From positions 1-64,000 of the forward strand of contig NZNW01000082.1 of NCBI GenBank assembly GCA_002695065.1: a DNA stretch of 64,000 nucleotides, given 5' to 3'. This document shows, one piece after another, positions 1 through 64,000 of this stretch. The notes under the pieces were generated by a model. It ran no database searches. It was not told the DNA's origin and saw nothing but the letters and a program-made list of their open reading frames with translations. Origin of the DNA: Salinicola sp. Lineage in GTDB: Bacteria; Pseudomonadota; Gammaproteobacteria; Pseudomonadales; Halomonadaceae. Position 1 is the stretch's first letter. Each line of letters starts with the position of its first letter. The translations under genes were made by a program, and so were the position numbers.

Positions 1-42
1 ATCTGGCCGCCCCGTTTCTGGTCGAATCGACTCGCTCCGCCG

Positions 43-1695
43 TCACCCCTGGGCGGGATGTGCCGGATAGTGACGCTCCTCCGGCGGGGTCGGGAAGTAC
101 TGATAGAGCCAGGTCTCGCTCACCGTGTTGCCGTCGGCGAGCAGATTCAGGCGCATGTTGATCGGATCGGTGGAGTCGCTGGTGGGGTACCAGTCGAACT
201 GAATACGGAAGCCTTCGATCTCCTCCACCCACAGGATATCGAGCTGCTTGACATCGCCCTCGGGCACGTCGAGCTGGGTCTTGATGTCGATATCGTTGTC
301 GTAGAAGTGCTTGAGCTCGCCACCGATGAAATCCACCGCGATCCGCTTGGCCCAGACCTCGGGGTAGTGCTCGCCCGGCGCCCAGCCCTCGGGAAAGCCA
401 CCGATGCCGGTGAACGTCTTGCGCACGCGGGCCTGCTCGGGCTTCACCGGCGGCTGCGCGCTCCAGTAGAGCTTGTAGCCGTAGTTGAGTTCCTGCCCCG
501 GCTCGATCGCCTGTTCGGGCTTCCAGAACGCCACCACGTTGTCCATGGTCTCGCCGGTGGTGGGAATCTCGAGCATCTGGATCTCGCCCTTGCCCCACTG
601 CCCCTTCGGCTCGACCCACAGGCTGGGCCGCTTGTGATAATTGCCGACGATGTCTTCGTAATGGGTAAAGTCGTGGTCGGTCTGGAGCAGGCCGAAACCC
701 TTGGGGTTGTCGTCGCCGAAGGTGTTGAACTGGACCCGCGGCGGATTGTTGAGGGGGCGGCAGACCCATTCGCCGTTGCCGAGCCACATCGACAGCCGGT
801 CGGAGTCGTGAATCTGCGGATGGAAGGTCAGGCACATGTCGCGCTGCTGGGTACCGCAGCTGAACATGCTGGTCATCGGGGTGATGCCGAGCTGGGCGAT
901 CGACTCGCGCGGGTAGAGATGCTTGTCGATATCCATCACCACGCGTTCGTCCTCGCAGTGGATGACGAAGCGATAGGCCCCGGCCAGGCTCGGTGAATCG
1001 AGCAGCGCATAGGCGGTGAAGGTCGTCGCGCCGGGCTTCGGCGTCTCGAACCAGAAGCGGGTGAAGGCCGGAAACTCCTCGGTCTTGCCGTCGCTGTAGG
1101 TGTTGACCGTCACGCCGCGGGCGGACAGGCCGTACTGATAGGTGTCGTCGACGGCGCGGAAGTAGCTGGCGCCCAGGAACGAGACGATGTCGCGCTCGGT
1201 CAGTGAAGGCTCCTTGAACACCCGGAACCCGGCGAAGCCGAGATCGCCCTGGCCCTCGAGCTGGGAGACATCGACGTCGGCCCGGGAGTAGTCGAACAGG
1301 TCCGGCCGGAAATGGATCTCCTTGGCCTGCTGGGTCTGCGGATCGATGGAGTACATCCGGACCGGCTGGTTGAACGCCATGCCGACGTGGAAGAACTGGA
1401 TGTCGAGCGGACCGTTCATGCTGTTCCACAGCGAATGATCGGGATCGTAGCCGATGGCGTTGTACTTCTGCGGCGTGAGATCGGCCAGGGTCGGCGGTAG
1501 CTGCTCGACGGTGCTCTGATAGGCCTTGGCAGCCAGGTCACGGGCAAACCCCTGCAGCCAATCGAAGCTGAAGGAAGAAGCCTCGCCATCGGCAATGTCA
1601 CTGGTGGCACGCGCCGCCGCGAATAGCGGCGCCGAAGGCAACCCATACCAGGCAGCCAGGGCAATCGCGCTTTTCAGCACACTTCTACGATCCAT
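43..1695 (-). CDS. opgD: Periplasmic glucans biosynthesis protein OpgD (MdoD-like)
   Basis: A 550-residue protein of the MdoG/OpgG-OpgD family, which acts in the periplasm on the backbone of osmoregulated periplasmic glucans. It opens with a twin-arginine signal (Arg3-Arg4 in MDRRSVLK, then a hydrophobic stretch). Tat export and the length near 550 point to OpgD rather than Sec-exported OpgG. The reading frame stays open 63 codons further upstream, but I chose the ATG at 1695 because the Tat signal starts there and an AAGGA-like ribosome site precedes it. No opgH or opgG is adjacent, so the glucosyltransferase must be elsewhere. Recognition of the family is firm. The D versus G split rests on the Tat signal. 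Confidence 0.9.
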
Positions 1696-1908
1696 GAACA
1701 CCCCATCCTTTGTCTGTCGGCAATCGAACTGGAAGCATACCCGATCGTCTCGGATCAGGCTGCACCGGATAAAATCCCTTTTCAGACGCCAATGCCATCC
1801 GAGGGTTCCCCGGCGGCAAGCCGGCCTGGCCCTCATCCCTCGCACCGGTATTCGCCAGCCCCGTCGACTCGCCGTTGGTGGCATCGTCGACCCATGGTTG
1901 GCGTGCTA

Positions 1909-2050
1909 GGGTTTCGTACGAAAAGTCGGCGAGCGATGACCAGACAAGGCAAAAAACAGCGAAGAGACGGAGTTTACGGGGTGTAAATGAGTACTTTGAG
2001 CTGTTTTTTAACGCCGTATGGCCGAGCGCAGGCAGTTTTCGTACAAAGCC
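1909..2050. mobile_element. MITE-like palindromic element
   Basis: A 142-bp non-coding element in the 398-bp gap between opgD and the next gene. The ends are imperfect inverted repeats: the left end GGGTTTCGTACGAAAA pairs with the right end read in reverse, GGCTTTGTACGAAAA. Inner arms pair again: GGCAAAAAACAGC at 1948-1960 with GCTGTTTTTTAACGCC at 2000-2015, and a TTTAC/GTAAA stem closes the centre. The whole can fold into one long hairpin. A TA dinucleotide flanks each end (1907-1908, 2051-2052). This fits a non-autonomous insertion mobilised in trans by an IS-type transposase. No transposase gene lies in the window. Confidence 0.65.
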
Positions 2051-2093
2051 TAACGTCGAGTCCATCATCGCTCCATTGCCATCGAGAGGCCCC

Positions 2094-3350
2094 GTGAAAC
2101 GACGCTACTCCTCGCACCATGCCTGGCGCCGCGCCCAGAGCATCGACGAACTCGCCTGGATGGCGCGCCGGCGCCTGCCCGCCTTCGCCTGGGAGTATGT
2201 CCACGGCGGCTCGGAGGACGAGATCACCCTGCACGACAACCGCCGCGCCTTCGCCGCCTGGGGGTGGCAACCGCGGACGCTGGTGGACGTCGAGCAGCGC
2301 GACAGCCGCACGCGGCTGCTGGACGCCCCCGCCGAGCTGCCGCTGGCGATCGCCCCCACCGGCTACAACGGCATGCTGTGGCGGGACGGCGATATCGCGC
2401 TGGCCCGGGCGGCCGCCAGTCGCGGCATCCCCTTCACCTTGAGCACGGTCTCCTGCGCCAGCCTGGAGACCCTCGCCGACGCGGTGCCGGAGGCGCGGCT
2501 CTGGTTCCAGCTCTACGTGCTGGATGACGAGGCCGTTCGCAACGACATGCTCGAACGGGCGAAGAACGTCGGCGTCGACACCCTGATGGTCACCACGGAC
2601 ACCGTGGTGCTGGGACGTCGCGAATGGGATTCGAGAAGCTACCTCAATCCCCGGCGCCTGGCACTGCCCTATCTCGTGGACGCCGCCCTGCACCCGCAGT
2701 GGGCCTATCGAGCGCTATGGCCCCAGGGCCTGCCGACGCTGGGCAATCTGATGAAGTATCTACCCAGGGAACAGCAGAGTGCGGGCAGCGCCGCCGGCTA
2801 CATCAATCAGCGCATGACACGCCGGCTGACCTGGGAAGTGCTGGCCGACATTCGCCAGCGCTGGCCCGGCAAGCTACTGGTCAAGGGGATTCTCAATGCC
2901 GAGGACGCACTCGAGGCCAGGCGCATCGGTGCCGACGGCGTGGTCGTCACCAACCACGGCGGCCGCCAGCTCGACGGCGCGCCGGCGACGCTGGATGCGC
3001 TGCCCGAGGTGGTCGACGCGGTGGGAGATTCGATGCACGTGCTGCTCGACAGCGGCATTCGCCGCGGTAGCGACATCGCCAAGGCCGTGGCGCTGGGCGC
3101 CGAGGGCGTGCTCTGCGGCCGCGCCACGCTCTACGGCCTGGCGCTGGGCGGAGAGGCCGGGGCGGCCCATGCCATCGACCTGCTCAAGGATCAGTTGCAC
3201 AACCTGATGGCGCAGCTGGGACGGCCAACCCTCGAGCAGATCGACCGCCGCTGCCTGCGGCGCTCCCCCTATGCATCGACCCGGGGCGATCTACCCCAAC
3301 GCCCTAGCGACACCCTGCCGGGTGGAGAGACGCCGGGGGACGTGCCTTGA
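2094..3350 (+). CDS. FMN-dependent alpha-hydroxyacid dehydrogenase (L-lactate/mandelate dehydrogenase family)
   Basis: A 418-residue TIM-barrel flavoenzyme that oxidises an (S)-2-hydroxyacid to the 2-oxoacid. Family marks are the N-terminal barrel start with EYVHGGSEDE, the APTGYNG FMN loop, the WFQLYV strand, Lys in LLVKGI, and the catalytic His-Arg pair in NHGGRQLDG. The RRGSDIAKA and GRATLYGLA segments bind the FMN phosphate. The TGYNGMLWRDGD segment resembles mandelate dehydrogenase (MdlB) as much as LldD, so the substrate is open. I chose the GTG at 2094 because GAGAGG sits 4 bases upstream and homology begins right after it. Upstream in-frame sequence runs through the MITE-like element and is not coding. 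Confidence 0.85.
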   Translation: MKRRYSSHHAWRRAQSIDELAWMARRRLPAFAWEYVHGGSEDEITLHDNRRAFAAWGWQPRTLVDVEQRDSRTRLLDAPAELPLAIAPTGYNGMLWRDGDIALARAAASRGIPFTLSTVSCASLETLADAVPEARLWFQLYVLDDEAVRNDMLERAKNVGVDTLMVTTDTVVLGRREWDSRSYLNPRRLALPYLVDAALHPQWAYRALWPQGLPTLGNLMKYLPREQQSAGSAAGYINQRMTRRLTWEVLADIRQRWPGKLLVKGILNAEDALEARRIGADGVVVTNHGGRQLDGAPATLDALPEVVDAVGDSMHVLLDSGIRRGSDIAKAVALGAEGVLCGRATLYGLALGGEAGAAHAIDLLKDQLHNLMAQLGRPTLEQIDRRCLRRSPYASTRGDLPQRPSDTLPGGETPGDVP

Positions 3351-3379
3351 GCGCCATCCGCGCATTCGATGGCGAGCAA
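3348..3379. terminator. Hairpin between convergent genes
   Basis: The near-symmetrical arms TTGAGCGCCATC and GATGGCGAGCAA sit in the 57-bp space between the convergent dehydrogenase and permease genes. There is no clear T-run on either side, so it is a weak candidate for a shared terminator. Confidence 0.35.
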
Positions 3380-3407
3380 TCCTGTAGAGCGGTATCGGGT
3401 GTTCGGC

Positions 3408-4790
3408 TCATAACAGAGCCGTCAACGCTGGCACGGTCAATACGGCGATGTAGAACCCCATGAACTGCACCCCGATATTGAAGCCCAACAGACGTGACAG
3501 GAATCCGCCTACCAGCCCCACCGTGACGACGACCAGCAAACCCAACAGGCCGCCCTCCCAGAGACCGATCACCAATATGAGCCCGACGAAGGTGCCGATG
3601 ATCGCTTCGTGGCTGATGTTGCGGGACACGAAGGAGGCAGCACGGCGGGCGTAGTTCATCGAGAAGGGGTAGGCGATCAGCAGCGCCAGCACGACCGCCA
3701 GTAGCCCGTAGACCAGAAACTCCCAAGTCCCCAGCAGATTGTGCAGGTTGTTCACCTGGCCGCTGGCGCTATCAACGGTGAAACGGGGTGGCGCGTTGAA
3801 CAGCGGCGCCGCCGGACCCGCAGCGACCGGGCTCAATGGCAGGCCGAATGCCATCAAAGGAATGAGGGCCTCGGCGATATAGGTCGACTCGGTCACGCCA
3901 TTGCGAACCGCCAGCGTCGTCGTCAAGCGGTGATAGACGTGTCGAATGCGGCTTGATACCACCTCACCCATGATGACCGTCATGGCTACCGGGCTGAACA
4001 CGAAGGTGAGACTGGAGGCCACGGCAGTGCCTATCGTCCAACTCGTCTGGCGGGAATCCAGGACCTTGAGGGGGTTGGGGAAGTAACCGCTCCAGCGTTT
4101 GACGTCGGGCGCCAGCGAAAACCGGGCAGGTCGATCCCGTTTCCGCCGGGCTCGCTCGGCAGGCGACAATACCAGAAACAGGTCGGAAATCAGCGGCCCG
4201 ATGGCAATGCCCAGGAAATAGCTGACGCCCAACTTGACGCCGTGGGCGGCGGTGAGATTCTGCAGCGCGACGATTATCAGCACGAACGGCCCCAACGCCA
4301 GTACCGCTGCCCAGCGACCAGGAGAAAAGTAGGCGATGGCCAGTGCGGCGATCAAGAAGAGGTAGGGCGCGGTGTGCTGCACGAAGCCACCGAAAGGCGC
4401 CAGCAGGAGCGCGAAGACCACGGTCACCGGTACCGCGATCAAGGCAGCGATGACGCCACCGGAGATCATCTTGCGCAAAGCGATGTGCGGCACACCCAGC
4501 TGACGCAGATAGTTCGCCTCGCGCATCATTGGCGTGGCCATGGTGTCGCCGGGAATCCCCAGCAGTGCGGTGGGTACGGCATGGGTCATGTGTTTGGATA
4601 CCGCACCTGCCAGGAAGAAAGTGTACACACCGGCGGGCGGAACGCCGATCAACACGACCAGTAACGTCAAGGGCGCGATGGTCGTGGTCTCGTCACTGCC
4701 GGAGATGAGACCTATCGCTGAAAATACCACGGCCCCAATGATGCCCATGCCCAATGCGACGGGAAGCTGTGCCAACAAGGCATCCATCAT
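3408..4790 (-). CDS. Divergent TctA-like permease, candidate mevalonate carrier
   Basis: A 460-residue integral membrane protein with about ten or more hydrophobic helices. The N-terminal part carries the TctA-type pattern: GSDETTTIAPLTLLV, then a PTALLGIPGD motif. A second half-repeat has a MAFGLPLSPVAAGPAAP loop. TctA proteins are the large permease subunits of tripartite tricarboxylate transporters and normally pair with a TctB membrane protein and a TctC binding protein. Here it overlaps by 4 bp (ATGA) the gene for a two-helix protein, and no TctC-type binding protein is nearby. Position after HMG-CoA reductase and lyase suggests uptake of mevalonate or a related hydroxyacid. The substrate is inference. 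Confidence 0.75.
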   Translation of the reverse strand: MMDALLAQLPVALGMGIIGAVVFSAIGLISGSDETTTIAPLTLLVVLIGVPPAGVYTFFLAGAVSKHMTHAVPTALLGIPGDTMATPMMREANYLRQLGVPHIALRKMISGGVIAALIAVPVTVVFALLLAPFGGFVQHTAPYLFLIAALAIAYFSPGRWAAVLALGPFVLIIVALQNLTAAHGVKLGVSYFLGIAIGPLISDLFLVLSPAERARRKRDRPARFSLAPDVKRWSGYFPNPLKVLDSRQTSWTIGTAVASSLTFVFSPVAMTVIMGEVVSSRIRHVYHRLTTTLAVRNGVTESTYIAEALIPLMAFGLPLSPVAAGPAAPLFNAPPRFTVDSASGQVNNLHNLLGTWEFLVYGLLAVVLALLIAYPFSMNYARRAASFVSRNISHEAIIGTFVGLILVIGLWEGGLLGLLVVVTVGLVGGFLSRLLGFNIGVQFMGFYIAVLTVPALTALL

Positions 4791-5260
4791 GACTTCACTC
4801 CTTCCCGACCCGCCCGCCCGAGGTCATGCTCGGCCAGCGCAACGGCGTCGCCTTGGGCATGATCACGCTCATAGACCAGAAAGGCCTCTTCCAATTCGAG
4901 CTCCCTCAACTCCGATCGGACGGCCTCCGGTAAATCCTCCACGCCGCCCCTGCTGCCGTAATCGGCGTAGAGTGCAGCCAGCACCCCTTGCAGGTTTTCC
5001 GTGTCGACGGTGTCTTCGACGACTTCCCGCTTGGGCCGGAAGAGGTATGCGCAAATCGCGCCGCCTACCACGCAACCGATGATGCCGAACAGCATGGCGT
5101 AGGTCCGCGCCATTCGAGGGTCATCGATGAACATGCCAAGCAGCCACTCGGCCGCCTGAAAAGCGCCCAAGCTGACCGCCCCACCGATGATCAGCGAGCC
5201 GATCAGGTGATGACCATCCACCGTGTCATTCCAGACCTCGAGCAATCGGTCATTTCTCAT
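4787..5260 (-). CDS. Small two-helix membrane protein, partner of the TctA-like permease
   Basis: A 157-residue protein that I do not recognise as a named family. Two hydrophobic helices are visible (about residues 18-44 and 53-74), followed by an acidic, probably cytoplasmic tail of some 80 residues rich in Glu and Asp. The gene overlaps the 3' end of mvaB and the 5' end of the TctA-like permease, so translation of all three is probably coupled. I chose the ATG at 5260 because an AGAAGGG ribosome site lies 8 bases upstream. The ATG at 5266 is only 2 bases from that site. By position it takes the place of TctB, but it is shorter in membrane content and differs in topology. Confidence 0.7.
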   Translation of the reverse strand: MRNDRLLEVWNDTVDGHHLIGSLIIGGAVSLGAFQAAEWLLGMFIDDPRMARTYAMLFGIIGCVVGGAICAYLFRPKREVVEDTVDTENLQGVLAALYADYGSRGGVEDLPEAVRSELRELELEEAFLVYERDHAQGDAVALAEHDLGRAGREGVKS

Positions 5261-6206
5261 TGTCATAACCCTTCTCTTGCTGGTTGCCGCGATGATCGCC
5301 TCGACCACGATTGGCGCGGATGGCCCTGGCCACGGGCGAAGGCATGCGCCGTGACAGCGTGCGGTCGACCCACTCGGCAACATCGACCAAACGCTCCAGG
5401 TCGATGCCGGTATCGAACCCCTGACTCTCGAGCAGGCGTACCAGGGATTCGGTCGCCACGTTACCCGTGGCACCCGATGCGTAGGGACAGCCACCCAGAG
5501 CCGAGACCGAACCATCGAAGACCCGCACGCCGGCCTCCAGCGCGGCCTGCACGTTGGCGACGGCCATTCCCCAGGTATCGTGGAAATGCCCCGCCAAGGC
5601 GCCGACGGGCAGCTGCCGTGCACAAGCCTCGATCAATTCACAAGTGCGGCGTGGTGTGCCGATGCCAGTCGTGTCCCCGAGACTGACCTCGTAGCAGCCC
5701 ATGTCGAATAGCTGCCGGGCAATCGTCGCCACTTCTTGCGGATCGACGTCGCCGGCGTAGGGACAACCCAGCACACAGGAGATGTAACCCCGGACGCGGA
5801 TGCCGGCCTGCGCAGCCAGCGGCATGATGGGCTCGAACCGTGCCAGGCTCTCGGCGATGGAACAGTTGATATTGTGATGGGCAAAGGCTTCGGAAGCCGC
5901 CGTGAATACCGCGACCTCGTCGACCCCCGCGGCCCGTGCAGATTCGAACCCTCTCGAATTGGGTACCAGTACGGAGTAGGTAATGTCCGGTCGCCGATTC
6001 AGCCGGCCGAGCACCTCCCGAGTCTGCTGCATCTGGGGTACCCAGCGCGGGGAGACGAAGGCACCGGCTTCCAGATGGCGAAAGCCCGTATCGGCCAAGC
6101 GTTCGAGCAGTTCGACCCGCATCGCGACAGGCAGCACCTCCGACTCGTTCTGGAGGCCATCTCGGGCGGCAACCTCGACGAGTCGCACCGGCTCCCCGGT
6201 CGTCAT
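5250..6206 (-). CDS. mvaB: Hydroxymethylglutaryl-CoA lyase
   Basis: A 318-residue lyase that splits HMG-CoA into acetoacetate and acetyl-CoA. The HMGL-like TIM barrel begins with [11 protein letters not shown], which holds the catalytic Arg15-Asp16. The metal-binding HxH is in GHFHDT, and the flexible loop with the catalytic Cys is [12 protein letters not shown]. All are intact. The start overlaps the end of mvaA by 4 bp, and the end overlaps the small membrane-protein gene. Paired with HMG-CoA reductase it completes a two-step route from mevalonate to central metabolism, as in the mvaAB operon known from mevalonate-degrading pseudomonads. It could also serve leucine breakdown, but no leucine-pathway gene is nearby. 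Confidence 0.93.
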
Positions 6207-7492
6207 GAGATCGTTCCGCGCTGCTGCCGCAGCAGTTCCGAAGCACGATCTGCGCTGACGCGCCCCTCCTCGACCATTCGCCGCACGATGAGGTCGAGCT
6301 CGCCCCCCGTCGCGCCGGCTGTCAGCGCGATATTGCGTGCATGCAGCGCCATGTGTCCTTTTTGAATGCCCTCCGTCGACAACGCCCGGAGGGCGGCCAG
6401 GTTCTGAGCCAGGCCCACTGCCGCCGCGATTTCGCCCAGCTCGCTGGCGGTTTCGACACCCATGAGTTTCAGCGACAGCTGCGCGAGCGGATGCGTACGG
6501 GTCGCGCCGCCGACCAATCCCACCGGCATGGGTATTTCGAGCGTCCCCACCAGATCACCTTGGGTATTCTTCTCCCAGGTCGATAGCGAGCCGTAACGTC
6601 CATGGCGGCTGGCAAAGGCATGCGCCCCGGCTTCGACGGCGCGCCAGTCGTTACCGGTAGCGATGATCAGGGGATCGATGCCGTTCATGATGCCCTTGTT
6701 GTGGGTCGCCGCCCGGTAGGGGTCGATCGCCGCGAGCCGGTATGCCTCGACGATTCCCTCGATCACGGCTTTGCCGTCGAATCTCGAGGTGGTCAGCTGG
6801 TCAGCGGAGAGCCTGACCTGGGCTCTCGCCAACCGGAGATCGGCCAGGTTGGAGAGGATACGCAGGCAGGCGCGACCGCCGCTCAGGCTTTCGACAAGAG
6901 GGGCGACGGCTTCCGCCATGGTATTGACCGCATTGGCTCCCATGGCGTCCCGAACATCCACGATCAGATGCGCCACCACCATCGGCCCGCTGGCCGTATG
7001 GGGAAAAACATGAACCTCGACGTCCCTGCACCCCCCGCCCAGTCGATTGAGCAGGCCATCGCAGGCGTTGGCCTTGTCGATGATCTCCTGTTTGTTGGCG
7101 AGAATACTCAGTCGAGCGTTATGCGGGTCGGGAATGTCCAGCAGCTGGATTTGTGCTCGCATCAACGGCTCGCTACAGGACGTGGTGAAGCCGCCGCTAT
7201 CTCGGGCCAGCCTGGCCATATAGGAGGCCGCAGCAACGACCGAGGGCTCTTCCACGGCAAGGGGAATCAATACTTCTCGACCATTGACGATGAAATTGGT
7301 GGCGACTCCCACCGGCAACTCGAAAGTCCCGATGACGTTCTCGATCATGCCATTGGCTGTCTCGAGCCCCAGGACGCCGGGACTCATCAACTTTGTCGCC
7401 TCGTCATCTGACAAAGCCTCTATTTCCACGAGCTTCTGGAGGCGATCACGAGGTGAAAGATTGCGGAAATCAGCGATACGCGAGCAGGTCAT
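6203..7492 (-). CDS. mvaA: Class II (degradative) hydroxymethylglutaryl-CoA reductase
   Basis: A 429-residue class II HMG-CoA reductase, matching the roughly 428 residues of the well-studied Pseudomonas mevalonii enzyme, whose sequence it follows closely. It is the type that runs oxidatively with NAD, turning mevalonate into HMG-CoA. Visible marks are [14 protein letters not shown] near residue 50, the catalytic Glu in VEEPSVV (about 82), the dinucleotide-binding DAMGAN, Lys in HNKGIMNG, Asp in GNDWRAVE, and the C-terminal catalytic His in GHMALHARN. It is the first gene of a four-gene minus-strand operon and is transcribed away from a MocR-type regulator. Confidence 0.95.
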
Positions 7493-7550
7493 GGCGACAA
7501 CTCTGTGGTGAACGAATAGCGTCAGACTAACGGAACATCACCACCCCACA

Positions 7551-7590
7551 TACTGTACCTATGTCTTGGTAACAGTATTATGGGTACACT
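7551..7590. promoter_or_regulatory. Probable MocR operator in the mvaA/regulator divergent promoter
   Basis: The intergenic region holds TACTGTACC at 7551-7559 and the inverted GGTAACAGTA at 7568-7577, differing by one inserted base, then a further GGTACAC at 7583-7589. MocR-type regulators usually bind clustered direct and inverted repeats near their own divergent promoter, so this is the likely operator. Function is inference. Confidence 0.5.
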
Positions 7591-7667
7591 CCTGCCGACG
7601 GAATGAACAAGGCTGGAGAAGGAGCGGTATCGAGGATATTCCTGCTACTTTCGACGAGGATAACGCT

Positions 7668-9074
7668 TTGTCAGTGCGTCAAAAACAGACTCTTACCGAA
7701 CGCGCCATTGAGATCGTTCGCCGTCAGATCGCCAGCGGGTCGTTACACAAGGGCGACCGCTTACCCTCGATTCGGGAATTCATGGCGCTACATCGAATGG
7801 CGAAAAACACGGTGCTCAACGCTTATGGCCGGTTGGTGAAGGAGGGGCTGATCGAAAGCCACCACGGCGCTGGCTTCTTCGTTACCGGCCTTGCCACCCA
7901 ACGTATCGATGACAGTGACACACCTCGCGAACTCGACCGGGCCATGGACAATATCTGGCTAATGCGGGAACAGCTGGTGAGAAATCCCGGTCCCTCACGA
8001 CTGGGAGAAGGATTTCCGCCCGCGCACTGGCTCAAGGAGATCGCACTGGAGCGACATTACCGGAAAGCCATCAGTGGAGGATCGCTTTCCGCCATTCGCT
8101 ATGGTTATCACGGCGGTTATCCACCACTACGAGAGCAGTTGGCACAGAAGCTGGCGGATCACGAAATCGATGCCTCTCCAGACAATATCTTGACCACGTC
8201 CGGTGTCAATTCGGCACTGGACCTGATCATCCGCTTTTCGCTGGCCCCCGGTGATAGCGTCATGATCGACGATCCGGGCTACTACTTGCTTTTCGGAAAG
8301 CTCCGGTTGGGCAATGTCAGAATGCTTCCGGTTCCACGCCTGGCCGATGGTCCAGACCTGGATGCGGTTTCTCGGTGGGCGACACAGGAAAGGCCGAAGT
8401 TATTCTTCACCCAGTCGGTTTCTCACAATCCAACGGGGTCCACGACATCTCCATCGAAGTCCAGGACCTTGCTGGCACTGGCAAGAAAACACAACTTCAC
8501 CATCGTGGAGAACGACGCCCTGGCAGAATTCGGTCCGCCTGAGAGCCGGAGAGTAGCGTCTCTGGGCGGGTTCAGCCACTGCATCTACGTAGGCAGCTTT
8601 TCGAAATCGATATCTGCAGGTTTACGCTCAGGATTCATTGCCTGCGATCGCGCGTTGGCCGAAGGCTTGGCAGACCTGAATATGCTCATCAACGCCAGCA
8701 CTTCGGAAATCTCCGAGCGAACTCTGGCATTGATTCTGGAGGAGGGAAGTTTTCGCAGACACGCCCTGCACCTGGCGGAGCATGCCACCCGTGCAGTCAA
8801 GCATGGTCTCGCCAAGTTCGATGAAATGGGTGCCGAAGTGTTCTGCAGACCGGAAACCAGCCTCTACCTCTGGGCTCGTTTTCCCGGCATCGACGATGCT
8901 GATGCCCTTGCCCGTTACATGCTGGAGCAAAATTTCGTTCTGGCTCCCGGTTCGATCTTCTCTGTCGCTCTCCGGGAGCCAGTCGCCTGGTCTCGCTTCA
9001 ATGTCGCTTATGTGGACAACCCTGATTTCCGAAGAATGATCGAGAGTTATCGTGACCAGGGCGGTGAAGCATAA
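7668..9074 (+). CDS. MocR-type (GntR/aminotransferase) transcriptional regulator of the mevalonate cluster
   Basis: A 468-residue fusion regulator. Residues of about 8-80 form a GntR winged helix (RLPSIREFMA, KNTVLNAYGRL). The rest is a fold-type I aminotransferase domain. The pyridoxal-phosphate Lys is in SFSKS and the cofactor Asp in ENDALAEFG, so PLP probably binds. I chose the TTG at 7668 because GAGGA sits 7 bases upstream. A GTG at 7674 is the alternative, and the frame remains open further 5' without a better start. It is divergent from mvaA with a repeat-rich gap between them, so control of mevalonate genes is likely. The effector is unknown. Confidence 0.8.
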   Translation: MSVRQKQTLTERAIEIVRRQIASGSLHKGDRLPSIREFMALHRMAKNTVLNAYGRLVKEGLIESHHGAGFFVTGLATQRIDDSDTPRELDRAMDNIWLMREQLVRNPGPSRLGEGFPPAHWLKEIALERHYRKAISGGSLSAIRYGYHGGYPPLREQLAQKLADHEIDASPDNILTTSGVNSALDLIIRFSLAPGDSVMIDDPGYYLLFGKLRLGNVRMLPVPRLADGPDLDAVSRWATQERPKLFFTQSVSHNPTGSTTSPSKSRTLLALARKHNFTIVENDALAEFGPPESRRVASLGGFSHCIYVGSFSKSISAGLRSGFIACDRALAEGLADLNMLINASTSEISERTLALILEEGSFRRHALHLAEHATRAVKHGLAKFDEMGAEVFCRPETSLYLWARFPGIDDADALARYMLEQNFVLAPGSIFSVALREPVAWSRFNVAYVDNPDFRRMIESYRDQGGEA

Positions 9075-9171
9075 CCTGCTTGATTTGAACTGGGTCCGGT
9101 AACCACTCGAATCGGGAACATGACCAGGATCGAACTCGTCGTTTCCACGTTCACGGCGTCCCGATCTTGGC

Positions 9172-9735
9172 TCAAGCGCTTGGCGACACCGCCGCTCCCG
9201 AATCTCGCCCCAGCCCTTTCGACAGCGAGGGCTGCACGACTTCGATCCAGTAGCCGTCGGGATCCTTGACGAAGATCACGTTCTTCATCTTGCCCTGGTC
9301 GGAACGCTTCTTGAATTCGACCCCATTGGCGTCGAACCACTGCTCGGCAGCCGCCAGATCCGGTACCGCGAAGCAGATATGGCCGAAGCCCTGCGGTTCG
9401 GCATTACCGTCATGATACGAAAGCTCGGGATCGTCCTCGCTGCCCCAGTTGTGGGTCAGCTCCAGTACGCCCTTCTGCGAGAAGGTGTAGGCGGTACGCT
9501 CGCCGTCGTCTTCGGGGATGGCGCTTTCGTCGTCGACCCGGGCCAGAAAATAGAGCGTGAACTGCATCTCCGGAAAGTCGAGCTTGCGCAGCAGACGCAT
9601 GCCGAACACACGGGTGTAGAAGGCCAGCGACACCGCTGGGTCCTTGGCCCGCAGCATGGTGTGGTTGAACACGAAGCCTCGCGTTTCCGTCGGGGCGGCT
9701 TGCACGCCGGGAACCTGGTCTTCGGCAATGGACAT
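9172..9735 (-). CDS. gloA: Lactoylglutathione lyase (glyoxalase I)
   Basis: A 187-residue glyoxalase I of the longer type, which isomerises the methylglyoxal-glutathione hemithioacetal to S-lactoylglutathione. The four metal ligands can be placed: His in FNHTML, Glu in LELTHN, His in FGHICF and Glu in WIEVVQ. The substrate loop RSDQGKMKNVIFVKDPDGYW is typical of this family. The start at 9735 has a near-perfect AGGAGGA ribosome site. In-frame sequence upstream of it is not coding. It is a stand-alone gene. Confidence 0.92.
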   Translation of the reverse strand: MSIAEDQVPGVQAAPTETRGFVFNHTMLRAKDPAVSLAFYTRVFGMRLLRKLDFPEMQFTLYFLARVDDESAIPEDDGERTAYTFSQKGVLELTHNWGSEDDPELSYHDGNAEPQGFGHICFAVPDLAAAEQWFDANGVEFKKRSDQGKMKNVIFVKDPDGYWIEVVQPSLSKGLGRDSGAAVSPSA

Positions 9736-9964
9736 GGGATCCTCCTGTGGGTCCGGATGACGATATCGACAGACAGCCGAAACGCCGATGGGCGACACCT
9801 GAAAGTGGGGGCAACCTCCGCCGCTCTCAAGCGGCGCGATCCCCGACCCCGGCTCGAGGGGAGCCACCCTGACGACCGCAACCCAAACGCAGCGGCCGTG
9901 CGACTTTGCAGCACCGGGCCCCTGCTCTACACTCGATTGAAACCGGCAGACAGGGCCCGCGGGC

Positions 9965-10534
9965 ATGGCGACAGGCACCACCCCCCACCGTTTCTCCCGA
10001 TTCGCCGCGATGCGGCAGACTCCCTCGACCCGATCCTGTCACCAGGCAACGCTATCCCATCCGGGCCTGCTGTTCATCGGCCTGTTGTTGTTGCTGCTCG
10101 CCGGTTGCAGTACCCAGAAAGCGATCGTCACCCGCGACGATGGCCCGGCCATCGATGGCAACAATCTCTCCATCGATCGCATCCTGGTGATGTCCGCCGC
10201 CAAGGATGCGCTCGGCACGCCCTACCAATGGGGCGGCAGCACGCCCCGGGGCTACGACTGCTCGGGACTGGTACAGATGGCCTACGGCAAGATCGGCATC
10301 TCGCTGCCGCGGACCTCCAACGAGCAGTTCCATGCCCTCGAGGAGATCGACGTCGCCCGCCCCGGCGATCTGCTGTTCTTCGGTTCGGGCAGCCATGCCA
10401 CCCATGTCGGCATCTACATGGGCGACCGCCAGATGATCCACGCCCCCGGCAGCGGCCGCACCGTCAGCGTGTCGTCGCTGGATGTCCGCTACTGGCGCAA
10501 GCACTACCTGGGGGCGGCGGCGCCCGCGGATTGA
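9965..10534 (+). CDS. NlpC/P60 family lipoprotein, probable murein endopeptidase
   Basis: A 189-residue exported protein with a hydrophobic signal ending in a lipobox (LLAGC, Cys near residue 48). An NlpC/P60 domain follows. The catalytic Cys is in GYDCSGLV, the His in ATHVGIY and the third polar residue in HAPGSG. The family cleaves gamma-D-glutamyl-diaminopimelate bonds or related links in peptidoglycan, in the manner of Spr/MepS. The ATG at 9965 gives an unusually long cytoplasmic leader, and the ATG at 10010 gives a normal signal peptide. Neither has a strong ribosome site. Confidence 0.85.
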   Translation: MATGTTPHRFSRFAAMRQTPSTRSCHQATLSHPGLLFIGLLLLLLAGCSTQKAIVTRDDGPAIDGNNLSIDRILVMSAAKDALGTPYQWGGSTPRGYDCSGLVQMAYGKIGISLPRTSNEQFHALEEIDVARPGDLLFFGSGSHATHVGIYMGDRQMIHAPGSGRTVSVSSLDVRYWRKHYLGAAAPAD

Positions 10535-10745
10535 ACCGCCTGCCGTGACCCAACTACTAAAACCGCACCTCGCCCTTGAGATATCGGGCGCTGGCTACCA
10601 CGTTGTAGGAACGTCACGGACACATCGCGCGAGCGCGGGCATGTCGTTATCGCTATCGATTGTTTCACAGCGCTGCCCCGGCTCGTCATGATGGGCATCC
10701 GATCCCAGGCTTCAAGCAAGCCGCCAACGGCAACAGGAGAAAGTC

Positions 10746-11381
10746 ATGGCTTTGCAACTCGGCGATACCGCCCCGGATTTCACCCAGGAGAGCACCGAAG
10801 GGCCGATCAACTTCCACCAGTGGGCCGGCGACAGCTGGGTCATCCTGTTCTCCCATCCGGCCGACTTCACCCCGGTCTGCACCACCGAACTCGGCGAGGT
10901 CTCGCGCCTCAAGCCGGAGTTCGAGCGCCGCAACACCAAGGCGATCGGCCTCTCCGTCGACCCGCTGGACGACCACCAGCGCTGGGTCGGCGATATCGAA
11001 GAGACCCAGGGCTGTGGGCTCAACTTTCCGTTGCTGGCCGATGCCGACCGCTCGGTGAGCGAGGCCTATGGCATGATCCATCCCAACGCCAGCGGCACCA
11101 ACACCGTGCGTTCGGTATTCATCATCGATCCGGCGAAGAAGGTGCGCCTGACCATCACCTATCCGCCCAGTACCGGCCGCAACTTCGCCGAGATCCTGCG
11201 CGTGCTCGACAGCCTGCAGCTGACCGACAGCCACAAGGTTGCCACGCCGGTGAACTGGCAGGATGGCGACGACGTGATCATCGTGCCGTCGATCGACAAC
11301 GAAAAGGCCAAGGAACTCTTCCCCAACGGCTGGGACGAGAAGAAGCCCTACCTTCGCGTGACCAAGCAGCCCAACAAGTGA
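10746..11381 (+). CDS. 1-Cys peroxiredoxin (Prx6 type)
   Basis: A 211-residue thiol peroxidase. The peroxidatic Cys45 is in PADFTPVCTTE, with the Prx6-type C-terminal domain (DGDDVIIVPS, then PYLRVTKQP). Length and the absence of a resolving Cys in the C-terminal domain fit the 1-Cys class that reduces hydrogen peroxide and alkyl peroxides. A clear AGGAG site precedes the ATG, and a strong terminator lies some 90 bases after the stop, so it is probably monocistronic. Confidence 0.93.
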   Translation: MALQLGDTAPDFTQESTEGPINFHQWAGDSWVILFSHPADFTPVCTTELGEVSRLKPEFERRNTKAIGLSVDPLDDHQRWVGDIEETQGCGLNFPLLADADRSVSEAYGMIHPNASGTNTVRSVFIIDPAKKVRLTITYPPSTGRNFAEILRVLDSLQLTDSHKVATPVNWQDGDDVIIVPSIDNEKAKELFPNGWDEKKPYLRVTKQPNK

Positions 11382-11468
11382 TCGCCACGGCAGCGTCGCG
11401 GTGACGCGATTCAATACGCTGTCGATCGAAACGGTGTCGGCTAGAAACGATGCCGGCCAGAAACGACG

Positions 11469-11500
11469 ACGCCCGCACTCGAAAGAGCGCGGGCGTTTTT
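11469..11500 (+). terminator. Rho-independent terminator after the peroxiredoxin gene
   Basis: The stem ACGCCCGC (11469-11476) pairs with GCGGGCGT (11489-11496) and runs into TTTTT. The orientation suits the plus-strand peroxiredoxin transcript. Confidence 0.85.
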
Positions 11501-11571
11501 GGGTCACGGGAGAGTCAGCGGCGAGCGCGGCAACCAGGAGACACGCCATAGACGAGGTGTCTAGGCCCGAA

Positions 11572-12408
11572 TCAGGCGATGGTCCCGGGCTCGGGACGGG
11601 GACGCCATGCCAGAAGCGCCTCGACCAGGGCCTTCAACAGCGCCTGCACCTGTGTCGCCTCTCGCTCCCGATAGGGGAAAGTCGTTGATGCCTCGATCAG
11701 ATCGGCCTCCCGCGGCTCCTCCATATAGGTCGCCTGGGAAAGCTCGAGCTGCACGGCGTGGACATCATCGCTCGGCATTCCGTAGTGACGGGTAATGAAG
11801 CCGCCCTTGAAACGCCCGTTGGTCACCCATGTGTAATCGGTCTGTGCGTCGCAGATCGCCTCGAGCCGGTCGCTCAAGGTGGGATCGCAACTCCCGCCAT
11901 CGTTGGTCCCGAGGTTGATGTCGGGCAACTGGCCGTCGAACAGCCTCGCCACCCGCGAGCGAATCGAGTGCGCGTCGAACAGCACCGCGTAGCCGAAGCG
12001 CCGGCGAAGACGCTCGAGCTCCTCGCTCAAAGCAGCGTGGTAAGGCCGCCAGACGTTTTCCAGCGCCCAGTCGCGCGCCGCTTTCGAAGGTTCGCACCCG
12101 CGCCGGTAGAGCGGCTCGCCGTCGAAGTCGACTTGCGGGAACAGGCCGGTGGTCGCGCCGGCATAGAGCGGCCTGTCGTCGGTGGAGCGATTGAGATCGA
12201 TCACGTAACGGGAGTATTCAGCCTGCAGCCGACTGACGCCGAGGTCATCGAGAAAATCGTAAAGCTGCGGAATGTGCCAGTCGGTGTCGATCAACGACAG
12301 CCCGCGGTCACTGAGCCCGGCTTCGACTTGCGGCGTCAGGCGAGTCCCGGCGTGGGGCATCGATACCAGTAAAGGGGTCGCTCCCCGGGTCAATTGGAAA
12401 CGGCTCAT
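11572..12408 (-). CDS. hutG: N-formylglutamate deformylase
   Basis: A 278-residue member of the N-formylglutamate amidohydrolase family, which releases glutamate and formate in the last step of the five-step histidine route. Family marks are [11 protein letters not shown] at the N-terminus, [10 protein letters not shown], the [10 protein letters not shown] block and DAHSIRS, which supplies a metal ligand. Its start overlaps the end of hutI by 4 bp (ATGA). Together with hutF in the same island it defines the formiminoglutamate to formylglutamate to glutamate branch, not the arginase-like HutG of the four-step pathway. Confidence 0.93.
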
Positions 12409-13610
12409 GCGCTGATCCTCTCTCCCTGGTGGAAGCGAATGCCGGGTAGCTGGCCGCCCAGCCAGTAGGCGAGTTCCGCCGGTCCGGTCACGTCCCAGGC
12501 AACCGCGTCAGCCACCTTGCCCACCTCGAGCGAGCCGTGGCTGGCGTCGATGCCGAGCGCCCTGGCCGCATTCAGCGTCACACCGGCCAGGGCTTCCTCC
12601 GGTGTCAGGCGGAACAACGTGCAAGCGAGATTCATCATCAGCCGCAGCGACAGCACCGGCGAGGTGCCGGGGTTGAGGTCACTGGCCAGCGCCATGGCGA
12701 CGCCGTGCTCGCGAAACGCCTCGATCGGCGGCACCCGGGTCTCCCGCAGCGTCAGAAACGCGCCGGGCAGCAGCACGGCGGTGGTGCCGCTGGCTGCCAT
12801 GGCCCGTGCATCGTCGTCGTTGGCGTACTCGACGTGATCGGCCGACAGCGCGCCGAACTCGGCCGCCAGCTGGCAGCCCCCCAGGCGCGACAGTTGCTCG
12901 GCGTGCAGCTTGACCGGCAGGCCGAGCCGGCGTGCCGTCTCGAATACCCGCCGCATCTGTGCCGGAGAAAACGCAATGCCCTCACAGAAGCCGTCGACGG
13001 CATCGATCAGCCCCTCTCCCGCCAGCGTCGGCAGGATCGTCTCGCACACCAGCTCGATGTAGTCATCGCTGCGCTCGGCATACTCCGGCGGCAGGGCGTG
13101 GGCGGCGAGGCAAGTCGTCTTTACCGTCACGGGCAGGCGTTTGCCCAGTTCGCGGGCGACCTGCAGCATGCGCCGTTCGCTGTCGAGATCGAGACCGTAG
13201 CCGGACTTGATCTCGAGCGTGGTAACGCCTTCGGCCAGCAGCAGCCGCGCTCGCGCTTCGGCACTCGCGTAGAGCGTCTCGAAGTCGGTCTCCCGGGTCG
13301 CTCTGACACTGCTGACGATCCCGCCGCCCTGACGTGCGATCGTCTCGTAGTCGACACCCTCCAGACGCTGCTGGAACTCACCGCTGCGGTCGCCCCCGAA
13401 CACGAGATGGGTGTGGCAGTCGATCAGCCCCGGCGTCAGCCAGCGACCACCGAGGTCGTGGATGGCATCGAACGCCTGCGCGGCCAGATCGTCGGCCTTG
13501 CCGATCCAGTCGATCCGCCCATCGACAATGACGAGAGCCGCGTCAGTGATGAGGGAGTAGCGGCCGTCAGCCATGGTAATGGCGTGACAGTGGTGCCAGA
13601 GCTGGGTCAT
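12405..13610 (-). CDS. hutI: Imidazolonepropionase
   Basis: A 401-residue amidohydrolase that opens 4-imidazolone-5-propionate to N-formimino-L-glutamate. Metal and substrate motifs are [16 protein letters not shown], the LHAEQLS histidine, ADHVEY and LASDLNPGT. It lies 30 bases after the hutH-like gene and overlaps hutG, within one minus-strand operon. Confidence 0.95.
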
Positions 13611-13640
13611 GGGCGATTGCCTCCATTCGGTCGGGGATGA

Positions 13641-15200
13641 TTACGTCAGGGTGAGGGCGCGCGTTTCCGGCGGACCACTCAGGGTCGCCGCCACCGCCTC
13701 TGGGATCGCGGCGGAGCGCATCGCCGAGAAGGCTCGCTCGATATCCCGGGAGAGCGGATGCTCCTCCTCGTAGATGTCGACCAGGGCGCGCAGCCAGCGC
13801 CATGCCGCGCTGGTGCCGGTCGCGAAGCGCTCGCTCGGCAGCAGATCGAAGGCCTGCGCCGCGCACAGCCACTCGATGGCGATGATGCGAAAGGCGTTGT
13901 CCAGCGCGGCATCCAGCTTCAGCGCGGCGCTGTCGCCGAGGCTGAGGTGATCCTCCCGCAGTGCGGAAGTGAGGTAGTTGTCGATCACCGCCGGCTGCGC
14001 CAGGCGCTTGTTGTCGGCGGCGAGCGAAGCGGCCGTGTACTGCGCGATCATCAGCCCGGACTTCACCCCGCTCTCGGCGGAGAGAAACGGCGGCAGGCCA
14101 CTGTGAAGACCACTCACTTCGGGCGTCACGAGACGGTAGATGCGCCGCTCCGATATCGCGCTCCACTCCGCCACCGCCATCGCCAACTGGTCGCAGGCCA
14201 GGGCGATCGACTCGCCATGGGGATTGGCTTGCGAGACGACCCGGTAGCCTTCGGCGTTCTTCAGCAGCAAAGGATTGTCGGTGGCGCTGTTCAACTCGCG
14301 GTCGATCTGTTGTGCCGCGTGTGCCAGCTGGTCGCGACAGGCGCCGTGGACCTGAGGGATGGCACGCAGACTCAGGGCGTCCTGCAGGTGCCCGCCGCGT
14401 CGAGCAGCGAGCCACGGACTATCGTGCAGAAGCTCGCGCAGGGTGGCGCCGCAGATCTGCATCCCGAGCTGCGGCTTGAGCGCGAGGACATCGGCATCGA
14501 ACGCCGCCAGCTGGCCACCCAGCGCGTCGAAGCTCATCGCCGCGCCGACGTCCGCCCAGGCGCTCAAGCGATTGGCGCCATCCAGTGCCAGGCAGGCCAA
14601 CCCGGTCATGGCCGGGGTGCCATTGACCAGACTCAAGCCGTCCTTGGCGCCCAAGGTCACCGGCGCCTTGCCGATCCGCGCCAGCGCTGCTTCGGCGCTC
14701 ATGACGCCGCCCTCGTGGCGAACCTCGCCGATGCCGATCATCGCCAGGCCGATATGCGCCATGTGGGTGAGATACCCCACCGACCCCTGTCCCGGCACCA
14801 CCGGCGTCACCCCATGGTTGAGAAAGTCGAGGAGCCGCTCGACGATCTGGGGACTGATGCCCGAATGACCGTGGCTGTAATTGACCACGGCGGTCGCCAT
14901 GATCGCGCGCACCTGATCGTCGCGCAGGGGGTCGCCGACGCAACAGGCGTGACTCATCAGGGTGTGGTAGGAGAGACGCTGGAGCTGGTCCGGCGCCAGG
15001 CGCACGTGGCAGAGCGCACCGAGGCCGGTATTGATGCCGTAATAACGCGTCTCCTCCCGAGCGAACGCCTCCACGGCCTGGCGAGCCTCTCGGACCCTGG
15101 CCCAGCGCCCTTCATGGAGCGCCAGCTGCGCGCCATGGCAGGCCACGTCGACGATGGCGCGCCAGGAAACTGTCTCGTTGCCAAGCGTGACGGTCTTCAT
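13641..15200 (-). CDS. HutH-like aromatic amino-acid lyase fold protein lacking the MIO triad
   Basis: A 519-residue protein clearly of the histidine/phenylalanine ammonia-lyase fold. It has YYGINTGLG near residue 53, His84 in MSHA, Asn193 in VNGT, Arg279 in SLR, and Glu416 in REDHLS. The Ala-Ser-Gly that cyclises to the MIO electrophile in canonical HutH (GSVG-ASG-DLAPL) is absent. Here GSVG (139-142) runs straight into YLTHMAH, with no ASG anywhere in this segment. The residue matching Tyr280 of the Pseudomonas putida enzyme is Leu276, and the Phe329 site reads NPH. It sits where hutH should sit, between the BCCT carrier and hutI. The chemistry is therefore uncertain: a lyase for a substrate with a better leaving group, or an inactive paralogue. 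Confidence 0.85.
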   Translation of the reverse strand: MKTVTLGNETVSWRAIVDVACHGAQLALHEGRWARVREARQAVEAFAREETRYYGINTGLGALCHVRLAPDQLQRLSYHTLMSHACCVGDPLRDDQVRAIMATAVVNYSHGHSGISPQIVERLLDFLNHGVTPVVPGQGSVGYLTHMAHIGLAMIGIGEVRHEGGVMSAEAALARIGKAPVTLGAKDGLSLVNGTPAMTGLACLALDGANRLSAWADVGAAMSFDALGGQLAAFDADVLALKPQLGMQICGATLRELLHDSPWLAARRGGHLQDALSLRAIPQVHGACRDQLAHAAQQIDRELNSATDNPLLLKNAEGYRVVSQANPHGESIALACDQLAMAVAEWSAISERRIYRLVTPEVSGLHSGLPPFLSAESGVKSGLMIAQYTAASLAADNKRLAQPAVIDNYLTSALREDHLSLGDSAALKLDAALDNAFRIIAIEWLCAAQAFDLLPSERFATGTSAAWRWLRALVDIYEEEHPLSRDIERAFSAMRSAAIPEAVAATLSGPPETRALTLT

Positions 15201-15204
15201 CGCC

Positions 15205-16806
15205 TCAACCCTCGATCGCCGGTGTGGAGCCGCTGGCCGCGTCCTCGGGCAGCGTCGTGGCGATGGCGCTTTCACGTCCGTAGATCAGCGCCTTGACGCT
15301 CGCGGCGAGCACGAGAACGAACAGGAACACCACGAAGAAGCCACCCGCCGCCGCGAGATACTTGATGCCATCGACGCCCTGCTCGCCACCCCCGAAGGCA
15401 ACCATGACGTAGGCGATGACGCTGATCGACACGCCCCACAGAATCTTCTGGAAGGTGGGCGATTCATCCTCGGCGGTCATACCACGAGTACAGATCGTGG
15501 CGATGGTCGCCGACATGGAATCCGCTGCCGTGGCGAACGACAGAATCAGCGCCAGAATCGTGGCCGGCACCAGCAACCAGGCCAGCGGCAGTTGATGCAG
15601 AAAGCCCCACAAGCCAGCTACGGCGCCATCCTGATCGATGATCGAGGCCAGATCGAGCGTGCCGTCCAATTGCCACTTGATCGCACTGCCGCCCCAGACC
15701 GTGAACCAGACGATGCCGAAGATCGCCGGCAGAACCCAGTTGATCATCAGAAATTCGCGCAGCGTCCGCCCGTAGGAGATGCGCGCCAGGAACAGGCCCA
15801 TCAGCGGCGCGTAGGCGATCCAGATCGACCAGTCGTACATCGTCCACCAGGTCACCAGCGCTTCACCGCCCAGCTCCTTGGTGTCGAAAGACCAGGTGAA
15901 GAAGTTGTTCAGCCAATAGCCGATACTGGTGGTGGACAGATTCAGCATGTAGACCACCGGCCCGATGATCAGCAACAGAGCCAGCATGCCGTAGTAGAGA
16001 TAAGCGTTCAGCGAAGACAGGTAGCGGATGCCGCGCTTGAGCCCCGAAACCGAGGAGGCAATGAAAATCACCGTGATGATGGCCACCAGCACCAGCCAGG
16101 TCGTCGGGCCAACGCTGATGCCGTATTCCTCCTGCACCCCTGAGCCGATCAGAGCGACGCCGGCGCCCAGCGACGACGCCAGACCGAGCGCAATCGCCAG
16201 AACCGAGACGATGTCGATGATGGCGGTGACCGTCGGTCGACGGTGATGATCGCCGATGATCGGCGAGATGGCTGCCGAAATGGAGAACCGTTGGCGTCGG
16301 TTGTAGTGCATGTAGGCGATCATCATGCCGACCACGGCGTACATGGCGTAGGGAATGAAGCTCCAGTTGTGGAAGCTGCGCGCCAGCGCGAAAACCGCCG
16401 ACTCGCCGCTACCCGGCGCGAAGCCCTGATTGTCGATTTCACCGTAGACGTTACCCATGTAGATGATGGGTTCGTTGACGGCGTAGGTCACGACTCCCGT
16501 CGCAATACCGCCGGTCAGCGCCATCGCGAAGGTCGACATCAGCGAGAATTTCGGCTTCGCATCCGGCCCGCCGAGACGAATATTGCCCACCTTCGAGCAG
16601 AAGACGTATCCGACCACGGCCAGGGCCGACACGGCGACCAGTTGATAGAGCCAGGCGAAGTCGGAGAGCGTCAGGTAGAAAATATCCTGTGTGACGTCGA
16701 TCAGCAGTTCGTTGTCGACCAGACCGATGATCGCGGCGACGGCAACGATCAAGAAGGTCGGGATGAACACGCTGAGCTTGATGCTTCTCGGTGCGGGTTT
16801 TGACAT
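15205..16806 (-). CDS. BCCT-family transporter of the hut island
   Basis: A 533-residue, about 12-helix secondary carrier of the betaine/choline/carnitine family. The Trp-rich core helix (WWTMYDWSIWIAYAPLMG) and the following LARISYGRTLREF are the family signature. The third-helix glycine motif reads GGIATG, not the usual GMGIG, so the sodium or substrate site may differ from glycine-betaine carriers. It ends 4 bases before the hutH-like gene, and hutU is upstream on the same strand, so it probably imports the substrate of this pathway. BCCT carriers favour quaternary-amine zwitterions, which makes a betaine of histidine a reasonable guess. The ATG at 16806 has an AGGG site 8 bases away. Confidence 0.88.
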   Translation of the reverse strand: MSKPAPRSIKLSVFIPTFLIVAVAAIIGLVDNELLIDVTQDIFYLTLSDFAWLYQLVAVSALAVVGYVFCSKVGNIRLGGPDAKPKFSLMSTFAMALTGGIATGVVTYAVNEPIIYMGNVYGEIDNQGFAPGSGESAVFALARSFHNWSFIPYAMYAVVGMMIAYMHYNRRQRFSISAAISPIIGDHHRRPTVTAIIDIVSVLAIALGLASSLGAGVALIGSGVQEEYGISVGPTTWLVLVAIITVIFIASSVSGLKRGIRYLSSLNAYLYYGMLALLLIIGPVVYMLNLSTTSIGYWLNNFFTWSFDTKELGGEALVTWWTMYDWSIWIAYAPLMGLFLARISYGRTLREFLMINWVLPAIFGIVWFTVWGGSAIKWQLDGTLDLASIIDQDGAVAGLWGFLHQLPLAWLLVPATILALILSFATAADSMSATIATICTRGMTAEDESPTFQKILWGVSISVIAYVMVAFGGGEQGVDGIKYLAAAGGFFVVFLFVLVLAASVKALIYGRESAIATTLPEDAASGSTPAIEG

Positions 16807-16923
16807 TTTTATACCCTGAAATGAAGGTTTAGAACGGCGCGTAAGCCCACGACGAGTGGGTGATATCAGCAGTCGGGGTCTCGCGGGAACCGGCACCCCG
16901 ATGCGGCTGCCGGCCCGAATGCG

Positions 16924-18591
16924 TTACTTGACCATCGGCAGGTCAAGCCCCTGCTCCCTGGCGCAATCGATGGCGATGTCATAACCCGCGTCGGCATGAC
17001 GCATGACGCCGGTGGCCGGGTCGTTGTGCAGAACCCGGGCGATGCGGCGCGCCGCGTCGTCGCTGCCGTCACAGACGATCACCATGCCAGCGTGCTGAGA
17101 GAAGCCCATGCCGACGCCGCCGCCATGATGGAGCGAGACCCAGGTGGCACCGCTGGCAGTGTTGAGGAGGGCGTTGAGCAGCGGCCAGTCGGAGACGGCG
17201 TCGGAGCCATCCTTCATGCTCTCGGTTTCCCGGTTGGGGCTGGCCACCGAACCGGAGTCGAGATGGTCCCGTCCGATGACCACTGGCGCGGAGAGCTCGC
17301 CGCTACGCACCATTTCATTGAACGCCAGCCCCAGCTTCTCGCGCAGGCCCAGACCCACCCAGCAGATACGCGCCGGCAGCCCCTGGAAGCTGATGCGCTC
17401 TCGTGCCATGTCGAGCCAGCGATGCAGGTGCGCGTCATCGGGAATCAGTTCCTTCACCTTGGCATCGGTCTTGTAGATGTCCTGCGGATCGCCGGACAGC
17501 GCGGCCCAGCGGAACGGGCCAATGCCCCGGCAGAACAGCGGCCGGATATAGGCGGGAACGAAGCCTGGGAAGTCGAAGGCGTTGGCAACGCCCTCCTCCT
17601 GCGCCATCTGGCGGATGTTGTTGCCGTAGTCGAAGGTGGGGATGCCCTGCTCGGCAAACGCCAGCATGGCGCGCACATGTTCGGCCATCGACGCCTTGGC
17701 CGCCTTGACCACCGCCTGCGGCTCGGTCTTGCCACGCGCGCGATAGTCCTCCCAGCGCCAACCGGCAGGCAGGTAACCGTTGAGCGGATCGTGGGCACTG
17801 GTCTGGTCGGTGACCATGTCCGGGCGTGCGCCACGGCGTACCAGTTCAGGCAGAATTTCAGCCGCATTACCGTGCAGGGCGATGGAAACCGCCTTGCCTT
17901 CGGCGGTGTAGCGCTCTATCCGGGCCAGGGCATCGTCCAGATCTTCCGCCTGTTCGTCGACATAGCGCGTACGCAGGCGAAAGTCGATACGTGATTGCTG
18001 GCACTCGATGTTGAGCGAACAGGCGCCCGCCAACGTTGCCGCCAGCGGCTGCGCGCCGCCCATCCCGCCGAGCCCCGCCGTCAGGATCCAGCGCCCGGCG
18101 AGCCTGCCGTCGTAATGCTGGCGCCCGGCCTCGACGAACGTCTCGTAGGTCCCTTGAACGATGCCCTGGGAGCCGATGTAGATCCACGAGCCCGCGGTCA
18201 TCTGGCCGTACATCATCAGCCCCTTGGCATCGAGCTCGTTGAAATGCTCCCAGTCGGCCCAGTGTGGAACCAGGTTGGAGTTGGCAATCAGAACCCGCGG
18301 CGCATCGGCATGCGTCCTGAACACGCCGACCGGCTTGCCCGACTGCACCAACAGTGTTTCATCCGTCTCGAGCGTTTTCAGCGTGGCAACGATCGCATCG
18401 AAACATTCCCAATCGCGTGCCGCGCGGCCGATGCCGCCATAGACGACCAGTTCCTTCGGGTTCTCGGCCACGTCCGGGTCGAGGTTGTTCATCAGCATGC
18501 GCATCGGCGCCTCGGTCAACCAGCTCTTGGCAGTCAACGTCGAACCGTGGGGGGCGCGAATGTCGATATCACGAAAACGAGAATGAGTCAT
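16924..18591 (-). CDS. hutU: Urocanate hydratase
   Basis: A 555-residue urocanase, the usual length, that hydrates urocanate to imidazolonepropionate using tightly bound NAD. The classical blocks are all present: [45 protein letters not shown], the FDYGNNIR segment, the active-site [10 protein letters not shown], and [11 protein letters not shown] near the C-terminus. Nothing suggests an altered substrate, so the pathway intermediate should be urocanate itself. It is the first gene of the minus-strand hut operon, and its promoter region carries two HutC-type palindromes. Confidence 0.96.
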
Positions 18592-18657
18592 GAGTACTCC
18601 GGGCAGTCGATAACGGGACGAGAACGTTGGCCGAGACGGCGAGCTCTACCATTGAAT

Positions 18658-18669
18658 ATGTATATACAT
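18658..18669. promoter_or_regulatory. HutC-type operator, hutU side
   Basis: The perfect 12-bp palindrome ATGTATATACAT lies 67 bases upstream of the hutU start. HutC repressors of the GntR/HutC family bind TGTATATACA-type sites and are released by urocanate. The hutC gene is present at 21610-22326. Confidence 0.75.
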
Positions 18670-18814
18670 TACCCTGTCAAACGTCGGCAGCCAAGTGTGT
18701 CATCAAAAATCGGGGGGATTCCTGATTTCTCCAACAATGGTGCAAATACGGGCGCTAAACGCACCAAAACGATGCAGATCGAGACGCTTGAATCCTGTCA
18801 CCGGACACGCTATA

Positions 18815-18824
18815 TGTATATACA
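18815..18824. promoter_or_regulatory. HutC-type operator, hutF side
   Basis: TGTATATACA sits 25 bases upstream of the hutF start, within TATATGTATATACAATA. It shares the core with the sites at 18658 and 23035, and its closeness to the start codon suits direct repression of hutF. Confidence 0.75.
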
Positions 18825-18849
18825 ATAAACTGCACCAAAGGGACCCGGG

Positions 18850-20211
18850 ATGCCAAAGACCTACTTCGCCACTGCCGCGCTACTGCCCGACGGATGGCGA
18901 CACGACGTCCGGATCCGTGTCGATGATCGAGGATTCATCGACAACGTGACCGCCGATGCCACTGCAGACGAGGCGGAACGCCTCGGCGGACCCGTGCTGC
19001 CCGGCATGCCCAACCTCCACTCTCACGCCTTTCAGCGCGCCATGGCCGGTGTCGCCGAGATCGCCTCTGACAAGGCGGACAGTTTCTGGAGCTGGCGTAA
19101 CCACATGTATGGCCTGGTGGATCGCCTCACACCTGAAGACGTGGGCGTTATCGCCCGCGCACTCTACGTCGAGCTGCTCAGAGGGGGCTACACCCAAGTC
19201 GGCGAGTTCCACTATCTGCATCACGATCCGCAGGGCCACGCCTATGCCGACCCGGCGACGATGTCGCATGCCTTGCTGGAAGCGGCGGATGCCAGTGGAA
19301 TCGGCATGACCTTGCTGCCGGTACTCTACGCCCACAGCGATTTTGGCGGTCAACCACCCAGCAACGGCCAGCGGCGTTTCATCCACTCGCCGGAAACCTA
19401 CCTCGAATTACTGGCGCAGCTCACACCACGGTGCTCCGAGAACCCGCGTCTGTGCCTGGGCACGGCGCTGCACTCGCTCCGCGCGGTGACGCTCGAGGAG
19501 ATCGAAACGGTGCTTGCAGCCAATCCCGCCGGCCCGCGTCACATCCACATCTCCGAACAGGTGAAAGAGGTCGAGGCAAGCATCGCCTGGAGCGGCCAAC
19601 GTCCCGTCCAGTGGCTGCTGGACAACGTCGAGCTCGATTCAAGGTGGTGTCTGATTCATGCCACCCATCTCGACGACGCCGAAGTGCGGGGTATTGCCGC
19701 CAGCGGTGCCGTGGTCGGTCTCTGCCCCACCACCGAAGCCAACCTCGGCGACGGTGTCTTCCCCGCGGCGCGTTACGCTGAGCTAGACGGGCGCTGGGGC
19801 ATCGGCTCGGACAGTCACGTCTCGCGGAATGTGGTCGAGGAGCTGCGGTGGCTCGAATACGGTCAGCGTCTGATGACACAACGGAGGAACGTACTGCACG
19901 ACGTCGAGCGGAGAGGGGTAGGCGATTGGCTCTACCGACAGGCGGTGACCGGCGGCGCCCTCGCCTCGGGGCAGCCGATTGGAGAATTGGCGGTCGGCAA
20001 GCGCGCCGACTGGCTCGTGCTCGATGGGCAAGATCCCGATCTCGCCGCCAGCGACGACGCCTCACGCCTCGGGCGTTGGCTGTTCGGGGGGGCCCGCTCG
20101 CAGATTCGCGACGTCATGGTCGCCGGTCACTGGCAAATCCGTGATCGCCGGCATGCGCTGGATGACGTCAATCGACGCGAACTGGGTGCACTGCTCAAAA
20201 CACTCGCCTGA
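18850..20211 (+). CDS. hutF: Formimidoylglutamate deiminase
   Basis: A 453-residue amidohydrolase that converts N-formimino-L-glutamate to N-formyl-L-glutamate and ammonia, the step that distinguishes the five-step hut pathway. Motifs are PGMPNLHSHAFQRAMAG (metal His pair), HIHISEQ, LIHATHLD and IGSDSHVS. AGGGAC precedes the ATG. It is divergent from hutU across 258 bp holding two HutC-type sites, and it is followed after 57 bp by the YjiH-type carrier. Confidence 0.94.
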   Translation: MPKTYFATAALLPDGWRHDVRIRVDDRGFIDNVTADATADEAERLGGPVLPGMPNLHSHAFQRAMAGVAEIASDKADSFWSWRNHMYGLVDRLTPEDVGVIARALYVELLRGGYTQVGEFHYLHHDPQGHAYADPATMSHALLEAADASGIGMTLLPVLYAHSDFGGQPPSNGQRRFIHSPETYLELLAQLTPRCSENPRLCLGTALHSLRAVTLEEIETVLAANPAGPRHIHISEQVKEVEASIAWSGQRPVQWLLDNVELDSRWCLIHATHLDDAEVRGIAASGAVVGLCPTTEANLGDGVFPAARYAELDGRWGIGSDSHVSRNVVEELRWLEYGQRLMTQRRNVLHDVERRGVGDWLYRQAVTGGALASGQPIGELAVGKRADWLVLDGQDPDLAASDDASRLGRWLFGGARSQIRDVMVAGHWQIRDRRHALDDVNRRELGALLKTLA

Positions 20212-20268
20212 GGCCCCACGCAACGATACCCACGCTCGCCAATACAATAATCGACAACGGGAACGACG

Positions 20269-21585
20269 ATGGATACGACCGACAAGCCTTTCGAGCCCAC
20301 GCTGCGGACACGGGCAAAAATGATCATGCCGAGCGTACTCGGCATTCTCATCTTCTTCGTTCCGATATCGATCGCCGGTACCCGCACGATACTGCTCGAT
20401 CATCTGGTGACGGCCATTCGTCATGGGCTTGGCTCCAGCGTCAATTTACTCGCGCTGGCCGTTATCGTCGCCGGGGCCATCCATCCGCTCTACACCGGAC
20501 GCTGGCGCCAGAGCCGAACCGAAGCCGTTCTGACGCTCTTCAAGGTGATGGGTACGCTGGTCGCGGGCATGGCGATCAGCGGCATCGGCCCAGAGGCACT
20601 GTTCGCACCGGACATGCTGCCTTTTCTGTTCGATAAACTGGTGATCTCGGTGGGCTTGATCGTTCCCGTCGGCGCAGTCTTTCTGGCGTTGCTGATCAAC
20701 TACGGGCTCATGGAGAGCGTCGGCGTGCTATGTCAGCCGTTGATGCGTCCGCTATGGCGTACGCCGGGGCGATCGGCAATCGACGCGGTGGCGTCTTTCG
20801 TCGGCAGTTACTCGATCGGGCTACTGATTACCAACCGGGTGTACCGGGCCGGACGATATTCGGCACGCGAAGCGGCCATCATCGCCACGGGTTTCTCGAC
20901 CGTCTCGGCCACCTTCATGATCATCGTCGCCAGAACGCTCGACTTGATGGCGATCTGGAATCTCTACTTCTGGCTCACCCTACTGATCACGTTCATCGTT
21001 ACCGCCATCAGTGTACGGTTGCCGCCGCTGGCGCGGATGGATGATCGCGTGGCGGTCGCGGAGGCGAAGACATTTTCCGGCTCTCGTCTACGCCATGCCT
21101 GGGAAGAAGGCCTCAAGGCAGCGGACCGCGCGCCCCGACTCGGCGAAAGCGTCGTGACCAACCTGAAGGAAGGCCTGCTGATGACCATGAGTATTCTCCC
21201 GACCATTCTGTCGGTGGGCTTGCTCGGACTGCTGCTGGCCAAATACACGCCGGTGTTCGAATGGCTGGGCCTTCTGTTCTATCCGCTGATCGCGCTGTTC
21301 GGACTGGAGGAAGCGCGAGAGCTATCCCAGGCAGTGGCGTCCGGCATGGCGGAGATGTTTCTGCCCGCCCTGTTGATGGCGGATGCCTCGTTGCCGGCGC
21401 GTTTCGCTGCTGGGGTCGTGTCGGTATCGACGATCCTTTTCTTCTCCGCGTCCATTCCCTGCATCATGTCGACGCAGATCCCGCTGTCGGTGGGAAAAAT
21501 CCTGGTGATCTGGTTTCAGCGCACATTCCTGAGTGTGGCGCTTGCGGTTCCCGCCGGCTATCTCGTCGCTGCCTGGGTCAGTTGA
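20269..21585 (+). CDS. YjiH-type membrane protein (nucleoside-transporter Gate domain)
   Basis: A 438-residue integral membrane protein with about nine or ten hydrophobic helices. The glycine-rich GLLITNRVYRAGRYSAREAAIIATGFSTVSATFM segment (residues of about 185-220) and the second gate-like repeat near the C-terminus place it in the YjiH/Gate-domain group related to concentrative nucleoside carriers. The substrate is not known from sequence. Its position in the plus-strand hutF transcript, between hutF and the convergent hutC, suggests it moves histidine, urocanate or a related imidazole compound. I cannot tell import from export. Confidence 0.8.
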   Translation: MDTTDKPFEPTLRTRAKMIMPSVLGILIFFVPISIAGTRTILLDHLVTAIRHGLGSSVNLLALAVIVAGAIHPLYTGRWRQSRTEAVLTLFKVMGTLVAGMAISGIGPEALFAPDMLPFLFDKLVISVGLIVPVGAVFLALLINYGLMESVGVLCQPLMRPLWRTPGRSAIDAVASFVGSYSIGLLITNRVYRAGRYSAREAAIIATGFSTVSATFMIIVARTLDLMAIWNLYFWLTLLITFIVTAISVRLPPLARMDDRVAVAEAKTFSGSRLRHAWEEGLKAADRAPRLGESVVTNLKEGLLMTMSILPTILSVGLLGLLLAKYTPVFEWLGLLFYPLIALFGLEEARELSQAVASGMAEMFLPALLMADASLPARFAAGVVSVSTILFFSASIPCIMSTQIPLSVGKILVIWFQRTFLSVALAVPAGYLVAAWVS

Positions 21586-21609
21586 AACCGGGGCCACTGT
21601 CCAACCGGC

Positions 21610-22326
21610 TCAAGCCGTTGGTGCGTGCGCCATGGAACGCAGCTTGTAACGGTCACCGGGATGGATGAGATGCGCGTAGCTGATCAGGCGATCGCCGGAC
21701 CAGGTGCGCCGTCGAACGCTCAGACACGGCATGGCTTCTGCGACATCGAGTTGCAGGGCGATCTCGATGTCAGGGAGGATCGCCTCGACGATATGTTCCA
21801 TATCGCTGATAGGACAAGCCGCTACCAGTACCTCATTGGGCGTGTGGCGGTGGAAGTCAGCGTCCAGGTAGGCCGGCACCCAACGCGGGTTGACGTAACG
21901 ATTCTCCAACTGGATCGGCCGACCATTCTCGAGATGAATCAGGCGCGAGTGATAGAGCCTGGTGCCGACCTTGACCCCCATGCGCATGGCAATCTCGTCG
22001 TCAGCCACAACGCTCTCCAATGTCAGCACACGGCTGGCATATTCGTGACCGCGTCCCCGCACCTCGTCGGCGATGTTGTTGATCTCGACCAGTGGCGATT
22101 CGGAGCGGCGATCGGCGACGAAAGTGCCGATACCCGACTGGCGCCAGAGATACCCCTCCTGCACCAGGTCGCGGATCGCTTTATTGGCGGTCATGCGACT
22201 GACGCCGAATGTCTCCGCCAGCGCCTCCTCTGGCGGGATCTGGTGGTCCACGGGAAACTCACCGCTATGGATCCTGTCGAGCAGATACTGCTTGATAACT
22301 TTATAACGTGGAGGCTGGGGGCTCAC
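21610..22326 (-). CDS. hutC: Histidine utilisation repressor HutC
   Basis: A 238-residue GntR/HutC-family repressor. The winged helix occupies residues 1-75 (PPEEALAETFGVSRMTANKAI is the recognition region), followed by a UTRA effector domain with a LIHLENGRPIQLENRYVN strand pair typical of urocanate-responsive HutC. Three TGTATATACA-type palindromes occur in the island, at the hutU/hutF promoters and before the binding-protein gene. Its start overlaps the end of hutD by 4 bp. Confidence 0.93.
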   Translation of the reverse strand: MSPQPPRYKVIKQYLLDRIHSGEFPVDHQIPPEEALAETFGVSRMTANKAIRDLVQEGYLWRQSGIGTFVADRRSESPLVEINNIADEVRGRGHEYASRVLTLESVVADDEIAMRMGVKVGTRLYHSRLIHLENGRPIQLENRYVNPRWVPAYLDADFHRHTPNEVLVAACPISDMEHIVEAILPDIEIALQLDVAEAMPCLSVRRRTWSGDRLISYAHLIHPGDRYKLRSMAHAPTA

Positions 22327-22952
22327 TTACGCTCCTTTGATGATAGCTGTGCCGGGTAGATCGCGATCAGAAAACCGGCAACGGACGTGTCTGCCAGAAA
22401 CGTAGGCGCAGAGGCATCGAAGCATCGTTCGTTGCGCCTCGCGGGATGGCTTTTCAAAACCAGCGTATCGCCTGCCATCCAGGTACATCCGCCCTGACTC
22501 GGCTGCGTCGGGCAGGCGGCCAGTACGAACCAAGCCGCCTCACAACCTTTGGGGCAGACGACGTCATCCCAGTGGCACGGCTTCATGCTGCCATCCCATC
22601 GCGCTGGATCGAACATCAGGTTCAGCGCCAGGCTGGGGCCTTCTGGCAAGCGGCAGTCGACAGGTTCGCCTCCAGAGAAAACGACCGACTCAGCGAGCGA
22701 TAGCCCAACCTCGCGGTCACCGAAGGCCAGCGTGACGGGATGACGACCAAGCACGCCAAAGCAGCGCTGCCAACCGCTGAAAGAAGAGAACGGGCCGGCC
22801 CGGTCCAGATCGGCAATCGAAAGGCGCCAGCCGGGCTCGCTGGCACTGGCATCGCATGCCACTTCACGAGTCGTACCACCACCATTCTTCCAGCGCACCG
22901 CCTCCAGATTGCGCCATGGCAAGCAGTGAACGGTTTCCAGCGACAAGGTCAT
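22323..22952 (-). CDS. hutD: HutD/Ves family cupin protein
   Basis: A 209-residue bicupin of the HutD/Ves family. The motif WKNGGGTTREV near the N-terminus is diagnostic, followed by the RLSIADLDRAGPFSSF block. HutD is conserved in hut clusters and is thought to modulate pathway output, possibly by binding formylglutamate. A catalytic role is not established. I chose the ATG at 22952 because family members start just before the LPW...NGGG segment. In-frame ATGs at 22979 and 23000 are possible alternatives. It is cotranscribed with hutC. Confidence 0.88.
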   Translation of the reverse strand: MTLSLETVHCLPWRNLEAVRWKNGGGTTREVACDASASEPGWRLSIADLDRAGPFSSFSGWQRCFGVLGRHPVTLAFGDREVGLSLAESVVFSGGEPVDCRLPEGPSLALNLMFDPARWDGSMKPCHWDDVVCPKGCEAAWFVLAACPTQPSQGGCTWMAGDTLVLKSHPARRNERCFDASAPTFLADTSVAGFLIAIYPAQLSSKERK

Positions 22953-23034
22953 ACGCGTCTCGATCCGATAGTGGGTCATCTGTTTCAGCCGCGCTTGCAT
23001 GACACGGCTGACACGATGGTCGAAGCATTGAAAT

Positions 23035-23050
23035 TAATGTATATACATTA
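23035..23050. promoter_or_regulatory. HutC-type operator, strongest copy
   Basis: The perfect 16-bp palindrome TAATGTATATACATTA is centred in the 177-bp gap between hutD and the binding-protein gene. It can control the divergent hutDC transcript, the binding protein, or both. It is the longest perfect copy of the motif in the window. Confidence 0.8.
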
Positions 23051-23129
23051 TATAAACATTCGACGCGTGACCCCAGTCACTACCGTACCTTTTCAGACAA
23101 CAACATCAATAAACCAAAAAGGATGTCGC

Positions 23130-23996
23130 ATGTCCCCTTTCAAAAATCTACTGGTCGGTGGCGGTCTCCTCATCGCCGGCATGAGCATGAGTGCCGTGAG
23201 CGCGGCGAATCCCCCCATTACCATCGGTACCAACAACTGGGCCGAGAATATCGCCATTTCCCACATGTGGCAGCAACTGCTCGGTGAAAAGGGATTCGAT
23301 GTCTCGCTCAGCGAAGTCTCCAAGCCGATCCTGTTCGGCGGGCTGGCGGCGGGCGATATCGACATCTCGCTGGAAGTCTGGCTGCCGAGCGACAATTCGT
23401 TCGTCGAACCCTACAGCGATCGCATCGATCTCCACGGCACCTGGTACGACGATGCGCTCGACGCGCTAGTCGTGCCATCCTACGTCGACGATATCAATTC
23501 CGTTGCCGATCTCGAGCGTCATGCCGAGGATTTCGAGTATCAGGGCGAGCCGACGATCTTCGGCATCGAGCCCGGCTCGACCATCGCCGACGAGACCGAC
23601 GCTGCCATCGAACAGTATCGACTGCCATTCCGTCAGCTCAGCAGCAGCGAATCGGCGATGATGGCCCAGCTCAAGGAAGCCTATCGCGAGAAGCAGCCGG
23701 TTGCCGTCACCCTGTGGCAACCGCACTGGGCATTCGCCGAGTACGATCTGAAGATTCTCGACGATCCGAAGAAGACCTTCAGCGCCGGCGAGCAGATCAA
23801 GTGGGTATCGCACCACGGTTTCGGCGATGACAACCCCGGGCTCAAGGCGATGCTGGATGCCTGGCACATGACACCGGAACAGCTGTCCCAGTTGATGCTG
23901 GAAATCGAGAACACGGGCGACCCGGACAAGGGTGCGGCACAGTGGATCGCCGCCAACCGCGATCTCGTCGATGGCTGGCTCGCCGCCAGGCCATAA
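23130..23996 (+). CDS. Orphan glycine-betaine/histidine-type ABC substrate-binding protein (OpuAC domain)
   Basis: A 288-residue periplasmic binding protein with a signal peptide (residues 1-25, cleavage near VSA-AN). The OpuAC/ProX-type domain follows. Several Trp residues in the expected ligand-cage places (GTNNWAEN, LEVWLPS, VTLWQPHW) point to a cationic or quaternary-amine ligand. In other bacteria this type serves betaines, choline or, as HutX, histidine. No ATPase or permease gene is adjacent, and a perfect terminator follows, so it stands alone under a HutC-type site. I chose the ATG at 23130 (AAGGAT ribosome site). The frame is open upstream without coding character. Confidence 0.88.
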   Translation: MSPFKNLLVGGGLLIAGMSMSAVSAANPPITIGTNNWAENIAISHMWQQLLGEKGFDVSLSEVSKPILFGGLAAGDIDISLEVWLPSDNSFVEPYSDRIDLHGTWYDDALDALVVPSYVDDINSVADLERHAEDFEYQGEPTIFGIEPGSTIADETDAAIEQYRLPFRQLSSSESAMMAQLKEAYREKQPVAVTLWQPHWAFAEYDLKILDDPKKTFSAGEQIKWVSHHGFGDDNPGLKAMLDAWHMTPEQLSQLMLEIENTGDPDKGAAQWIAANRDLVDGWLAARP

Positions 23997-24017
23997 CCGC
24001 GTTCATCACCAGCGCGA

Positions 24018-24046
24018 AAAAATCCTGGCCATCAGCCAGGATTTTT
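24018..24046. terminator. Bidirectional Rho-independent terminator
   Basis: AAAAATCCTGGC (24018-24029) and GCCAGGATTTTT (24035-24046) form a perfect 12-bp stem with a 5-base loop, with T-runs on both strands. It separates the plus-strand binding-protein gene from the minus-strand small gene. Confidence 0.92.
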
Positions 24047-24068
24047 CATGCCGACAACTCGGCGATCG

Positions 24069-24275
24069 TCAGCAGCGCGTGCAGTGCTTCAGGGTTTCGG
24101 CCTCGTCGCTCTCGAGCCGCGGGGTGCGGCGCGGCGATGCCGGAGACCGGCGCAACGGATGCAGCAGCACATTCGAACGCAGCATCGTCGACAGCATGGC
24201 GCGAACCACGTGCGCGAGCACGTAGACAACCACGGCCATAACGATCAACGCCTTGATGCGCCCTGAAATCTTCAC
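24069..24275 (-). CDS. Small single-helix membrane protein
   Basis: A 68-residue product that I do not recognise. After a short basic start (KISGRIK) comes one hydrophobic helix (about residues 8-30, LIVMAVVVYVLAHVV), then an Arg-rich and Pro-rich tail with no motif known to me. The GTG at 24275 is favoured because AAGGAG lies 7 bases upstream, the strongest ribosome site in this stretch. Longer in-frame starts have no such site. The gene ends close to a shared terminator. It is probably a real small gene of unknown function. Confidence 0.6.
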   Translation of the reverse strand: MKISGRIKALIVMAVVVYVLAHVVRAMLSTMLRSNVLLHPLRRSPASPRRTPRLESDEAETLKHCTRC

Positions 24276-24433
24276 GCTGCTTCTCCTTGAATGGGGGGGT
24301 ATCGGGGGGAATGACACGGAGGATATAACCACACGACTGTGACGAAAAATTGAAGGCGTCGATAACCGGTATGCGAGTCATCGATGTCGGTGGTCTATGC
24401 TGAAGCCACAGTATCGGCCGAGAGGTACCTGGC

Positions 24434-24988
24434 TTGAGACCGTCGAAGACCGATTTTCCGCTGGACCAATGCCGCTGCCATCTGGAAACGGGGCCGATCG
24501 TGCTGGTCGGCTCCCACTGGCGGGGCGAACGCAATCTGATGGTGATGGGCTGGCACATGATGCTCGGCTTCGCGCCTGCACACTTCGGCTGCCTGATTAC
24601 CGCCGGCAACCACAGCCATCGTCTGGTGCGCGAAAGCCGCGAATGCACTATCAACGTGCCGACGCTGGAGATCGCCGACGCCGCGGTGGGGGTGGGCAAC
24701 AGCGATGGCGACCAACTCGACAAGTTCGATGCCTTCGGTCTGACACCGGAGGAGGGAGAGATCGTCTCGGCACCGCTGGTCGCCGAGTGTTACACCAGCT
24801 TCGAATGCCGTCTGGCCGACGACAGCCAGATCGACCGCCACGAGCTGTTCATCTGGGAGATCGTCAAGGCCCATGTCGACACTTCGATCGAGCTTCCCCG
24901 CACGCTCCACTACCGCGGCCATGGCCGCTTCATGGTCGCCGGCGACGAGGTCGACCGATCGAGGGACTTCCGGGTGCAGAATCTGTAG
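24434..24988 (+). CDS. Flavin reductase-like domain protein
   Basis: A 184-residue protein of the flavin-reductase-like split-barrel fold (flavoredoxin type) that binds FMN. Marks are PIVLVGSHW near the N-terminus, a GWHMMLGFAP segment, the NHSHRLVRESRECTINVP block, and FIWEIVKAHV. Members act as NAD(P)H:FMN reductases or as electron carriers. The partner is unknown. The start is a TTG with GAGAGG upstream. No ATG start gives the complete N-terminal strand. It converges with the HDAC-like gene 17 bases downstream. Confidence 0.82.
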   Translation: MRPSKTDFPLDQCRCHLETGPIVLVGSHWRGERNLMVMGWHMMLGFAPAHFGCLITAGNHSHRLVRESRECTINVPTLEIADAAVGVGNSDGDQLDKFDAFGLTPEEGEIVSAPLVAECYTSFECRLADDSQIDRHELFIWEIVKAHVDTSIELPRTLHYRGHGRFMVAGDEVDRSRDFRVQNL

Positions 24989-25004
24989 AAGCCATCGCGG
25001 GCAG

Positions 25005-26036
25005 CTATGTTTTCAACAGCCCCTCGAAGAAGCTCACCGCGTTGGCTTCGAGCCCTTCCAGGTAGTAACCGCCCTCCTGCACGATCAGCGTAGGCAGGTT
25101 CAAGCCCGCCACCGCGCGGCCGAGCTTGCCGAATCCCGGCGTGGAGACCGACACCCTGGCCTGGGGGTCCTTCTCGTGGATATCGAAGCCCAACGCCAGT
25201 ACCAGCGCATCCGGTTCGAACAGACGAATCGCCTGGCAGGCTTGTTCGAGACGCTCGAAGAACACCGCTTCGGGTGAGCCGTGGGGCATCGGTAGATTGA
25301 GGTTGTAACCCAGCCCCGCGCCGCGCCCGCGCTCGTTCTCGAAGCCGGTGACCGCCGGGTAGAAGTTGGTGGTGTCGCCATGGATCGAGATGTACATGAC
25401 GTCATCGCGCTCGTAGAAGATCTCCTGCACGCCCTGACCGTGATGCATGTCGGTGTCCAGCACGACGACGCGCGGATAGCGTGAGGTCAGATGCTGCGCG
25501 GCAATGGCGGCGTTGTTGAGAAAGCAAAAGCCCCCGGCGGAGTCGATGCCGGCGTGGTGCCCCGGCGGGCGCGACAGCGTATAGGCGAAGCGCTCGCCCG
25601 CCAGCAGCGCTTCGGCGCCGGCCGCCGCGCTCTGGGCCGCCCAGTAAGCCGCCTGCCAGGTGTGCTCCCCCACCGGGGCGCTGCCATCCGCCAGATAGCG
25701 CGCGGCTTCGGCGAGAATCCCGCGCAGCGCATTGGGCGAGCGCACAAAGATGCTGGAGATCACCTCTTCGCCCCAATCTTCGCCCCCGTTCTCGCTGACA
25801 TCGTGCCAGCGTCGATGGGCACCCTCGAGAAAGCGCAGGTAGGGCAGCGAGTGCACCGCGCGCAGCGGCGCGACGCCACGATCCGGAGGCGTCTGAATCT
25901 CGAAGCCGAGACGTCTGGCCGCCGTCAGCAGGTGCTCGGCGCGGTCGCGAACTTCCTGGGGTTGGCGCATCTTGCCGCGGGAAAAATAGGTCTGCGGCTG
26001 GTGCAGCAACTGGTCGTCGTGGAAGAAGGTCTTCAT
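25005..26036 (-). CDS. Acetylpolyamine amidohydrolase / HDAC-like deacetylase
   Basis: A 343-residue zinc-dependent deacetylase of the arginase/HDAC fold, close in layout to bacterial acetylpolyamine amidohydrolases. Visible marks are the His-His dyad in SRPPGHHAG, zinc ligands in LDTDMHHGQG and in GFDIHEKDP, and the loop EGGYYLEG. The likely substrates are acetylated polyamines or other small acylated amines. I chose the ATG at 26036 (AAGGA ribosome site). It lies at the end of a three-gene minus-strand group with a 2-hydroxyacid dehydrogenase and a class II aldolase-like gene. Confidence 0.88.
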   Translation of the reverse strand: MKTFFHDDQLLHQPQTYFSRGKMRQPQEVRDRAEHLLTAARRLGFEIQTPPDRGVAPLRAVHSLPYLRFLEGAHRRWHDVSENGGEDWGEEVISSIFVRSPNALRGILAEAARYLADGSAPVGEHTWQAAYWAAQSAAAGAEALLAGERFAYTLSRPPGHHAGIDSAGGFCFLNNAAIAAQHLTSRYPRVVVLDTDMHHGQGVQEIFYERDDVMYISIHGDTTNFYPAVTGFENERGRGAGLGYNLNLPMPHGSPEAVFFERLEQACQAIRLFEPDALVLALGFDIHEKDPQARVSVSTPGFGKLGRAVAGLNLPTLIVQEGGYYLEGLEANAVSFFEGLLKT

Positions 26037-26072
26037 CGATGTTGTCCTTGTCATCCGCAGTCCACCTGATCC

Positions 26073-27017
26073 TCAATAGCCCGCGTGGCGATCCACGACG
26101 CTTGCCGGCAGCTGGCCGTCATCCAGCCGCGCCATCGCTTCGGCGACCTCGTGGGCCACCTGGTTCGGCGTCGAATCGCAGGCGTCGTGGGGCGTAATCA
26201 CGATCCGCTGGTGATGCCAGAACGGGTGATCCTGCGGCAGCGGTTCGATCGCGAACACGTCCAGCGAGGCTGCCGAAAGCTGGCCGTTCTCCAGCGCCGC
26301 GAGCAGGTCGGCCTCGATGAGGTGCTCGCCGCGACCGACATGGACCAGCGCCGCCCCCGAAGGCAGCCGCGAGAACAGTTCGGCATTCAGGATACCGCGG
26401 GTTTCAGCGGTCAGTGGCAGCAGATTGATCAGGATGTCGCTGCGCGCCGCGAGCCGTTCGAGACCGTCGGTGCCGCTGAAGCCCTCGACGCCAGCCGGCA
26501 GATTGCGCCCGCTGCGGGAGTGGATCGCGACGTCATAATCCAGCGCCGTGAGCGCCCTCGCCACCGCGCCACCCATCTTGCCCGCCCCCAGCAGGCCGAT
26601 GCGGACATCGCCGGCATCGTGCTTGGGCAACCGCTGCCAGTGCCGCTGGCGCTGATTGGCCAGATAGTCGCCGAAGCGGCGGTGGTGCCACAGCACGTGC
26701 CAAGTCACGAAACCCGCCATCATCTGCGCCTGGGACTCGCCGGCAATGCGCATCAGCGGCACGTCCCCAGGCAGGCTCGCACTCGCCAGGATGCCGTTGA
26801 CGCCGGCCGCGATCGACGACACCAGGCGCAGGTTGGGATAGGGCCGAAAATCGTCGGCACCCGGGTCCCACGCCAGCGCCAGCGTCACCGCTTCTGGGTC
26901 GACGACCTCCTGCGGCAGCGCCAGCTGGATATGCGGCGCCGTGCGTTCGAAGGCAGCGATATAGTCGCGCATGATCTCCGGGGAGCCCAGCAGCACGCCT
27001 TGAATCGTCCGCGCCAT
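26073..27017 (-). CDS. D-2-hydroxyacid dehydrogenase, GhrA-like
   Basis: A 314-residue NAD(P)-dependent 2-hydroxyacid dehydrogenase of the glyoxylate/hydroxypyruvate reductase A group. The Rossmann motif is GLLGAGKMGGAVA, the catalytic Arg is in HVGRGEHL, Glu in FAIEPLP and His in ITPHDA. It starts 2 bases from the end of the aldolase-like gene, and both are probably translated together. A paralogue of the same subgroup lies at 55255-56181. Confidence 0.88.
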   Translation of the reverse strand: MARTIQGVLLGSPEIMRDYIAAFERTAPHIQLALPQEVVDPEAVTLALAWDPGADDFRPYPNLRLVSSIAAGVNGILASASLPGDVPLMRIAGESQAQMMAGFVTWHVLWHHRRFGDYLANQRQRHWQRLPKHDAGDVRIGLLGAGKMGGAVARALTALDYDVAIHSRSGRNLPAGVEGFSGTDGLERLAARSDILINLLPLTAETRGILNAELFSRLPSGAALVHVGRGEHLIEADLLAALENGQLSAASLDVFAIEPLPQDHPFWHHQRIVITPHDACDSTPNQVAHEVAEAMARLDDGQLPASVVDRHAGY

Positions 27018-27019
27018 GC

Positions 27020-27787
27020 TCAGCCCTCGAAGTCCGGCTGGATGCGCTTCAGCAGCCGCAGGTAGGCGTCCCACTCCGGATCGTGGTCGGTGACGCCGTG
27101 ATCCGAATCCCACTGTTCATACTGCCGGGCGGTATGCTCGGCCAGCGCATCGTCCACGCGCCGAACCTTCATGCCGCTGCCCATCAGCGCCAGCTGTGCC
27201 TGGCAGCTGCGCTCCAGATTGTGCATCCGCTTGAACGCCTCTCCCACGGTACGCCCGCACACCAGCATGCCGTGGTTGCGCAGCACCATGATCGGCTTGT
27301 CGCCGAGATCGGCCACCAGCCGCTCGCGCTCGGCCAGATCCAGCGCGATGCCCTCGTAGTCGTGGTAGGCGGTGCGGCCATGGAACTCCATCGACCACTG
27401 GTTCAGCGGCAGCAGCCCCTCTTCGAGACAGGAGACCGCCACCCCGGCCACCGAGTGCGTATGCAGCACGCAGTGCACGTCCGGTCGTGCCTCGTGGATC
27501 GCGCTGTGGATGGTGAAGCCGGCCTTGTTGACCCCCGCGCCCTCCGGATCGTCGATCACGTTGCCTTCGAGATCGATGGTGACCAGATTGGCCGCGGTCA
27601 CCTCCTCGAAGCGATAGCCGTAGGGGTTGATCAGGAAGTGCTCCTTGCCGGCCTCGGCCCGCGCGGAGATATGCGTATAGATGCTGTCGTCGAGCCCGAA
27701 GTGGGCGATCAGCCGGTAGGCGGCCGCCAGATCCCGGCGCGCTGCCTGCCGGGCCGTGTCATGAGACGCATCGGTCACCATGTTCAT
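27020..27787 (-). CDS. Class II aldolase/adducin family protein
   Basis: A 255-residue class II aldolase/adducin fold protein. Metal-site His residues are visible in VLHTHSVAG and LRNHGMLVCG, and an upstream Glu lies in WSMEFHGR. Family members split phosphorylated sugars such as fuculose 1-phosphate or decarboxylate related acids, but many near relatives of this length are uncharacterised. The GGAGATC ribosome site fits the ATG at 27787. It leads the operon that diverges from the GntR regulator and is probably its target. Confidence 0.85.
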   Translation of the reverse strand: MNMVTDASHDTARQAARRDLAAAYRLIAHFGLDDSIYTHISARAEAGKEHFLINPYGYRFEEVTAANLVTIDLEGNVIDDPEGAGVNKAGFTIHSAIHEARPDVHCVLHTHSVAGVAVSCLEEGLLPLNQWSMEFHGRTAYHDYEGIALDLAERERLVADLGDKPIMVLRNHGMLVCGRTVGEAFKRMHNLERSCQAQLALMGSGMKVRRVDDALAEHTARQYEQWDSDHGVTDHDPEWDAYLRLLKRIQPDFEG

Positions 27788-27896
27788 CGTCGATCTCCTG
27801 GTTGGCGCTGGATCATCGTTGTGCTTGTGGGAGGGTCGCCGGCCGCCGTTACCATGACGGAAGCGGTGAGAGATAACCTATCAGGCAACTTTCAAA

Positions 27897-27913
27897 CTGT
27901 CGACACTCGACAG
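27897..27913. promoter_or_regulatory. Probable GntR-family operator
   Basis: The perfect inverted repeat CTGTCGACACTCGACAG (7-bp arms, 3-bp spacer) is centred in the 188-bp divergent gap between the aldolase-like operon and the GntR regulator. Size and position suit a FadR-subfamily dimer site. Confidence 0.7.
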
Positions 27914-27975
27914 TCGACCCTAATGGCAATTTGAGCGATAGTGCGACGACCGGAAACCGAGCAGAACGAGACGCC

Positions 27976-28659
27976 ATGACCACGACCACAAGTGGATTCG
28001 CCACGATCCAGCAGCGCGACCTGGTCAACCAGATCGCCGACATGCTGACCGAGGCCCTGCTCAAGGGGGACTTCGCGCCGGGCGTGCATCTGGCCGAAGC
28101 GCAGCTGGCACGGGACTTCGGCGTCAGCCGCGCCCCAGTGCGGGAAGCGGCACGCCTGCTCGAGAGCCGTGGCATGCTGGTCTCCCAACCCCGGCGCGGC
28201 TTCTTCGTTCGCACCTTCAACGCCGCTGAACTCGACGATGTCTACGACCTGCGCCTGTGCCTGGAGCGCCATGCCGTGCGCCTGCTCGCCGGCAAGCTGA
28301 CGGCCGAGATGGAGGCGGCGCTCGACGCCCAGCTCGAGACCATGCGCCGGGTCGCCAACGACGGCACGGCGCTCCAGCAGATCGAGGAAGACGTCGCCTT
28401 TCATCGCATGCTGTGCCAGTTCAGCGGCAACCAGCGGCTGGTGCGCGTTTTCGACGAACTGTGCCACGAGATGCGCTTCTGCATCCTGCTGATCGGCCAG
28501 CTCTACGACGACCCCGCCCAGGTCGCGGAGAGCCACCAACCCGTCATGGACGCCCTGCGGACACGAGATGCGAACGCCTGCGAGGCCGCGATCGACTACC
28601 ACATCGGTATCGCCCAGCAGCGCGTGGTGGAGATGTTTCGGGAGCGAGAGACGCGCTGA
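27976..28659 (+). CDS. GntR-family regulator, FadR subgroup
   Basis: A 227-residue regulator with an N-terminal winged helix (VSRAPVREAARLLESRGML) and an all-helical FCD effector domain. The metal-coordinating pattern of FCD is visible (Asp in DVYDLR, His in AFHRML, and later His residues). It is divergent from the aldolase-like/hydroxyacid dehydrogenase/deacetylase operon, with a perfect 17-bp inverted repeat between them. The effector is probably a small acid linked to that operon. Confidence 0.88.
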   Translation: MTTTTSGFATIQQRDLVNQIADMLTEALLKGDFAPGVHLAEAQLARDFGVSRAPVREAARLLESRGMLVSQPRRGFFVRTFNAAELDDVYDLRLCLERHAVRLLAGKLTAEMEAALDAQLETMRRVANDGTALQQIEEDVAFHRMLCQFSGNQRLVRVFDELCHEMRFCILLIGQLYDDPAQVAESHQPVMDALRTRDANACEAAIDYHIGIAQQRVVEMFRERETR

Positions 28660-28746
28660 GCGGCCCGGTGCCGGTTTCGCGTTCGAATCTGGTATCGCCC
28701 GCCCAGACAGGTAGGATGAGATATTGTCTCGGCCTTGGTCCCTTTC

Positions 28747-29343
28747 ATGCCCACCGCTAGCCTCGCGAGCTTGACCCACTGGGTCTTCGACATGGATGGC
28801 ACGCTCACCCTCGGCGTGCACGATTTCCCGGCGATCCGGCGTGAGCTGGAGATTCCGGACGGCGCCGATATCCTGCATCACCTGGAGACGCTGCCCGCCG
28901 CCGAGCGCGATGCCAAGCACGCCTGGCTGCTCGAGCACGAGCGCGAGCTGGCGTTGCGCTCGACCGCGGCAGCCGGCGCGGTCGAGCTGGTTCAGGCACT
29001 CTGCGAGCGCGGCTGTCGTCTGGGTATCCTGACCCGCAATGCCAAGGAGCTGGCGCATATCACCCTGGAAGCCATCGGCCTCGACGGCTGCTTCGCTCCC
29101 GATGAGGTTCTCGGACGCAACGAGGCGCCGCCCAAGCCGCATCCCGGCGGCCTCGACCATTTCATCCATCGCTGGCGGGTCGAACCCTCGGCAGTGGTCA
29201 TGGTCGGCGACAGCCCGATGGATCTCGAGTGCGGTCGCGCCGCCGGTGCCCGCACGATTCTGGTCAACGTCGCGGAAAACCGCTGGCCGAACCTCACCGA
29301 CTGGCACCATCGGGATTGTCGACGGCTGCTGGCGCAACTTTGA
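28747..29343 (+). CDS. HAD-superfamily phosphatase (phosphoglycolate phosphatase-like)
   Basis: A 198-residue HAD hydrolase. Motif I is FDMDGTLT with both catalytic Asp residues, motif II is ILTRNAK, motif III Lys is in PPKPHPGG and motif IV is MVGDSPMDLECG. It probably dephosphorylates a small metabolite. The ATG at 28747 is chosen. A TTG at 28735 is an in-frame alternative, and neither has a strong ribosome site. It stands alone between the GntR gene and the metal transporter. Confidence 0.85.
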   Translation: MPTASLASLTHWVFDMDGTLTLGVHDFPAIRRELEIPDGADILHHLETLPAAERDAKHAWLLEHERELALRSTAAAGAVELVQALCERGCRLGILTRNAKELAHITLEAIGLDGCFAPDEVLGRNEAPPKPHPGGLDHFIHRWRVEPSAVVMVGDSPMDLECGRAAGARTILVNVAENRWPNLTDWHHRDCRRLLAQL

Positions 29344-29592
29344 GCCCAACGCCAGCGGGGCGTGATCCGCCCCGCTCCAGCCTCCTTGCCGGTCTCCGCG
29401 TCGAACCCCTTCCCCTTTTCGAATGACATCGCATCCCCCTTCACAGCCGAATCAACCAATGCTATAAATCGAAACCAAAGGAACACTGTTTAACCAGGGT
29501 AAAGAAAGAAATCATGCTAACGTTTTGCGCTCGAAAGCCTTCGAACGGCGAGCGCGATGCCCTGGCCAACCTCCACTCGATCGGAGCCGCTC

Positions 29593-30522
29593 ATGCCCGG
29601 GATTGTCTGTCGACGTTCGCCCCTGATGTGCTTGATGGCCATCGCAATGTTGGCGCTTGCCCTGCCCGCCGGCGCGAATGAAGCCGCGCAGCAGAAGTTC
29701 AAGGCCGTGACCACCTTCACGGTGATCGCGGACATGGCCCAGAACGTGGCCGGCGATGCCGCCACGGTGGAGTCGATCACCAAGCCGGGCGCGGAGATCC
29801 ACAACTACTCGCCGACGCCGGGTGACATCATGCGCGCCCAGGGTGCCGACCTGATCATCTGGAATGGCCTCGACCTGGAGCGCTGGTTCGAGAAGTTCTT
29901 CCAGCATCTGGACAGCGTGCCCAGCGTGATCGCCTCCGAGGGCGTCGAGCCCATCGGCATCACCTCCGGCCCGTATGACGGCAAACCCAACCCCCACGCC
30001 TGGATGTCGCCGAGCAACGCGCTGATCTACGTCGACAATATCCGCGACGCCTTCATCAAGTACGATCCGGACAACGCCGAGACTTACCGCAACAACGCCG
30101 AACGCTACAAGCTAGAGATCGAAGCCGCCGTTGCGCCCATCCGCGATTCGCTGGCGCAGATCCCCGAGGAGGATCGCTGGCTGGTGACGAGCGAAGGGGC
30201 ATTCTCCTATCTGGCCAGGGATTTCGGGCTGCGCGAGCTCTACCTGTGGCCGATCAATGCCGACCAGCAGGGCACGCCGCAACAGGTTCGCCACGTGATC
30301 GACAGCGTTCGCGAGCATGATATTCCCGCGGTCTTCAGCGAGAGCACCGTCTCCGCCAAGCCGGCCCAACAGGTCGCCCGCGAGACAGGCGCGCTCTACA
30401 GTGGCGTGCTCTACGTCGACTCGCTGAGCGGCCCGGACGGCCCGGTCCCGACCTATACCAATCTTCTCGAGGTCACGTCCCGCACCATCGCCGACGGTCT
30501 CACCGAGGGAACCGGCCAGTGA
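29593..30522 (+). CDS. Metal ABC transporter, periplasmic binding protein (Mn/Fe type)
   Basis: A 309-residue cluster A-I metal-binding protein with a signal peptide (residues 1-27). The four metal ligands can be placed: His in IHNYSP, His in NPHAWMS, Glu in [14 protein letters not shown] and Asp in YVDSLSG. This His-His-Glu-Asp set and the lack of a His-rich loop favour manganese or ferrous iron (SitA/YfeA type) over zinc (ZnuA type). The ATG at 29593 has a GGAG site. It is the first of four tightly packed genes. Confidence 0.88.
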
Positions 30523-31439
30523 TCGAACCCGGAGCGCCCGAGCAGCCGGCCACAGCGACCGCCTCCCGACAGCGTGGGGGCGGCATCTCCGTCACTGGCG
30601 CCACCGTGACCTACCGCAATGGACACACGGCGCTTCGCGACACCAGCTTCGAGATCCCCACCGGCACGATCACCGCGCTGGTAGGCGTCAACGGTTCCGG
30701 CAAGTCGACGCTGTTCAAGGCGATCATGGGGTTCGTGCGTCTGGCCCAGGGCGACATCCGGGTGCTGGACCTGCCGGCCAAAACCGCGCTCAAGCGCAAC
30801 CTGATCGCCTATGTACCGCAATCCGAGGAGGTGGACTGGAACTTCCCGGTACTGGTCGAGGACGTGGTGATGATGGGGCGCTACGGCCATATGGGCATGC
30901 TGCGCATCCCCAGGCGGGCCGACCACGAGGCGGTCGCCGCCGCGCTGGAGCGGGTCGGCATGAGCGAGTTCCGCCGGCGCCAGATCGGCGAACTCTCCGG
31001 CGGCCAGAAGAAGCGTATTTTCCTGGCCCGCGCCCTGGCCCAGGATAGTCGGGTGATCCTGCTCGACGAGCCGTTCACCGGTGTCGACGTCAAGACCGAG
31101 GAGCAGATCATCGCCCTGCTGCGCGAACTGCGCGCCGAGGGGCGGGTCATGCTGGTCTCGACCCACAATCTCGGCTCGGTGCCGGAGTTCTGCGACCGTA
31201 CCGTACTGATCAAGGGCACGATACTGGCGTCCGGCCCCACCGACGAGACCTTCACCCAGCACAATCTGGAGCTGGCGTTCGGCGGCGTGCTGCGTCACTT
31301 CGTGCTCGACCAGTCCCACTCGGCCGGCGCGCCACCCCATGCCGTGGGTGTCTTCACCGACGACGAGCGGCCGCTGGTGCTGCAGAACGGCATCGCCGCG
31401 CGGCGCCACCGCGGTCCAGGAAAGGGAGGCTCCCGTTGA
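30519..31439 (+). CDS. Metal ABC transporter, ATP-binding protein
   Basis: A 306-residue nucleotide-binding subunit. Walker A is GVNGSGKST, the signature is LSGGQKKR, Walker B is VILLDEPF, and the switch His is in STHNL. The first 22 residues are Pro/Ala/Gln-rich and precede the usual domain start. The GTG start overlaps the stop of the binding-protein gene. The YfeB/SitB resemblance matches the rest of the operon. A C-terminal extension after residue 265 looks disordered. Confidence 0.92.
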
Positions 31440-32341
31440 TGGATCTCCTCCTGCCACTCGCCTATTTATCCGAGCCCTTCGGGTATGGCTACATGCGTAA
31501 CGCCATGTGGGTATCGGCGCTGGTGGGCTGCGTCTGCGCCTTCCTCTCCTGCTATCTGATGCTCAAGGGCTGGTCGTTGATCGGCGATGCGCTCTCCCAT
31601 TCGATCGTGCCCGGCGTCGCCGGGGCCTACATGCTGGGGCTGCCGTTCTCGCTCGGCGCCTTCTTTGCCGGCGGACTCGCCTCGGCGGCGATGCTGTTCC
31701 TCAACCAGCGCAGCAAGTTGAAAGAAGATGTCATCATCGGCCTGATCTTCACCTCGTTCTTCGGCCTGGGGCTGTTCATGGTCTCGCTGTCGCCGACGTC
31801 GGTGGATATCCAGACCATCGTGCTGGGCAACGTCCTGGCGATCACGCCCGCCGACACCCTGCAGCTGGCGGCGATCGGCGTGATATCGCTGATCGTCCTG
31901 CTGGCCAAGTGGAAGGACCTGATGGTGACGTTCTTCGACGAGAACCATGCCCGCTCGATCGGCCTCAACCCCACCGCGCTCAAGATCCTGTTCTTCACGC
32001 TACTGGCGGCATCGACCGTCGCGGCGCTGCAGACGGTGGGCGCCTTTCTGGTGATCTGCATGGTCGTCACCCCGGGCGCGACGGCCTATCTGCTGAGCGA
32101 TCGCTTCCCGCGTCTGCTGATCATCGCGGTGACGATCGGCTCGCTGACCAGCTTCCTCGGCGCCTACGCCAGCTATTTCCTCGACGGCGCCACCGGCGGC
32201 ATCATCGTGGTGCTGCAGACGCTGATCTTCCTCATGGCGTTCGTGTTCGCCCCCAAGCACGGGATGCTGGCGGCGAGACGCCGGGCCGCCGCGTCGCTGG
32301 CGCGGACGCCAGTGGCCGAAGCGGCGGAGTCGCGATCATGA
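31439..32341 (+). CDS. Metal ABC transporter, first permease
   Basis: A 300-residue ABC-3 family permease with about eight helices. Family marks are the GWSLIGDALSHSIVPG segment and a MVVTPGATAYLL loop. The ATG at 31439 overlaps the ATPase stop (TGATG), with a GGGAGG ribosome site ahead. It pairs with the next gene as the heterodimeric membrane channel for Mn/Fe, as in SitC. Confidence 0.9.
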   Translation: MDLLLPLAYLSEPFGYGYMRNAMWVSALVGCVCAFLSCYLMLKGWSLIGDALSHSIVPGVAGAYMLGLPFSLGAFFAGGLASAAMLFLNQRSKLKEDVIIGLIFTSFFGLGLFMVSLSPTSVDIQTIVLGNVLAITPADTLQLAAIGVISLIVLLAKWKDLMVTFFDENHARSIGLNPTALKILFFTLLAASTVAALQTVGAFLVICMVVTPGATAYLLSDRFPRLLIIAVTIGSLTSFLGAYASYFLDGATGGIIVVLQTLIFLMAFVFAPKHGMLAARRRAAASLARTPVAEAAESRS

Positions 32342-33204
32342 GCTGGCTGGACACACTGCTGATGCCGTTCCAGTTCGGCTTCATGGTCAACGCCATGGTC
32401 ATCGCCGTGCTGGTCACCGTGCCGATGGCCCTGCTCTCCTGCTTCCTGGTGTTAAAGGGCTGGTCGCTGATGGGGGATGCCATCTCCCACGCCGTCTTCC
32501 CGGGCGTGGTGATCGCCTATATCGTCGGCATCCCCTACGCCATCGGCGCTTTCATCGCCGGCATGTTCTGCGCCATCGCGACCGGATTCCTCAAGGAGAA
32601 CAGCCGGATCAAGCAGGACACGGTGATGGGGATCGTCTACTCCGGCATGTTCGGCGTCGGCCTGGTGCTCTACGTCAAGATCCAGTCGACGGTGCATCTC
32701 GATCACATCCTGTTCGGCGACATCCTTGGCGTGGCCTGGCGTGATATCGGCGAATCGGCGCTGATCGCCCTTGTCACCGTCGGCGTCATCGGTCTCAAGT
32801 GGAAGGACTTCCTGCTCCACGCCTTCGACCCGACCCAGGCCCGGGCGGTGGGTCTGCGAACCGGCCTTCTGCACTACGGCCTGCTCTGCCTGATCTCGCT
32901 GACCATCGTCGGCGCCCTGAAAGGGGCGGGGATCATCCTGGCCATTGCGCTGCTGATCGCGCCCGGCGCCATCGCCTTTCTGCTGACCCGGCGCTTCAGC
33001 ACCATGCTGCTGCTATCCGTTGCCCTGTCGGCGCTCATCGCCTTTTTCGGCGTCTACCTCTCGTTCTTCCTCGACAGCGCCCCGGCCCCGACCATCGTGC
33101 TGCTGTTCTCGATCGCGTTCGGTGTGGCCTTCGTCATCTCGACAAGGCGCACGGCGCGGCAAGAACGTGCCCAGGACGACGCCTTCCCGGCAGCGAGGCG
33201 CTGA
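32338..33204 (+). CDS. Metal ABC transporter, second permease
   Basis: A 288-residue ABC-3 permease, paralogous to its upstream neighbour (GWSLMGDAISHAVFPG, LLIAPGAIAFLL). It overlaps that gene by 4 bp (ATGA). This is the SitD position in a four-gene Mn/Fe uptake operon. The reading frame is open far upstream, but that part lies inside the first permease gene and is a shadow. Confidence 0.9.
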   Translation: MSWLDTLLMPFQFGFMVNAMVIAVLVTVPMALLSCFLVLKGWSLMGDAISHAVFPGVVIAYIVGIPYAIGAFIAGMFCAIATGFLKENSRIKQDTVMGIVYSGMFGVGLVLYVKIQSTVHLDHILFGDILGVAWRDIGESALIALVTVGVIGLKWKDFLLHAFDPTQARAVGLRTGLLHYGLLCLISLTIVGALKGAGIILAIALLIAPGAIAFLLTRRFSTMLLLSVALSALIAFFGVYLSFFLDSAPAPTIVLLFSIAFGVAFVISTRRTARQERAQDDAFPAARR

Positions 33205-33258
33205 GCAACGGTCGTCGCCCTGGGATGTCTCGTCGACGGCCGGTGTCACCGACAAATT

Positions 33259-33275
33259 TGGTTATGTTATAACGT
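33259..33275. promoter_or_regulatory. Zur-like operator before the amidase gene
   Basis: The inverted repeat GTTAT-N3-ATAAC (33261-33273) lies 45-60 bases upstream of the amidase ATG. The same arms and spacing occur in the stronger folE2 site at 49803-49819. Gammaproteobacterial Zur sites have the form TGTTATANTATAACA, and this copy matches about 12 of 16 defined positions. Zinc control is inferred. Confidence 0.6.
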
Positions 33276-33319
33276 ATGCGTGGTAACTTTTTTCCTTATC
33301 ATGTTTACGGATATTCACC

Positions 33320-34462
33320 ATGGACAGAAGGCGCTTCATCACCACGCTTTTGGCCACCTGTTTGCTCCCCAGTACCCGGGCGCTGGCCGGCAACCCGCTA
33401 ATCCCCTTCACGCTGTCCAAGGACGAAGAGAGCGCCAGCTTCGTCATCGAACTGGAGGGCAGCAACGAACACAACGTATTTACGCTGGATCATCCACCGC
33501 GCGTCGTCATCGACCTGCCTCAGGTCACGCGGGTGGCACCCTCCAGCGCCCTTCACCAGCATGCCGGCATCGTCGAGGATGTACGGACCGGCCAACGGGC
33601 GGGCGGCATTCGCATCGTGCTCGACCTGAAGACGCTCAAGCAACCGAAGACGCATATCCGCCAGTTGGGCGCCAATCGCTCGCAACTGATCGTCAGTATC
33701 AACGATCCCGACCCGCTGATGGCCGCGGTGACGGCCGAGGCGCAGTCCCGCAACCAGCCGCGCAAGGCGATCATCGAGATCGACGCCGGCCATGGCGGCA
33801 AGGATCCAGGCTGCGTCAGCGCCGACGATCATTACGAGAAATATGTCACCATGGGGGTCGCCGACTATCTCAAGGGGCGCCTGGACACGGATCCCAGGTT
33901 CGAGCCATCGCTGACACGGGACAGCGATATCTTCATCCCACTGCACCAACGTGTATTGATGGCGCGGAATCACCACGCCGACCTGTTCATCTCGATACAC
34001 GCCGACGCCGCACCGACCACCAAGGCCGCAGGCGCCTCCGTCTATATTCTCTCGGAACACGGAGCCAGTTCGGCCACGGCCCGGTGGCTGGCCGAGAGCC
34101 AGAACAGCTCCGACCGCTACGCCTCGACCCGGGACAGCGAGATCTATTCGGACGATCCCGACGTGCAGTCGGTGCTCATCGACCTGTCGATGCGCGGCAC
34201 TGACGTCGCCAGCCAAAAACTGGCCAGGACGACGTTGAACCACCTTGGCAGCGTGACCGCGCTGCACAACGATCGCGTCAACAAGGCGGCTTTCGCCGTG
34301 CTCAAGTCGCCGGACATTCCCTCGATGCTGGTCGAGACGGGCTTCATGTCCAATCGACAGGACTGCCGCCGGCTACTGCGCAGCGCCCACCAGCAGGAAC
34401 TCGCGGAGGCACTGCATCAGAGCGTGGCCGATTTCTTCGAGGCCAACCCGATACCGGGCTGA
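33320..34462 (+). CDS. Tat-exported N-acetylmuramoyl-L-alanine amidase (AmiC type, probable Zur regulon)
   Basis: A 380-residue cell-wall amidase that removes stem peptides from muramic acid, typically during daughter-cell separation. It has a twin-arginine signal (DRRRFIT, residues 2-8), an AMIN-like beta domain (about 30-125) and a catalytic Amidase_3 domain (about 155-372). Zinc ligands are His in DAGHGGKDPG, Glu in HYEKYV and His in SIHADA. The catalytic Glu is in LVETGFMSN. A Zur-like inverted repeat precedes it. Amidase paralogues under Zur are known in several pseudomonads, and this gene fits that pattern. Its 3' end overlaps the convergent LysR gene by 46 bp. Confidence 0.9.
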   Translation: MDRRRFITTLLATCLLPSTRALAGNPLIPFTLSKDEESASFVIELEGSNEHNVFTLDHPPRVVIDLPQVTRVAPSSALHQHAGIVEDVRTGQRAGGIRIVLDLKTLKQPKTHIRQLGANRSQLIVSINDPDPLMAAVTAEAQSRNQPRKAIIEIDAGHGGKDPGCVSADDHYEKYVTMGVADYLKGRLDTDPRFEPSLTRDSDIFIPLHQRVLMARNHHADLFISIHADAAPTTKAAGASVYILSEHGASSATARWLAESQNSSDRYASTRDSEIYSDDPDVQSVLIDLSMRGTDVASQKLARTTLNHLGSVTALHNDRVNKAAFAVLKSPDIPSMLVETGFMSNRQDCRRLLRSAHQQELAEALHQSVADFFEANPIPG

Positions 34463-35358
34463 GTGTCGTTGGTGTTCGAAGTAAACCGATCGACTACCAT
34501 GTCGATGTACTGCCGGGCGAAGAACGACAGCGAAACGTTCTTGTTATAGATAAGCGATGCCTGCACACGAATATCGAGGGTCGTAGGCAGAGAGATCAGA
34601 TCGGCATAGTGTCCCTCGGTGATCAGCGAGGCGTCGAGAATGCCCACGCCGACGCCTTGACTGATCAGATCATAGGCTTGCATGGTCCCGGCTTCGATCT
34701 GAGGCTCCAAATGCGAACCCTGCCGTTGCAGCGCGCGCTCGACGGCATGTCGCAAGTAGGTACCGCTGCGGTTGAGGATCAGAATCTCATCCGCTAGATC
34801 GTCGACATCCACCACCACCTTCCTGGCCAGTCGACTGTCTCGGCGAACGATGCACCGATACTGGATCTGTTCCAGAGGAATGACCTCGAGCGTCTCGTTG
34901 ACCTTGGTGCCATAGATGAAACCGACGTCGAACGAGCCGACCTCGATATTGCCGATCACCTGAGAGGATTGTCCGGCATGGAAGGAGACCCGCGCTCTTG
35001 GATAGGCAGCCATGAATCGAGGGATCGTCGGCGCCACGAAGTGCTTCGACATCGATGAGATCGACTGCACCGCCAGAAAGGCGTCGCCGCCTCGGGCTAT
35101 GTTGTCGATTTTGGTCTGCATATGGTCGAAGTGGCCGAAAATACGTTCCACTTCGGGCAGCAACTGTACCGCCTCCGGCGTCGGCGAGAGACCGAAGCTG
35201 GTGCGATAGAACAGAGGCATGCCGACCTTCTCCTCCAGCCTCTTGACGATGCCGCTGGCGGTGGGCTGCGATACGTTCAGTTCGATGGCCGTCTTGCTGA
35301 TCGAACCGGTGTGCATCACCGAACGAAACACCTCGAGGCTGCGGATACTGGCTTTCAT
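34417..35358 (-). CDS. LysR-family regulator of the adjacent tripartite transporter
   Basis: A 313-residue LysR protein. The helix-turn-helix is in residues 1-60 (GSISKTAIELNVSQPTASGIVKRLEE), followed by a substrate-binding domain. The ATG at 35358 has an AGGAGT site. It lies 75 bases after tctC on the same strand, so it is either cotranscribed with the transporter or separately expressed and acting on the promoter before tctB, where an ATAGC-N5-GCTAT repeat is found. The last 15 codons overlap the amidase gene in the opposite direction. Confidence 0.88.
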   Translation of the reverse strand: MKASIRSLEVFRSVMHTGSISKTAIELNVSQPTASGIVKRLEEKVGMPLFYRTSFGLSPTPEAVQLLPEVERIFGHFDHMQTKIDNIARGGDAFLAVQSISSMSKHFVAPTIPRFMAAYPRARVSFHAGQSSQVIGNIEVGSFDVGFIYGTKVNETLEVIPLEQIQYRCIVRRDSRLARKVVVDVDDLADEILILNRSGTYLRHAVERALQRQGSHLEPQIEAGTMQAYDLISQGVGVGILDASLITEGHYADLISLPTTLDIRVQASLIYNKNVSLSFFARQYIDMVVDRFTSNTNDTQPGIGLASKKSATL

Positions 35359-35433
35359 GCCGACTCCTGACGATGAAGACACTTTCGGTAGTGCGGAAGT
35401 ACCTGGTCGGCTACCCAATGTCTGAGTTTTCCC

Positions 35434-36387
35434 TCACTTCCAGGGATCGCTGTTCCAGAGTTCAAGGACAGCCTGATGCTGCTGCTCGACCAGCGCCTTC
35501 CAAGCATCGGCGTCGAGATAGGCAGCTGGTACGGCCTCTCGGCTCATGTCCTCGAGAAACTCGGGATCCTCGAACATCTGTGCGAAGGCTTCATTGTACT
35601 GATCGACGATCGCCGTCGGCGTTCCCTTGGGCAGCACGTACCCCCGAGTCGAGGCCATATCGATATCGTAACCCTGCTCCTTGAAGGTCGGCACGTCGTG
35701 CAGGTACTCCGAGCGGGATTCATCCATCACACCCAGGAAATTCACGGAATCCTGATAATTGTAGGCTGCGCTGACGTTGACGACTGCAAGGTCGACATGC
35801 CCGCCCATCAATGCCGTCCGCGCAGAGCCGTCGCCGCCCAGCGGTACGTAGGTAAAGTGACAGCCCAGGGCACTCTCGACCTGATTGGCGGCAAAATGGT
35901 CTTCACCGCCGTATCCTGCCAGGCCCAGCGTCAACCGGCCGCCACCGGCGCATGCCTGCTTGAGATCATCCAGCGAGGCGATGTCATCATCGCGCTGAGT
36001 AATCAGCGTGTTGGGATCCGAGGTGACGCTGGAAAGAAATTCGAAGCTATCGAGGTCGTAGCTCACTTTGCGGTCGACCATCCGTCCAATCGATGCGGGC
36101 ACGTTGAAGGTTCCCACCGTGTAGCCATCAGGGTCGGCTCTGGATACCTGCGTCAGCGCGATGACGCCACCCGCCCCTTTGACGTTCTTGACCACCACGC
36201 TGGCATCGCCATCCAAGTACTTCTCGAGATAGCGCCCGACCACACGCGCGGTGATGTCGGTACCACCACCAGGGCCGTAGCCGACCACGACGGTAATGTC
36301 CTTGTCCGGAAAGTCGGCCTGAGCCGCCAGCGGCATCAACGCCACCAAGCCCGCTATCAATGTCATCTTGTTCCAGTCATTCAACAT
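35434..36387 (-). CDS. tctC: Tripartite tricarboxylate transporter binding protein
   Basis: A 317-residue periplasmic TctC/Bug-family binding protein with a signal peptide (residues 1-24, cleaving near AQA-DF). The GYGPGGGTDITAR loop and the later NVKGAGGVIAL segment form the carboxylate-binding site in this family. An AGGAGAGG site precedes the ATG. It is the third gene of the tctB-tctA-tctC operon. The substrate is a small di- or tricarboxylate by family, and the neighbouring MmgE/PrpD gene is in keeping with that. Confidence 0.9.
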   Translation of the reverse strand: MLNDWNKMTLIAGLVALMPLAAQADFPDKDITVVVGYGPGGGTDITARVVGRYLEKYLDGDASVVVKNVKGAGGVIALTQVSRADPDGYTVGTFNVPASIGRMVDRKVSYDLDSFEFLSSVTSDPNTLITQRDDDIASLDDLKQACAGGGRLTLGLAGYGGEDHFAANQVESALGCHFTYVPLGGDGSARTALMGGHVDLAVVNVSAAYNYQDSVNFLGVMDESRSEYLHDVPTFKEQGYDIDMASTRGYVLPKGTPTAIVDQYNEAFAQMFEDPEFLEDMSREAVPAAYLDADAWKALVEQQHQAVLELWNSDPWK

Positions 36388-36397
36388 GGTGCCTCTC

Positions 36398-37906
36398 CTA
36401 GTTGGTTAGTCTTTTACCGATCAGCGACGACAGACGTTGCTTGAAACAGGTCAAGACGATCAGCATCACGATCATCGCAATGAGCACGATCGATGGAGCC
36501 GAACTCCACAGCACGGCGGGGTCGTTGCCGCTCATCAGCATCGAAATACGGAAGTTGTATTCCATGAACCCGCCCAGGATGACGCCAAGCACAATGGGCG
36601 CCATCGGGAATTTGAGCTTCTCGAGTACGTAACCGAATACCCCGAAACCGAACATCAGAAAGACGTCGAACAGGGTTTCGTGGATTGAGTAGGCGCCGAC
36701 CACCATCAGCGAGAGGATGATGCTGCCCAGCAGCGGTCTCGGCAGATAGAGCACCTTGGAGAAGAGTCGGGTCGCCACGGACCCACCCAGAAATAGCAAC
36801 ATCACCGACGCAATCAGGAACTGCCACATGAAACCGAACACCTCGTCAGGGTGCTCTCGGAACAGGTTGGGGCCAGGCTGCAGTCCATGGATGAGAAATC
36901 CCCCCAGCATGACAGCAGCCACCGAGGTGCCGGGGATGCCCAGGGTCAGTGCCGGAATCATCGAAGCCGCGGTATCGGCGTTGTTGCAGGTCTCGGCGGC
37001 GGCGACGCCCTCTGGCTCCCCCTTGCCCCACTCTTCCGAGTTGCGCGCACTTCGCTTGGCTTCGTTATAACTGATAAATGTCCCGAAGGATCCGCCAGCC
37101 CCAGGCAGGATGCCTACCGCGATGCCGATCAGAGACGCCCGTAACCAGGTTTTCCAGTAGCCGAGCATCGATACCAAGGACTTGAAGAAACCCTCGTCGC
37201 CCACCTCTTTGGCGTGGCTCTCTTCACCGCTCTGCGGATTGACCAAGGTGTCGATGACAGGTGGCATCGCGTACAGCCCAATCAGGAGCACAATCACGCT
37301 GATGCCGTCATCGAGATAAAGCGAGCCGAAGGTAAAGCGCTCATTGGCACTCACCGGGTCGATCCCCACCGTGGCGACGAAGATACCGATACCTGCGCTG
37401 ATCAACCCTTTCACCGCGTTACCCTTGATCAATAACGCGATGCTCAGAATGCCGAATACGGAGACCCAAAAAATCTCGGTCGGCCCGAACATGAGCGTCA
37501 CACTGCCCAGCGGCGGTGCCAGCAACATCAGCGCCAACCCGCTGGCCAGACCACCGATGGCAGAGGAGACAAGCGCCACGCGCAGCGCCTTGTTGGCGTG
37601 GCCCTGCTGCGCCATCGGGTAGCCATCGAAGGTGGTTGCCACGGCCGCTGGCGTGCCAGGGATACGCAACAGGATGGCGGGAATGGCGCCACCGTACATC
37701 GAGCCATTGTAGATACCCGCCATCATGCCCAGCGCGACCTGCGGGCTCATGCCGAAAGTGAAGGGGAGCAATACAGAGATGCCGAGCGTTGCGCTCAATC
37801 CCGGTAATGCGCCAAGGAAAATGCCGGCGACGACGCCGACCGCAACGGCCAGCAGACTGCTGACGCTAAGAATATCGGGTAGGGAGTGCCAGAGTGCTTC
37901 AAACAT
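36398..37906 (-). CDS. tctA: Tripartite tricarboxylate transporter large permease
   Basis: A 502-residue, 12-helix TctA permease, the normal family length. Marks are GALPGLSATLGISVLLPFTFGMSP, PAILLRIPGTPAA, and the repeat copy GILPGAGGSFGTFISYNEAK with LTLGIPGTSVAA. It is a standard member and contrasts with the divergent 460-residue relative at 3408-4790. Confidence 0.93.
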   Translation of the reverse strand: MFEALWHSLPDILSVSSLLAVAVGVVAGIFLGALPGLSATLGISVLLPFTFGMSPQVALGMMAGIYNGSMYGGAIPAILLRIPGTPAAVATTFDGYPMAQQGHANKALRVALVSSAIGGLASGLALMLLAPPLGSVTLMFGPTEIFWVSVFGILSIALLIKGNAVKGLISAGIGIFVATVGIDPVSANERFTFGSLYLDDGISVIVLLIGLYAMPPVIDTLVNPQSGEESHAKEVGDEGFFKSLVSMLGYWKTWLRASLIGIAVGILPGAGGSFGTFISYNEAKRSARNSEEWGKGEPEGVAAAETCNNADTAASMIPALTLGIPGTSVAAVMLGGFLIHGLQPGPNLFREHPDEVFGFMWQFLIASVMLLFLGGSVATRLFSKVLYLPRPLLGSIILSLMVVGAYSIHETLFDVFLMFGFGVFGYVLEKLKFPMAPIVLGVILGGFMEYNFRISMLMSGNDPAVLWSSAPSIVLIAMIVMLIVLTCFKQRLSSLIGKRLTN

Positions 37907-37915
37907 GGGCGAGCC

Positions 37916-38365
37916 TCACATCAGCCAGCCATGGGGCAAGCTTCTGCCCATGGCCATGTCGAACAGCAAATAGAGCATCACCGTGAACAGCGCTGAGCCG
38001 AACAGGCTGCGCTCCCATCGGCGATAGCCGAATGCCGCGCTCATCAGCGGAATCATCAGGAAGGTGGAGACATAGAAGCCAAGTTTGGCAACGGCCACCA
38101 GGTAGATCAGCACGCAGAGCAAGCCGAGTAAGACCTTGCCCAGGCTTTCGGGATGCCCCTCCCCAGCCTCGCACTGCCGACCCTGCAGGCAGGACTGCGC
38201 GAGCAGCACGACACTCAAAACACCCACGACGCCGAGAACGGTCAATGGAAACATCGCCGATTCCAATGGAATTCCCGTACCCATGACGATGAAGGAGGTA
38301 GATGTCACGATCAGTGCGATGCAGATACCGGCCGTTGGCATTAACCCCTTGGATATGGCTTTCAT
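37916..38365 (-). CDS. tctB: Tripartite tricarboxylate transporter small permease
   Basis: A 149-residue TctB protein with four hydrophobic helices (about residues 10-28, 38-57, 80-108 and 120-138). It is the first gene of the tctBAC operon, 9 bases ahead of tctA, and runs downstream of a candidate LysR-type operator at 38446-38460. Confidence 0.88.
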   Translation of the reverse strand: MKAISKGLMPTAGICIALIVTSTSFIVMGTGIPLESAMFPLTVLGVVGVLSVVLLAQSCLQGRQCEAGEGHPESLGKVLLGLLCVLIYLVAVAKLGFYVSTFLMIPLMSAAFGYRRWERSLFGSALFTVMLYLLFDMAMGRSLPHGWLM

Positions 38366-39012
38366 GTACCTCTCCCCTCTGTAGTCTCGGGAGTCACGCT
38401 AGGGAAAAAGCCGGAGCGCCACGAATGCGTTTTTTTGCCAGACCCATAGCATTGCGCTATACCTGGCTCTCACCAACCGGGAAGACCTTTATTTTTTATT
38501 TTAAATTAAAAACTTAAAAATTATTAAAGCTTAAGCAGAAGGTGGTATGTAGAGCCACCCTTAGACTAAAGTTAAAGCTTTCTACCGGCCATATTACCTA
38601 CGCCGATAGCCTCGGCGCAGGCCAAAAAACCCGTGTCATGTCGTGGCAATCGTCTTGATTTCGGGATGAGGACAGAGTGCCGACTTGATGCCAGCAGTGT
38701 GCTCCGTCTCACGACATCATCGTCGTCGAGCCGACAGCAGCATGGATGACACCGCGTGGGAATTGGCCGCGCACATGGCCCACAAACGGCAGTGCGCAGC
38801 CGAGGATATAGCCAAAAGAGACGATGGGGCGTTTAAAGACTAGAGCTGAGCGCGAGGGGCTGAACTACCGTCGTGCACACGGAGCAACCACGCCGACGAG
38901 CGTCAGCGCCACCCTCATCGTGGTCCCAACGGCCTACAGGATCCATTGATCCAGCGCATGACACACCTGACCGAGTGGGTACGGTGGCCACCCACGTGAC
39001 GGACCTGATCGG
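38366..39012. other. 647-bp gap between tctB and the MmgE/PrpD gene
   Basis: It holds the tctB promoter side, with a dyad at 38446-38460 and an AT-rich stretch at about 38490-38580 that is unusual for this window. The remainder has no frame with a ribosome site and family resemblance that I can see. It may include decayed coding or mobile DNA, but no ends or repeats show it. Confidence 0.5.
38446..38460. promoter_or_regulatory. Candidate LysR-type operator upstream of tctBAC
   Basis: ATAGC-N5-GCTAT, a perfect 15-bp interrupted dyad, lies 81 bases before the tctB start. This is the size and distance expected of a LysR recognition site, and a LysR gene ends the same cluster. Confidence 0.5.
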
Positions 39013-40380
39013 TCATTCGGTAGAACGGGCCAGCGCCGTCAACTCGCTCACGCGCGTCAGCGTCTCCAACCCCATGACGGCATCGTGCAGTCGAGATCCA
39101 GCTTCAGACGATAGGACATACGCCGCGCAGCGATCGAACTTAGCCCGAATCATGGCTGGCGGAGCGGGCTCTTCGGCGTGGCGTCCCAACGGGCGCTCCA
39201 GCCGCTTGAACCGCTGCGACCCATCTCGCAGCACGATGCAAAGCTCAGTGAGATAGTTGCCTTCGGGGGTCGGCGCGTTGTGGGCATGAGGGCGCGTTTC
39301 GACCTTGGCCATCAGCGACTTTGCTGCCTCGTTCTTATAGGCCTGCTGAGTAAAACTATCGAAATCAATTCGCCCATTCAGCAATGTCCGCGCAATACAG
39401 TATTGGACGCTGAACTTGGCGTCGGTCGCACTGCGCAGTACGGGACGATCGACGTGGGTCAGACGCAGCGGATGAATTGTTACCACGACGCGTTCGATAT
39501 CTGCGACATCGAACGCCTGCTCGCCCTGGAGCAATCGCACGGCATCGATGCTGGCGTGGGTGCTGTCGCAGCACGGGTAGAGCTTGATACCGATTCCCGG
39601 CGTGACGATATCAAGCGGAGCGGCCCAGTTCTCGAGTGCGCGATCGGCTTGGTAATTGCCCTCGCCGTTGAAGACATTGAAGAAGCCCTGACGATGTTCG
39701 AAGGCATCCAGGCTCGCAGAGAAGCCCTGACGTGCCATCAGTGCTGCCAACACACCATGACGCGCGGCATGCCCCACGTGGAAAGGTTTGGTCATGGTGC
39801 CAAAGTTGGCTTTGATACCGCTGGCGAGACTCACGCAGATACTGAGTGCTGTCGCAGTATGATTCGCGCTCAGTTTCAGAAGCTTGGCGCAGGCGGCAGC
39901 GGCACCAAATACGCCCAGCGTGGCGGTCGGATGCCAGCCGAGATCGTAATGATGGAAATTGACCGCCCGCGCCAGTCGCGTTTCGGTCTCGAATCCCGCG
40001 ATGAAGGAGAGCAGTAGCGCCTTCCCGTTGCTATCGAGTTCCTCGGCCAACGGTAATAACCCAGCCAGTAGAGGCGCGGACGGATGCCCGCCCATGGCAG
40101 TATTGACGTCGTCGAAGTCGAGCGCATGCGCGGCACACCCATTGATCAGCGCGGCACTCAATAGATCGAGGCGTTCGCTCCGGCCCATTAGCGAACACTC
40201 GCCAGAGGTTGCCATCCCGGGCGTCGCCATCAAGGTGCCCACCGCATGTTCCCTGGCACCGGCAAGCGCGCAGCCTAGCGTGTCGAGAATCGCCGTCTTG
40301 GCATTGTCGATGGCGGTCACCGGAAGATCATCGTAGGTCAACGCCACGATTCGTGCCGCCAATTGCTGGGATAAAGTCAT
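39013..40380 (-). CDS. MmgE/PrpD family protein
   Basis: A 455-residue protein of the MmgE/PrpD family, which includes 2-methylcitrate dehydratase, cis-aconitate decarboxylase and related hydro-lyases or decarboxylases. Marks are ALDFDDVNTAMGGHPSAP near residue 90, GWHPTATLGVFGAAAA, and KLYPCCDSTHASIDA, the last containing residues near the active site. Sequence alone does not give the substrate. Placement upstream of a tricarboxylate transporter and LysR gene suggests it processes the acid taken up by TctBAC. Confidence 0.85.
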   Translation of the reverse strand: MTLSQQLAARIVALTYDDLPVTAIDNAKTAILDTLGCALAGAREHAVGTLMATPGMATSGECSLMGRSERLDLLSAALINGCAAHALDFDDVNTAMGGHPSAPLLAGLLPLAEELDSNGKALLLSFIAGFETETRLARAVNFHHYDLGWHPTATLGVFGAAAACAKLLKLSANHTATALSICVSLASGIKANFGTMTKPFHVGHAARHGVLAALMARQGFSASLDAFEHRQGFFNVFNGEGNYQADRALENWAAPLDIVTPGIGIKLYPCCDSTHASIDAVRLLQGEQAFDVADIERVVVTIHPLRLTHVDRPVLRSATDAKFSVQYCIARTLLNGRIDFDSFTQQAYKNEAAKSLMAKVETRPHAHNAPTPEGNYLTELCIVLRDGSQRFKRLERPLGRHAEEPAPPAMIRAKFDRCAAYVLSSEAGSRLHDAVMGLETLTRVSELTALARSTE

Positions 40381-41007
40381 GGGTAGGGCTGTCTCGAATG
40401 TCGGAAGTCAGGACCAATAGCGCCGTATCGTCTGGTACGGCCACTAGAAAAGGCGCAGCAAGGATTGGCGGCGCTATCAGCTACAGGCGCAATACAGGAC
40501 GCGAGATGTCGACTACTTGGACGGGGAAGTCACGGCCCCTGCCGGCATTGTCAGGTCGACGTTGCGGCACTGGACAGAAAGATGGGGAATCGCCGTGATT
40601 CTTCGCTGCCCAGTGTCATGCCCTGCGCCGCATGTGTCATGGCTTGGAAAGGTGTCACGGCCGATCGCGGCGTCACAAATCGCTTTTTCTCGATGGGCTC
40701 CAAAGAAAATGGATAGCTATCAAAAAGCAATCTTAAGTCTATGGACAAAAAGGATTTTTACGGTGGGGTTTGAAAGTGGTTACGGCAGACATCAGAATTA
40801 GACTTTAGTCTCACACAGCGATTTCTGTTGGCGAGCTCCCGGCGTAATCCGGTGTGGCGGAAATGACACTGGCAAAGCGTCGCCGTCGGCAGACGCCTGC
40901 GCGTGTTGGCGAGTAAAAAATGACAGTGTCGTTACCAATTCCTGTGAATCGCCTTCCCGTGCGTCTGTAGCATGAGCGGCTTTATTCAAACGCTATCGTA
41001 CCGGACC
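40381..41007. other. 627-bp gap before the PAP2 phosphatase gene
   Basis: Divergent promoter space between the MmgE/PrpD gene and the PAP2 gene. It includes an AT-rich patch at about 40690-40800. The short open frames in it lack ribosome sites and recognisable products. I see no repeat, terminator or RNA gene that I could defend. Confidence 0.5.
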
Positions 41008-41604
41008 ATGGAATCTTTCAACTTACGTCTCTTCGCCTGGCTCAATGCCCCTTCGCACGCTTCGCATCTGACGCTGTCACTAGCCTATGCCCTGGCCATC
41101 TACGCTATCTATCTCGTGCCGCTACTGATGATTCTCGGCTGGTTGCATCGAGATCCCGACCGCCAGCGCCTGGCGTTGAAGGCATTGTTAGGATGCCTCG
41201 CCGCCCTGTCGGTCAACGAGGTCGTCACCTTACTGTGGGATCACCCTCGACCTTTCGCCATCCCCGTCGGCCATACCTACCTGGATCACGCCGCGAATAG
41301 CTCGTTTCCCAGCGATCATATGACCGTAATTTCGACACTGGCAATCACGCTACTGTTATCCCGTGAGTGGCGTCCGCTCGGCTATCTCTCCGCCGGTCTG
41401 GGGATGGGTATCGCCTGGGCCCGGGTCTACCTCGGCGTTCACTTTCCCCTGGACATGCTCGGCGCCATCGTCGTGTCGGCCTTCGTTGCCAGTCTGTTGG
41501 CCATCACCGAGCGCTTCTACATGCCGACGCTCCATGGCCTATCGCGTGGCCTGTATCGGCGCCTTTTCGCTCCCCTGATCAGTCGCGGCTGGCTGGCCCA
41601 CTGA
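41008..41604 (+). CDS. PAP2-family undecaprenyl-diphosphatase-like phosphatase
   Basis: A 198-residue membrane phosphatase with five or six helices, resembling YbjG/BcrC enzymes that recycle undecaprenyl diphosphate for cell-wall synthesis. The three PAP2 motifs are WDHPRPF, SFPSDH and ARVYLGVHFPLDMLG, and the HTYLDHAANSSFPSDH context is typical of the YbjG group. I chose the ATG at 41008 because homology begins with ESFNLRLFAWLN. An in-frame ATG at 40972 is a longer alternative. Confidence 0.88.
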   Translation: MESFNLRLFAWLNAPSHASHLTLSLAYALAIYAIYLVPLLMILGWLHRDPDRQRLALKALLGCLAALSVNEVVTLLWDHPRPFAIPVGHTYLDHAANSSFPSDHMTVISTLAITLLLSREWRPLGYLSAGLGMGIAWARVYLGVHFPLDMLGAIVVSAFVASLLAITERFYMPTLHGLSRGLYRRLFAPLISRGWLAH

Positions 41605-41691
41605 GCCGATATATCGCCAGGCCATGTCCCTGCACGGACTCGAGCGATGCCAACTCAATGCGCTAGGTGGTTCCCCCTGCTACGAGTGACC

Positions 41692-41741
41692 AAAACCAAG
41701 CGACCGGACCATCGGTGATGGCCCGGCCGCTGGTTTCCAAG
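41692..41741 (-). terminator. Candidate terminator after the symporter gene
   Basis: Read on the minus strand, AAACCAGCGGCCGG pairs with CCGGTCGCTTGGTTT across a short loop and ends in TTGGTTTTGG. The stem is GC-rich, but the T-tract is interrupted. Confidence 0.45.
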
Positions 41742-41756
41742 GTGCAGCCGTACGTG

Positions 41757-43145
41757 TCAGGCGCCGGCGGATACCATGGGCCGTCTCCGCCCGGCGAGAC
41801 TCACCCCGATCAGCGTCACCGCCGCCAGCGGCATCGCCACCAGCACGCTGTTCCAGCCCATCGGCTTGCCCAGCGCGATCTCCCACACCAGCGTCATCAC
41901 GCCGCCGACGATCATCGCGGAAAGCGCGCCGGCCGGCGTGGCGCGGGGCCATAGCAGCGCGGCCAGGAACACCGGGGTGATCGCGGCGCCGTACATGCCG
42001 TAGGAGTACATCTGCATCGCCAGCACGCTGGGGAAGAACGCCCCCAGCACCCAGGCCAATACGCCCAGCACCACGACGGTCAGGCGATTGACCAGCAACG
42101 CCTTGCCTGCCGGGATATTCAGTTTCAGCAATCCACCGAGAATGTCCTGGGTCAGGCTGGCCGATGCCGACAGCAGGTAGCTGTTGCCGGTGGTCAGCAG
42201 CAGCGCCACCAGAGACGCCAGCAGCAGCCCGCCGACTACCGTCGGCAGCCCCTGCTGGGCCAGGGTCATCATCGCGGTCGATGGCGTGATATCGGGATAC
42301 ATCACCCGCGTGGCGCAGACCAGCAGGGTGATCAGCGAGGTACATACGATCGAGGCGATGACCAGGCCCATGGCGGCCTTCTTGGCCGTGGCCGGGTCCC
42401 GCGCGGCGGCGAAGCGCTGAAACAGGTTCTGGTCGCCCAGGATCAGCAGGAACAGCGGCAGGAAATAGCCCAGCGCCTGCCACGGGGTGAGACCGCCGAG
42501 CAGCGTCCGGTGCGTGGCCGGCAGCGCGTCCATCATGTCGCCGAGACCGCCCAGCCGGGTCAGCACCAGCGGCAAGGCGATCAGCATGCTGCCAAAGATG
42601 ATGATGGCGCTCAGGTAGTCGGTGTAGGCCACCGAGACCAGCCCGCCCATGGTCGCCAGACCGATCATCACCAGCGCGGCGATCACCACGCCCTGCCACA
42701 CCGGCAGGCCGAACGCCAGGTTGAGCGCCTGCCCCGCTCCGGTGAACTGGTACGAGACGATGCCGACGTAGGCCAGCAGGATGATCAGTGACGCGATCGA
42801 GCGCGCCGTGGGCCCGAACCGCTCCTCGATCAGACCGGGAATCGTGGTCGCCCGCGAGCGGCGCATCTTGCGCGCCAGCAGGAAGTAGACCACCAGCGCG
42901 GCGATCGGCGTGCCGGCGAAGAAGAAGATCGCCGCGCCCGGACCGTGCTGGAACACGAAGCTGGCGCCGCCGACGATGGAGCCCGACCCCACGAAGGTGG
43001 CCAGCAGCGTCGCGGTGAGCACCAGGGTGGAGAGCGAACGCCCCGCCACGATGAAGTCGGTATCGTCGTGGACCTTGCGTCGCGAGAAGTAGAGCCCGAT
43101 GACGACCATCAGTACGATATACGCGATGACGAAGAATGCCTGCAT
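41757..43145 (-). CDS. Sodium:solute symporter family transporter
   Basis: A 462-residue SSS-family symporter with about 13 helices. Marks are the early AGRSLSTLVLTATLLATFVGSGSIVGGA segment, with the sodium-site and glycine-rich helix, and the SASASLTQDILGG helix. It follows an amidohydrolase gene by 97 bp on the same strand and probably imports that enzyme's substrate or a related amino-acid derivative. The substrate cannot be read from sequence. Confidence 0.88.
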   Translation of the reverse strand: MQAFFVIAYIVLMVVIGLYFSRRKVHDDTDFIVAGRSLSTLVLTATLLATFVGSGSIVGGASFVFQHGPGAAIFFFAGTPIAALVVYFLLARKMRRSRATTIPGLIEERFGPTARSIASLIILLAYVGIVSYQFTGAGQALNLAFGLPVWQGVVIAALVMIGLATMGGLVSVAYTDYLSAIIIFGSMLIALPLVLTRLGGLGDMMDALPATHRTLLGGLTPWQALGYFLPLFLLILGDQNLFQRFAAARDPATAKKAAMGLVIASIVCTSLITLLVCATRVMYPDITPSTAMMTLAQQGLPTVVGGLLLASLVALLLTTGNSYLLSASASLTQDILGGLLKLNIPAGKALLVNRLTVVVLGVLAWVLGAFFPSVLAMQMYSYGMYGAAITPVFLAALLWPRATPAGALSAMIVGGVMTLVWEIALGKPMGWNSVLVAMPLAAVTLIGVSLAGRRRPMVSAGA

Positions 43146-43242
43146 GATCGCAGCCTCCCGTTCTTGATTGTTATACGTCGTGATTGTGATGCGTGTCGTC
43201 TTGCCGACCCGGTGCGAACGCTCGCCCCGGGCCGGCGGGACA

Positions 43243-44511
43243 TCAGCGGTTCAGGCGATCCTTGACCGCGCGGCCGCCCTGCATGATCAGCGACAGGTGC
43301 TGGCCCTGGCCGGTCAGCAGGCTCATGTCCTCCAGCGGGTTGCCGTCGACCACGATCAGGTCCGCCCACGCCCCCGGCGCGACACAGCCGATCTCGCCCT
43401 CCATCCGCAGCAGCTTGGCCGCCGTGGAAGTGGCACTGCGGATCACCTCGTGGGGCGGCAGCACCTGGGAGCGGATCACGAACTCCTCCGACTGGTGCGG
43501 ATGCATCTCGCCGAGCAGGTCGGTGCCGTAGGCCATCTCCAGCCCCGCCTCGCGCATGGTGACCAGGCTCTCGAGCCCGGCCAGCCGTACGTCGTCGATC
43601 TTGGCCACGGATTCCGGCTTGAGACCATAATCGGCGCCTTCGATCTTGAGCCGTTCGTAGGTCACCAGCGTCGGGCAGGCCATGGCGCCGCGCTCGGCGG
43701 CCAGGCGGGCGGTGTCCGCCTCGATCAGGTTGCAGTGTTCGAGCGATCGCACCCCGGCCTCGACGGCGCGGCGAATCGCCTCGTCGGTGTAGAGGTGCGC
43801 GCTGACGTAGGTCTGGGCGTTGCTCGCCTCCTCGACGATGGTCCTGAGTTCGTCCACCGAGAAGCTCAGGAAGTCGATCGGATCGCTGGGCGAGGAGACG
43901 CCGCCGTTGGCCATCACCTTGATGAACTGGGCACCGGCCTTGATCTCCTGGCGTACCGCGCGGCGCACCGATTCGACGCCGTCGCAGATCCGCCCCATCG
44001 AACCGAGCCGGCGGGTCTGGTACTGGTCGTCGCGCTCGTCATAGAAGCCGCGGTAGTCGTTGTGACCGCCGGTCTGGGAGAGCGCCTTGCCGCAGATCAC
44101 CAGCCGCGGGCCGACGAAGAGCCCTTCCGCCACCGCCTGCTGGATGCCGCGGTCGGCACCGCCGACGTCGCGAACGGTGGTGAAGCCACGCATCAGCATG
44201 CCTTCCATGATCGGCGTTGCGCGGGCGGCGACCAGCGCGTCCGGCAGCAGCGCGTTGGCGCCGAGATCGGCGGTGGTGGCGATGACGTGGACATGGCAGT
44301 CGATCAGGCCGGGCATCAGCGTGCGCCCCTCGAGATCGATCACGCGGGCGTCCTGGGGCGCCTCGATCGGCGCATCGGAGACCTGGGCGATGCGGTCGCC
44401 CTCGATCAGGACATGCACGCCGGTCCGCGGCTGCGGGGAGGAGCCGTCGACCAGGCTGGCGTTTCGGAACAGGACAGCTTGCGAGGAGAGTGCGGAGGAG
44501 CGTTCGGTCAT
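43243..44511 (-). CDS. Amidohydrolase-family metal-dependent hydrolase (prolidase/carboxypeptidase-like)
   Basis: A 422-residue binuclear-metal amidohydrolase. Ligands are visible in DCHVHV, the Lys in IKVMANGG, His in SAHLYT, His in LEHCNL, and Asp in YGTDLLG. This set marks the group containing Xaa-Pro dipeptidases and zinc carboxypeptidases acting on N-acyl amino acids or dipeptides. Its genomic pair is a sodium symporter, and a LysR gene lies upstream on the same strand. The exact substrate is open. Confidence 0.85.
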   Translation of the reverse strand: MTERSSALSSQAVLFRNASLVDGSSPQPRTGVHVLIEGDRIAQVSDAPIEAPQDARVIDLEGRTLMPGLIDCHVHVIATTADLGANALLPDALVAARATPIMEGMLMRGFTTVRDVGGADRGIQQAVAEGLFVGPRLVICGKALSQTGGHNDYRGFYDERDDQYQTRRLGSMGRICDGVESVRRAVRQEIKAGAQFIKVMANGGVSSPSDPIDFLSFSVDELRTIVEEASNAQTYVSAHLYTDEAIRRAVEAGVRSLEHCNLIEADTARLAAERGAMACPTLVTYERLKIEGADYGLKPESVAKIDDVRLAGLESLVTMREAGLEMAYGTDLLGEMHPHQSEEFVIRSQVLPPHEVIRSATSTAAKLLRMEGEIGCVAPGAWADLIVVDGNPLEDMSLLTGQGQHLSLIMQGGRAVKDRLNR

Positions 44512-44624
44512 GGCTTGGGCTCTTGTGGGTGACTCGAATACGGCTTGAGCCTACCCAGCGCCTCGAGCCCGTGAAAAGCGCTAAAAACGCATGGCAGCAT
44601 GCGGTCAGCGCATCGATCCCCCGA

Positions 44625-45557
44625 TCACTCCCCCTGCGGCGATATTTCCAGCAGCCAGCGCTTGAAACAGCGCGTGGCGACGTTCTCCCGGCGCTCGTCC
44701 GGGGTGATGAGATAGTAGCCGCCGCCGTGGCTCGCCCAGTGGTTTGACGCCACCACCAGGCGCCCACGTTCGATCTGGCTGTCGATGACGTGGCGCCAGC
44801 CCAGCACGATGCCCTGCTCGAACACCGCCATCTCGACCAGCGTCGGGTAGTGATTGAAGATCACGGCCTGGGTCGCCGGCGAGATCGTCACATCGTGATA
44901 TCGAAACCAGTCGCGCCATGAAATCCACAGGCTCTGGGCATCCTCCAGGGTCAACAGCGTCTCCTGCAGAAGATGCTCGGGCTCGAGCTTCTGATGCTCG
45001 CCGAGACCGTAACGCTCGCGGCACGCCGCGAGGTAGGCGGGTGCGCAGACCGGAAAGACTTTCTCGGGAATCGCATAGGTGGTCTCGAATCCCGGCAGCG
45101 CCGCCTGCTTCAGGTAGTAGAGCCCGATGTCGAATTCGAACGACGACAGCGAGGTCACGCCGTCGCGTACGATCAGGCGCAGCTTGAAGTTGGGGTACTG
45201 GCGCCGGAAATCGCCCAGCCGGGGCGCCATCCAGAACTGGGCCACCCCGGCGGTACAGGCCACCGTCAACTCGTTCTCGCCGGTGCTCTTCATCACCTCG
45301 GCGGTGGCGTTGACGCAGTCGTCCAGGATCGAGCGCACCTGCAGCGCGTAGGTTTCGCCCGCCCGGGTCAGCGTCAGCTGGCGCTGCTCGCGGATGAAGA
45401 GCTTGCGGCCCAGAAACTGTTCGAGATGGACGATCTGACGACTCACCGCGCTCTGGGACAGGTTCAGCTCGACGGCGGCACGGGTAAAGCTCATGTGTCT
45501 CACCGCCGCTTCGAAAGCGATCAGAGCGTTGAGCGGCGGCAGCGGCGACATGCGCAT
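44625..45557 (-). CDS. LysR-family regulator, GcvA-type
   Basis: A 310-residue LysR regulator. The N-terminal LPPLNALIAFEAAVRHMSF and SQSAVSRQIVHLE helix-turn-helix match the GcvA/AmpR branch. A GGAG site fits the ATG at 45557. It lies upstream of, and on the same strand as, the amidohydrolase and symporter genes with a 113-bp gap, and probably controls them. Confidence 0.88.
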   Translation of the reverse strand: MRMSPLPPLNALIAFEAAVRHMSFTRAAVELNLSQSAVSRQIVHLEQFLGRKLFIREQRQLTLTRAGETYALQVRSILDDCVNATAEVMKSTGENELTVACTAGVAQFWMAPRLGDFRRQYPNFKLRLIVRDGVTSLSSFEFDIGLYYLKQAALPGFETTYAIPEKVFPVCAPAYLAACRERYGLGEHQKLEPEHLLQETLLTLEDAQSLWISWRDWFRYHDVTISPATQAVIFNHYPTLVEMAVFEQGIVLGWRHVIDSQIERGRLVVASNHWASHGGGYYLITPDERRENVATRCFKRWLLEISPQGE

Positions 45558-45616
45558 GAGAAGCTCCAGGGAGGCGGCGGAGAGGGCCAGGATACGTCAT
45601 CGCGCCGGCGGGAACG

Positions 45617-46516
45617 CTAGTCGCGATCGCGGATGAAGTCGATGAAGGCGCGCAGTGGGCCGGGTACCAGCCGGCGATCGGCGTAGTAGAGATAGGGGCC
45701 GGAAAACCGTGGCCACCAGGGTTCGAGTACCGGCATCAACGCACCGCTTTCCAGGTCGGGCCGGAGCCACTGCTCGAACAGCATGATCAGGCCGACGCCC
45801 TGCCGCGCGGCGTCGACGCCGAGATCGACCCCGCCACCGATACTGACCTCCAATGGCCCATGGGGCTCGATACGGATCAGCTCTTCGCCTTTTTCGAACT
45901 CCCAGACCGCCAGGTTGCCATTGGTGAAACGGCCGTAAATGCAGGCGTGGTCGAGCAGATCCCGGGGATGTTCGGGGGTGCCGCAGCGGGCCAGATAGTC
46001 GGGCGACGCGACCAGCGCGAAACGCTGCTCGCGCGGGCCGATGGGCACGGCGATCATGTCCTGCTCGAGGCGCTCATCGTAGCGAATGCCGGCGTCGTAT
46101 CCCGCCGCGAGAATATTGGTCACCGCGCTGTCGGCGGTGATCTCCACGCGAATTTCCGGGTAGGCCTTGAGGAAGTCGGGCAGGATCGAGGGCAGCACCA
46201 GTCTCGATGCGCTGACCGGCACGTTGAGCCGCAGCGTACCGGCCGGGCGATCCTTGAAGCCGTTGACCGCATCCAGCGCGCTTTCCACCTCCGCCAGCGC
46301 GGGCGACAAGCGCGCCACCAGCGCCTCGCCGGCTCGCGTCAGCGTCACCGCCCGAGTGGTGCGATGGAACAGTCGAATGCCGAGTGCGGTCTCCGCACGC
46401 CGCACCGCATCGCTCAAGCGCGAGGCGCTGGTACCGCTCAGTCTCGCGGCTTCCCGAAACCCCTTGGCTCTGGCCACCGCCAGCACGACCTGAAGATCAC
46501 CGAGATCGGCGCTCAT
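45617..46516 (-). CDS. LysR-family regulator
   Basis: A 299-residue LysR protein. Its helix-turn-helix reads GFREAARLSGTSASRLSDAVRRAE. The domain after residue 90 is the ordinary effector fold. It is divergent from the aldo/keto reductase gene 119 bp away and is the natural candidate to regulate it. The start at 46516 begins at the conserved N-terminus. The longer frame is not supported. Confidence 0.88.
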   Translation of the reverse strand: MSADLGDLQVVLAVARAKGFREAARLSGTSASRLSDAVRRAETALGIRLFHRTTRAVTLTRAGEALVARLSPALAEVESALDAVNGFKDRPAGTLRLNVPVSASRLVLPSILPDFLKAYPEIRVEITADSAVTNILAAGYDAGIRYDERLEQDMIAVPIGPREQRFALVASPDYLARCGTPEHPRDLLDHACIYGRFTNGNLAVWEFEKGEELIRIEPHGPLEVSIGGGVDLGVDAARQGVGLIMLFEQWLRPDLESGALMPVLEPWWPRFSGPYLYYADRRLVPGPLRAFIDFIRDRD

Positions 46517-46635
46517 TGTGCACTTTCCCGTACGCCCTGTATGGATTGAACGGAATAGTCGCACAGCATCGGCAGGCCTACCATGCAGGACTCACAAGAG
46601 CGTCCACCATCCGTTATTCGATACAGGAGTGAACC

Positions 46636-47505
46636 ATGTCTCTCATCGACAAGGCCGGTACATATGCCCTCGGCGATCGTCGGGTCAAGCGCCTGGGCTA
46701 CGGCGCCATGCAGCTCGCCGGCCCCGGCGTGTTCGGTCCGCCCAGGGATCCGGCACGGGCGTTGCGGGTGCTCGAGGAGGTCATCGCCGCCGGTATCGAT
46801 CATATCGACACCTCGGATTTCTACGGCCCCCACGTCACCAACCAACTGATCCGGCAGGCACTGCATCCTTATCCCGACGATCTCTGCATCGTCACCAAGG
46901 TCAGCGCCCGACGCGATGAAACCGGCGCCTGGCTGCCCGCGCTCTCCCCAGCCGAGCTGACCCAGGCGGTGGAGGACAACCTGCGCAACCTGGGCCTGGA
47001 ACAGATGGAGGTCGTCAACCTGCGCAGCATGCTGGACGTCCACGGCCCGGCGGAAGGCTCGCTGGAGGCGCCGCTGACGACCCTGGTCGAGCTCCGCGAG
47101 CGCGGCCTGATCAAGCACATCGGGCTGAGCAACGTCACCGCCACCCAGGTCGCCGACGGACAGAAGATCGCCCCCATCGTCTGCGTGCAGAACCAGTACA
47201 ACCTGGCCAATCGCGCCGACGATGCGTTGATCGACCGGCTCGCCGCGGACGGGATTCCCTACGTGCCGTTCTTCCCGCTAGGCGGCTTCACGCCCCTGCA
47301 GTCGGAAACACTGTCCGAGGTGGCGCAGACCCTCGACGCCAGCCCGATGCAGGTGGCGCTGGCGTGGCTGCTCAAGCGCTCGCCCAATATCCTGCTGATC
47401 CCCGGCACCTCGTCGCCCGAGCATCTGCAGCAGAATATCCAGGCGGCCGCGATGGAGATACCTGATGCTCAAATGGCATTGCTCGATCGTATCGGCAGCG
47501 AGTAA
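46636..47505 (+). CDS. Aldo/keto reductase family oxidoreductase
   Basis: A 289-residue NADPH-dependent aldo/keto reductase. The tetrad is placed: Asp and Tyr in HIDTSDFYGP, Lys in IVTKVSA, and the usual His position falls at NLRSMLD, where His is not evident. The cofactor-binding C-terminus (IPGTSSPEHLQQN) is intact. AGGAG precedes the ATG. It is transcribed divergently from a LysR gene. Confidence 0.88.
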   Translation: MSLIDKAGTYALGDRRVKRLGYGAMQLAGPGVFGPPRDPARALRVLEEVIAAGIDHIDTSDFYGPHVTNQLIRQALHPYPDDLCIVTKVSARRDETGAWLPALSPAELTQAVEDNLRNLGLEQMEVVNLRSMLDVHGPAEGSLEAPLTTLVELRERGLIKHIGLSNVTATQVADGQKIAPIVCVQNQYNLANRADDALIDRLAADGIPYVPFFPLGGFTPLQSETLSEVAQTLDASPMQVALAWLLKRSPNILLIPGTSSPEHLQQNIQAAAMEIPDAQMALLDRIGSE

Positions 47506-47543
47506 CGCGGCCGACATCGGGGCATCCGGCGCAGCGTGACGGT

Positions 47544-48476
47544 CTAGGGCAACGTCGCCAGGCGCTGCCAGAATTCCTCGGCAGCGGCAGGCAGCGCCGC
47601 CCTGGCCCGGGCGACGTGAATCTCGACCGGTATGTCCCAGGCCGGTCCGAACGCCCGGACCAGTTGACGACCGCGCCACTCCGACTCCGCCAGGATGAGC
47701 GGGAGCCAGGCCATCCCCTTGTTCTCCAACGCCATCGACATCAACACTGCCGCCAGGTGGCTCGAGAACAGCGGCGCGCGCGAGGCGAACTCGGCATCGC
47801 TGCGCAGGCGGTGGGAAACGATGCGCCCCAGCCCGGAAGCGTCGGTGTAGGCCAGATACGGAACGGCGGGATCGTCCACCGGCGGGAATTCGGGATCGAA
47901 GCCCGCCGCTGCGTCCTTGCCCTCGCCGAGTTTTCTGCCCAATTCCGCACCGATCAGCGGTACCAGCGTGTCCTGCGCGATCCTTCGACTCTCGAATCGG
48001 CCCGGATCGAGTCGCGTGGGCACCTCCGGGTGACGGTGGCTGAGCAGAAAATGTACCCGCCCCTGCATCAGCCTCTGCTCGCATTCCGCCATGCTCTCGG
48101 TGTGCAGCTGCAGCGCCTCGAGCGGCGCGCCCTTCTCGATCTGACGAATCCAGCGCGGGAAGAACGTGAACGACAGCGAGTGTGTCGCCGCAAACTGCAG
48201 GGTTCGCGCGGTCTTGCCCGCCACCTCCCGAACCTCTTCGCGCAACCGATGCAGGCGGGTGGCGGACTCCAGCGCACCGCGATGCATCGCCCGCCCGGCT
48301 TCGGTCAGCGACGTCCCCTGGGGCGTTCGCGTGAACAAGGTGACGTCCATCCACGCCTCCAGCGCGCGTATTCTTCGGCTGAAGGCCGGCTGGGTGATAT
48401 GGCGCGCCTCGGCGGCGCGCACGAAGCTGCCGTGCTCCGCCAAGGCGATGAAGTCCTCGAGCCAGACCAGTTCCAT
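47544..48476 (-). CDS. LysR-family regulator, HypT-like
   Basis: A 310-residue LysR regulator. The N-terminal helix-turn-helix (GSFVRAAEARHITQPAFSRRIRALE) and the following AATHSLSFTFFPRWI resemble HypT/YjiE-type regulators. It is divergent from the D-tartrate dehydratase gene, 129 bp apart, and is the likely regulator of that gene. Whether it responds to tartrate or to an oxidant cannot be told. Confidence 0.86.
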   Translation of the reverse strand: MELVWLEDFIALAEHGSFVRAAEARHITQPAFSRRIRALEAWMDVTLFTRTPQGTSLTEAGRAMHRGALESATRLHRLREEVREVAGKTARTLQFAATHSLSFTFFPRWIRQIEKGAPLEALQLHTESMAECEQRLMQGRVHFLLSHRHPEVPTRLDPGRFESRRIAQDTLVPLIGAELGRKLGEGKDAAAGFDPEFPPVDDPAVPYLAYTDASGLGRIVSHRLRSDAEFASRAPLFSSHLAAVLMSMALENKGMAWLPLILAESEWRGRQLVRAFGPAWDIPVEIHVARARAALPAAAEEFWQRLATLP

Positions 48477-48605
48477 GGGTGGAGTCCTGTGAGAGGGTTA
48501 CCAATGGCAATGCCGTTTCGGCATGTCAAACCCCGTTAATAGCATTGGCTGGCGAGTCGACGCCACCGTTATCGTGGCCTCTCCTTCCTCCACGAGTGTT
48601 CAGCC

Positions 48606-49775
48606 ATGCGTATCGTCGATATCCGCGAACAGACCGCATCGATCGCCTCTCCCATCGCCAATGCCTACATCGATTTCTCCAAGATGACCTGTTCGGTCGT
48701 CGCGGTGGTCACCGACGTGATCCGCGACGGCAAGCCGGTGATCGGTTACGGCTTCAACTCCAACGGTCGCTACGGCCAGGGCGCGCTGATGCGCGACCGC
48801 TTTCTGGCCCGGGTGCTGGAAGCCGACCCCGAGACGCTGATCGATCACGAACACGACAACCTGGACCCGTTCGCCATCTGGAAGACGTTGATGACCAACG
48901 AGAAGCCCGGTGGCCATGGCGAGCGCTCGGTGGCGGTCGGCACCATCGACATGGCGGTCTGGGACGCCGTGGCCAAGATCGAGGGCAAGCCGCTCTATCG
49001 GCTGCTGGCGGAGCGCTACCGCGATGGTCAGGCCGACGACAAGGTCTGGGTCTATGCCGCCGGCGGTTACTACTATCCCGGCAAGGACCACTCGAAGCTG
49101 CAGGAGGAGATGCGCGGCTATCTCGATCGCGGCTACAGCGTGGTCAAGATGAAGATCGGCGCCGCACCGCTGGATGAGGACCTGCGCCGGATCGACGCGG
49201 TGCTGGAGATCGTCGGCGACGGCAGTCGACTGGCGGTCGATGCCAACGGCCGCTTCGACCAGGCGACGGCCATCGCCTACGCCGAGGCACTCAAGCCCTA
49301 CAATCTGTTCTGGTACGAAGAGGCCGGCGATCCGCTCGACTACGCGCTGCAGGCGGAGCTCGCGAACCACTATGAGTTGCCGATGGCGACCGGCGAGAAC
49401 CTGTTCTCGCATCAGGACGCCCGCAACCTGCTGCGCTACGCCGGCATGCGCCCGGATCGCGACTACCTGCAGTTCGACTGCGCGCTCTCCTACGGTCTGG
49501 TGGAGTATCTGCGCACGCTCGATGTCATGGCCGGGATGGGCTGGTCCAGCCGTCGCGTGGTACCCCACGGCGGCCACCAGATGTCGCTCAATATCGCCGC
49601 CGGCCTGCACCTGGGCGGCAACGAATCCTACCCGGACGTGTTCCAGCCCTTCGGCGGCTTTGCCGACGGCATCCGGGTGGAAGATGGCTACGTCGCTCTG
49701 CCCGACGTCCCGGGCGTCGGGTTCGAAGCGAAGTCGGCGCTCTACCAGGTCATGCGCGAACTCGGCGGCGAGTGA
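48606..49775 (+). CDS. tarD: D(-)-tartrate dehydratase (enolase superfamily)
   Basis: A 389-residue acid-sugar dehydratase of the mandelate-racemase subgroup, matching the length and sequence course of the characterised D-tartrate dehydratase. Diagnostic stretches are SPIANAYIDFSKMT, the GYGFNSNGRYGQG loop, catalytic Lys in VVKMKIG, magnesium ligands Asp in LAVDANGRF, Glu in WYEEAGDP and Glu in ATGENLFSHQ, and the catalytic His in VPHGGHQMSLN. It yields oxaloacetate from D-tartrate. No dedicated transporter is adjacent. Confidence 0.88.
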   Translation: MRIVDIREQTASIASPIANAYIDFSKMTCSVVAVVTDVIRDGKPVIGYGFNSNGRYGQGALMRDRFLARVLEADPETLIDHEHDNLDPFAIWKTLMTNEKPGGHGERSVAVGTIDMAVWDAVAKIEGKPLYRLLAERYRDGQADDKVWVYAAGGYYYPGKDHSKLQEEMRGYLDRGYSVVKMKIGAAPLDEDLRRIDAVLEIVGDGSRLAVDANGRFDQATAIAYAEALKPYNLFWYEEAGDPLDYALQAELANHYELPMATGENLFSHQDARNLLRYAGMRPDRDYLQFDCALSYGLVEYLRTLDVMAGMGWSSRRVVPHGGHQMSLNIAAGLHLGGNESYPDVFQPFGGFADGIRVEDGYVALPDVPGVGFEAKSALYQVMRELGGE

Positions 49776-49802
49776 AGGTTGTGCGCATCGGCGTCAAAAG
49801 AT

Positions 49803-49819
49803 ATGTTATAAAATAACAT
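49803..49819. promoter_or_regulatory. Zur box before folE2
   Basis: ATGTTATAAAATAACAT is a perfect inverted repeat with 7-bp arms and a 3-bp spacer, 22 bases before the folE2 ATG. It follows the gammaproteobacterial Zur consensus almost exactly. folE2 is a well-known Zur target, so this is a strong call. Confidence 0.85.
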
Positions 49820-49840
49820 TAATGATATCGATGAGCACTC

Positions 49841-50764
49841 ATGAACCTCACCGTACCGCCGCTACCGGATGTCGCCGCTGGGCGCGAATCGGAACTGTCC
49901 CAGGGCGCCTCATACCGCGCCCTGCAACATGTCGGCATGCAGGGCATCGCCATCCGGCTGCAATGGGAGGATGGCACTCGGCTGCCGGCCACCGCCGACG
50001 TCGGTGTCGATCTCGCCGCCGGCCAGCGCGGCATCCATATGTCGCGCCTCTACCGCCTGCTCGACCGCCTCGACGAATCGCCGTTGACGCCGGACCGGCT
50101 GGACGCCCTGGGGCATGCCCTGCTGGATAGCCAGCACGACACCAGTCAGCGCCTCTATCTGGCGCTGCGCCTCTACCTGCCGCTACGGCGCCGTGCCCTG
50201 CTCAGTGACGCCAGCGGCTGGCGCCACTACCCGCTCACGCTGGCCCTCGAGGGCAGCCATCAAGGCCTGACCCGGACCCTGACCCTCGAGCTCGACTACG
50301 CCTCCACCTGCCCCTGCTCGACGGCACTGGCCAGGCATGCCATGGCCCGCGACTGGCGCCACTGGGCCGAGGAGCAGAACACCGCGAACCTCGACGCAGA
50401 CGCGGTGGCTGACTGGATCGAACGCAGCGGCAGCTTCCCCACGCCCCACAGCCAGCGCAGCCGGGCCGCGATCGCGCTGCGCCTGGCCGAGGCGGCCCCC
50501 TTCGCGACGGCGGCGCGCATCGACGCCCTCGAGCAGACCCTGCAGACACCGGTGCAGACGCTGGTCAAGCGCATCGACGAGCAGGCCTTCGCCGAGCGCA
50601 ATGGCGCCAACCTGATGTTCTGCGAGGATGCCGCGCGACGGCTGGCCGAGCAGTGCGAGGCGCAATCCGACGTGCTCGGCTATCGCGTCGACATCACCCA
50701 CGCCGAGAGCCTGCACGCCCACGATGCCGTGGCCCGGGCCGAGCGCGATTTCGAGCCCCGCTGA
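49841..50764 (+). CDS. folE2: GTP cyclohydrolase FolE2 (type IB)
   Basis: A 307-residue type IB GTP cyclohydrolase, which makes dihydroneopterin triphosphate for folate synthesis with a metal other than zinc and so replaces FolE under zinc starvation. Family marks are GIHMSRLYRL, the metal-site YASTCPCSTALARHAM (Cys in CPCS), TPHSQRS, and Glu in MFCEDAAR. A near-perfect Zur box precedes the ATG at 49841, which has a weak ribosome site. It is separated from propionyl-CoA synthetase by 171 bp. Confidence 0.95.
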   Translation: MNLTVPPLPDVAAGRESELSQGASYRALQHVGMQGIAIRLQWEDGTRLPATADVGVDLAAGQRGIHMSRLYRLLDRLDESPLTPDRLDALGHALLDSQHDTSQRLYLALRLYLPLRRRALLSDASGWRHYPLTLALEGSHQGLTRTLTLELDYASTCPCSTALARHAMARDWRHWAEEQNTANLDADAVADWIERSGSFPTPHSQRSRAAIALRLAEAAPFATAARIDALEQTLQTPVQTLVKRIDEQAFAERNGANLMFCEDAARRLAEQCEAQSDVLGYRVDITHAESLHAHDAVARAERDFEPR

Positions 50765-50935
50765 CACGACGGGAGTGACGCCAGCGCATCGCGCGTGCCG
50801 GCGCACCACGCCGGGTTCGGCGTCCATTCGTCGAACCTAGCCGATGGTCGGACGGTCGTCGGGCCTTCCCCCTCATACAGTGTCACCAAGCCCCGGCGAG
50901 ATGGGCCGGGACAGGCACTGCAGCGGGAGGGATCC

Positions 50936-52843
50936 ATGAGTCGCTATCAGGACGAGTACCGCACCTCGATCGAGGATCCGGAAACCTTCTGGATGCGTCA
51001 GTCGCGACGCCTTCCCTGGTTCGCGCCACCGTCCCGGGCGCTCGCCTACGACGCGAGCGGACACGCCCGCTGGTTCGGCGATGGCGAGCTCAATCTGTGT
51101 CACGCCGCCCTCGACCACCACGTCGAGCAGGGGCACGGCGAGCGCACCGCGATCTACTGGGACTCTCCGCTCAGCGGCCAGCAGCGGCGCTACAGCTATC
51201 GTGAGCTGCGCGACACCACCGCCCGCTGCGCCGGCGCGCTACGCGGGCTGGGCGTCACCCCGGGCGATCGCGTGGTGATCTACATGCCGATGGTGCCGGA
51301 AGCGCTGATCGCGATGCTGGCCTGCGCGCGTCTCGGCGCCATCCACTCGGTGGTGTTCGGCGGTTTCGCGCCGCGAGAGCTGGCCGCGCGGATCGAGGAT
51401 GCCAAGCCCAGGGTGGTGATCGCCGCCTCCTGCGGGCTCGAACCCGACCGGGTGATACCCTATCAGCCGATCGTGCGCGAGGCGCTGTCGCGCAGCGCCC
51501 ACGCGGTGGCCCACTGCGTCTACCTGCAGCGCGACGCCTGCCGCGCCGAGATCGGCCCCGACGAAGCGGCGTGGGAGACGCTGATGGCGGCGGCCGAGCC
51601 CGCCGACTGCGTACCGGTGAAGGCCACCGACCCGCTCTACATCCTCTACACCTCCGGCACCACCGGCAAACCCAAGGGCGTGGTGCGCGATACCGGCGGC
51701 TACGCGGTGGCGCTGCACTACTCGATGGAAGCGATCTACGACATCGCCCCGGGAGACGTCTTCTTCTCCGCCTCCGACGTGGGCTGGGTGGTCGGCCACT
51801 CCTACATCGTCTACGGCCCGCTGCTGCGCGGCGCCACCAGCGTCGTCTACGAGGGCAAGCCGGTGCGTACCCCCGACGCCGGCGCCTTCTGGCGGGTGAT
51901 CGAGGAGTATCGAGTGAAGAGCTTCTTCACCGCCCCGACGGCCTTTCGCGCGATCAAGAAGGAGGATCCCGATGCCCGCCAGATGGAGGGCTACGATCTC
52001 TCCTGCCTGCGCTCGCTGTTCCTGGCCGGGGAGCGCCTCGACCCGCCCACCTATCACTGGCTCAAGGCGCATCTCGACGTTCCCATCGTCGATCACTGGT
52101 GGCAGACCGAGACCGGCTGGGCGATCGCCGCCGATCCGCTGGGGCTTGACCCGGTGCCGACCCGTGCCGGCTCCGCCACCTTTCCGGTGCCGGGCTACGA
52201 TGTGCGCATCCTCGACCGCCACGGCGAGGAGGTGGGCGCCCTGACCGAGGGCAGCGTGGTGATCAAGCAGCCGCTGCCGCCGGGCTGCCTCGCCGGCATC
52301 TGGGGCGACCCCGAGCGCCTGCACTCGGCCTACCTGGCGACCTATCCGGGTTACTACCTTACCGGTGACGGTGGCTATTTCGACGAGGACGGCTACCTGT
52401 TCGTGATGGGCCGTACCGACGACGTGATCAACGTCGCCGGCCACCGGCTCTCCACCGGCGAGATGGAAGAGGTGCTCGGCTCGCATCCGGCGGTGGCCGA
52501 ATGCGCGGTGATCGGGACGCAGGACGCGCTGAAGGGGCAACTGCCGCTGGGCCTGGTGATTCCCAAGGATGGCTTCGATGGCGACGACGCGAAGCTGGAG
52601 CGGGAGCTCGTCGCTCTGGTCCGGGAACGGATCGGCCCGGTGGCGAGCTTCAAGCAGGTCCGGGTCGTGGATCGGCTGCCCAAGACCCGCTCCGGCAAGA
52701 TCCTGCGCCGCGCGCTGCGCCAGCTCGCCGACGGGGAGACCTTCGACGTGCCCGCCACCATCGACGACCCGACAAGCCTGGAGGACGTTCGCCAGGCCAT
52801 CGCCACTCTGCATGGGGCCGAATCCGCGGAGCGGGATGATTGA
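50936..52843 (+). CDS. prpE: Propionyl-CoA synthetase
   Basis: A 635-residue AMP-forming acyl-CoA synthetase that activates propionate (or similar short acids). The YTSGTTGKPKG phosphate loop, WWQTETGWAI acyl-site block (the E-T-G-W context is PrpE-like) and C-terminal KTRSGKILR with the acylatable Lys are present. The size matches PrpE, slightly shorter than acetyl-CoA synthetase. The ATG at 50936 has GGGAGG 5 bases upstream. The rest of a methylcitrate cycle is not in the window. Confidence 0.92.
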   Translation: MSRYQDEYRTSIEDPETFWMRQSRRLPWFAPPSRALAYDASGHARWFGDGELNLCHAALDHHVEQGHGERTAIYWDSPLSGQQRRYSYRELRDTTARCAGALRGLGVTPGDRVVIYMPMVPEALIAMLACARLGAIHSVVFGGFAPRELAARIEDAKPRVVIAASCGLEPDRVIPYQPIVREALSRSAHAVAHCVYLQRDACRAEIGPDEAAWETLMAAAEPADCVPVKATDPLYILYTSGTTGKPKGVVRDTGGYAVALHYSMEAIYDIAPGDVFFSASDVGWVVGHSYIVYGPLLRGATSVVYEGKPVRTPDAGAFWRVIEEYRVKSFFTAPTAFRAIKKEDPDARQMEGYDLSCLRSLFLAGERLDPPTYHWLKAHLDVPIVDHWWQTETGWAIAADPLGLDPVPTRAGSATFPVPGYDVRILDRHGEEVGALTEGSVVIKQPLPPGCLAGIWGDPERLHSAYLATYPGYYLTGDGGYFDEDGYLFVMGRTDDVINVAGHRLSTGEMEEVLGSHPAVAECAVIGTQDALKGQLPLGLVIPKDGFDGDDAKLERELVALVRERIGPVASFKQVRVVDRLPKTRSGKILRRALRQLADGETFDVPATIDDPTSLEDVRQAIATLHGAESAERDD

Positions 52844-52856
52844 CGCGACACGCCGT

Positions 52857-53348
52857 TCAGGACGACTCCGACTGGGGCCCGAACAGGGCATTGAGCGGCA
52901 GGTGGGATTTCGAGAAAGGTGACTTGATGACCACGTAGTTGAGATACTTCTCGATCCCCACCTCCTGTTCGACCAGCCCTTCGATGAGCGCCTGGTATTC
53001 CGCGATGCCACGGGTCACGAACTTGAGCAGATAGTCGAACCCGCCCGAGATCAGATGGCACTCGATGCAGTCGTCGATCTTCGCGACCGCCTGCTGGAAC
53101 CGATCGAAGTCGATCTGGCGGTGGTGGGAGAGCGTCACCTCGGTGAACACCGTCAATATCTCGTCGAATTTCGCCAGGTCGATCAGTGCCGAATAACCGG
53201 TGATGTAGCCTGCGGCCTGCAGCTTCTTCACCCGCATCAGGCAGGGACTGGGCGACAGGTGGACCAGTTCGGCCAGCTCGACGTTGGGGATGCGGCCATT
53301 TTTCTGCAACTCGGTCAGGATCCTGAGATCGGTACGATCCAGCTTCAT
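52857..53348 (-). CDS. Lrp/AsnC-family regulator (first of a head-to-head pair)
   Basis: A 163-residue Lrp/AsnC regulator. The helix-turn-helix is in residues 1-60 (VELAELVHLSPSPCLMRVKKLQ) and the ligand-binding RAM domain follows (CHLISGGFDYLLKFV). A GGAG site fits the ATG at 53348. The gene converges with prpE 13 bp apart and diverges from a closely similar second Lrp gene at 53579. The two share the SPSPCL recognition helix. Confidence 0.9.
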   Translation of the reverse strand: MKLDRTDLRILTELQKNGRIPNVELAELVHLSPSPCLMRVKKLQAAGYITGYSALIDLAKFDEILTVFTEVTLSHHRQIDFDRFQQAVAKIDDCIECHLISGGFDYLLKFVTRGIAEYQALIEGLVEQEVGIEKYLNYVVIKSPFSKSHLPLNALFGPQSESS

Positions 53349-53578
53349 TCTTGTCTCCCCCAAAGTCGGATACCTCGCGGCGGGGCCTTGGTGACATGCG
53401 ATGTATCGACATATCTTCGCAACGATGCCCGAAAAGAGCGGGCAAAAGATTCGCGCCCGTAACTTGCCCCCCAGGGCACGATATTGAAAACTGCAGAACG
53501 ATGGAAACCCCACCCGCCAGGCGGCATAGGCGTGCCACCGGCGCCGAGGCGACGCCAACGGGAAGCAGCCCTGGACTC

Positions 53579-54082
53579 ATGACGTCATCCAAACTCGATC
53601 GCATCGATGTCTCCATCCTGACCGAGCTGCAGCGCGACGGACGCATCACCAATGCCCAGCTCGCGGATCGCGTGGGGCTGTCGCCCTCCCCCTGTCTCTC
53701 CCGGGTCAAGCGGCTGCAGCAGGCCGGCTACATCGAGAGCTACAACGCCCGCCTGAATCTTGCCCGGCTCGGCTCGTCGATGACGCTGTTCGTGGAGATT
53801 ACGCTGAGCAACCACCGCCGCGACAGCTTTCAGCGCTTCGAGGCGGTCATGGCGGCGACTCCGGAAGTGATGGAGTGCCACCTGGTCTCCGGCGGCTACG
53901 ACTATCTACTGCGCATGCTCGTGCCGCGCCTCTCCGAGTTCCAGAGGCTCATGGAGAGCTGGCTGGAGCAGGACGTGGGGATCGCACGCTACTTCAGCTA
54001 CGTGGTGATGAAGACCCCGCTGAACCGGGCCGAGGTCCCGCTACGCCAGCTGATCGGGGACGATGCCCACGACGATGCCTGA
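53579..54082 (+). CDS. Lrp/AsnC-family regulator (second of a head-to-head pair)
   Basis: A 167-residue Lrp/AsnC protein, clearly paralogous to its neighbour (NAQLADRVGLSPSPCLSRVKRLQ and CHLVSGGYDYLLRML). The ATG at 53579 is placed by homology to the N-terminus of the partner. The ribosome site is weak. The 230-bp gap between the two genes may hold shared operators. It converges with the acetyltransferase gene. Confidence 0.88.
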   Translation: MTSSKLDRIDVSILTELQRDGRITNAQLADRVGLSPSPCLSRVKRLQQAGYIESYNARLNLARLGSSMTLFVEITLSNHRRDSFQRFEAVMAATPEVMECHLVSGGYDYLLRMLVPRLSEFQRLMESWLEQDVGIARYFSYVVMKTPLNRAEVPLRQLIGDDAHDDA

Positions 54083-54096
54083 TCGCGACGCCGGCC

Positions 54097-54984
54097 TCAA
54101 CCGAGCGTATGCGCGGCCAGGCCGAAGGTCCGGACCGGCCCGTCACCGCCTCTCTGCTTGCCCAGGCGCATCTGGGTGACGGTGTCGAAGGCGTCGAGTC
54201 CCGCGGCGTCGAGGAAAGCGAAGAACGTCGGACTGTCGCAGAGGGTGTCGATGCGCAGGAACTGCCCGACATGGCGCCGGAGGAGCGGCGCGATCAGCGC
54301 CGTCGCCATCGCCTCGTCCTCCGCCACCACCGGTCCGATCACGCGTCCCCGGCCGAAGTCGCGAATCAGCGCGAACCCCGCGGGCGCGCCGTCGCGTACG
54401 GCCACCGTGCCCTCGCTGACGGCGAAGAGTGCGTCCAGCACCGCGCGGCGCTCGGCCCCGAAGGCCATCTGGTCGAGCGCCCGCAGCGCCGCCTGGTCCG
54501 ACGCCTGAAGCGTGCGCACCGGGCACGCCGAAACCACCTCGGGCAGCGGCCCCTCGCGCACGATGCCCTGACGCTGATGGATCGTCGCCACCGGCACGAA
54601 GCCGGCGCTCTCATACAGGCGGTAGGCCGCCCGCGTCGCGTTCAAGCGCAGATCGCGACCGCCGCAATCCGCCAGGATCCGGTCCAGCAGCCAGCGCCCC
54701 GCCCCCAGCGTCTGGAGCCGCGGGGCGGTCATCATCATGCCGATCATGGCGAAATCCTCGCCCATCTCGAAGTACATGCCGGACGCCAGCACGCGCTCGA
54801 TCTCGTCCATCGCGAGATACCCACGCCCCAGCGACATCAGCAGCGTCACATCGCGCGCCCGGTGAGGCCAGGAAACGCCGACGCAGAGCTGATGGAGGTG
54901 ATGGAGATCACCGCTCTCCAGCGGCCGGGCCGCGGCCACGAATGCATCCACTCTCTGCGTCGTGGAAATATCGGTAGGGTTCAT
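54097..54984 (-). CDS. GNAT-family N-acetyltransferase with two domains
   Basis: A 295-residue protein that begins with a GNAT domain (residues of about 20-140, acetyl-CoA loop region LQTLGAGRWLLDRIL) and continues with a second, more divergent GNAT-like half (about 155-280). Such double-GNAT proteins acetylate small amines or act as toxin-type modifiers, but I cannot assign a substrate. AGGAGGAG precedes the ATG at 54984. The gene is divergent from the GhrA-like gene. Confidence 0.85.
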   Translation of the reverse strand: MNPTDISTTQRVDAFVAAARPLESGDLHHLHQLCVGVSWPHRARDVTLLMSLGRGYLAMDEIERVLASGMYFEMGEDFAMIGMMMTAPRLQTLGAGRWLLDRILADCGGRDLRLNATRAAYRLYESAGFVPVATIHQRQGIVREGPLPEVVSACPVRTLQASDQAALRALDQMAFGAERRAVLDALFAVSEGTVAVRDGAPAGFALIRDFGRGRVIGPVVAEDEAMATALIAPLLRRHVGQFLRIDTLCDSPTFFAFLDAAGLDAFDTVTQMRLGKQRGGDGPVRTFGLAAHTLG

Positions 54985-55254
54985 GCCTCCTCCTGGAATA
55001 CCCGGTCCACGGGAGCGACGCCCGGGACGCAGGTCGTCGCCATCGCTCACACCGGAACAGTCTAGCGGCGCCCCTTCCCGGCCACCGCACGTTTTCGCCA
55101 ACTCTCGCCGATTTGGCGCCGGCGGCGCCCCGCCACAGCGGAATCTGCGCTGAAGCCCGCCAATTCGGCAGATATCGCCGCCCAGTACGGCACAACGACA
55201 TTCGCTGCCCCGCCGTTGTCGTAGCCTGAAGCCTTCCCTTCGAAGGAGAGGTTC

Positions 55255-56181
55255 ATGGCACTGCTCTACAAGGCCGACCCGGTGAGAGGAGAGCGCTGGC
55301 GGGCGCTCTTCGCACGACACGCCCCCGACATCGAGTTCCGCCAGTGGCCGGATGTCGGCGATCCTGCCGAGGTGCGCTACCTGCTGGCCTGGGAGCCACC
55401 CAGCGATCTCGCCACCCGCCTGCCCGCCCTCGAGGTCGTGTTCGCCACCTCCGCCGGCATCGATCAGTTCGATCTCTCGCAGCTGCACGCCGGCATGCCG
55501 CTGGTGCGCATGCTGGACCCGGCGCTGGAGACCGGCATGGTCGAGTACGCCAGCTTCGCCACGCTGTGGCTGCATCGTCGCCTGTATGACTACGTACGCC
55601 AGCAGCGCGAGTGCCAATGGCAGGCCCATCCCCTGGTCGCCGCCGAGCAGCGCCGTGTCGGCATCCTCGGCCTGGGCCAGCTGGGACAGGCCATCGCCAC
55701 GCGCCTGAGCGGCTACGGCTTCCCGGTCAGCGGCTGGTCGCGCAGCCCGCGCCAGTTGCCAGGGATCACCTGTCACGCCGGTCCCGACGGGCTGAAGCGC
55801 TTTCTGGCCTCCAGTGACATCCTGATCTGCGTCCTGCCACTGACCGATGCCACCCGCGGCATCCTCGATCGCGAGCTGTTCGCACTGTTGCCCGCGGGCG
55901 CAGCGCTGGTCAACATCGGCCGCGGCGAGCACCTGGTCGACGACGACCTGCTCGAGGCGCTGGCGTCGGGGCAGCTGTCGGCGGCGGTGATGGATGTGCT
56001 GAGCCAGGAGCCGCCGGCGCCGGACCACCCCTTCTGGCAGCACGAACGCATCCTGCTGACACCCCACGTAGCCGCCATGACGCAGCCGGAGAGCGCATTC
56101 CCGGTGCTGCTGGACAACCTGCGCCGCCACCAGCGCGGCGAGTCGATGGTCGGCCGGATCGACCGCCAGCGCGGCTACTGA
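55255..56181 (+). CDS. Glyoxylate/hydroxypyruvate reductase A-like dehydrogenase
   Basis: A 308-residue D-2-hydroxyacid dehydrogenase of the GhrA group. The Rossmann motif is GILGLGQLGQAIA, catalytic Arg in NIGRGEHL, Glu in SQEPPAP and His in LTPHVAA. The AAGGAGAGG site is strong. It resembles the gene at 26073-27017 (GRGEHL and a similar C-terminus), so the genome holds at least two paralogues of this group. Confidence 0.88.
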   Translation: MALLYKADPVRGERWRALFARHAPDIEFRQWPDVGDPAEVRYLLAWEPPSDLATRLPALEVVFATSAGIDQFDLSQLHAGMPLVRMLDPALETGMVEYASFATLWLHRRLYDYVRQQRECQWQAHPLVAAEQRRVGILGLGQLGQAIATRLSGYGFPVSGWSRSPRQLPGITCHAGPDGLKRFLASSDILICVLPLTDATRGILDRELFALLPAGAALVNIGRGEHLVDDDLLEALASGQLSAAVMDVLSQEPPAPDHPFWQHERILLTPHVAAMTQPESAFPVLLDNLRRHQRGESMVGRIDRQRGY

Positions 56182-56206
56182 ATCGCCGCTCCCGCCCCGG
56201 CGAGGT

Positions 56207-57853
56207 TCAGGCCGGGGCCTCCGCCAGCGCGAGCGTGCGGTTCTCCAGCCAGCCGGGGCGCAACTCCGGCACCGAGCCGATCAGCTTGCGCGTGTAGTCG
56301 TGGCGCGGCGCCTCGAGTACCGCTTCGCAGCTCCCGAACTCCACGCACTCGCCATGGTAGAGCACCATGACGTCGTCGCAGAGCGCGCGCACCGTCGAGA
56401 TATCGTGGCTGATGAACAGGTAGGCGACGCCCAGCTCCTGACGCAGCTCCGCCAGCAGCTCGAGAATCGCCGCACCGACCACGGTATCCAGCGCCGAGGT
56501 CACCTCGTCGCAGAGAATCAGATCCGGCTTGGCCGCCAGGCAGCGCGCGAGGTTGACGCGCTGCTTCTGGCCCCCGGAGAGCTCGCCGGGCTTGCGATCC
56601 AGCAGGCCGGTGGGCAGCTTGACCAGCGCCATGAGCTCGTCGATCCGGCGCCGCCGCTCGGCACGGTCCAGGTGGAAATAGGTCTCCAGCGGCCGGCCGA
56701 GCAGCCGCCGTACCGAATGGGCCGGGTTGAGCGCGTTGTCGGCGCTCTGGAAGGCCATCTGGATGCGCCGGAACTGATCCGGCGTGCGGCCGCGCAGCGT
56801 CGGCGACAGCGGGGTGCCATCGAACTGTACGCTGCCATGGCAGGGGGCGATCAGCCCGGCGACCGCTCGGGCCAGGGTCGACTTGCCGGAGCCCGATTCA
56901 CCGATGACCCCGATGGAGCGGCCCGCGTGCAGCGTGAGATCGATCCCGCGCAGCACCATCGCCGACGGCTCGCCGTCGCGGTTCGGCTTGCCGTAGCCGA
57001 CATCGAGCCGTTCGACCTCCAGCAGCGGCTGCCCCGCGGCGGCCGGCATCGAGTCGGCCAGGCGCGGCGGCCGGGTCGCCGCCAGCAGGCTGCGGGTGTA
57101 GGCGTGCCGGGGCCGCTCGAGAATCTCTTCGATCCGGCCCTGCTCCTGCTCGCAGCCCCCGTTGAGCACCAGTACCTGGTCGGCCATCTGGGCGACCACG
57201 GTCAAGTCGTGGGAGACGTAGATCGCCGTGGTGCCGCGCTCGCGCATGACCCGCTTGAACGCGAGCAGCACCTCGACCTGGGTGGTCACGTCCAGCGCCG
57301 TGGTCGGCTCGTCCAGGATCACCAGCGCCGGATCGGTGAGCAGGGCCATCGCCGCCATCACGCGCTGCAGCTGCCCGCCCGAGACCTGGTGAGGGTAGCG
57401 CTCGCCGATGTGCTCGGGGTCGGGCAGCGCCAGATCCCGGAACAGGCCGATGGCCTTGTCCCGGGCGGTGCGGCGATCCATCACCTTGTGCAGCAGCGCC
57501 GCCTCGATCACCTGATCCATCAGCGAGCGCGAGGGGTTGAACGCCGCCGCCGCGCTCTGGGCGATGTAGGCGACGCGGTGTCCGCGCAGGGCTCGCGTCG
57601 CCACCGGTGAGAGCGACAGCACCTCGGTCTCGCCCAGGCGCACGCTGCCACCGGCGATACGACACCCGCGCCTGGCGTACCCCAGCATGGCCAGGGCGAT
57701 GGTGGTCTTGCCCGACCCGGACTCCCCGATCAGCGCCAGCACCTCGCCCGGCTCGAGCGAGAAGCCGATCCGGCTGACGATACTGCGTTCTTCCCCGCCG
57801 TCGGGGGTCGCGACGATCTCGAGGTCGCGAACGATGAGCGATTCGCCTTGCAT
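56207..57853 (-). CDS. Dual-domain ABC ATPase of a peptide-type importer
   Basis: A 548-residue protein with two complete nucleotide-binding domains, equivalent to a fused DppD-DppF. Walker A motifs are GESGSGKTT and GESGSGKST, signatures VSGGQLQR and LSGGQKQR, and both Walker B and switch His motifs are present. It serves the two permeases immediately upstream on the operon (57857 and 58762), of which the nearer ends 3 bases away. Confidence 0.92.
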
Positions 57854-57856
57854 GGG

Positions 57857-58765
57857 TCACTCCTTCTGCGTCGCGCGGCTGGTGGAGAGGCTATCGATCA
57901 GCAGATTGGCGCCGATGGTCAGCGTGCCGATGGCCAGGGCCGGCGCGATGACCGCGATCGCGCCCTGGCTCAAGCCGCCGATGTTCTCGCGCACCAGCGA
58001 CCCGAGGTCCGCCGCCGGCGGCTGCACGCCCAGCCCGAGAAAGCTCATGCCGCTGAGCAGCAGCACGATGAACACGAAGCGCATCCCCATGTCGGTCAAT
58101 ACCGACTGGATCATGTTGGGGAAGATCTCGCGGGCGGCGATGTAGAGTCGCCCCTCGCCCCGGGTGTGGGCGACCTGAACGTACTCCATCGTGGCCAGAT
58201 TGGTGGCCAGGCTGTGGGCGATCCGGAAGGCCCCGGGGGCATAGCTGAGCACGGTGGCCGTGATCAGCAGCGGGATCGAAGCGCCGAAGGCCGACACCAT
58301 CACCAGCGCCATCATCTTGCTGGGGATCGAAATCAGGGTGTCGAATACCCGTCGCACGGACTCCTCCAGCCACTTCGGCAACAGCACCGAGAGCATGCCG
58401 AAACCGGCGCCGATCAGGCTGGAGAGACAGGCGGCGACCAGGGCGAGGCCCACGGTATAGCGAGCGCCGGTCAGGATCCGGCTGAGCATGTCGCGGCCCA
58501 TGTAGTCGGTGCCCAGCGGGTAGGCGGCGCTGATCCCGCCGAACATCTGGTCGGAGACGAACGCCCCCATCGGATGGGGTGCCAGCAGCGGCCCGAACAG
58601 CGCCACCAGAATCCAGAAGCCGAACACGCCGAGCCCGATCCAGCGCGTCAGCTGGAGCCGGCGGCGATTGCGACGCCGAGGGGCGCCGACGGGGAGATGG
58701 CTGCCGTGGCGCAACCGCTGGGGAGTATTGGCCTTGGGGTGCGGCATCGTCTTGAGCGAGTTCAT
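57857..58765 (-). CDS. Peptide-type ABC permease (DppC-like)
   Basis: A 302-residue inner-membrane permease with an N-terminal basic and helical segment, then the binding-protein-dependent inner-membrane domain. The EAA-like loop VQVAHTRGEGRLYIAAREIFPNM interacts with the ATPase. Its start overlaps the end of the next permease gene by 4 bp (ATGA). Second permease of the operon. Confidence 0.9.
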   Translation of the reverse strand: MNSLKTMPHPKANTPQRLRHGSHLPVGAPRRRNRRRLQLTRWIGLGVFGFWILVALFGPLLAPHPMGAFVSDQMFGGISAAYPLGTDYMGRDMLSRILTGARYTVGLALVAACLSSLIGAGFGMLSVLLPKWLEESVRRVFDTLISIPSKMMALVMVSAFGASIPLLITATVLSYAPGAFRIAHSLATNLATMEYVQVAHTRGEGRLYIAAREIFPNMIQSVLTDMGMRFVFIVLLLSGMSFLGLGVQPPAADLGSLVRENIGGLSQGAIAVIAPALAIGTLTIGANLLIDSLSTSRATQKE

Positions 58766-59718
58766 CGGTTGCGCAGCCTCGGGTTGGAGAGAATCGCGCA
58801 GATGTCGGCCAGCATGACCAGCACCAGATAGGTGCCGCAGAACAGCATGGCGCAGGCCTGCACCAGCGAGAGGTCGCGGTTGGATACCGCGTCCACCATC
58901 AGGCTGGCGATCCCCGGGTAGTTGAAGATGGTCTCGACGATGATGACGCCGCCGAGTAGATAGGAGAGGCTCAGCGCGACGGCATTGGCGATCGGCCCGA
59001 CCGCGTTGGGCAGGGCGTGGCGCATGACCCGCCGGATCGGCGGCACGCCCTTGAGCTGTGCCATCTCGACGTAGGGGCTATCGAGCTGATCGATCAGCGC
59101 CGCACGGGTCATGCGAGCCATCTGCGCGATGAGCACGCAGCAGAGCGTCAGCACCGGCATGGCGTAGATCTTCATGGCGTCGCCCAGCGAATCGACCGTG
59201 GAGACGTAGGAGAGTGCGGGCAGCCAGTTGAGCTTGACCGCAAAAATCAGCACCGCCAGTGTGGCCACCAGAAACTCCGGCACCGCGACCATCGACAGGG
59301 TCACCAGATTGAGCAGGCGATCGATCAGGCCGCCGCGGCGCATCGCCGCCACCACGCCCATGGTGATGGCGATGGGCACCGAGACGAGGGTGGTGATGCC
59401 GGCGAGGATGAGGGAGTTGGGCAGGCGATCGTTGATCAGTTGGGCGACCGCCATGCCGTTGCTCGCCGACTGACCGAGGTCGCCGGTGACGAAACCGGAC
59501 AGCCAGTGCCAGTAACGCACGATGGCCGGCTGATTGAGCCCCAGTTGCGCTCTCAGCGCAGCGACCTGCTCGGGCGTGGCGAACTGGCCCAGAATCTGCT
59601 GGGCCGTATCGCCGGGCAGCAGCGAGGTGATGGCGAAGATCACCAGCGATACCAGAAACAGGGTCAGCAGACTGGCGCCCAGTCGTCCAGCCACGAGACC
59701 AAATAGGGTGTTGCGCAT
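58762..59718 (-). CDS. Peptide-type ABC permease (DppB-like)
   Basis: A 318-residue permease with six helices and the classical N-terminus of DppB-type subunits (RLGASLLTLFLVSLVIF). The ATPase-contact loop is YVEMAQLKGVPPIRRVMRHALPNA. The start at 59718 has a GGAGA site. A longer open frame upstream is the shadow of the binding-protein gene. Overlaps the second permease by 4 bp. Confidence 0.9.
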   Translation of the reverse strand: MRNTLFGLVAGRLGASLLTLFLVSLVIFAITSLLPGDTAQQILGQFATPEQVAALRAQLGLNQPAIVRYWHWLSGFVTGDLGQSASNGMAVAQLINDRLPNSLILAGITTLVSVPIAITMGVVAAMRRGGLIDRLLNLVTLSMVAVPEFLVATLAVLIFAVKLNWLPALSYVSTVDSLGDAMKIYAMPVLTLCCVLIAQMARMTRAALIDQLDSPYVEMAQLKGVPPIRRVMRHALPNAVGPIANAVALSLSYLLGGVIIVETIFNYPGIASLMVDAVSNRDLSLVQACAMLFCGTYLVLVMLADICAILSNPRLRNR

Positions 59719-59813
59719 GGGTCGTCTCCGACTCGAGTGCCCCGATCGCGCCTCACCCGCCCCAGGGCGAGGTCGGCGCCGACCGGCGCTTGCGTTGACG
59801 TGCGAGTCCCGGC

Positions 59814-61478
59814 TCAGCCCTTCCACCAGACGTATTCGGCGAACAGGTAGCCCATGAAGGATCCCAGCGGCACGGTCCGGTCCATGCCGCCGATCCGGGA
59901 GTCGTAGCCCTCGAGATCGCTGAGAAAGACAGGAATCCCGATGCCGCCCTCGTCGTGGATCAAGGTCTGCATGTCGGCGTACATCTGCTTGCGCTTGGCC
60001 TCGTCGGGCTCGCCCCGCGCCGCGACGACCAGTTGATCGAAGTGCGCGTTCTTCCATCCCGACTCGTTCCACGCGGCGCTCGACAGGAAGAACTGGGAGA
60101 GCAGGATATTGGCGGTCGGTCGCGGGTTGATGTTGCCGAAGCCCAGGGGATGCTTCATCCAGTGGTTCGACCAGTAGCCGTCCGCCGGCACCCGGTTGAT
60201 GTTGAGCTTGAGACCGGCCGCCGCCGCCGACTGCTGGAGCAGCACCGCCATGTCCTCGGAGTAGTTGGCGGCGGGCGAGGCGACGAGCGGGACGGTGGCG
60301 CCGGCGACACCGGCCTGCTTGAGCAGGGAGGCGGCGCGTTCGGGATCGTATTCCCGCTGGGGCAGGCCGTCGAAGTAGTAAGGCGTGCCCGGTGCGATGG
60401 GCTGGTCGTTGGCGATCTCGCCGTAGCCGCGCAGCGCCACGCGCTTGATCTGCTCGCGGTCGAAGAGACACTTCATCGCCTCGCGGAACGCCGGCCGACT
60501 CGTCGGCTGCTGGTCGAAGCGCATGACCAGGTCGGTGTAGTTGCCGGAGTTGGTCGCCTTGAGTAAGCCGTTGTCGCTCTGCTTGATCCGCTCGGCGAAG
60601 TTGCCGCTGAGGTTGTTGATCATCTGCACGTCGCCGGAGAGCAGCGCGTTGACCCGGGAGGATTCGTCGCTGATGCCGACCATCTCGATGGCGTCCAGAT
60701 ACGGATACCCCTCGCGCCAGTAGTTCTCGTTGCGCACACCGACAGAGCGAACCCCGGGCGAGAACTCCTGACAGCGGAACGCGCCGGTGCCGTTGCCTTT
60801 CGAGAAGTCCTGGGTGCCATCGGCGACGATGACCAGATGCGAGACGGCGAGAATCGAGGGCAGTTCGATATTGGGCGACGAGAGGTTGAATTCGACCCGG
60901 CGCTGATCGAGTGCCCGTATGCTCTCGATCTGCTCGACCATCGACAGCACCTTGGAGCCGACCGCGGGCTCCTTGTGGCGCATGATCGAGTAGATCACGT
61001 CCTGGGGCGTGAGCGCCTTGCCATCGTGGAACGTCACCCCCTGGCGCAGGACGAAGATCCAGTGGCTGCCGTTGTCGGTGGTCTCGAAGCTCTCGGCCAG
61101 GCACGGCTGCGGGCGCAGGTCCGGGTCGAACTGGGTCAGGCCGTTGTAGAACATGTAGGCACGACAGTAGTCGATCGCCGTCGAGCCCTGCGCCGGATCG
61201 AGCGAATCCTTGGTCGAGGAGGAGTGGGCGGCGACGCGGATACGCCCGCCGCGTTGCGGCGACGCCTCGCCCTCCGCCGCGAAGGCCGGCGACAAGCCGG
61301 GCACCCCGCCCACGCCCATGGCCAGCACGCCGGCCGCGCCGAGCAATTTCATGGCATCGCGCCGGGACAGCCCGCGCTGCATGGCCCGATAGATCTGAAG
61401 ACTCTCCTGGGGAGAGGTCAGCTGGTCGCTCTTGTTGTCGCGACGGTTGTCGTGACTGTTGTTGTCGTGACGCGTCAT
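59814..61478 (-). CDS. Family 5 ABC substrate-binding protein, Tat-type signal
   Basis: A 554-residue solute-binding family 5 protein (dipeptide, oligopeptide, nickel and opine type). A long charged N-terminus of about 35 residues leads to LSRRDAMKLLGAAGVLAMG, a twin-arginine signal, so export by Tat is likely. The SBP_bac_5 domain then fills residues of about 80-540. AGGAGAAGG is 2-9 bases before the ATG at 61478. It is the first transport gene, downstream of a HAD hydrolase and a DAO oxidoreductase, suggesting import of an amino-acid derivative that the oxidase then cleaves. Confidence 0.9.
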   Translation of the reverse strand: MTRHDNNSHDNRRDNKSDQLTSPQESLQIYRAMQRGLSRRDAMKLLGAAGVLAMGVGGVPGLSPAFAAEGEASPQRGGRIRVAAHSSSTKDSLDPAQGSTAIDYCRAYMFYNGLTQFDPDLRPQPCLAESFETTDNGSHWIFVLRQGVTFHDGKALTPQDVIYSIMRHKEPAVGSKVLSMVEQIESIRALDQRRVEFNLSSPNIELPSILAVSHLVIVADGTQDFSKGNGTGAFRCQEFSPGVRSVGVRNENYWREGYPYLDAIEMVGISDESSRVNALLSGDVQMINNLSGNFAERIKQSDNGLLKATNSGNYTDLVMRFDQQPTSRPAFREAMKCLFDREQIKRVALRGYGEIANDQPIAPGTPYYFDGLPQREYDPERAASLLKQAGVAGATVPLVASPAANYSEDMAVLLQQSAAAAGLKLNINRVPADGYWSNHWMKHPLGFGNINPRPTANILLSQFFLSSAAWNESGWKNAHFDQLVVAARGEPDEAKRKQMYADMQTLIHDEGGIGIPVFLSDLEGYDSRIGGMDRTVPLGSFMGYLFAEYVWWKG

Positions 61479-61626
61479 TAGCCTTCTCCTAGATCGACTG
61501 GAATTGTTATGGAACTCGGATTTAGCGCTTACTGAATGACGGCTTCTCCCTGGCCATGGGTACGGATCGATGCCTTCGGTCGAGCTTCCCGCTCGAGCGA
61601 TATGGGAACGGTGGCGAGATCGACGC

Positions 61627-62301
61627 TCAGAGCCCGACCAGTGCCGGCAGGCCACGGATATCGGCAATCTCGGTGGCGCCGTAGCCGGCGCAGTAGGGCT
61701 CGTGCCCCCGCGCCACGAACGCCTTGTTCTCGATCCCCATCAGCGAGGCCGAGATCAGGTCGTAGCGAAAGCTCGAAGAGACGTGCAGCAGCTCCTCGGG
61801 GCGGCAGCCCAGGGTGTCGATCATGGCTTCGAAGGCGGCCAGGCGGGGCTTGTAGACCTTGAAGGTGTCGGCGGTGAACACCTCGTGAAACGGCACTTCC
61901 AACTTCTCGACATTGGACATGATCTGAGTGTCATCGGCATTGGAGTAGATCACCAGCGGAATCCTGCCGGCGATCTTCGACAGCCCCTCGATCACGTCGG
62001 GATGCGGCCCCCAGGTGGGCACCGCCTCGTAGTAGCGCATGCCTTCGTTGTCGCGATATTCGACGCCCCAGCGCCGGCACGTCCGCTCGAGGGCGGTACA
62101 AAGGATCTCGGCGTAGGGCTTCCACGGCCCCAGCACCTCGTCGAAGCGATAGGCGCCGAAGTCCTTCACGAAGCCATCCATGCGCCCGGCCTCGGGAATC
62201 CGGTCGGCAAATATCTCGCGGGTCAGACTCCCCATCTGGAAGTTGGTCAAGGTGCCGTAGCAGTCGAAGGTGATGTACTTGGGGCGCATGATGTCGCTCA
62301 T
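61627..62301 (-). CDS. HAD-superfamily hydrolase, haloacid dehalogenase type II-like
   Basis: A 224-residue HAD protein of the L-2-haloacid dehalogenase group. Motif I is FDCYGTLTN with the nucleophile Asp, Ser-Asn is in YSNADD, and Lys is in KVYKP. The last catalytic block reads HVSSSFRYD. The dehalogenase Asn in the usual SSNAWD stretch is replaced, so a simple dehalogenase function is not assured. It lies between the transporter and the DAO gene on the same strand. Confidence 0.82.
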   Translation of the reverse strand: MSDIMRPKYITFDCYGTLTNFQMGSLTREIFADRIPEAGRMDGFVKDFGAYRFDEVLGPWKPYAEILCTALERTCRRWGVEYRDNEGMRYYEAVPTWGPHPDVIEGLSKIAGRIPLVIYSNADDTQIMSNVEKLEVPFHEVFTADTFKVYKPRLAAFEAMIDTLGCRPEELLHVSSSFRYDLISASLMGIENKAFVARGHEPYCAGYGATEIADIRGLPALVGL

Positions 62302-62538
62302 GGGGCTTCGTCCTGTCGTTGTGGCGTTGCTGTGGCAGTGCTGTGGCGTTGTCGTGACATGCCGGGGCCATGGGCCACCGGCGATCTGGACGGCTCGGGA
62401 TGCCAGCGCGAACCGGTGCCGATCCGATCGCCTTCATTACAGCACCTGGTCCACGGTGGCTGACGCTGAAAGCGGGTGCCGGGCTGGCACAAATCGCCCT
62501 TTTTGGATCCAGGAACAGCACAGGCTGCGGCGACGGAT

Positions 62539-63870
62539 TCACATCATCTCGGGCTGTCGGATGCGACTGCCATCGGAAAAGCGCGACAGATGGAAAGGGG
62601 CCGGGTCCACCGCCGGCGTGGCACCGGTGGCGATGTCCGCCGCCAGTTGCCCGGACGCGGGACCGATGCCGAAGCCGTGGCCGCTGCAGCCGGACGCGAC
62701 CGTGAAGCCCGGGATCGCTTCGATCGGCGAGATCACCGGCACCAGATCCGGTGTCGTATCGATCATGCCGGCCCAGGCACGTGCCAGATGCACCCCCTTC
62801 AGCGCCGGATACTCGGCGTGCAGCCCGGCCAGCGTCGCCCGGGCCAGCGCCATGTCCGGCATGGGGTCGAGAATGCGCTGCCGTTCGAACGGCGAGACCT
62901 GGTCGAACTCCCAGCGTCCGGCCGCTTCCGGGCCGCTGAAGAAAGAGCGCCCCAGCCTGATCTGGAGCTTCTTGGCCAGCTTGCTGCGATAGGCGCTGTA
63001 GAATCGGGTGGCGTAACGCAGCCCCTGGGGGCTGATCTCGACCCGGCCCAGCCCGGGCATGGCCAGCGTATAGCTGCCATCGAGCCGCCGCCGCAGCGCG
63101 ATTTTCGGTGTGGTCAGGCAGCCGGGAGTCACTTCGGGCGCCGCCGTGGTTTGAATGGCGGTGCCCATGATGTTGGCCGAGGGCAGGTCCACCCCGTGAC
63201 GCCGGCAAAACCGCGAGCTCCAGGCGCCCCCCGCGCAGATCACACTCGAGGTGCGGATCAACCCGCGCTCGGTCCATACCCCGCTGACACGGCCCGCGGT
63301 GAGATCCAGTCCTCGCACCGCACAGTTCTGATGCACAGACGCGCCGTGCGCCTGGGCGCCGTGCGCGATCGCCGGACACGCCATGGCCGGCTCGGCACGA
63401 CCGTCGGTGGGCGACCAGACCCCGCCCAGCCAGCGCGAGGTGGTACCGGGCGCGCGCTCATGCGCCTCCGCGGCGCTCAGCATCTGGCCGACGAAGCCCT
63501 GTTCGCGGGCCTGGCGCCCCCAGGTTTCCCAGTTATCCAGGCTCTCCTGGCTGTCGGTGGTATAGACGATTCCGCTGCGCCGAAAACCGACGTCACGCCC
63601 GACCTCCTTCGACAGGGCCTCCCAGCGGCTCAGGCTGTGCATCGCCAGCGGCAGCTCATACAGGGCGCGGTTCTGTTGACGCACCCAGCCCCAGTTGCGA
63701 CTCGACTGCTCGCAACCGATCAGCCCCTTCTCCAGCAGCGCCACCGAGATACCCCGGCGGGCCAGCTCATAGGCGGCACAAGTGCCCAGGATGCCGCCGC
63801 CGATCACCACCACATCCACCTGCTCGGGAAAGTCGGGACTGTCAAAAACGGGATCCACATTGACGAACAT
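62539..63870 (-). CDS. FAD-dependent oxidoreductase of the DAO family
   Basis: A 443-residue flavoprotein of the D-amino-acid oxidase/sarcosine oxidase family. The dinucleotide motif is VVIGGGILGTCAAYELARRG near residues 21-40, and the C-terminal ATG-like block is CSGHGFGIGPASG. It probably oxidises an amine or imino acid to an imine. In the same operon are a family 5 binding protein, permeases, an ATPase and a HAD hydrolase, so the substrate is probably imported by that transporter. Confidence 0.88.
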   Translation of the reverse strand: MFVNVDPVFDSPDFPEQVDVVVIGGGILGTCAAYELARRGISVALLEKGLIGCEQSSRNWGWVRQQNRALYELPLAMHSLSRWEALSKEVGRDVGFRRSGIVYTTDSQESLDNWETWGRQAREQGFVGQMLSAAEAHERAPGTTSRWLGGVWSPTDGRAEPAMACPAIAHGAQAHGASVHQNCAVRGLDLTAGRVSGVWTERGLIRTSSVICAGGAWSSRFCRRHGVDLPSANIMGTAIQTTAAPEVTPGCLTTPKIALRRRLDGSYTLAMPGLGRVEISPQGLRYATRFYSAYRSKLAKKLQIRLGRSFFSGPEAAGRWEFDQVSPFERQRILDPMPDMALARATLAGLHAEYPALKGVHLARAWAGMIDTTPDLVPVISPIEAIPGFTVASGCSGHGFGIGPASGQLAADIATGATPAVDPAPFHLSRFSDGSRIRQPEMM

Positions 63871-63942
63871 GATCGAGAGCCTCTTGTCGGTTTGGACGAC
63901 GCCAGCCAGGCCGGCGACGTATTGGATGGGGGATGCGGAACC

Positions 63943-64000
63943 TCACGGGGTCAGGTCGACCAGCACGCTCTTGTGGTGCAGATTGGCCTCGTAGGCCGCC
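63943..64000 (-). CDS. C-terminal end of a further gene, possibly aldehyde dehydrogenase
   Basis: Reading backward from the window edge gives 18 codons ending AAYEANLHHKSVLVDLTP and a stop at 63943. The K-S-V-L-V-D-L tail resembles the C-terminus of aldehyde dehydrogenases, but this is a short match. The gene would be upstream of the DAO gene in the same operon. Partial: the body lies beyond base 64000. Confidence 0.45.
   Translation of the reverse strand, partial: AAYEANLHHKSVLVDLTP

Follow-up and report, generated by a model that had tools for sequence, protein, structure and literature searches.

Results

The lyase gene and its hut locus

In the stretch of Salinicola sp. DNA analysed here (the window, 64,000 nucleotides), a HutH-like gene lies among hut genes. 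Profile searches gave the order hutU-BCCT-lyase-hutI-hutG, all on the reverse strand, and the shared strand and short gaps between neighbours suggest an operon, as the original prediction had held. The features are listed below; replaced residues carry P. putida HutH numbers, and clade rows are those of the final alignment described later.

11572 to 12408, reverse strand: hutG, N-formylglutamate deformylase (TIGR02017, 364 bits, cut-off 279)
12405 to 13610, reverse strand: hutI, imidazolonepropionase (TIGR01224, 474 bits, cut-off 298)
13641 to 15200, reverse strand: MIO-less HAL-like lyase, predicted hercynine trimethylamine-lyase (519 amino acids; stop codon 13641-13643)
14220 to 14222, reverse strand: Pro327 of the lyase in place of Phe329 (Pro in 59, Ala in 46 and Cys in 1 of 106 clade rows)
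14373 to 14375, reverse strand: Leu276 of the lyase in place of Tyr280 (Leu in 106/106 clade rows, Tyr in 30/30 MIO rows)
14754 to 14786, reverse strand: GSVGYLTHMAH, where the MIO-forming Ala-Ser-Gly is missing, from alignment (GS[VA]GYLxH in 106/106 clade rows)
15205 to 16809, reverse strand: BCCT-family transporter, predicted betaine-substrate importer (TIGR00842, 308 bits, and betaine_BCCT, 333 bits, both below cut-off; BetP is the best PDB match)
16924 to 18591, reverse strand: hutU, urocanate hydratase (TIGR01228, 1015 bits, cut-off 375)
18850 to 20211, forward strand: hutF, formimidoylglutamate deiminase, divergent (TIGR02022, 647 bits, cut-off 413)
20269 to 21585, forward strand: Gate-domain (YjiH-like) membrane protein of hut loci (PF07670, 55 bits, cut-off 29.6)
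21610 to 22326, reverse strand: HutC repressor (TIGR02018, 285 bits, cut-off 220)
22323 to 23000, reverse strand: HutD (PF05962, 93.9 bits, cut-off 25)

Matches to the Gate-domain protein also adjoin canonical hut operons in Halomonadaceae. The lyase frame is intact, as had been claimed from the letters, and translates without an internal stop. It belongs over its whole domain to the aromatic amino acid lyase superfamily (PF00221, 516.6 bits, cut-off 27.3), but falls below both NCBIfam hutH cut-offs (493.9 against 539.15 bits and 513.7 against 524 bits); a canonical HutH scored 736 and 766 bits on the same models. The AlphaFold2 model (pLDDT 90, pTM 0.92, residues 409-416 of low confidence) is a monomer, by which the active site of the tetramer cannot be shown. 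With this model Foldseek returned as best matches the HAL structures 1gkj and 1b8f (TM 0.89/0.92, 36% identity), and the Treponema denticola ergothionase 6s7j came at rank 14. The lyase thus shares the HAL fold and a hut operon setting with P. putida HutH (PDB 1b8f and mutants).

Loss of the MIO triad

In histidine ammonia-lyase (HAL) the departure of ammonia depends on activation of the substrate by the MIO electrophile. Aligned with the P. putida HutH fragment, which reads GSVG-ASG-DLAPLAH, the lyase reads GSVG-YLTHMAH and is exactly three residues shorter, as the original prediction had noticed. Its numbering of GSVG as residues 139-142 (14786-14775) was right, with Tyr143 directly after (14774-14772), although its bases for the motif, about 14766-14786, had to be corrected to those listed above. 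The three empty columns can be placed either as ASG with an Asp to Tyr change or as SGD with an Ala to Tyr change, and neither placement leaves a residue equivalent to Ser143, so that MIO cannot form. The string ASG was searched for through the whole protein and is absent, and the triad has therefore not moved elsewhere. By the Ala/Ser-Ser-Gly triad that marks MIO-dependent ammonia-lyases (HAL/PAL/TAL), the lyase is not one of them.

The alignment also agrees with the earlier reading of the surrounding active site. Compared with P. putida HutH, the lyase has Leu for Tyr280, Pro for Phe329 and His for Pro148. Position 329 is Phe in 29 of 30 MIO rows, the sole Ala being the PDB mutant F329A that was used as the P. 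putida row. The residues said to be retained, Asn193, Arg279 and Glu416, are indeed found at the positions of Asn195, Arg283 and Glu414, and Tyr54 (Tyr53), His84 (His83) and Gln273 (Gln277) are kept as well (P. putida numbers in brackets). Tyr280 is a catalytic residue of HAL, and the roles given here to the other residues are those of the P. putida HAL literature.

The MIO-less lyases form one clade

A scan of genome contigs gave a best 80 named loci, and a family search added 30 more. Among 130 aligned rows, 70 (67 distinct) had no triad, 58 carried ASG or SSG, and two were the T. denticola ergothionase and its homologue from S. corii. All 70 triad-less rows read GS[VA]GY, a three-residue gap and LxH, with Leu at 280, whereas 58/58 ASG/SSG rows keep Tyr280. 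For the final tree, 38 Pseudomonadaceae rows were added (46 read, from 38 genomes) and two near-copies left out, giving 106 rows (105 distinct). Without exception these rows share Tyr142, the gap of three residues, His148 and Leu280. They form a single clade with SH-aLRT 99 in quick trees, in which the exact place of the long ergothionase branches is unsure. A distinct HutH-like subfamily without MIO, one of the two possibilities first offered for this gene, is thus what the alignment and tree contain, and as far as the tree shows the MIO-independent lyase would have arisen once from histidine ammonia-lyase. Nine further loci, for which the motif only was read, all have GS[VA]GYLxH; eight of them have DxLSLR, and one (L257) has an unaligned VDPISLR, which may be a rare variant.

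The clade spans alpha-, beta- and gammaproteobacteria. Hosts among the best 80 loci include Salinicola, Halomonas, Paracoccus, Rhodoferax, Paraburkholderia, Caballeronia, Labrys, Rhizobium, Mesorhizobium, Ensifer/Sinorhizobium, Leisingera and Thalassospira, and an Erwinia plasmid carries a member too. In the 30 plasmid records listed, the gene is annotated as histidine ammonia-lyase wherever it has a name. Members occur in 17/201 Halomonadaceae genomes, with one broken fragment in a further genome (G197), and in 67/248 Pseudomonadaceae genomes at 688 bits or more (next match 464), the motif having been read in 38 of the 67. A phylum sample held 16/299 genomes with at least 687 bits (next 469) and a class-wide sample 2/369 with at least 729 bits (next 476); the Pseudomonadaceae genome of the class-wide sample (G362, recognised by way of OprF) has no clade member. 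Identity to the window lyase is 54-62% across the Pseudomonadaceae rows. An in-frame stop interrupts two clade copies, that of G571 and the partial one of G197.

Decay or sequencing error in the window was considered and rejected on the clade-wide pattern and on the genes of S. corii and S. lusitanus, with identities of 99% and 94%. The loss of the triad together with the Tyr280 to Leu change and the conserved loop Tyr and His, in 106/106 rows, points to selection rather than decay. It is highly improbable that the gene encodes a pseudoenzyme, a HutH paralogue that has lost catalysis and serves in binding or regulation, or that it is decaying, despite the loss of the cofactor that defines the superfamily and the two stop-bearing copies found elsewhere: the new invariant Tyr and His and the substrate-binding residues are kept in every row, the family has spread over three proteobacterial classes, and in five genomes it is the sole lyase.

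Comparison with ergothionase

Ergothionase works without MIO and releases trimethylamine, according to PMC13405746. The T. denticola enzyme (6s7j, 6s7q) shares its fold with the window lyase, and Leu stands at 280 both in it and in its S. corii homologue. The differences are several. The ergothionase loop, SSIGE-GDI, is one residue shorter than that of HutH, in contrast to the three residues missing between GSVG-Y and L in the lyase. At 195, 6s7j has Ser where the lyase keeps Asn. The Lys of the QKT motif, present in the rows of 6s7j and S. corii (IQKT and VQKT), is Tyr in the lyase (AQYT). This Lys, to which a role in ergothionase is ascribed, is named here by its motif, since the numbering Lys384 does not fit the count, in which 384 is Thr. 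The clade of 106 excludes 6s7j and the S. corii homologue with SH-aLRT 99, the ergothionase side consisting of only two rows, both on long branches.

The substrate of ergothionase carries a C2 sulfur, and here the neighbouring gene is informative. The HutU of the window scored 684 and 704 bits against two thiourocanate hydratase models, below both cut-offs (930 and 880). Since it is a true urocanate hydratase, the lyase would be expected to yield urocanate, and thus to act on hercynine and not on ergothioneine. Furthermore, in S. corii the separate ergothionase-like gene adjoins the lyase operon and is followed by an OsmF-type binding protein. Ergothionase has been reported in Agrobacterium radiobacter (PMC13405746), and two clade members (L037 and L068) come from that group; together with the common fold, the lack of MIO and the shared Leu280 this gives some ground for an ergothionase or an ergothioneine-sulfonate trimethylamine-lyase acting on a C2-sulfur histidine betaine. 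We consider such an activity improbable, and ergothionase proper was rejected because of the separate branch, the different loop and QKT residue, and the type of HutU. The suggestion of an ergothionase-type trimethylamine lyase in the original prediction was probably right in mechanism and wrong in substrate.

Lyase and canonical HutH in Halomonadaceae

Among 18 genomes taken as Salinicola, since the S. corii and S. lusitanus loci belong to their set, hutU occurs in seven, which are exactly those with the lyase or with HutH. Six of the seven have the lyase and one (G134) canonical HutH, with G043 having both, so that five combine hutU with the lyase as the only candidate feeding HutU. Neither canonical HutH nor the lyase was found in the other 11 genomes, matches being listed down to about E 1e-41, far below the level of canonical HutH. 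The window genome, of 96% completeness, contains another PF00221 gene (L001), which was examined as a possible real HutH and rejected: it is on a different contig with no hut genes nearby and, while it has the MIO triad, it scores 372.8 bits against the hutH cut-off of 539 and has Gln at Glu414. A weak match similar to L001 by score is present in eight of the 11 hutU-less genomes. Endogenous hercynine was considered and rejected, egtD being present only in broken pieces in the window genome, with full matches in 3/18 Salinicola genomes. No clear candidate for trimethylamine monooxygenase was seen in the window genome, where PF00743 gave two weak partial matches only, a point against the hercynine reading.

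The five genomes in which nothing else could supply HutU, and the position of the lyase beside HutC in hut operons, would suit an enzyme that still deaminates histidine, independently of MIO, and is simply the HutH of Salinicola. Yet a match to canonical HutH (36-40%) accompanies the lyase in 12/17 clade-positive Halomonadaceae genomes, with the MIO motif read in ten of these, and the lyase thus does more than stand in for HutH. In HAL, moreover, loss of MIO destroys most of the activity, ammonia being a poor leaving group. Such a histidine ammonia-lyase is unlikely on these grounds, and the importers and published mutants considered next bear on it as well. Regarding growth of Salinicola on histidine, nothing to the point was found among the literature matches listed.

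Importers beside the lyase

Three kinds of importer (BCCT, OpuAC and SBP_bac_3) were sought within 4 kb of the loci. The counts are of loci and not of independent events; L003/L084/L127, L004/L086 and L005/L099/L122 each represent one set of genes under several names, with L005 and L122 counted in two of the groups. In Halomonadaceae a BCCT gene lies within 4 kb at 16/17 clade loci, as against 0/21 HutH-only loci (20 chosen lyase-less genomes and the second hut locus of G043). The lyase of G043 has no BCCT in the stretch examined, and in one of the controls (L131) a weak match to BCCT lies some 8 kb from HutH. In Pseudomonadaceae an importer is present at all 16 clade loci chosen from the 67 positive genomes (12 OpuAC, 3 BCCT, 1 SBP_bac_3), compared with 2/20 chosen HutH-only loci, both with OpuAC. 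Among the other loci of the best 80, 41/51 have an importer (36 SBP_bac_3, 3 OpuAC, 2 BCCT) against 0/27 controls; the latter come mostly from distant phyla, some with short flanks, and this comparison is thus weaker than the two at family level. Ten of the 51 have none of the three kinds, although two of them have another OpuAC-type ABC importer (L068 by Pfam, L037 by a like layout only), leaving eight.

The betaine-type importers of the Halomonadaceae and of 15 of the 16 Pseudomonadaceae loci argue against histidine as substrate. BCCT and ProU-like importers favour quaternary amines. In the third group, however, the histidine/arginine type (SBP_bac_3) is the commonest importer, at 36/51 loci, which speaks against the hercynine reading and for an enzyme acting on histidine. 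At 16/53 clade loci of the best 80 (rhizobial and Thalassospira) the lyase is followed by a SolA-like gene for an N-methyl amino acid oxidase (NF008425, 422 bits, cut-off 257), which would be in keeping with a lyase for another histidine, mono- or dimethylated at the alpha nitrogen or methylated on the imidazole. The importers' preference for quaternary amines counts against this too, and a ring-methylated form would need a modified urocanate hydratase and would still lose ammonia; we regard these substrates as very unlikely.

The BCCT-lyase pair lies between hutU and canonical HutH in seven genomes (G136, G156, G035, G105, G664, G741 and G725) and after HutH in G142; G176 has no hut gene in the 20 kb examined. 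The type of the nearest importer, labelled for 67/106 rows, changes four times on the lyase tree, and Halomonadaceae fall together with Paracoccus and three Pseudomonadaceae on the BCCT branch, as if the pair moved as a unit. The linked transporters are also distinct in sequence. The TM8 signature LVTWWT[ML]YDWSIWIAYAPLMG is present in 19/19 clade-linked BCCT copies read, and the five BCCT paralogues of the window genome are at most 37% identical to the lyase-linked one. Against the BetP segment YWAWWISW, the linked BCCT keeps one tryptophan of the betaine box, has Ile and Tyr in place of the others, and has an Asp nearby. This changed betaine site would suit a betaine with a cationic ring. 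That a quaternary-amine ABC binding domain, that of EgtUC, is able to bind histidine betaines is stated in PMC9732360.

HutH1 of Pseudomonas and HutH2 of Sinorhizobium meliloti

Besides the 38 Pseudomonadaceae rows, the clade holds three loci from Ensifer/Sinorhizobium (L027, L028 and L047), and the link to the published HutH1 and HutH2 is by layout. At three Pseudomonadaceae loci (L212, L219 and L220) the order is hutU, a gap, OpuAC, a gap, an ATPase, the MIO-less lyase with the motif GSVGYLTHMAH, and HutH. This fits the layout hutU-hutTu-hutXWV-hutH1-hutH given for Pseudomonas fluorescens SBW25 in PMC8871633, a comparison by layout over hutU, OpuAC, the ATPase, the lyase and HutH. The same paper reports HutH1 to be dispensable for growth on histidine, a further point against a histidine ammonia-lyase. 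Where the window lyase has a BCCT carrier, most Pseudomonadaceae lyases have an ABC importer.

In S. meliloti 4H41 and Ak57 a betaine-type ABC importer is followed by the HutH-like gene; in Ak57 the order is hutC, hutF, SBP, proline/glycine betaine ABC permease, ATPase and lyase, with the motif GSVGYLTH. This is the arrangement reported for hutXWV-hutH2, and by layout the locus may be the published hutH2; its protein is 48-49% identical to the window lyase. Betaine-type importer genes are thus immediate neighbours of a HutH-like gene in these hut loci, as in the HutH1/HutH2 type, and to judge by operon layout the window lyase, Pseudomonas HutH1 and HutH2 of S. meliloti appear to be one and the same enzyme. 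From the work of Boncompagni et al. 2000, HutXWV reportedly carries histidine, proline betaine and glycine betaine. In the same work hutH2 mutants are said to have grown about 30% slower on histidine, the operon being histidine-induced. This growth defect speaks against a pure hercynine role and is in line with a histidine-cleaving HutH2, while histidine betaine as the natural substrate would unite betaine transport by HutXWV with a dispensable second HutH.

Discussion

We consider it probable that the window lyase is a MIO-independent trimethylamine-lyase which converts hercynine to urocanate and trimethylamine and thereby feeds the Hut pathway, its substrate, leaving group and residue roles being predicted. 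Hercynine (N,N,N-trimethylhistidine, histidine betaine) would be imported by the adjacent BCCT carrier. Acid/base catalysis by the lyase would then eliminate trimethylamine and leave trans-urocanate, for HutU, HutI, HutF and HutG to convert to glutamate. Trimethylamine is already a leaving group, and MIO would thus be dispensable; the ergothionase precedent makes elimination without MIO from a quaternary substrate feasible, and a mechanism like that of ergothionase is the one that we infer to fit best. The changes in the active site can be read in the same way. Tyr280 as the partner of MIO would have been lost along with it, and the shrinking of Phe329 to Pro or Ala could make room for the trimethylammonium head. 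Asn195, Arg283, Glu414, Tyr53 and His83, which presumably hold the carboxylate and the imidazole, stay, and in the shortened loop Tyr143 and His146, both new and invariant, may do the acid/base work.

With slightly less confidence, we think it likely that the whole proteobacterial family annotated as histidine ammonia-lyase and described here consists of MIO-free hercynine trimethylamine-lyases whose loss of MIO was independent of that in ergothionase. Together with dedicated importers (BCCT with the YDWSIWIAY TM8 box, HutXWV or a histidine-type ABC system) it would form an entry of histidine betaine into the Hut pathway, making hercynine a source of carbon, nitrogen and trimethylamine, and it would account for the "spare" HutH1 and HutH2 and for betaine transport by HutXWV. 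Searches of the open-licence literature for hercynine lyase or hercynine catabolism, and for hercynine with trimethylamine and urocanate, gave no match, and no hercynine-degrading enzyme was found among the matches listed by title or abstract start. The fold and the logic of a MIO-less lyase were already known; what would be new here is the separate loss of MIO, the different predicted substrate and a wide, probably mis-annotated family.

If true, the "histidase" gene of well-studied pseudomonads, rhizobia and Burkholderiaceae has another role, which would explain the second such gene of several well-studied soil bacteria. It would be a second natural case of an aromatic amino acid lyase working without the hallmark cofactor. 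A catabolic route for hercynine would be defined, and with it a new enzymatic source of trimethylamine in soil, the sea and the rhizosphere. The old question of why a betaine transporter and a HutH that is dispensable on histidine stand in a hut operon would also become directly testable.

Variant lyases and neighboring genes

Within the MIO-less HutH-like family, predicted to be hercynine trimethylamine-lyases, two copies were interrupted by an in-frame stop:
G571:C2:1606926-1608407, lyase copy with one TGA
G197:C28:68693-69343, partial lyase copy with one TAG
By motif reading, the lyase of locus L257 (genome G1060) carries the loop GSAGYLTHNAH, and VDPISLR in place of the DxLSLR of the other clade members, so that the site of the HutH catalytic Tyr280 may hold Ile rather than Leu. 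A second PF00221 gene of the window genome (L001, contig C145) has the MIO triad and lies near a purL-like ORF assigned by eye; against the BagA/FevW tyrosine ammonia-lyases it scored 412 bits, below the cut-off of 1000.

In S. corii (L003:13993-20633), an ergothionase-like lyase gene, whose product has the T. denticola ergothionase structure 6s7j as its top PDB match (1e-75), sits between hutG and a peroxiredoxin gene. Downstream of it are genes for an OsmF-type betaine binding protein and an ornithine cyclodeaminase-like protein, and the island also has more ABC-transporter-like genes, assigned by eye. The window gap at 11381-11572 holds no such island. The Salinicola genome G043 has two hut clusters (L125 and L126) on a single contig, one being hutF-hutU-lyase-hutI without BCCT and the other HutH-hutF-hutU-hutI-hutG with an ergothionase-like lyase at its end.

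Possible substrate supply and use

For hercynine biosynthesis and betaine binding, the window genome has the following genes:
G000:C113:13588-14369, EgtD-like gene (hercynine biosynthesis) in broken pieces
Window 22740-23996, + strand, OpuAC-type (choline/betaine) binding protein gene adjoining hutD
The EgtD-like gene is likewise broken in G003 and G131, and full-length matches occur in G043, G087 and G124. The real start of the OpuAC-type gene is probably internal to the ORF, and inspection by eye recognised neither a permease nor an ATPase in the ORFs listed downstream.

At 16 of the 53 clade loci from the contig search, the lyase is followed by a gene for a SolA-like N-methyl amino acid oxidase, for example:
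L051:11489-12643, SolA-like gene (15 like loci)
This position suggests use of partly methylated histidines as well.
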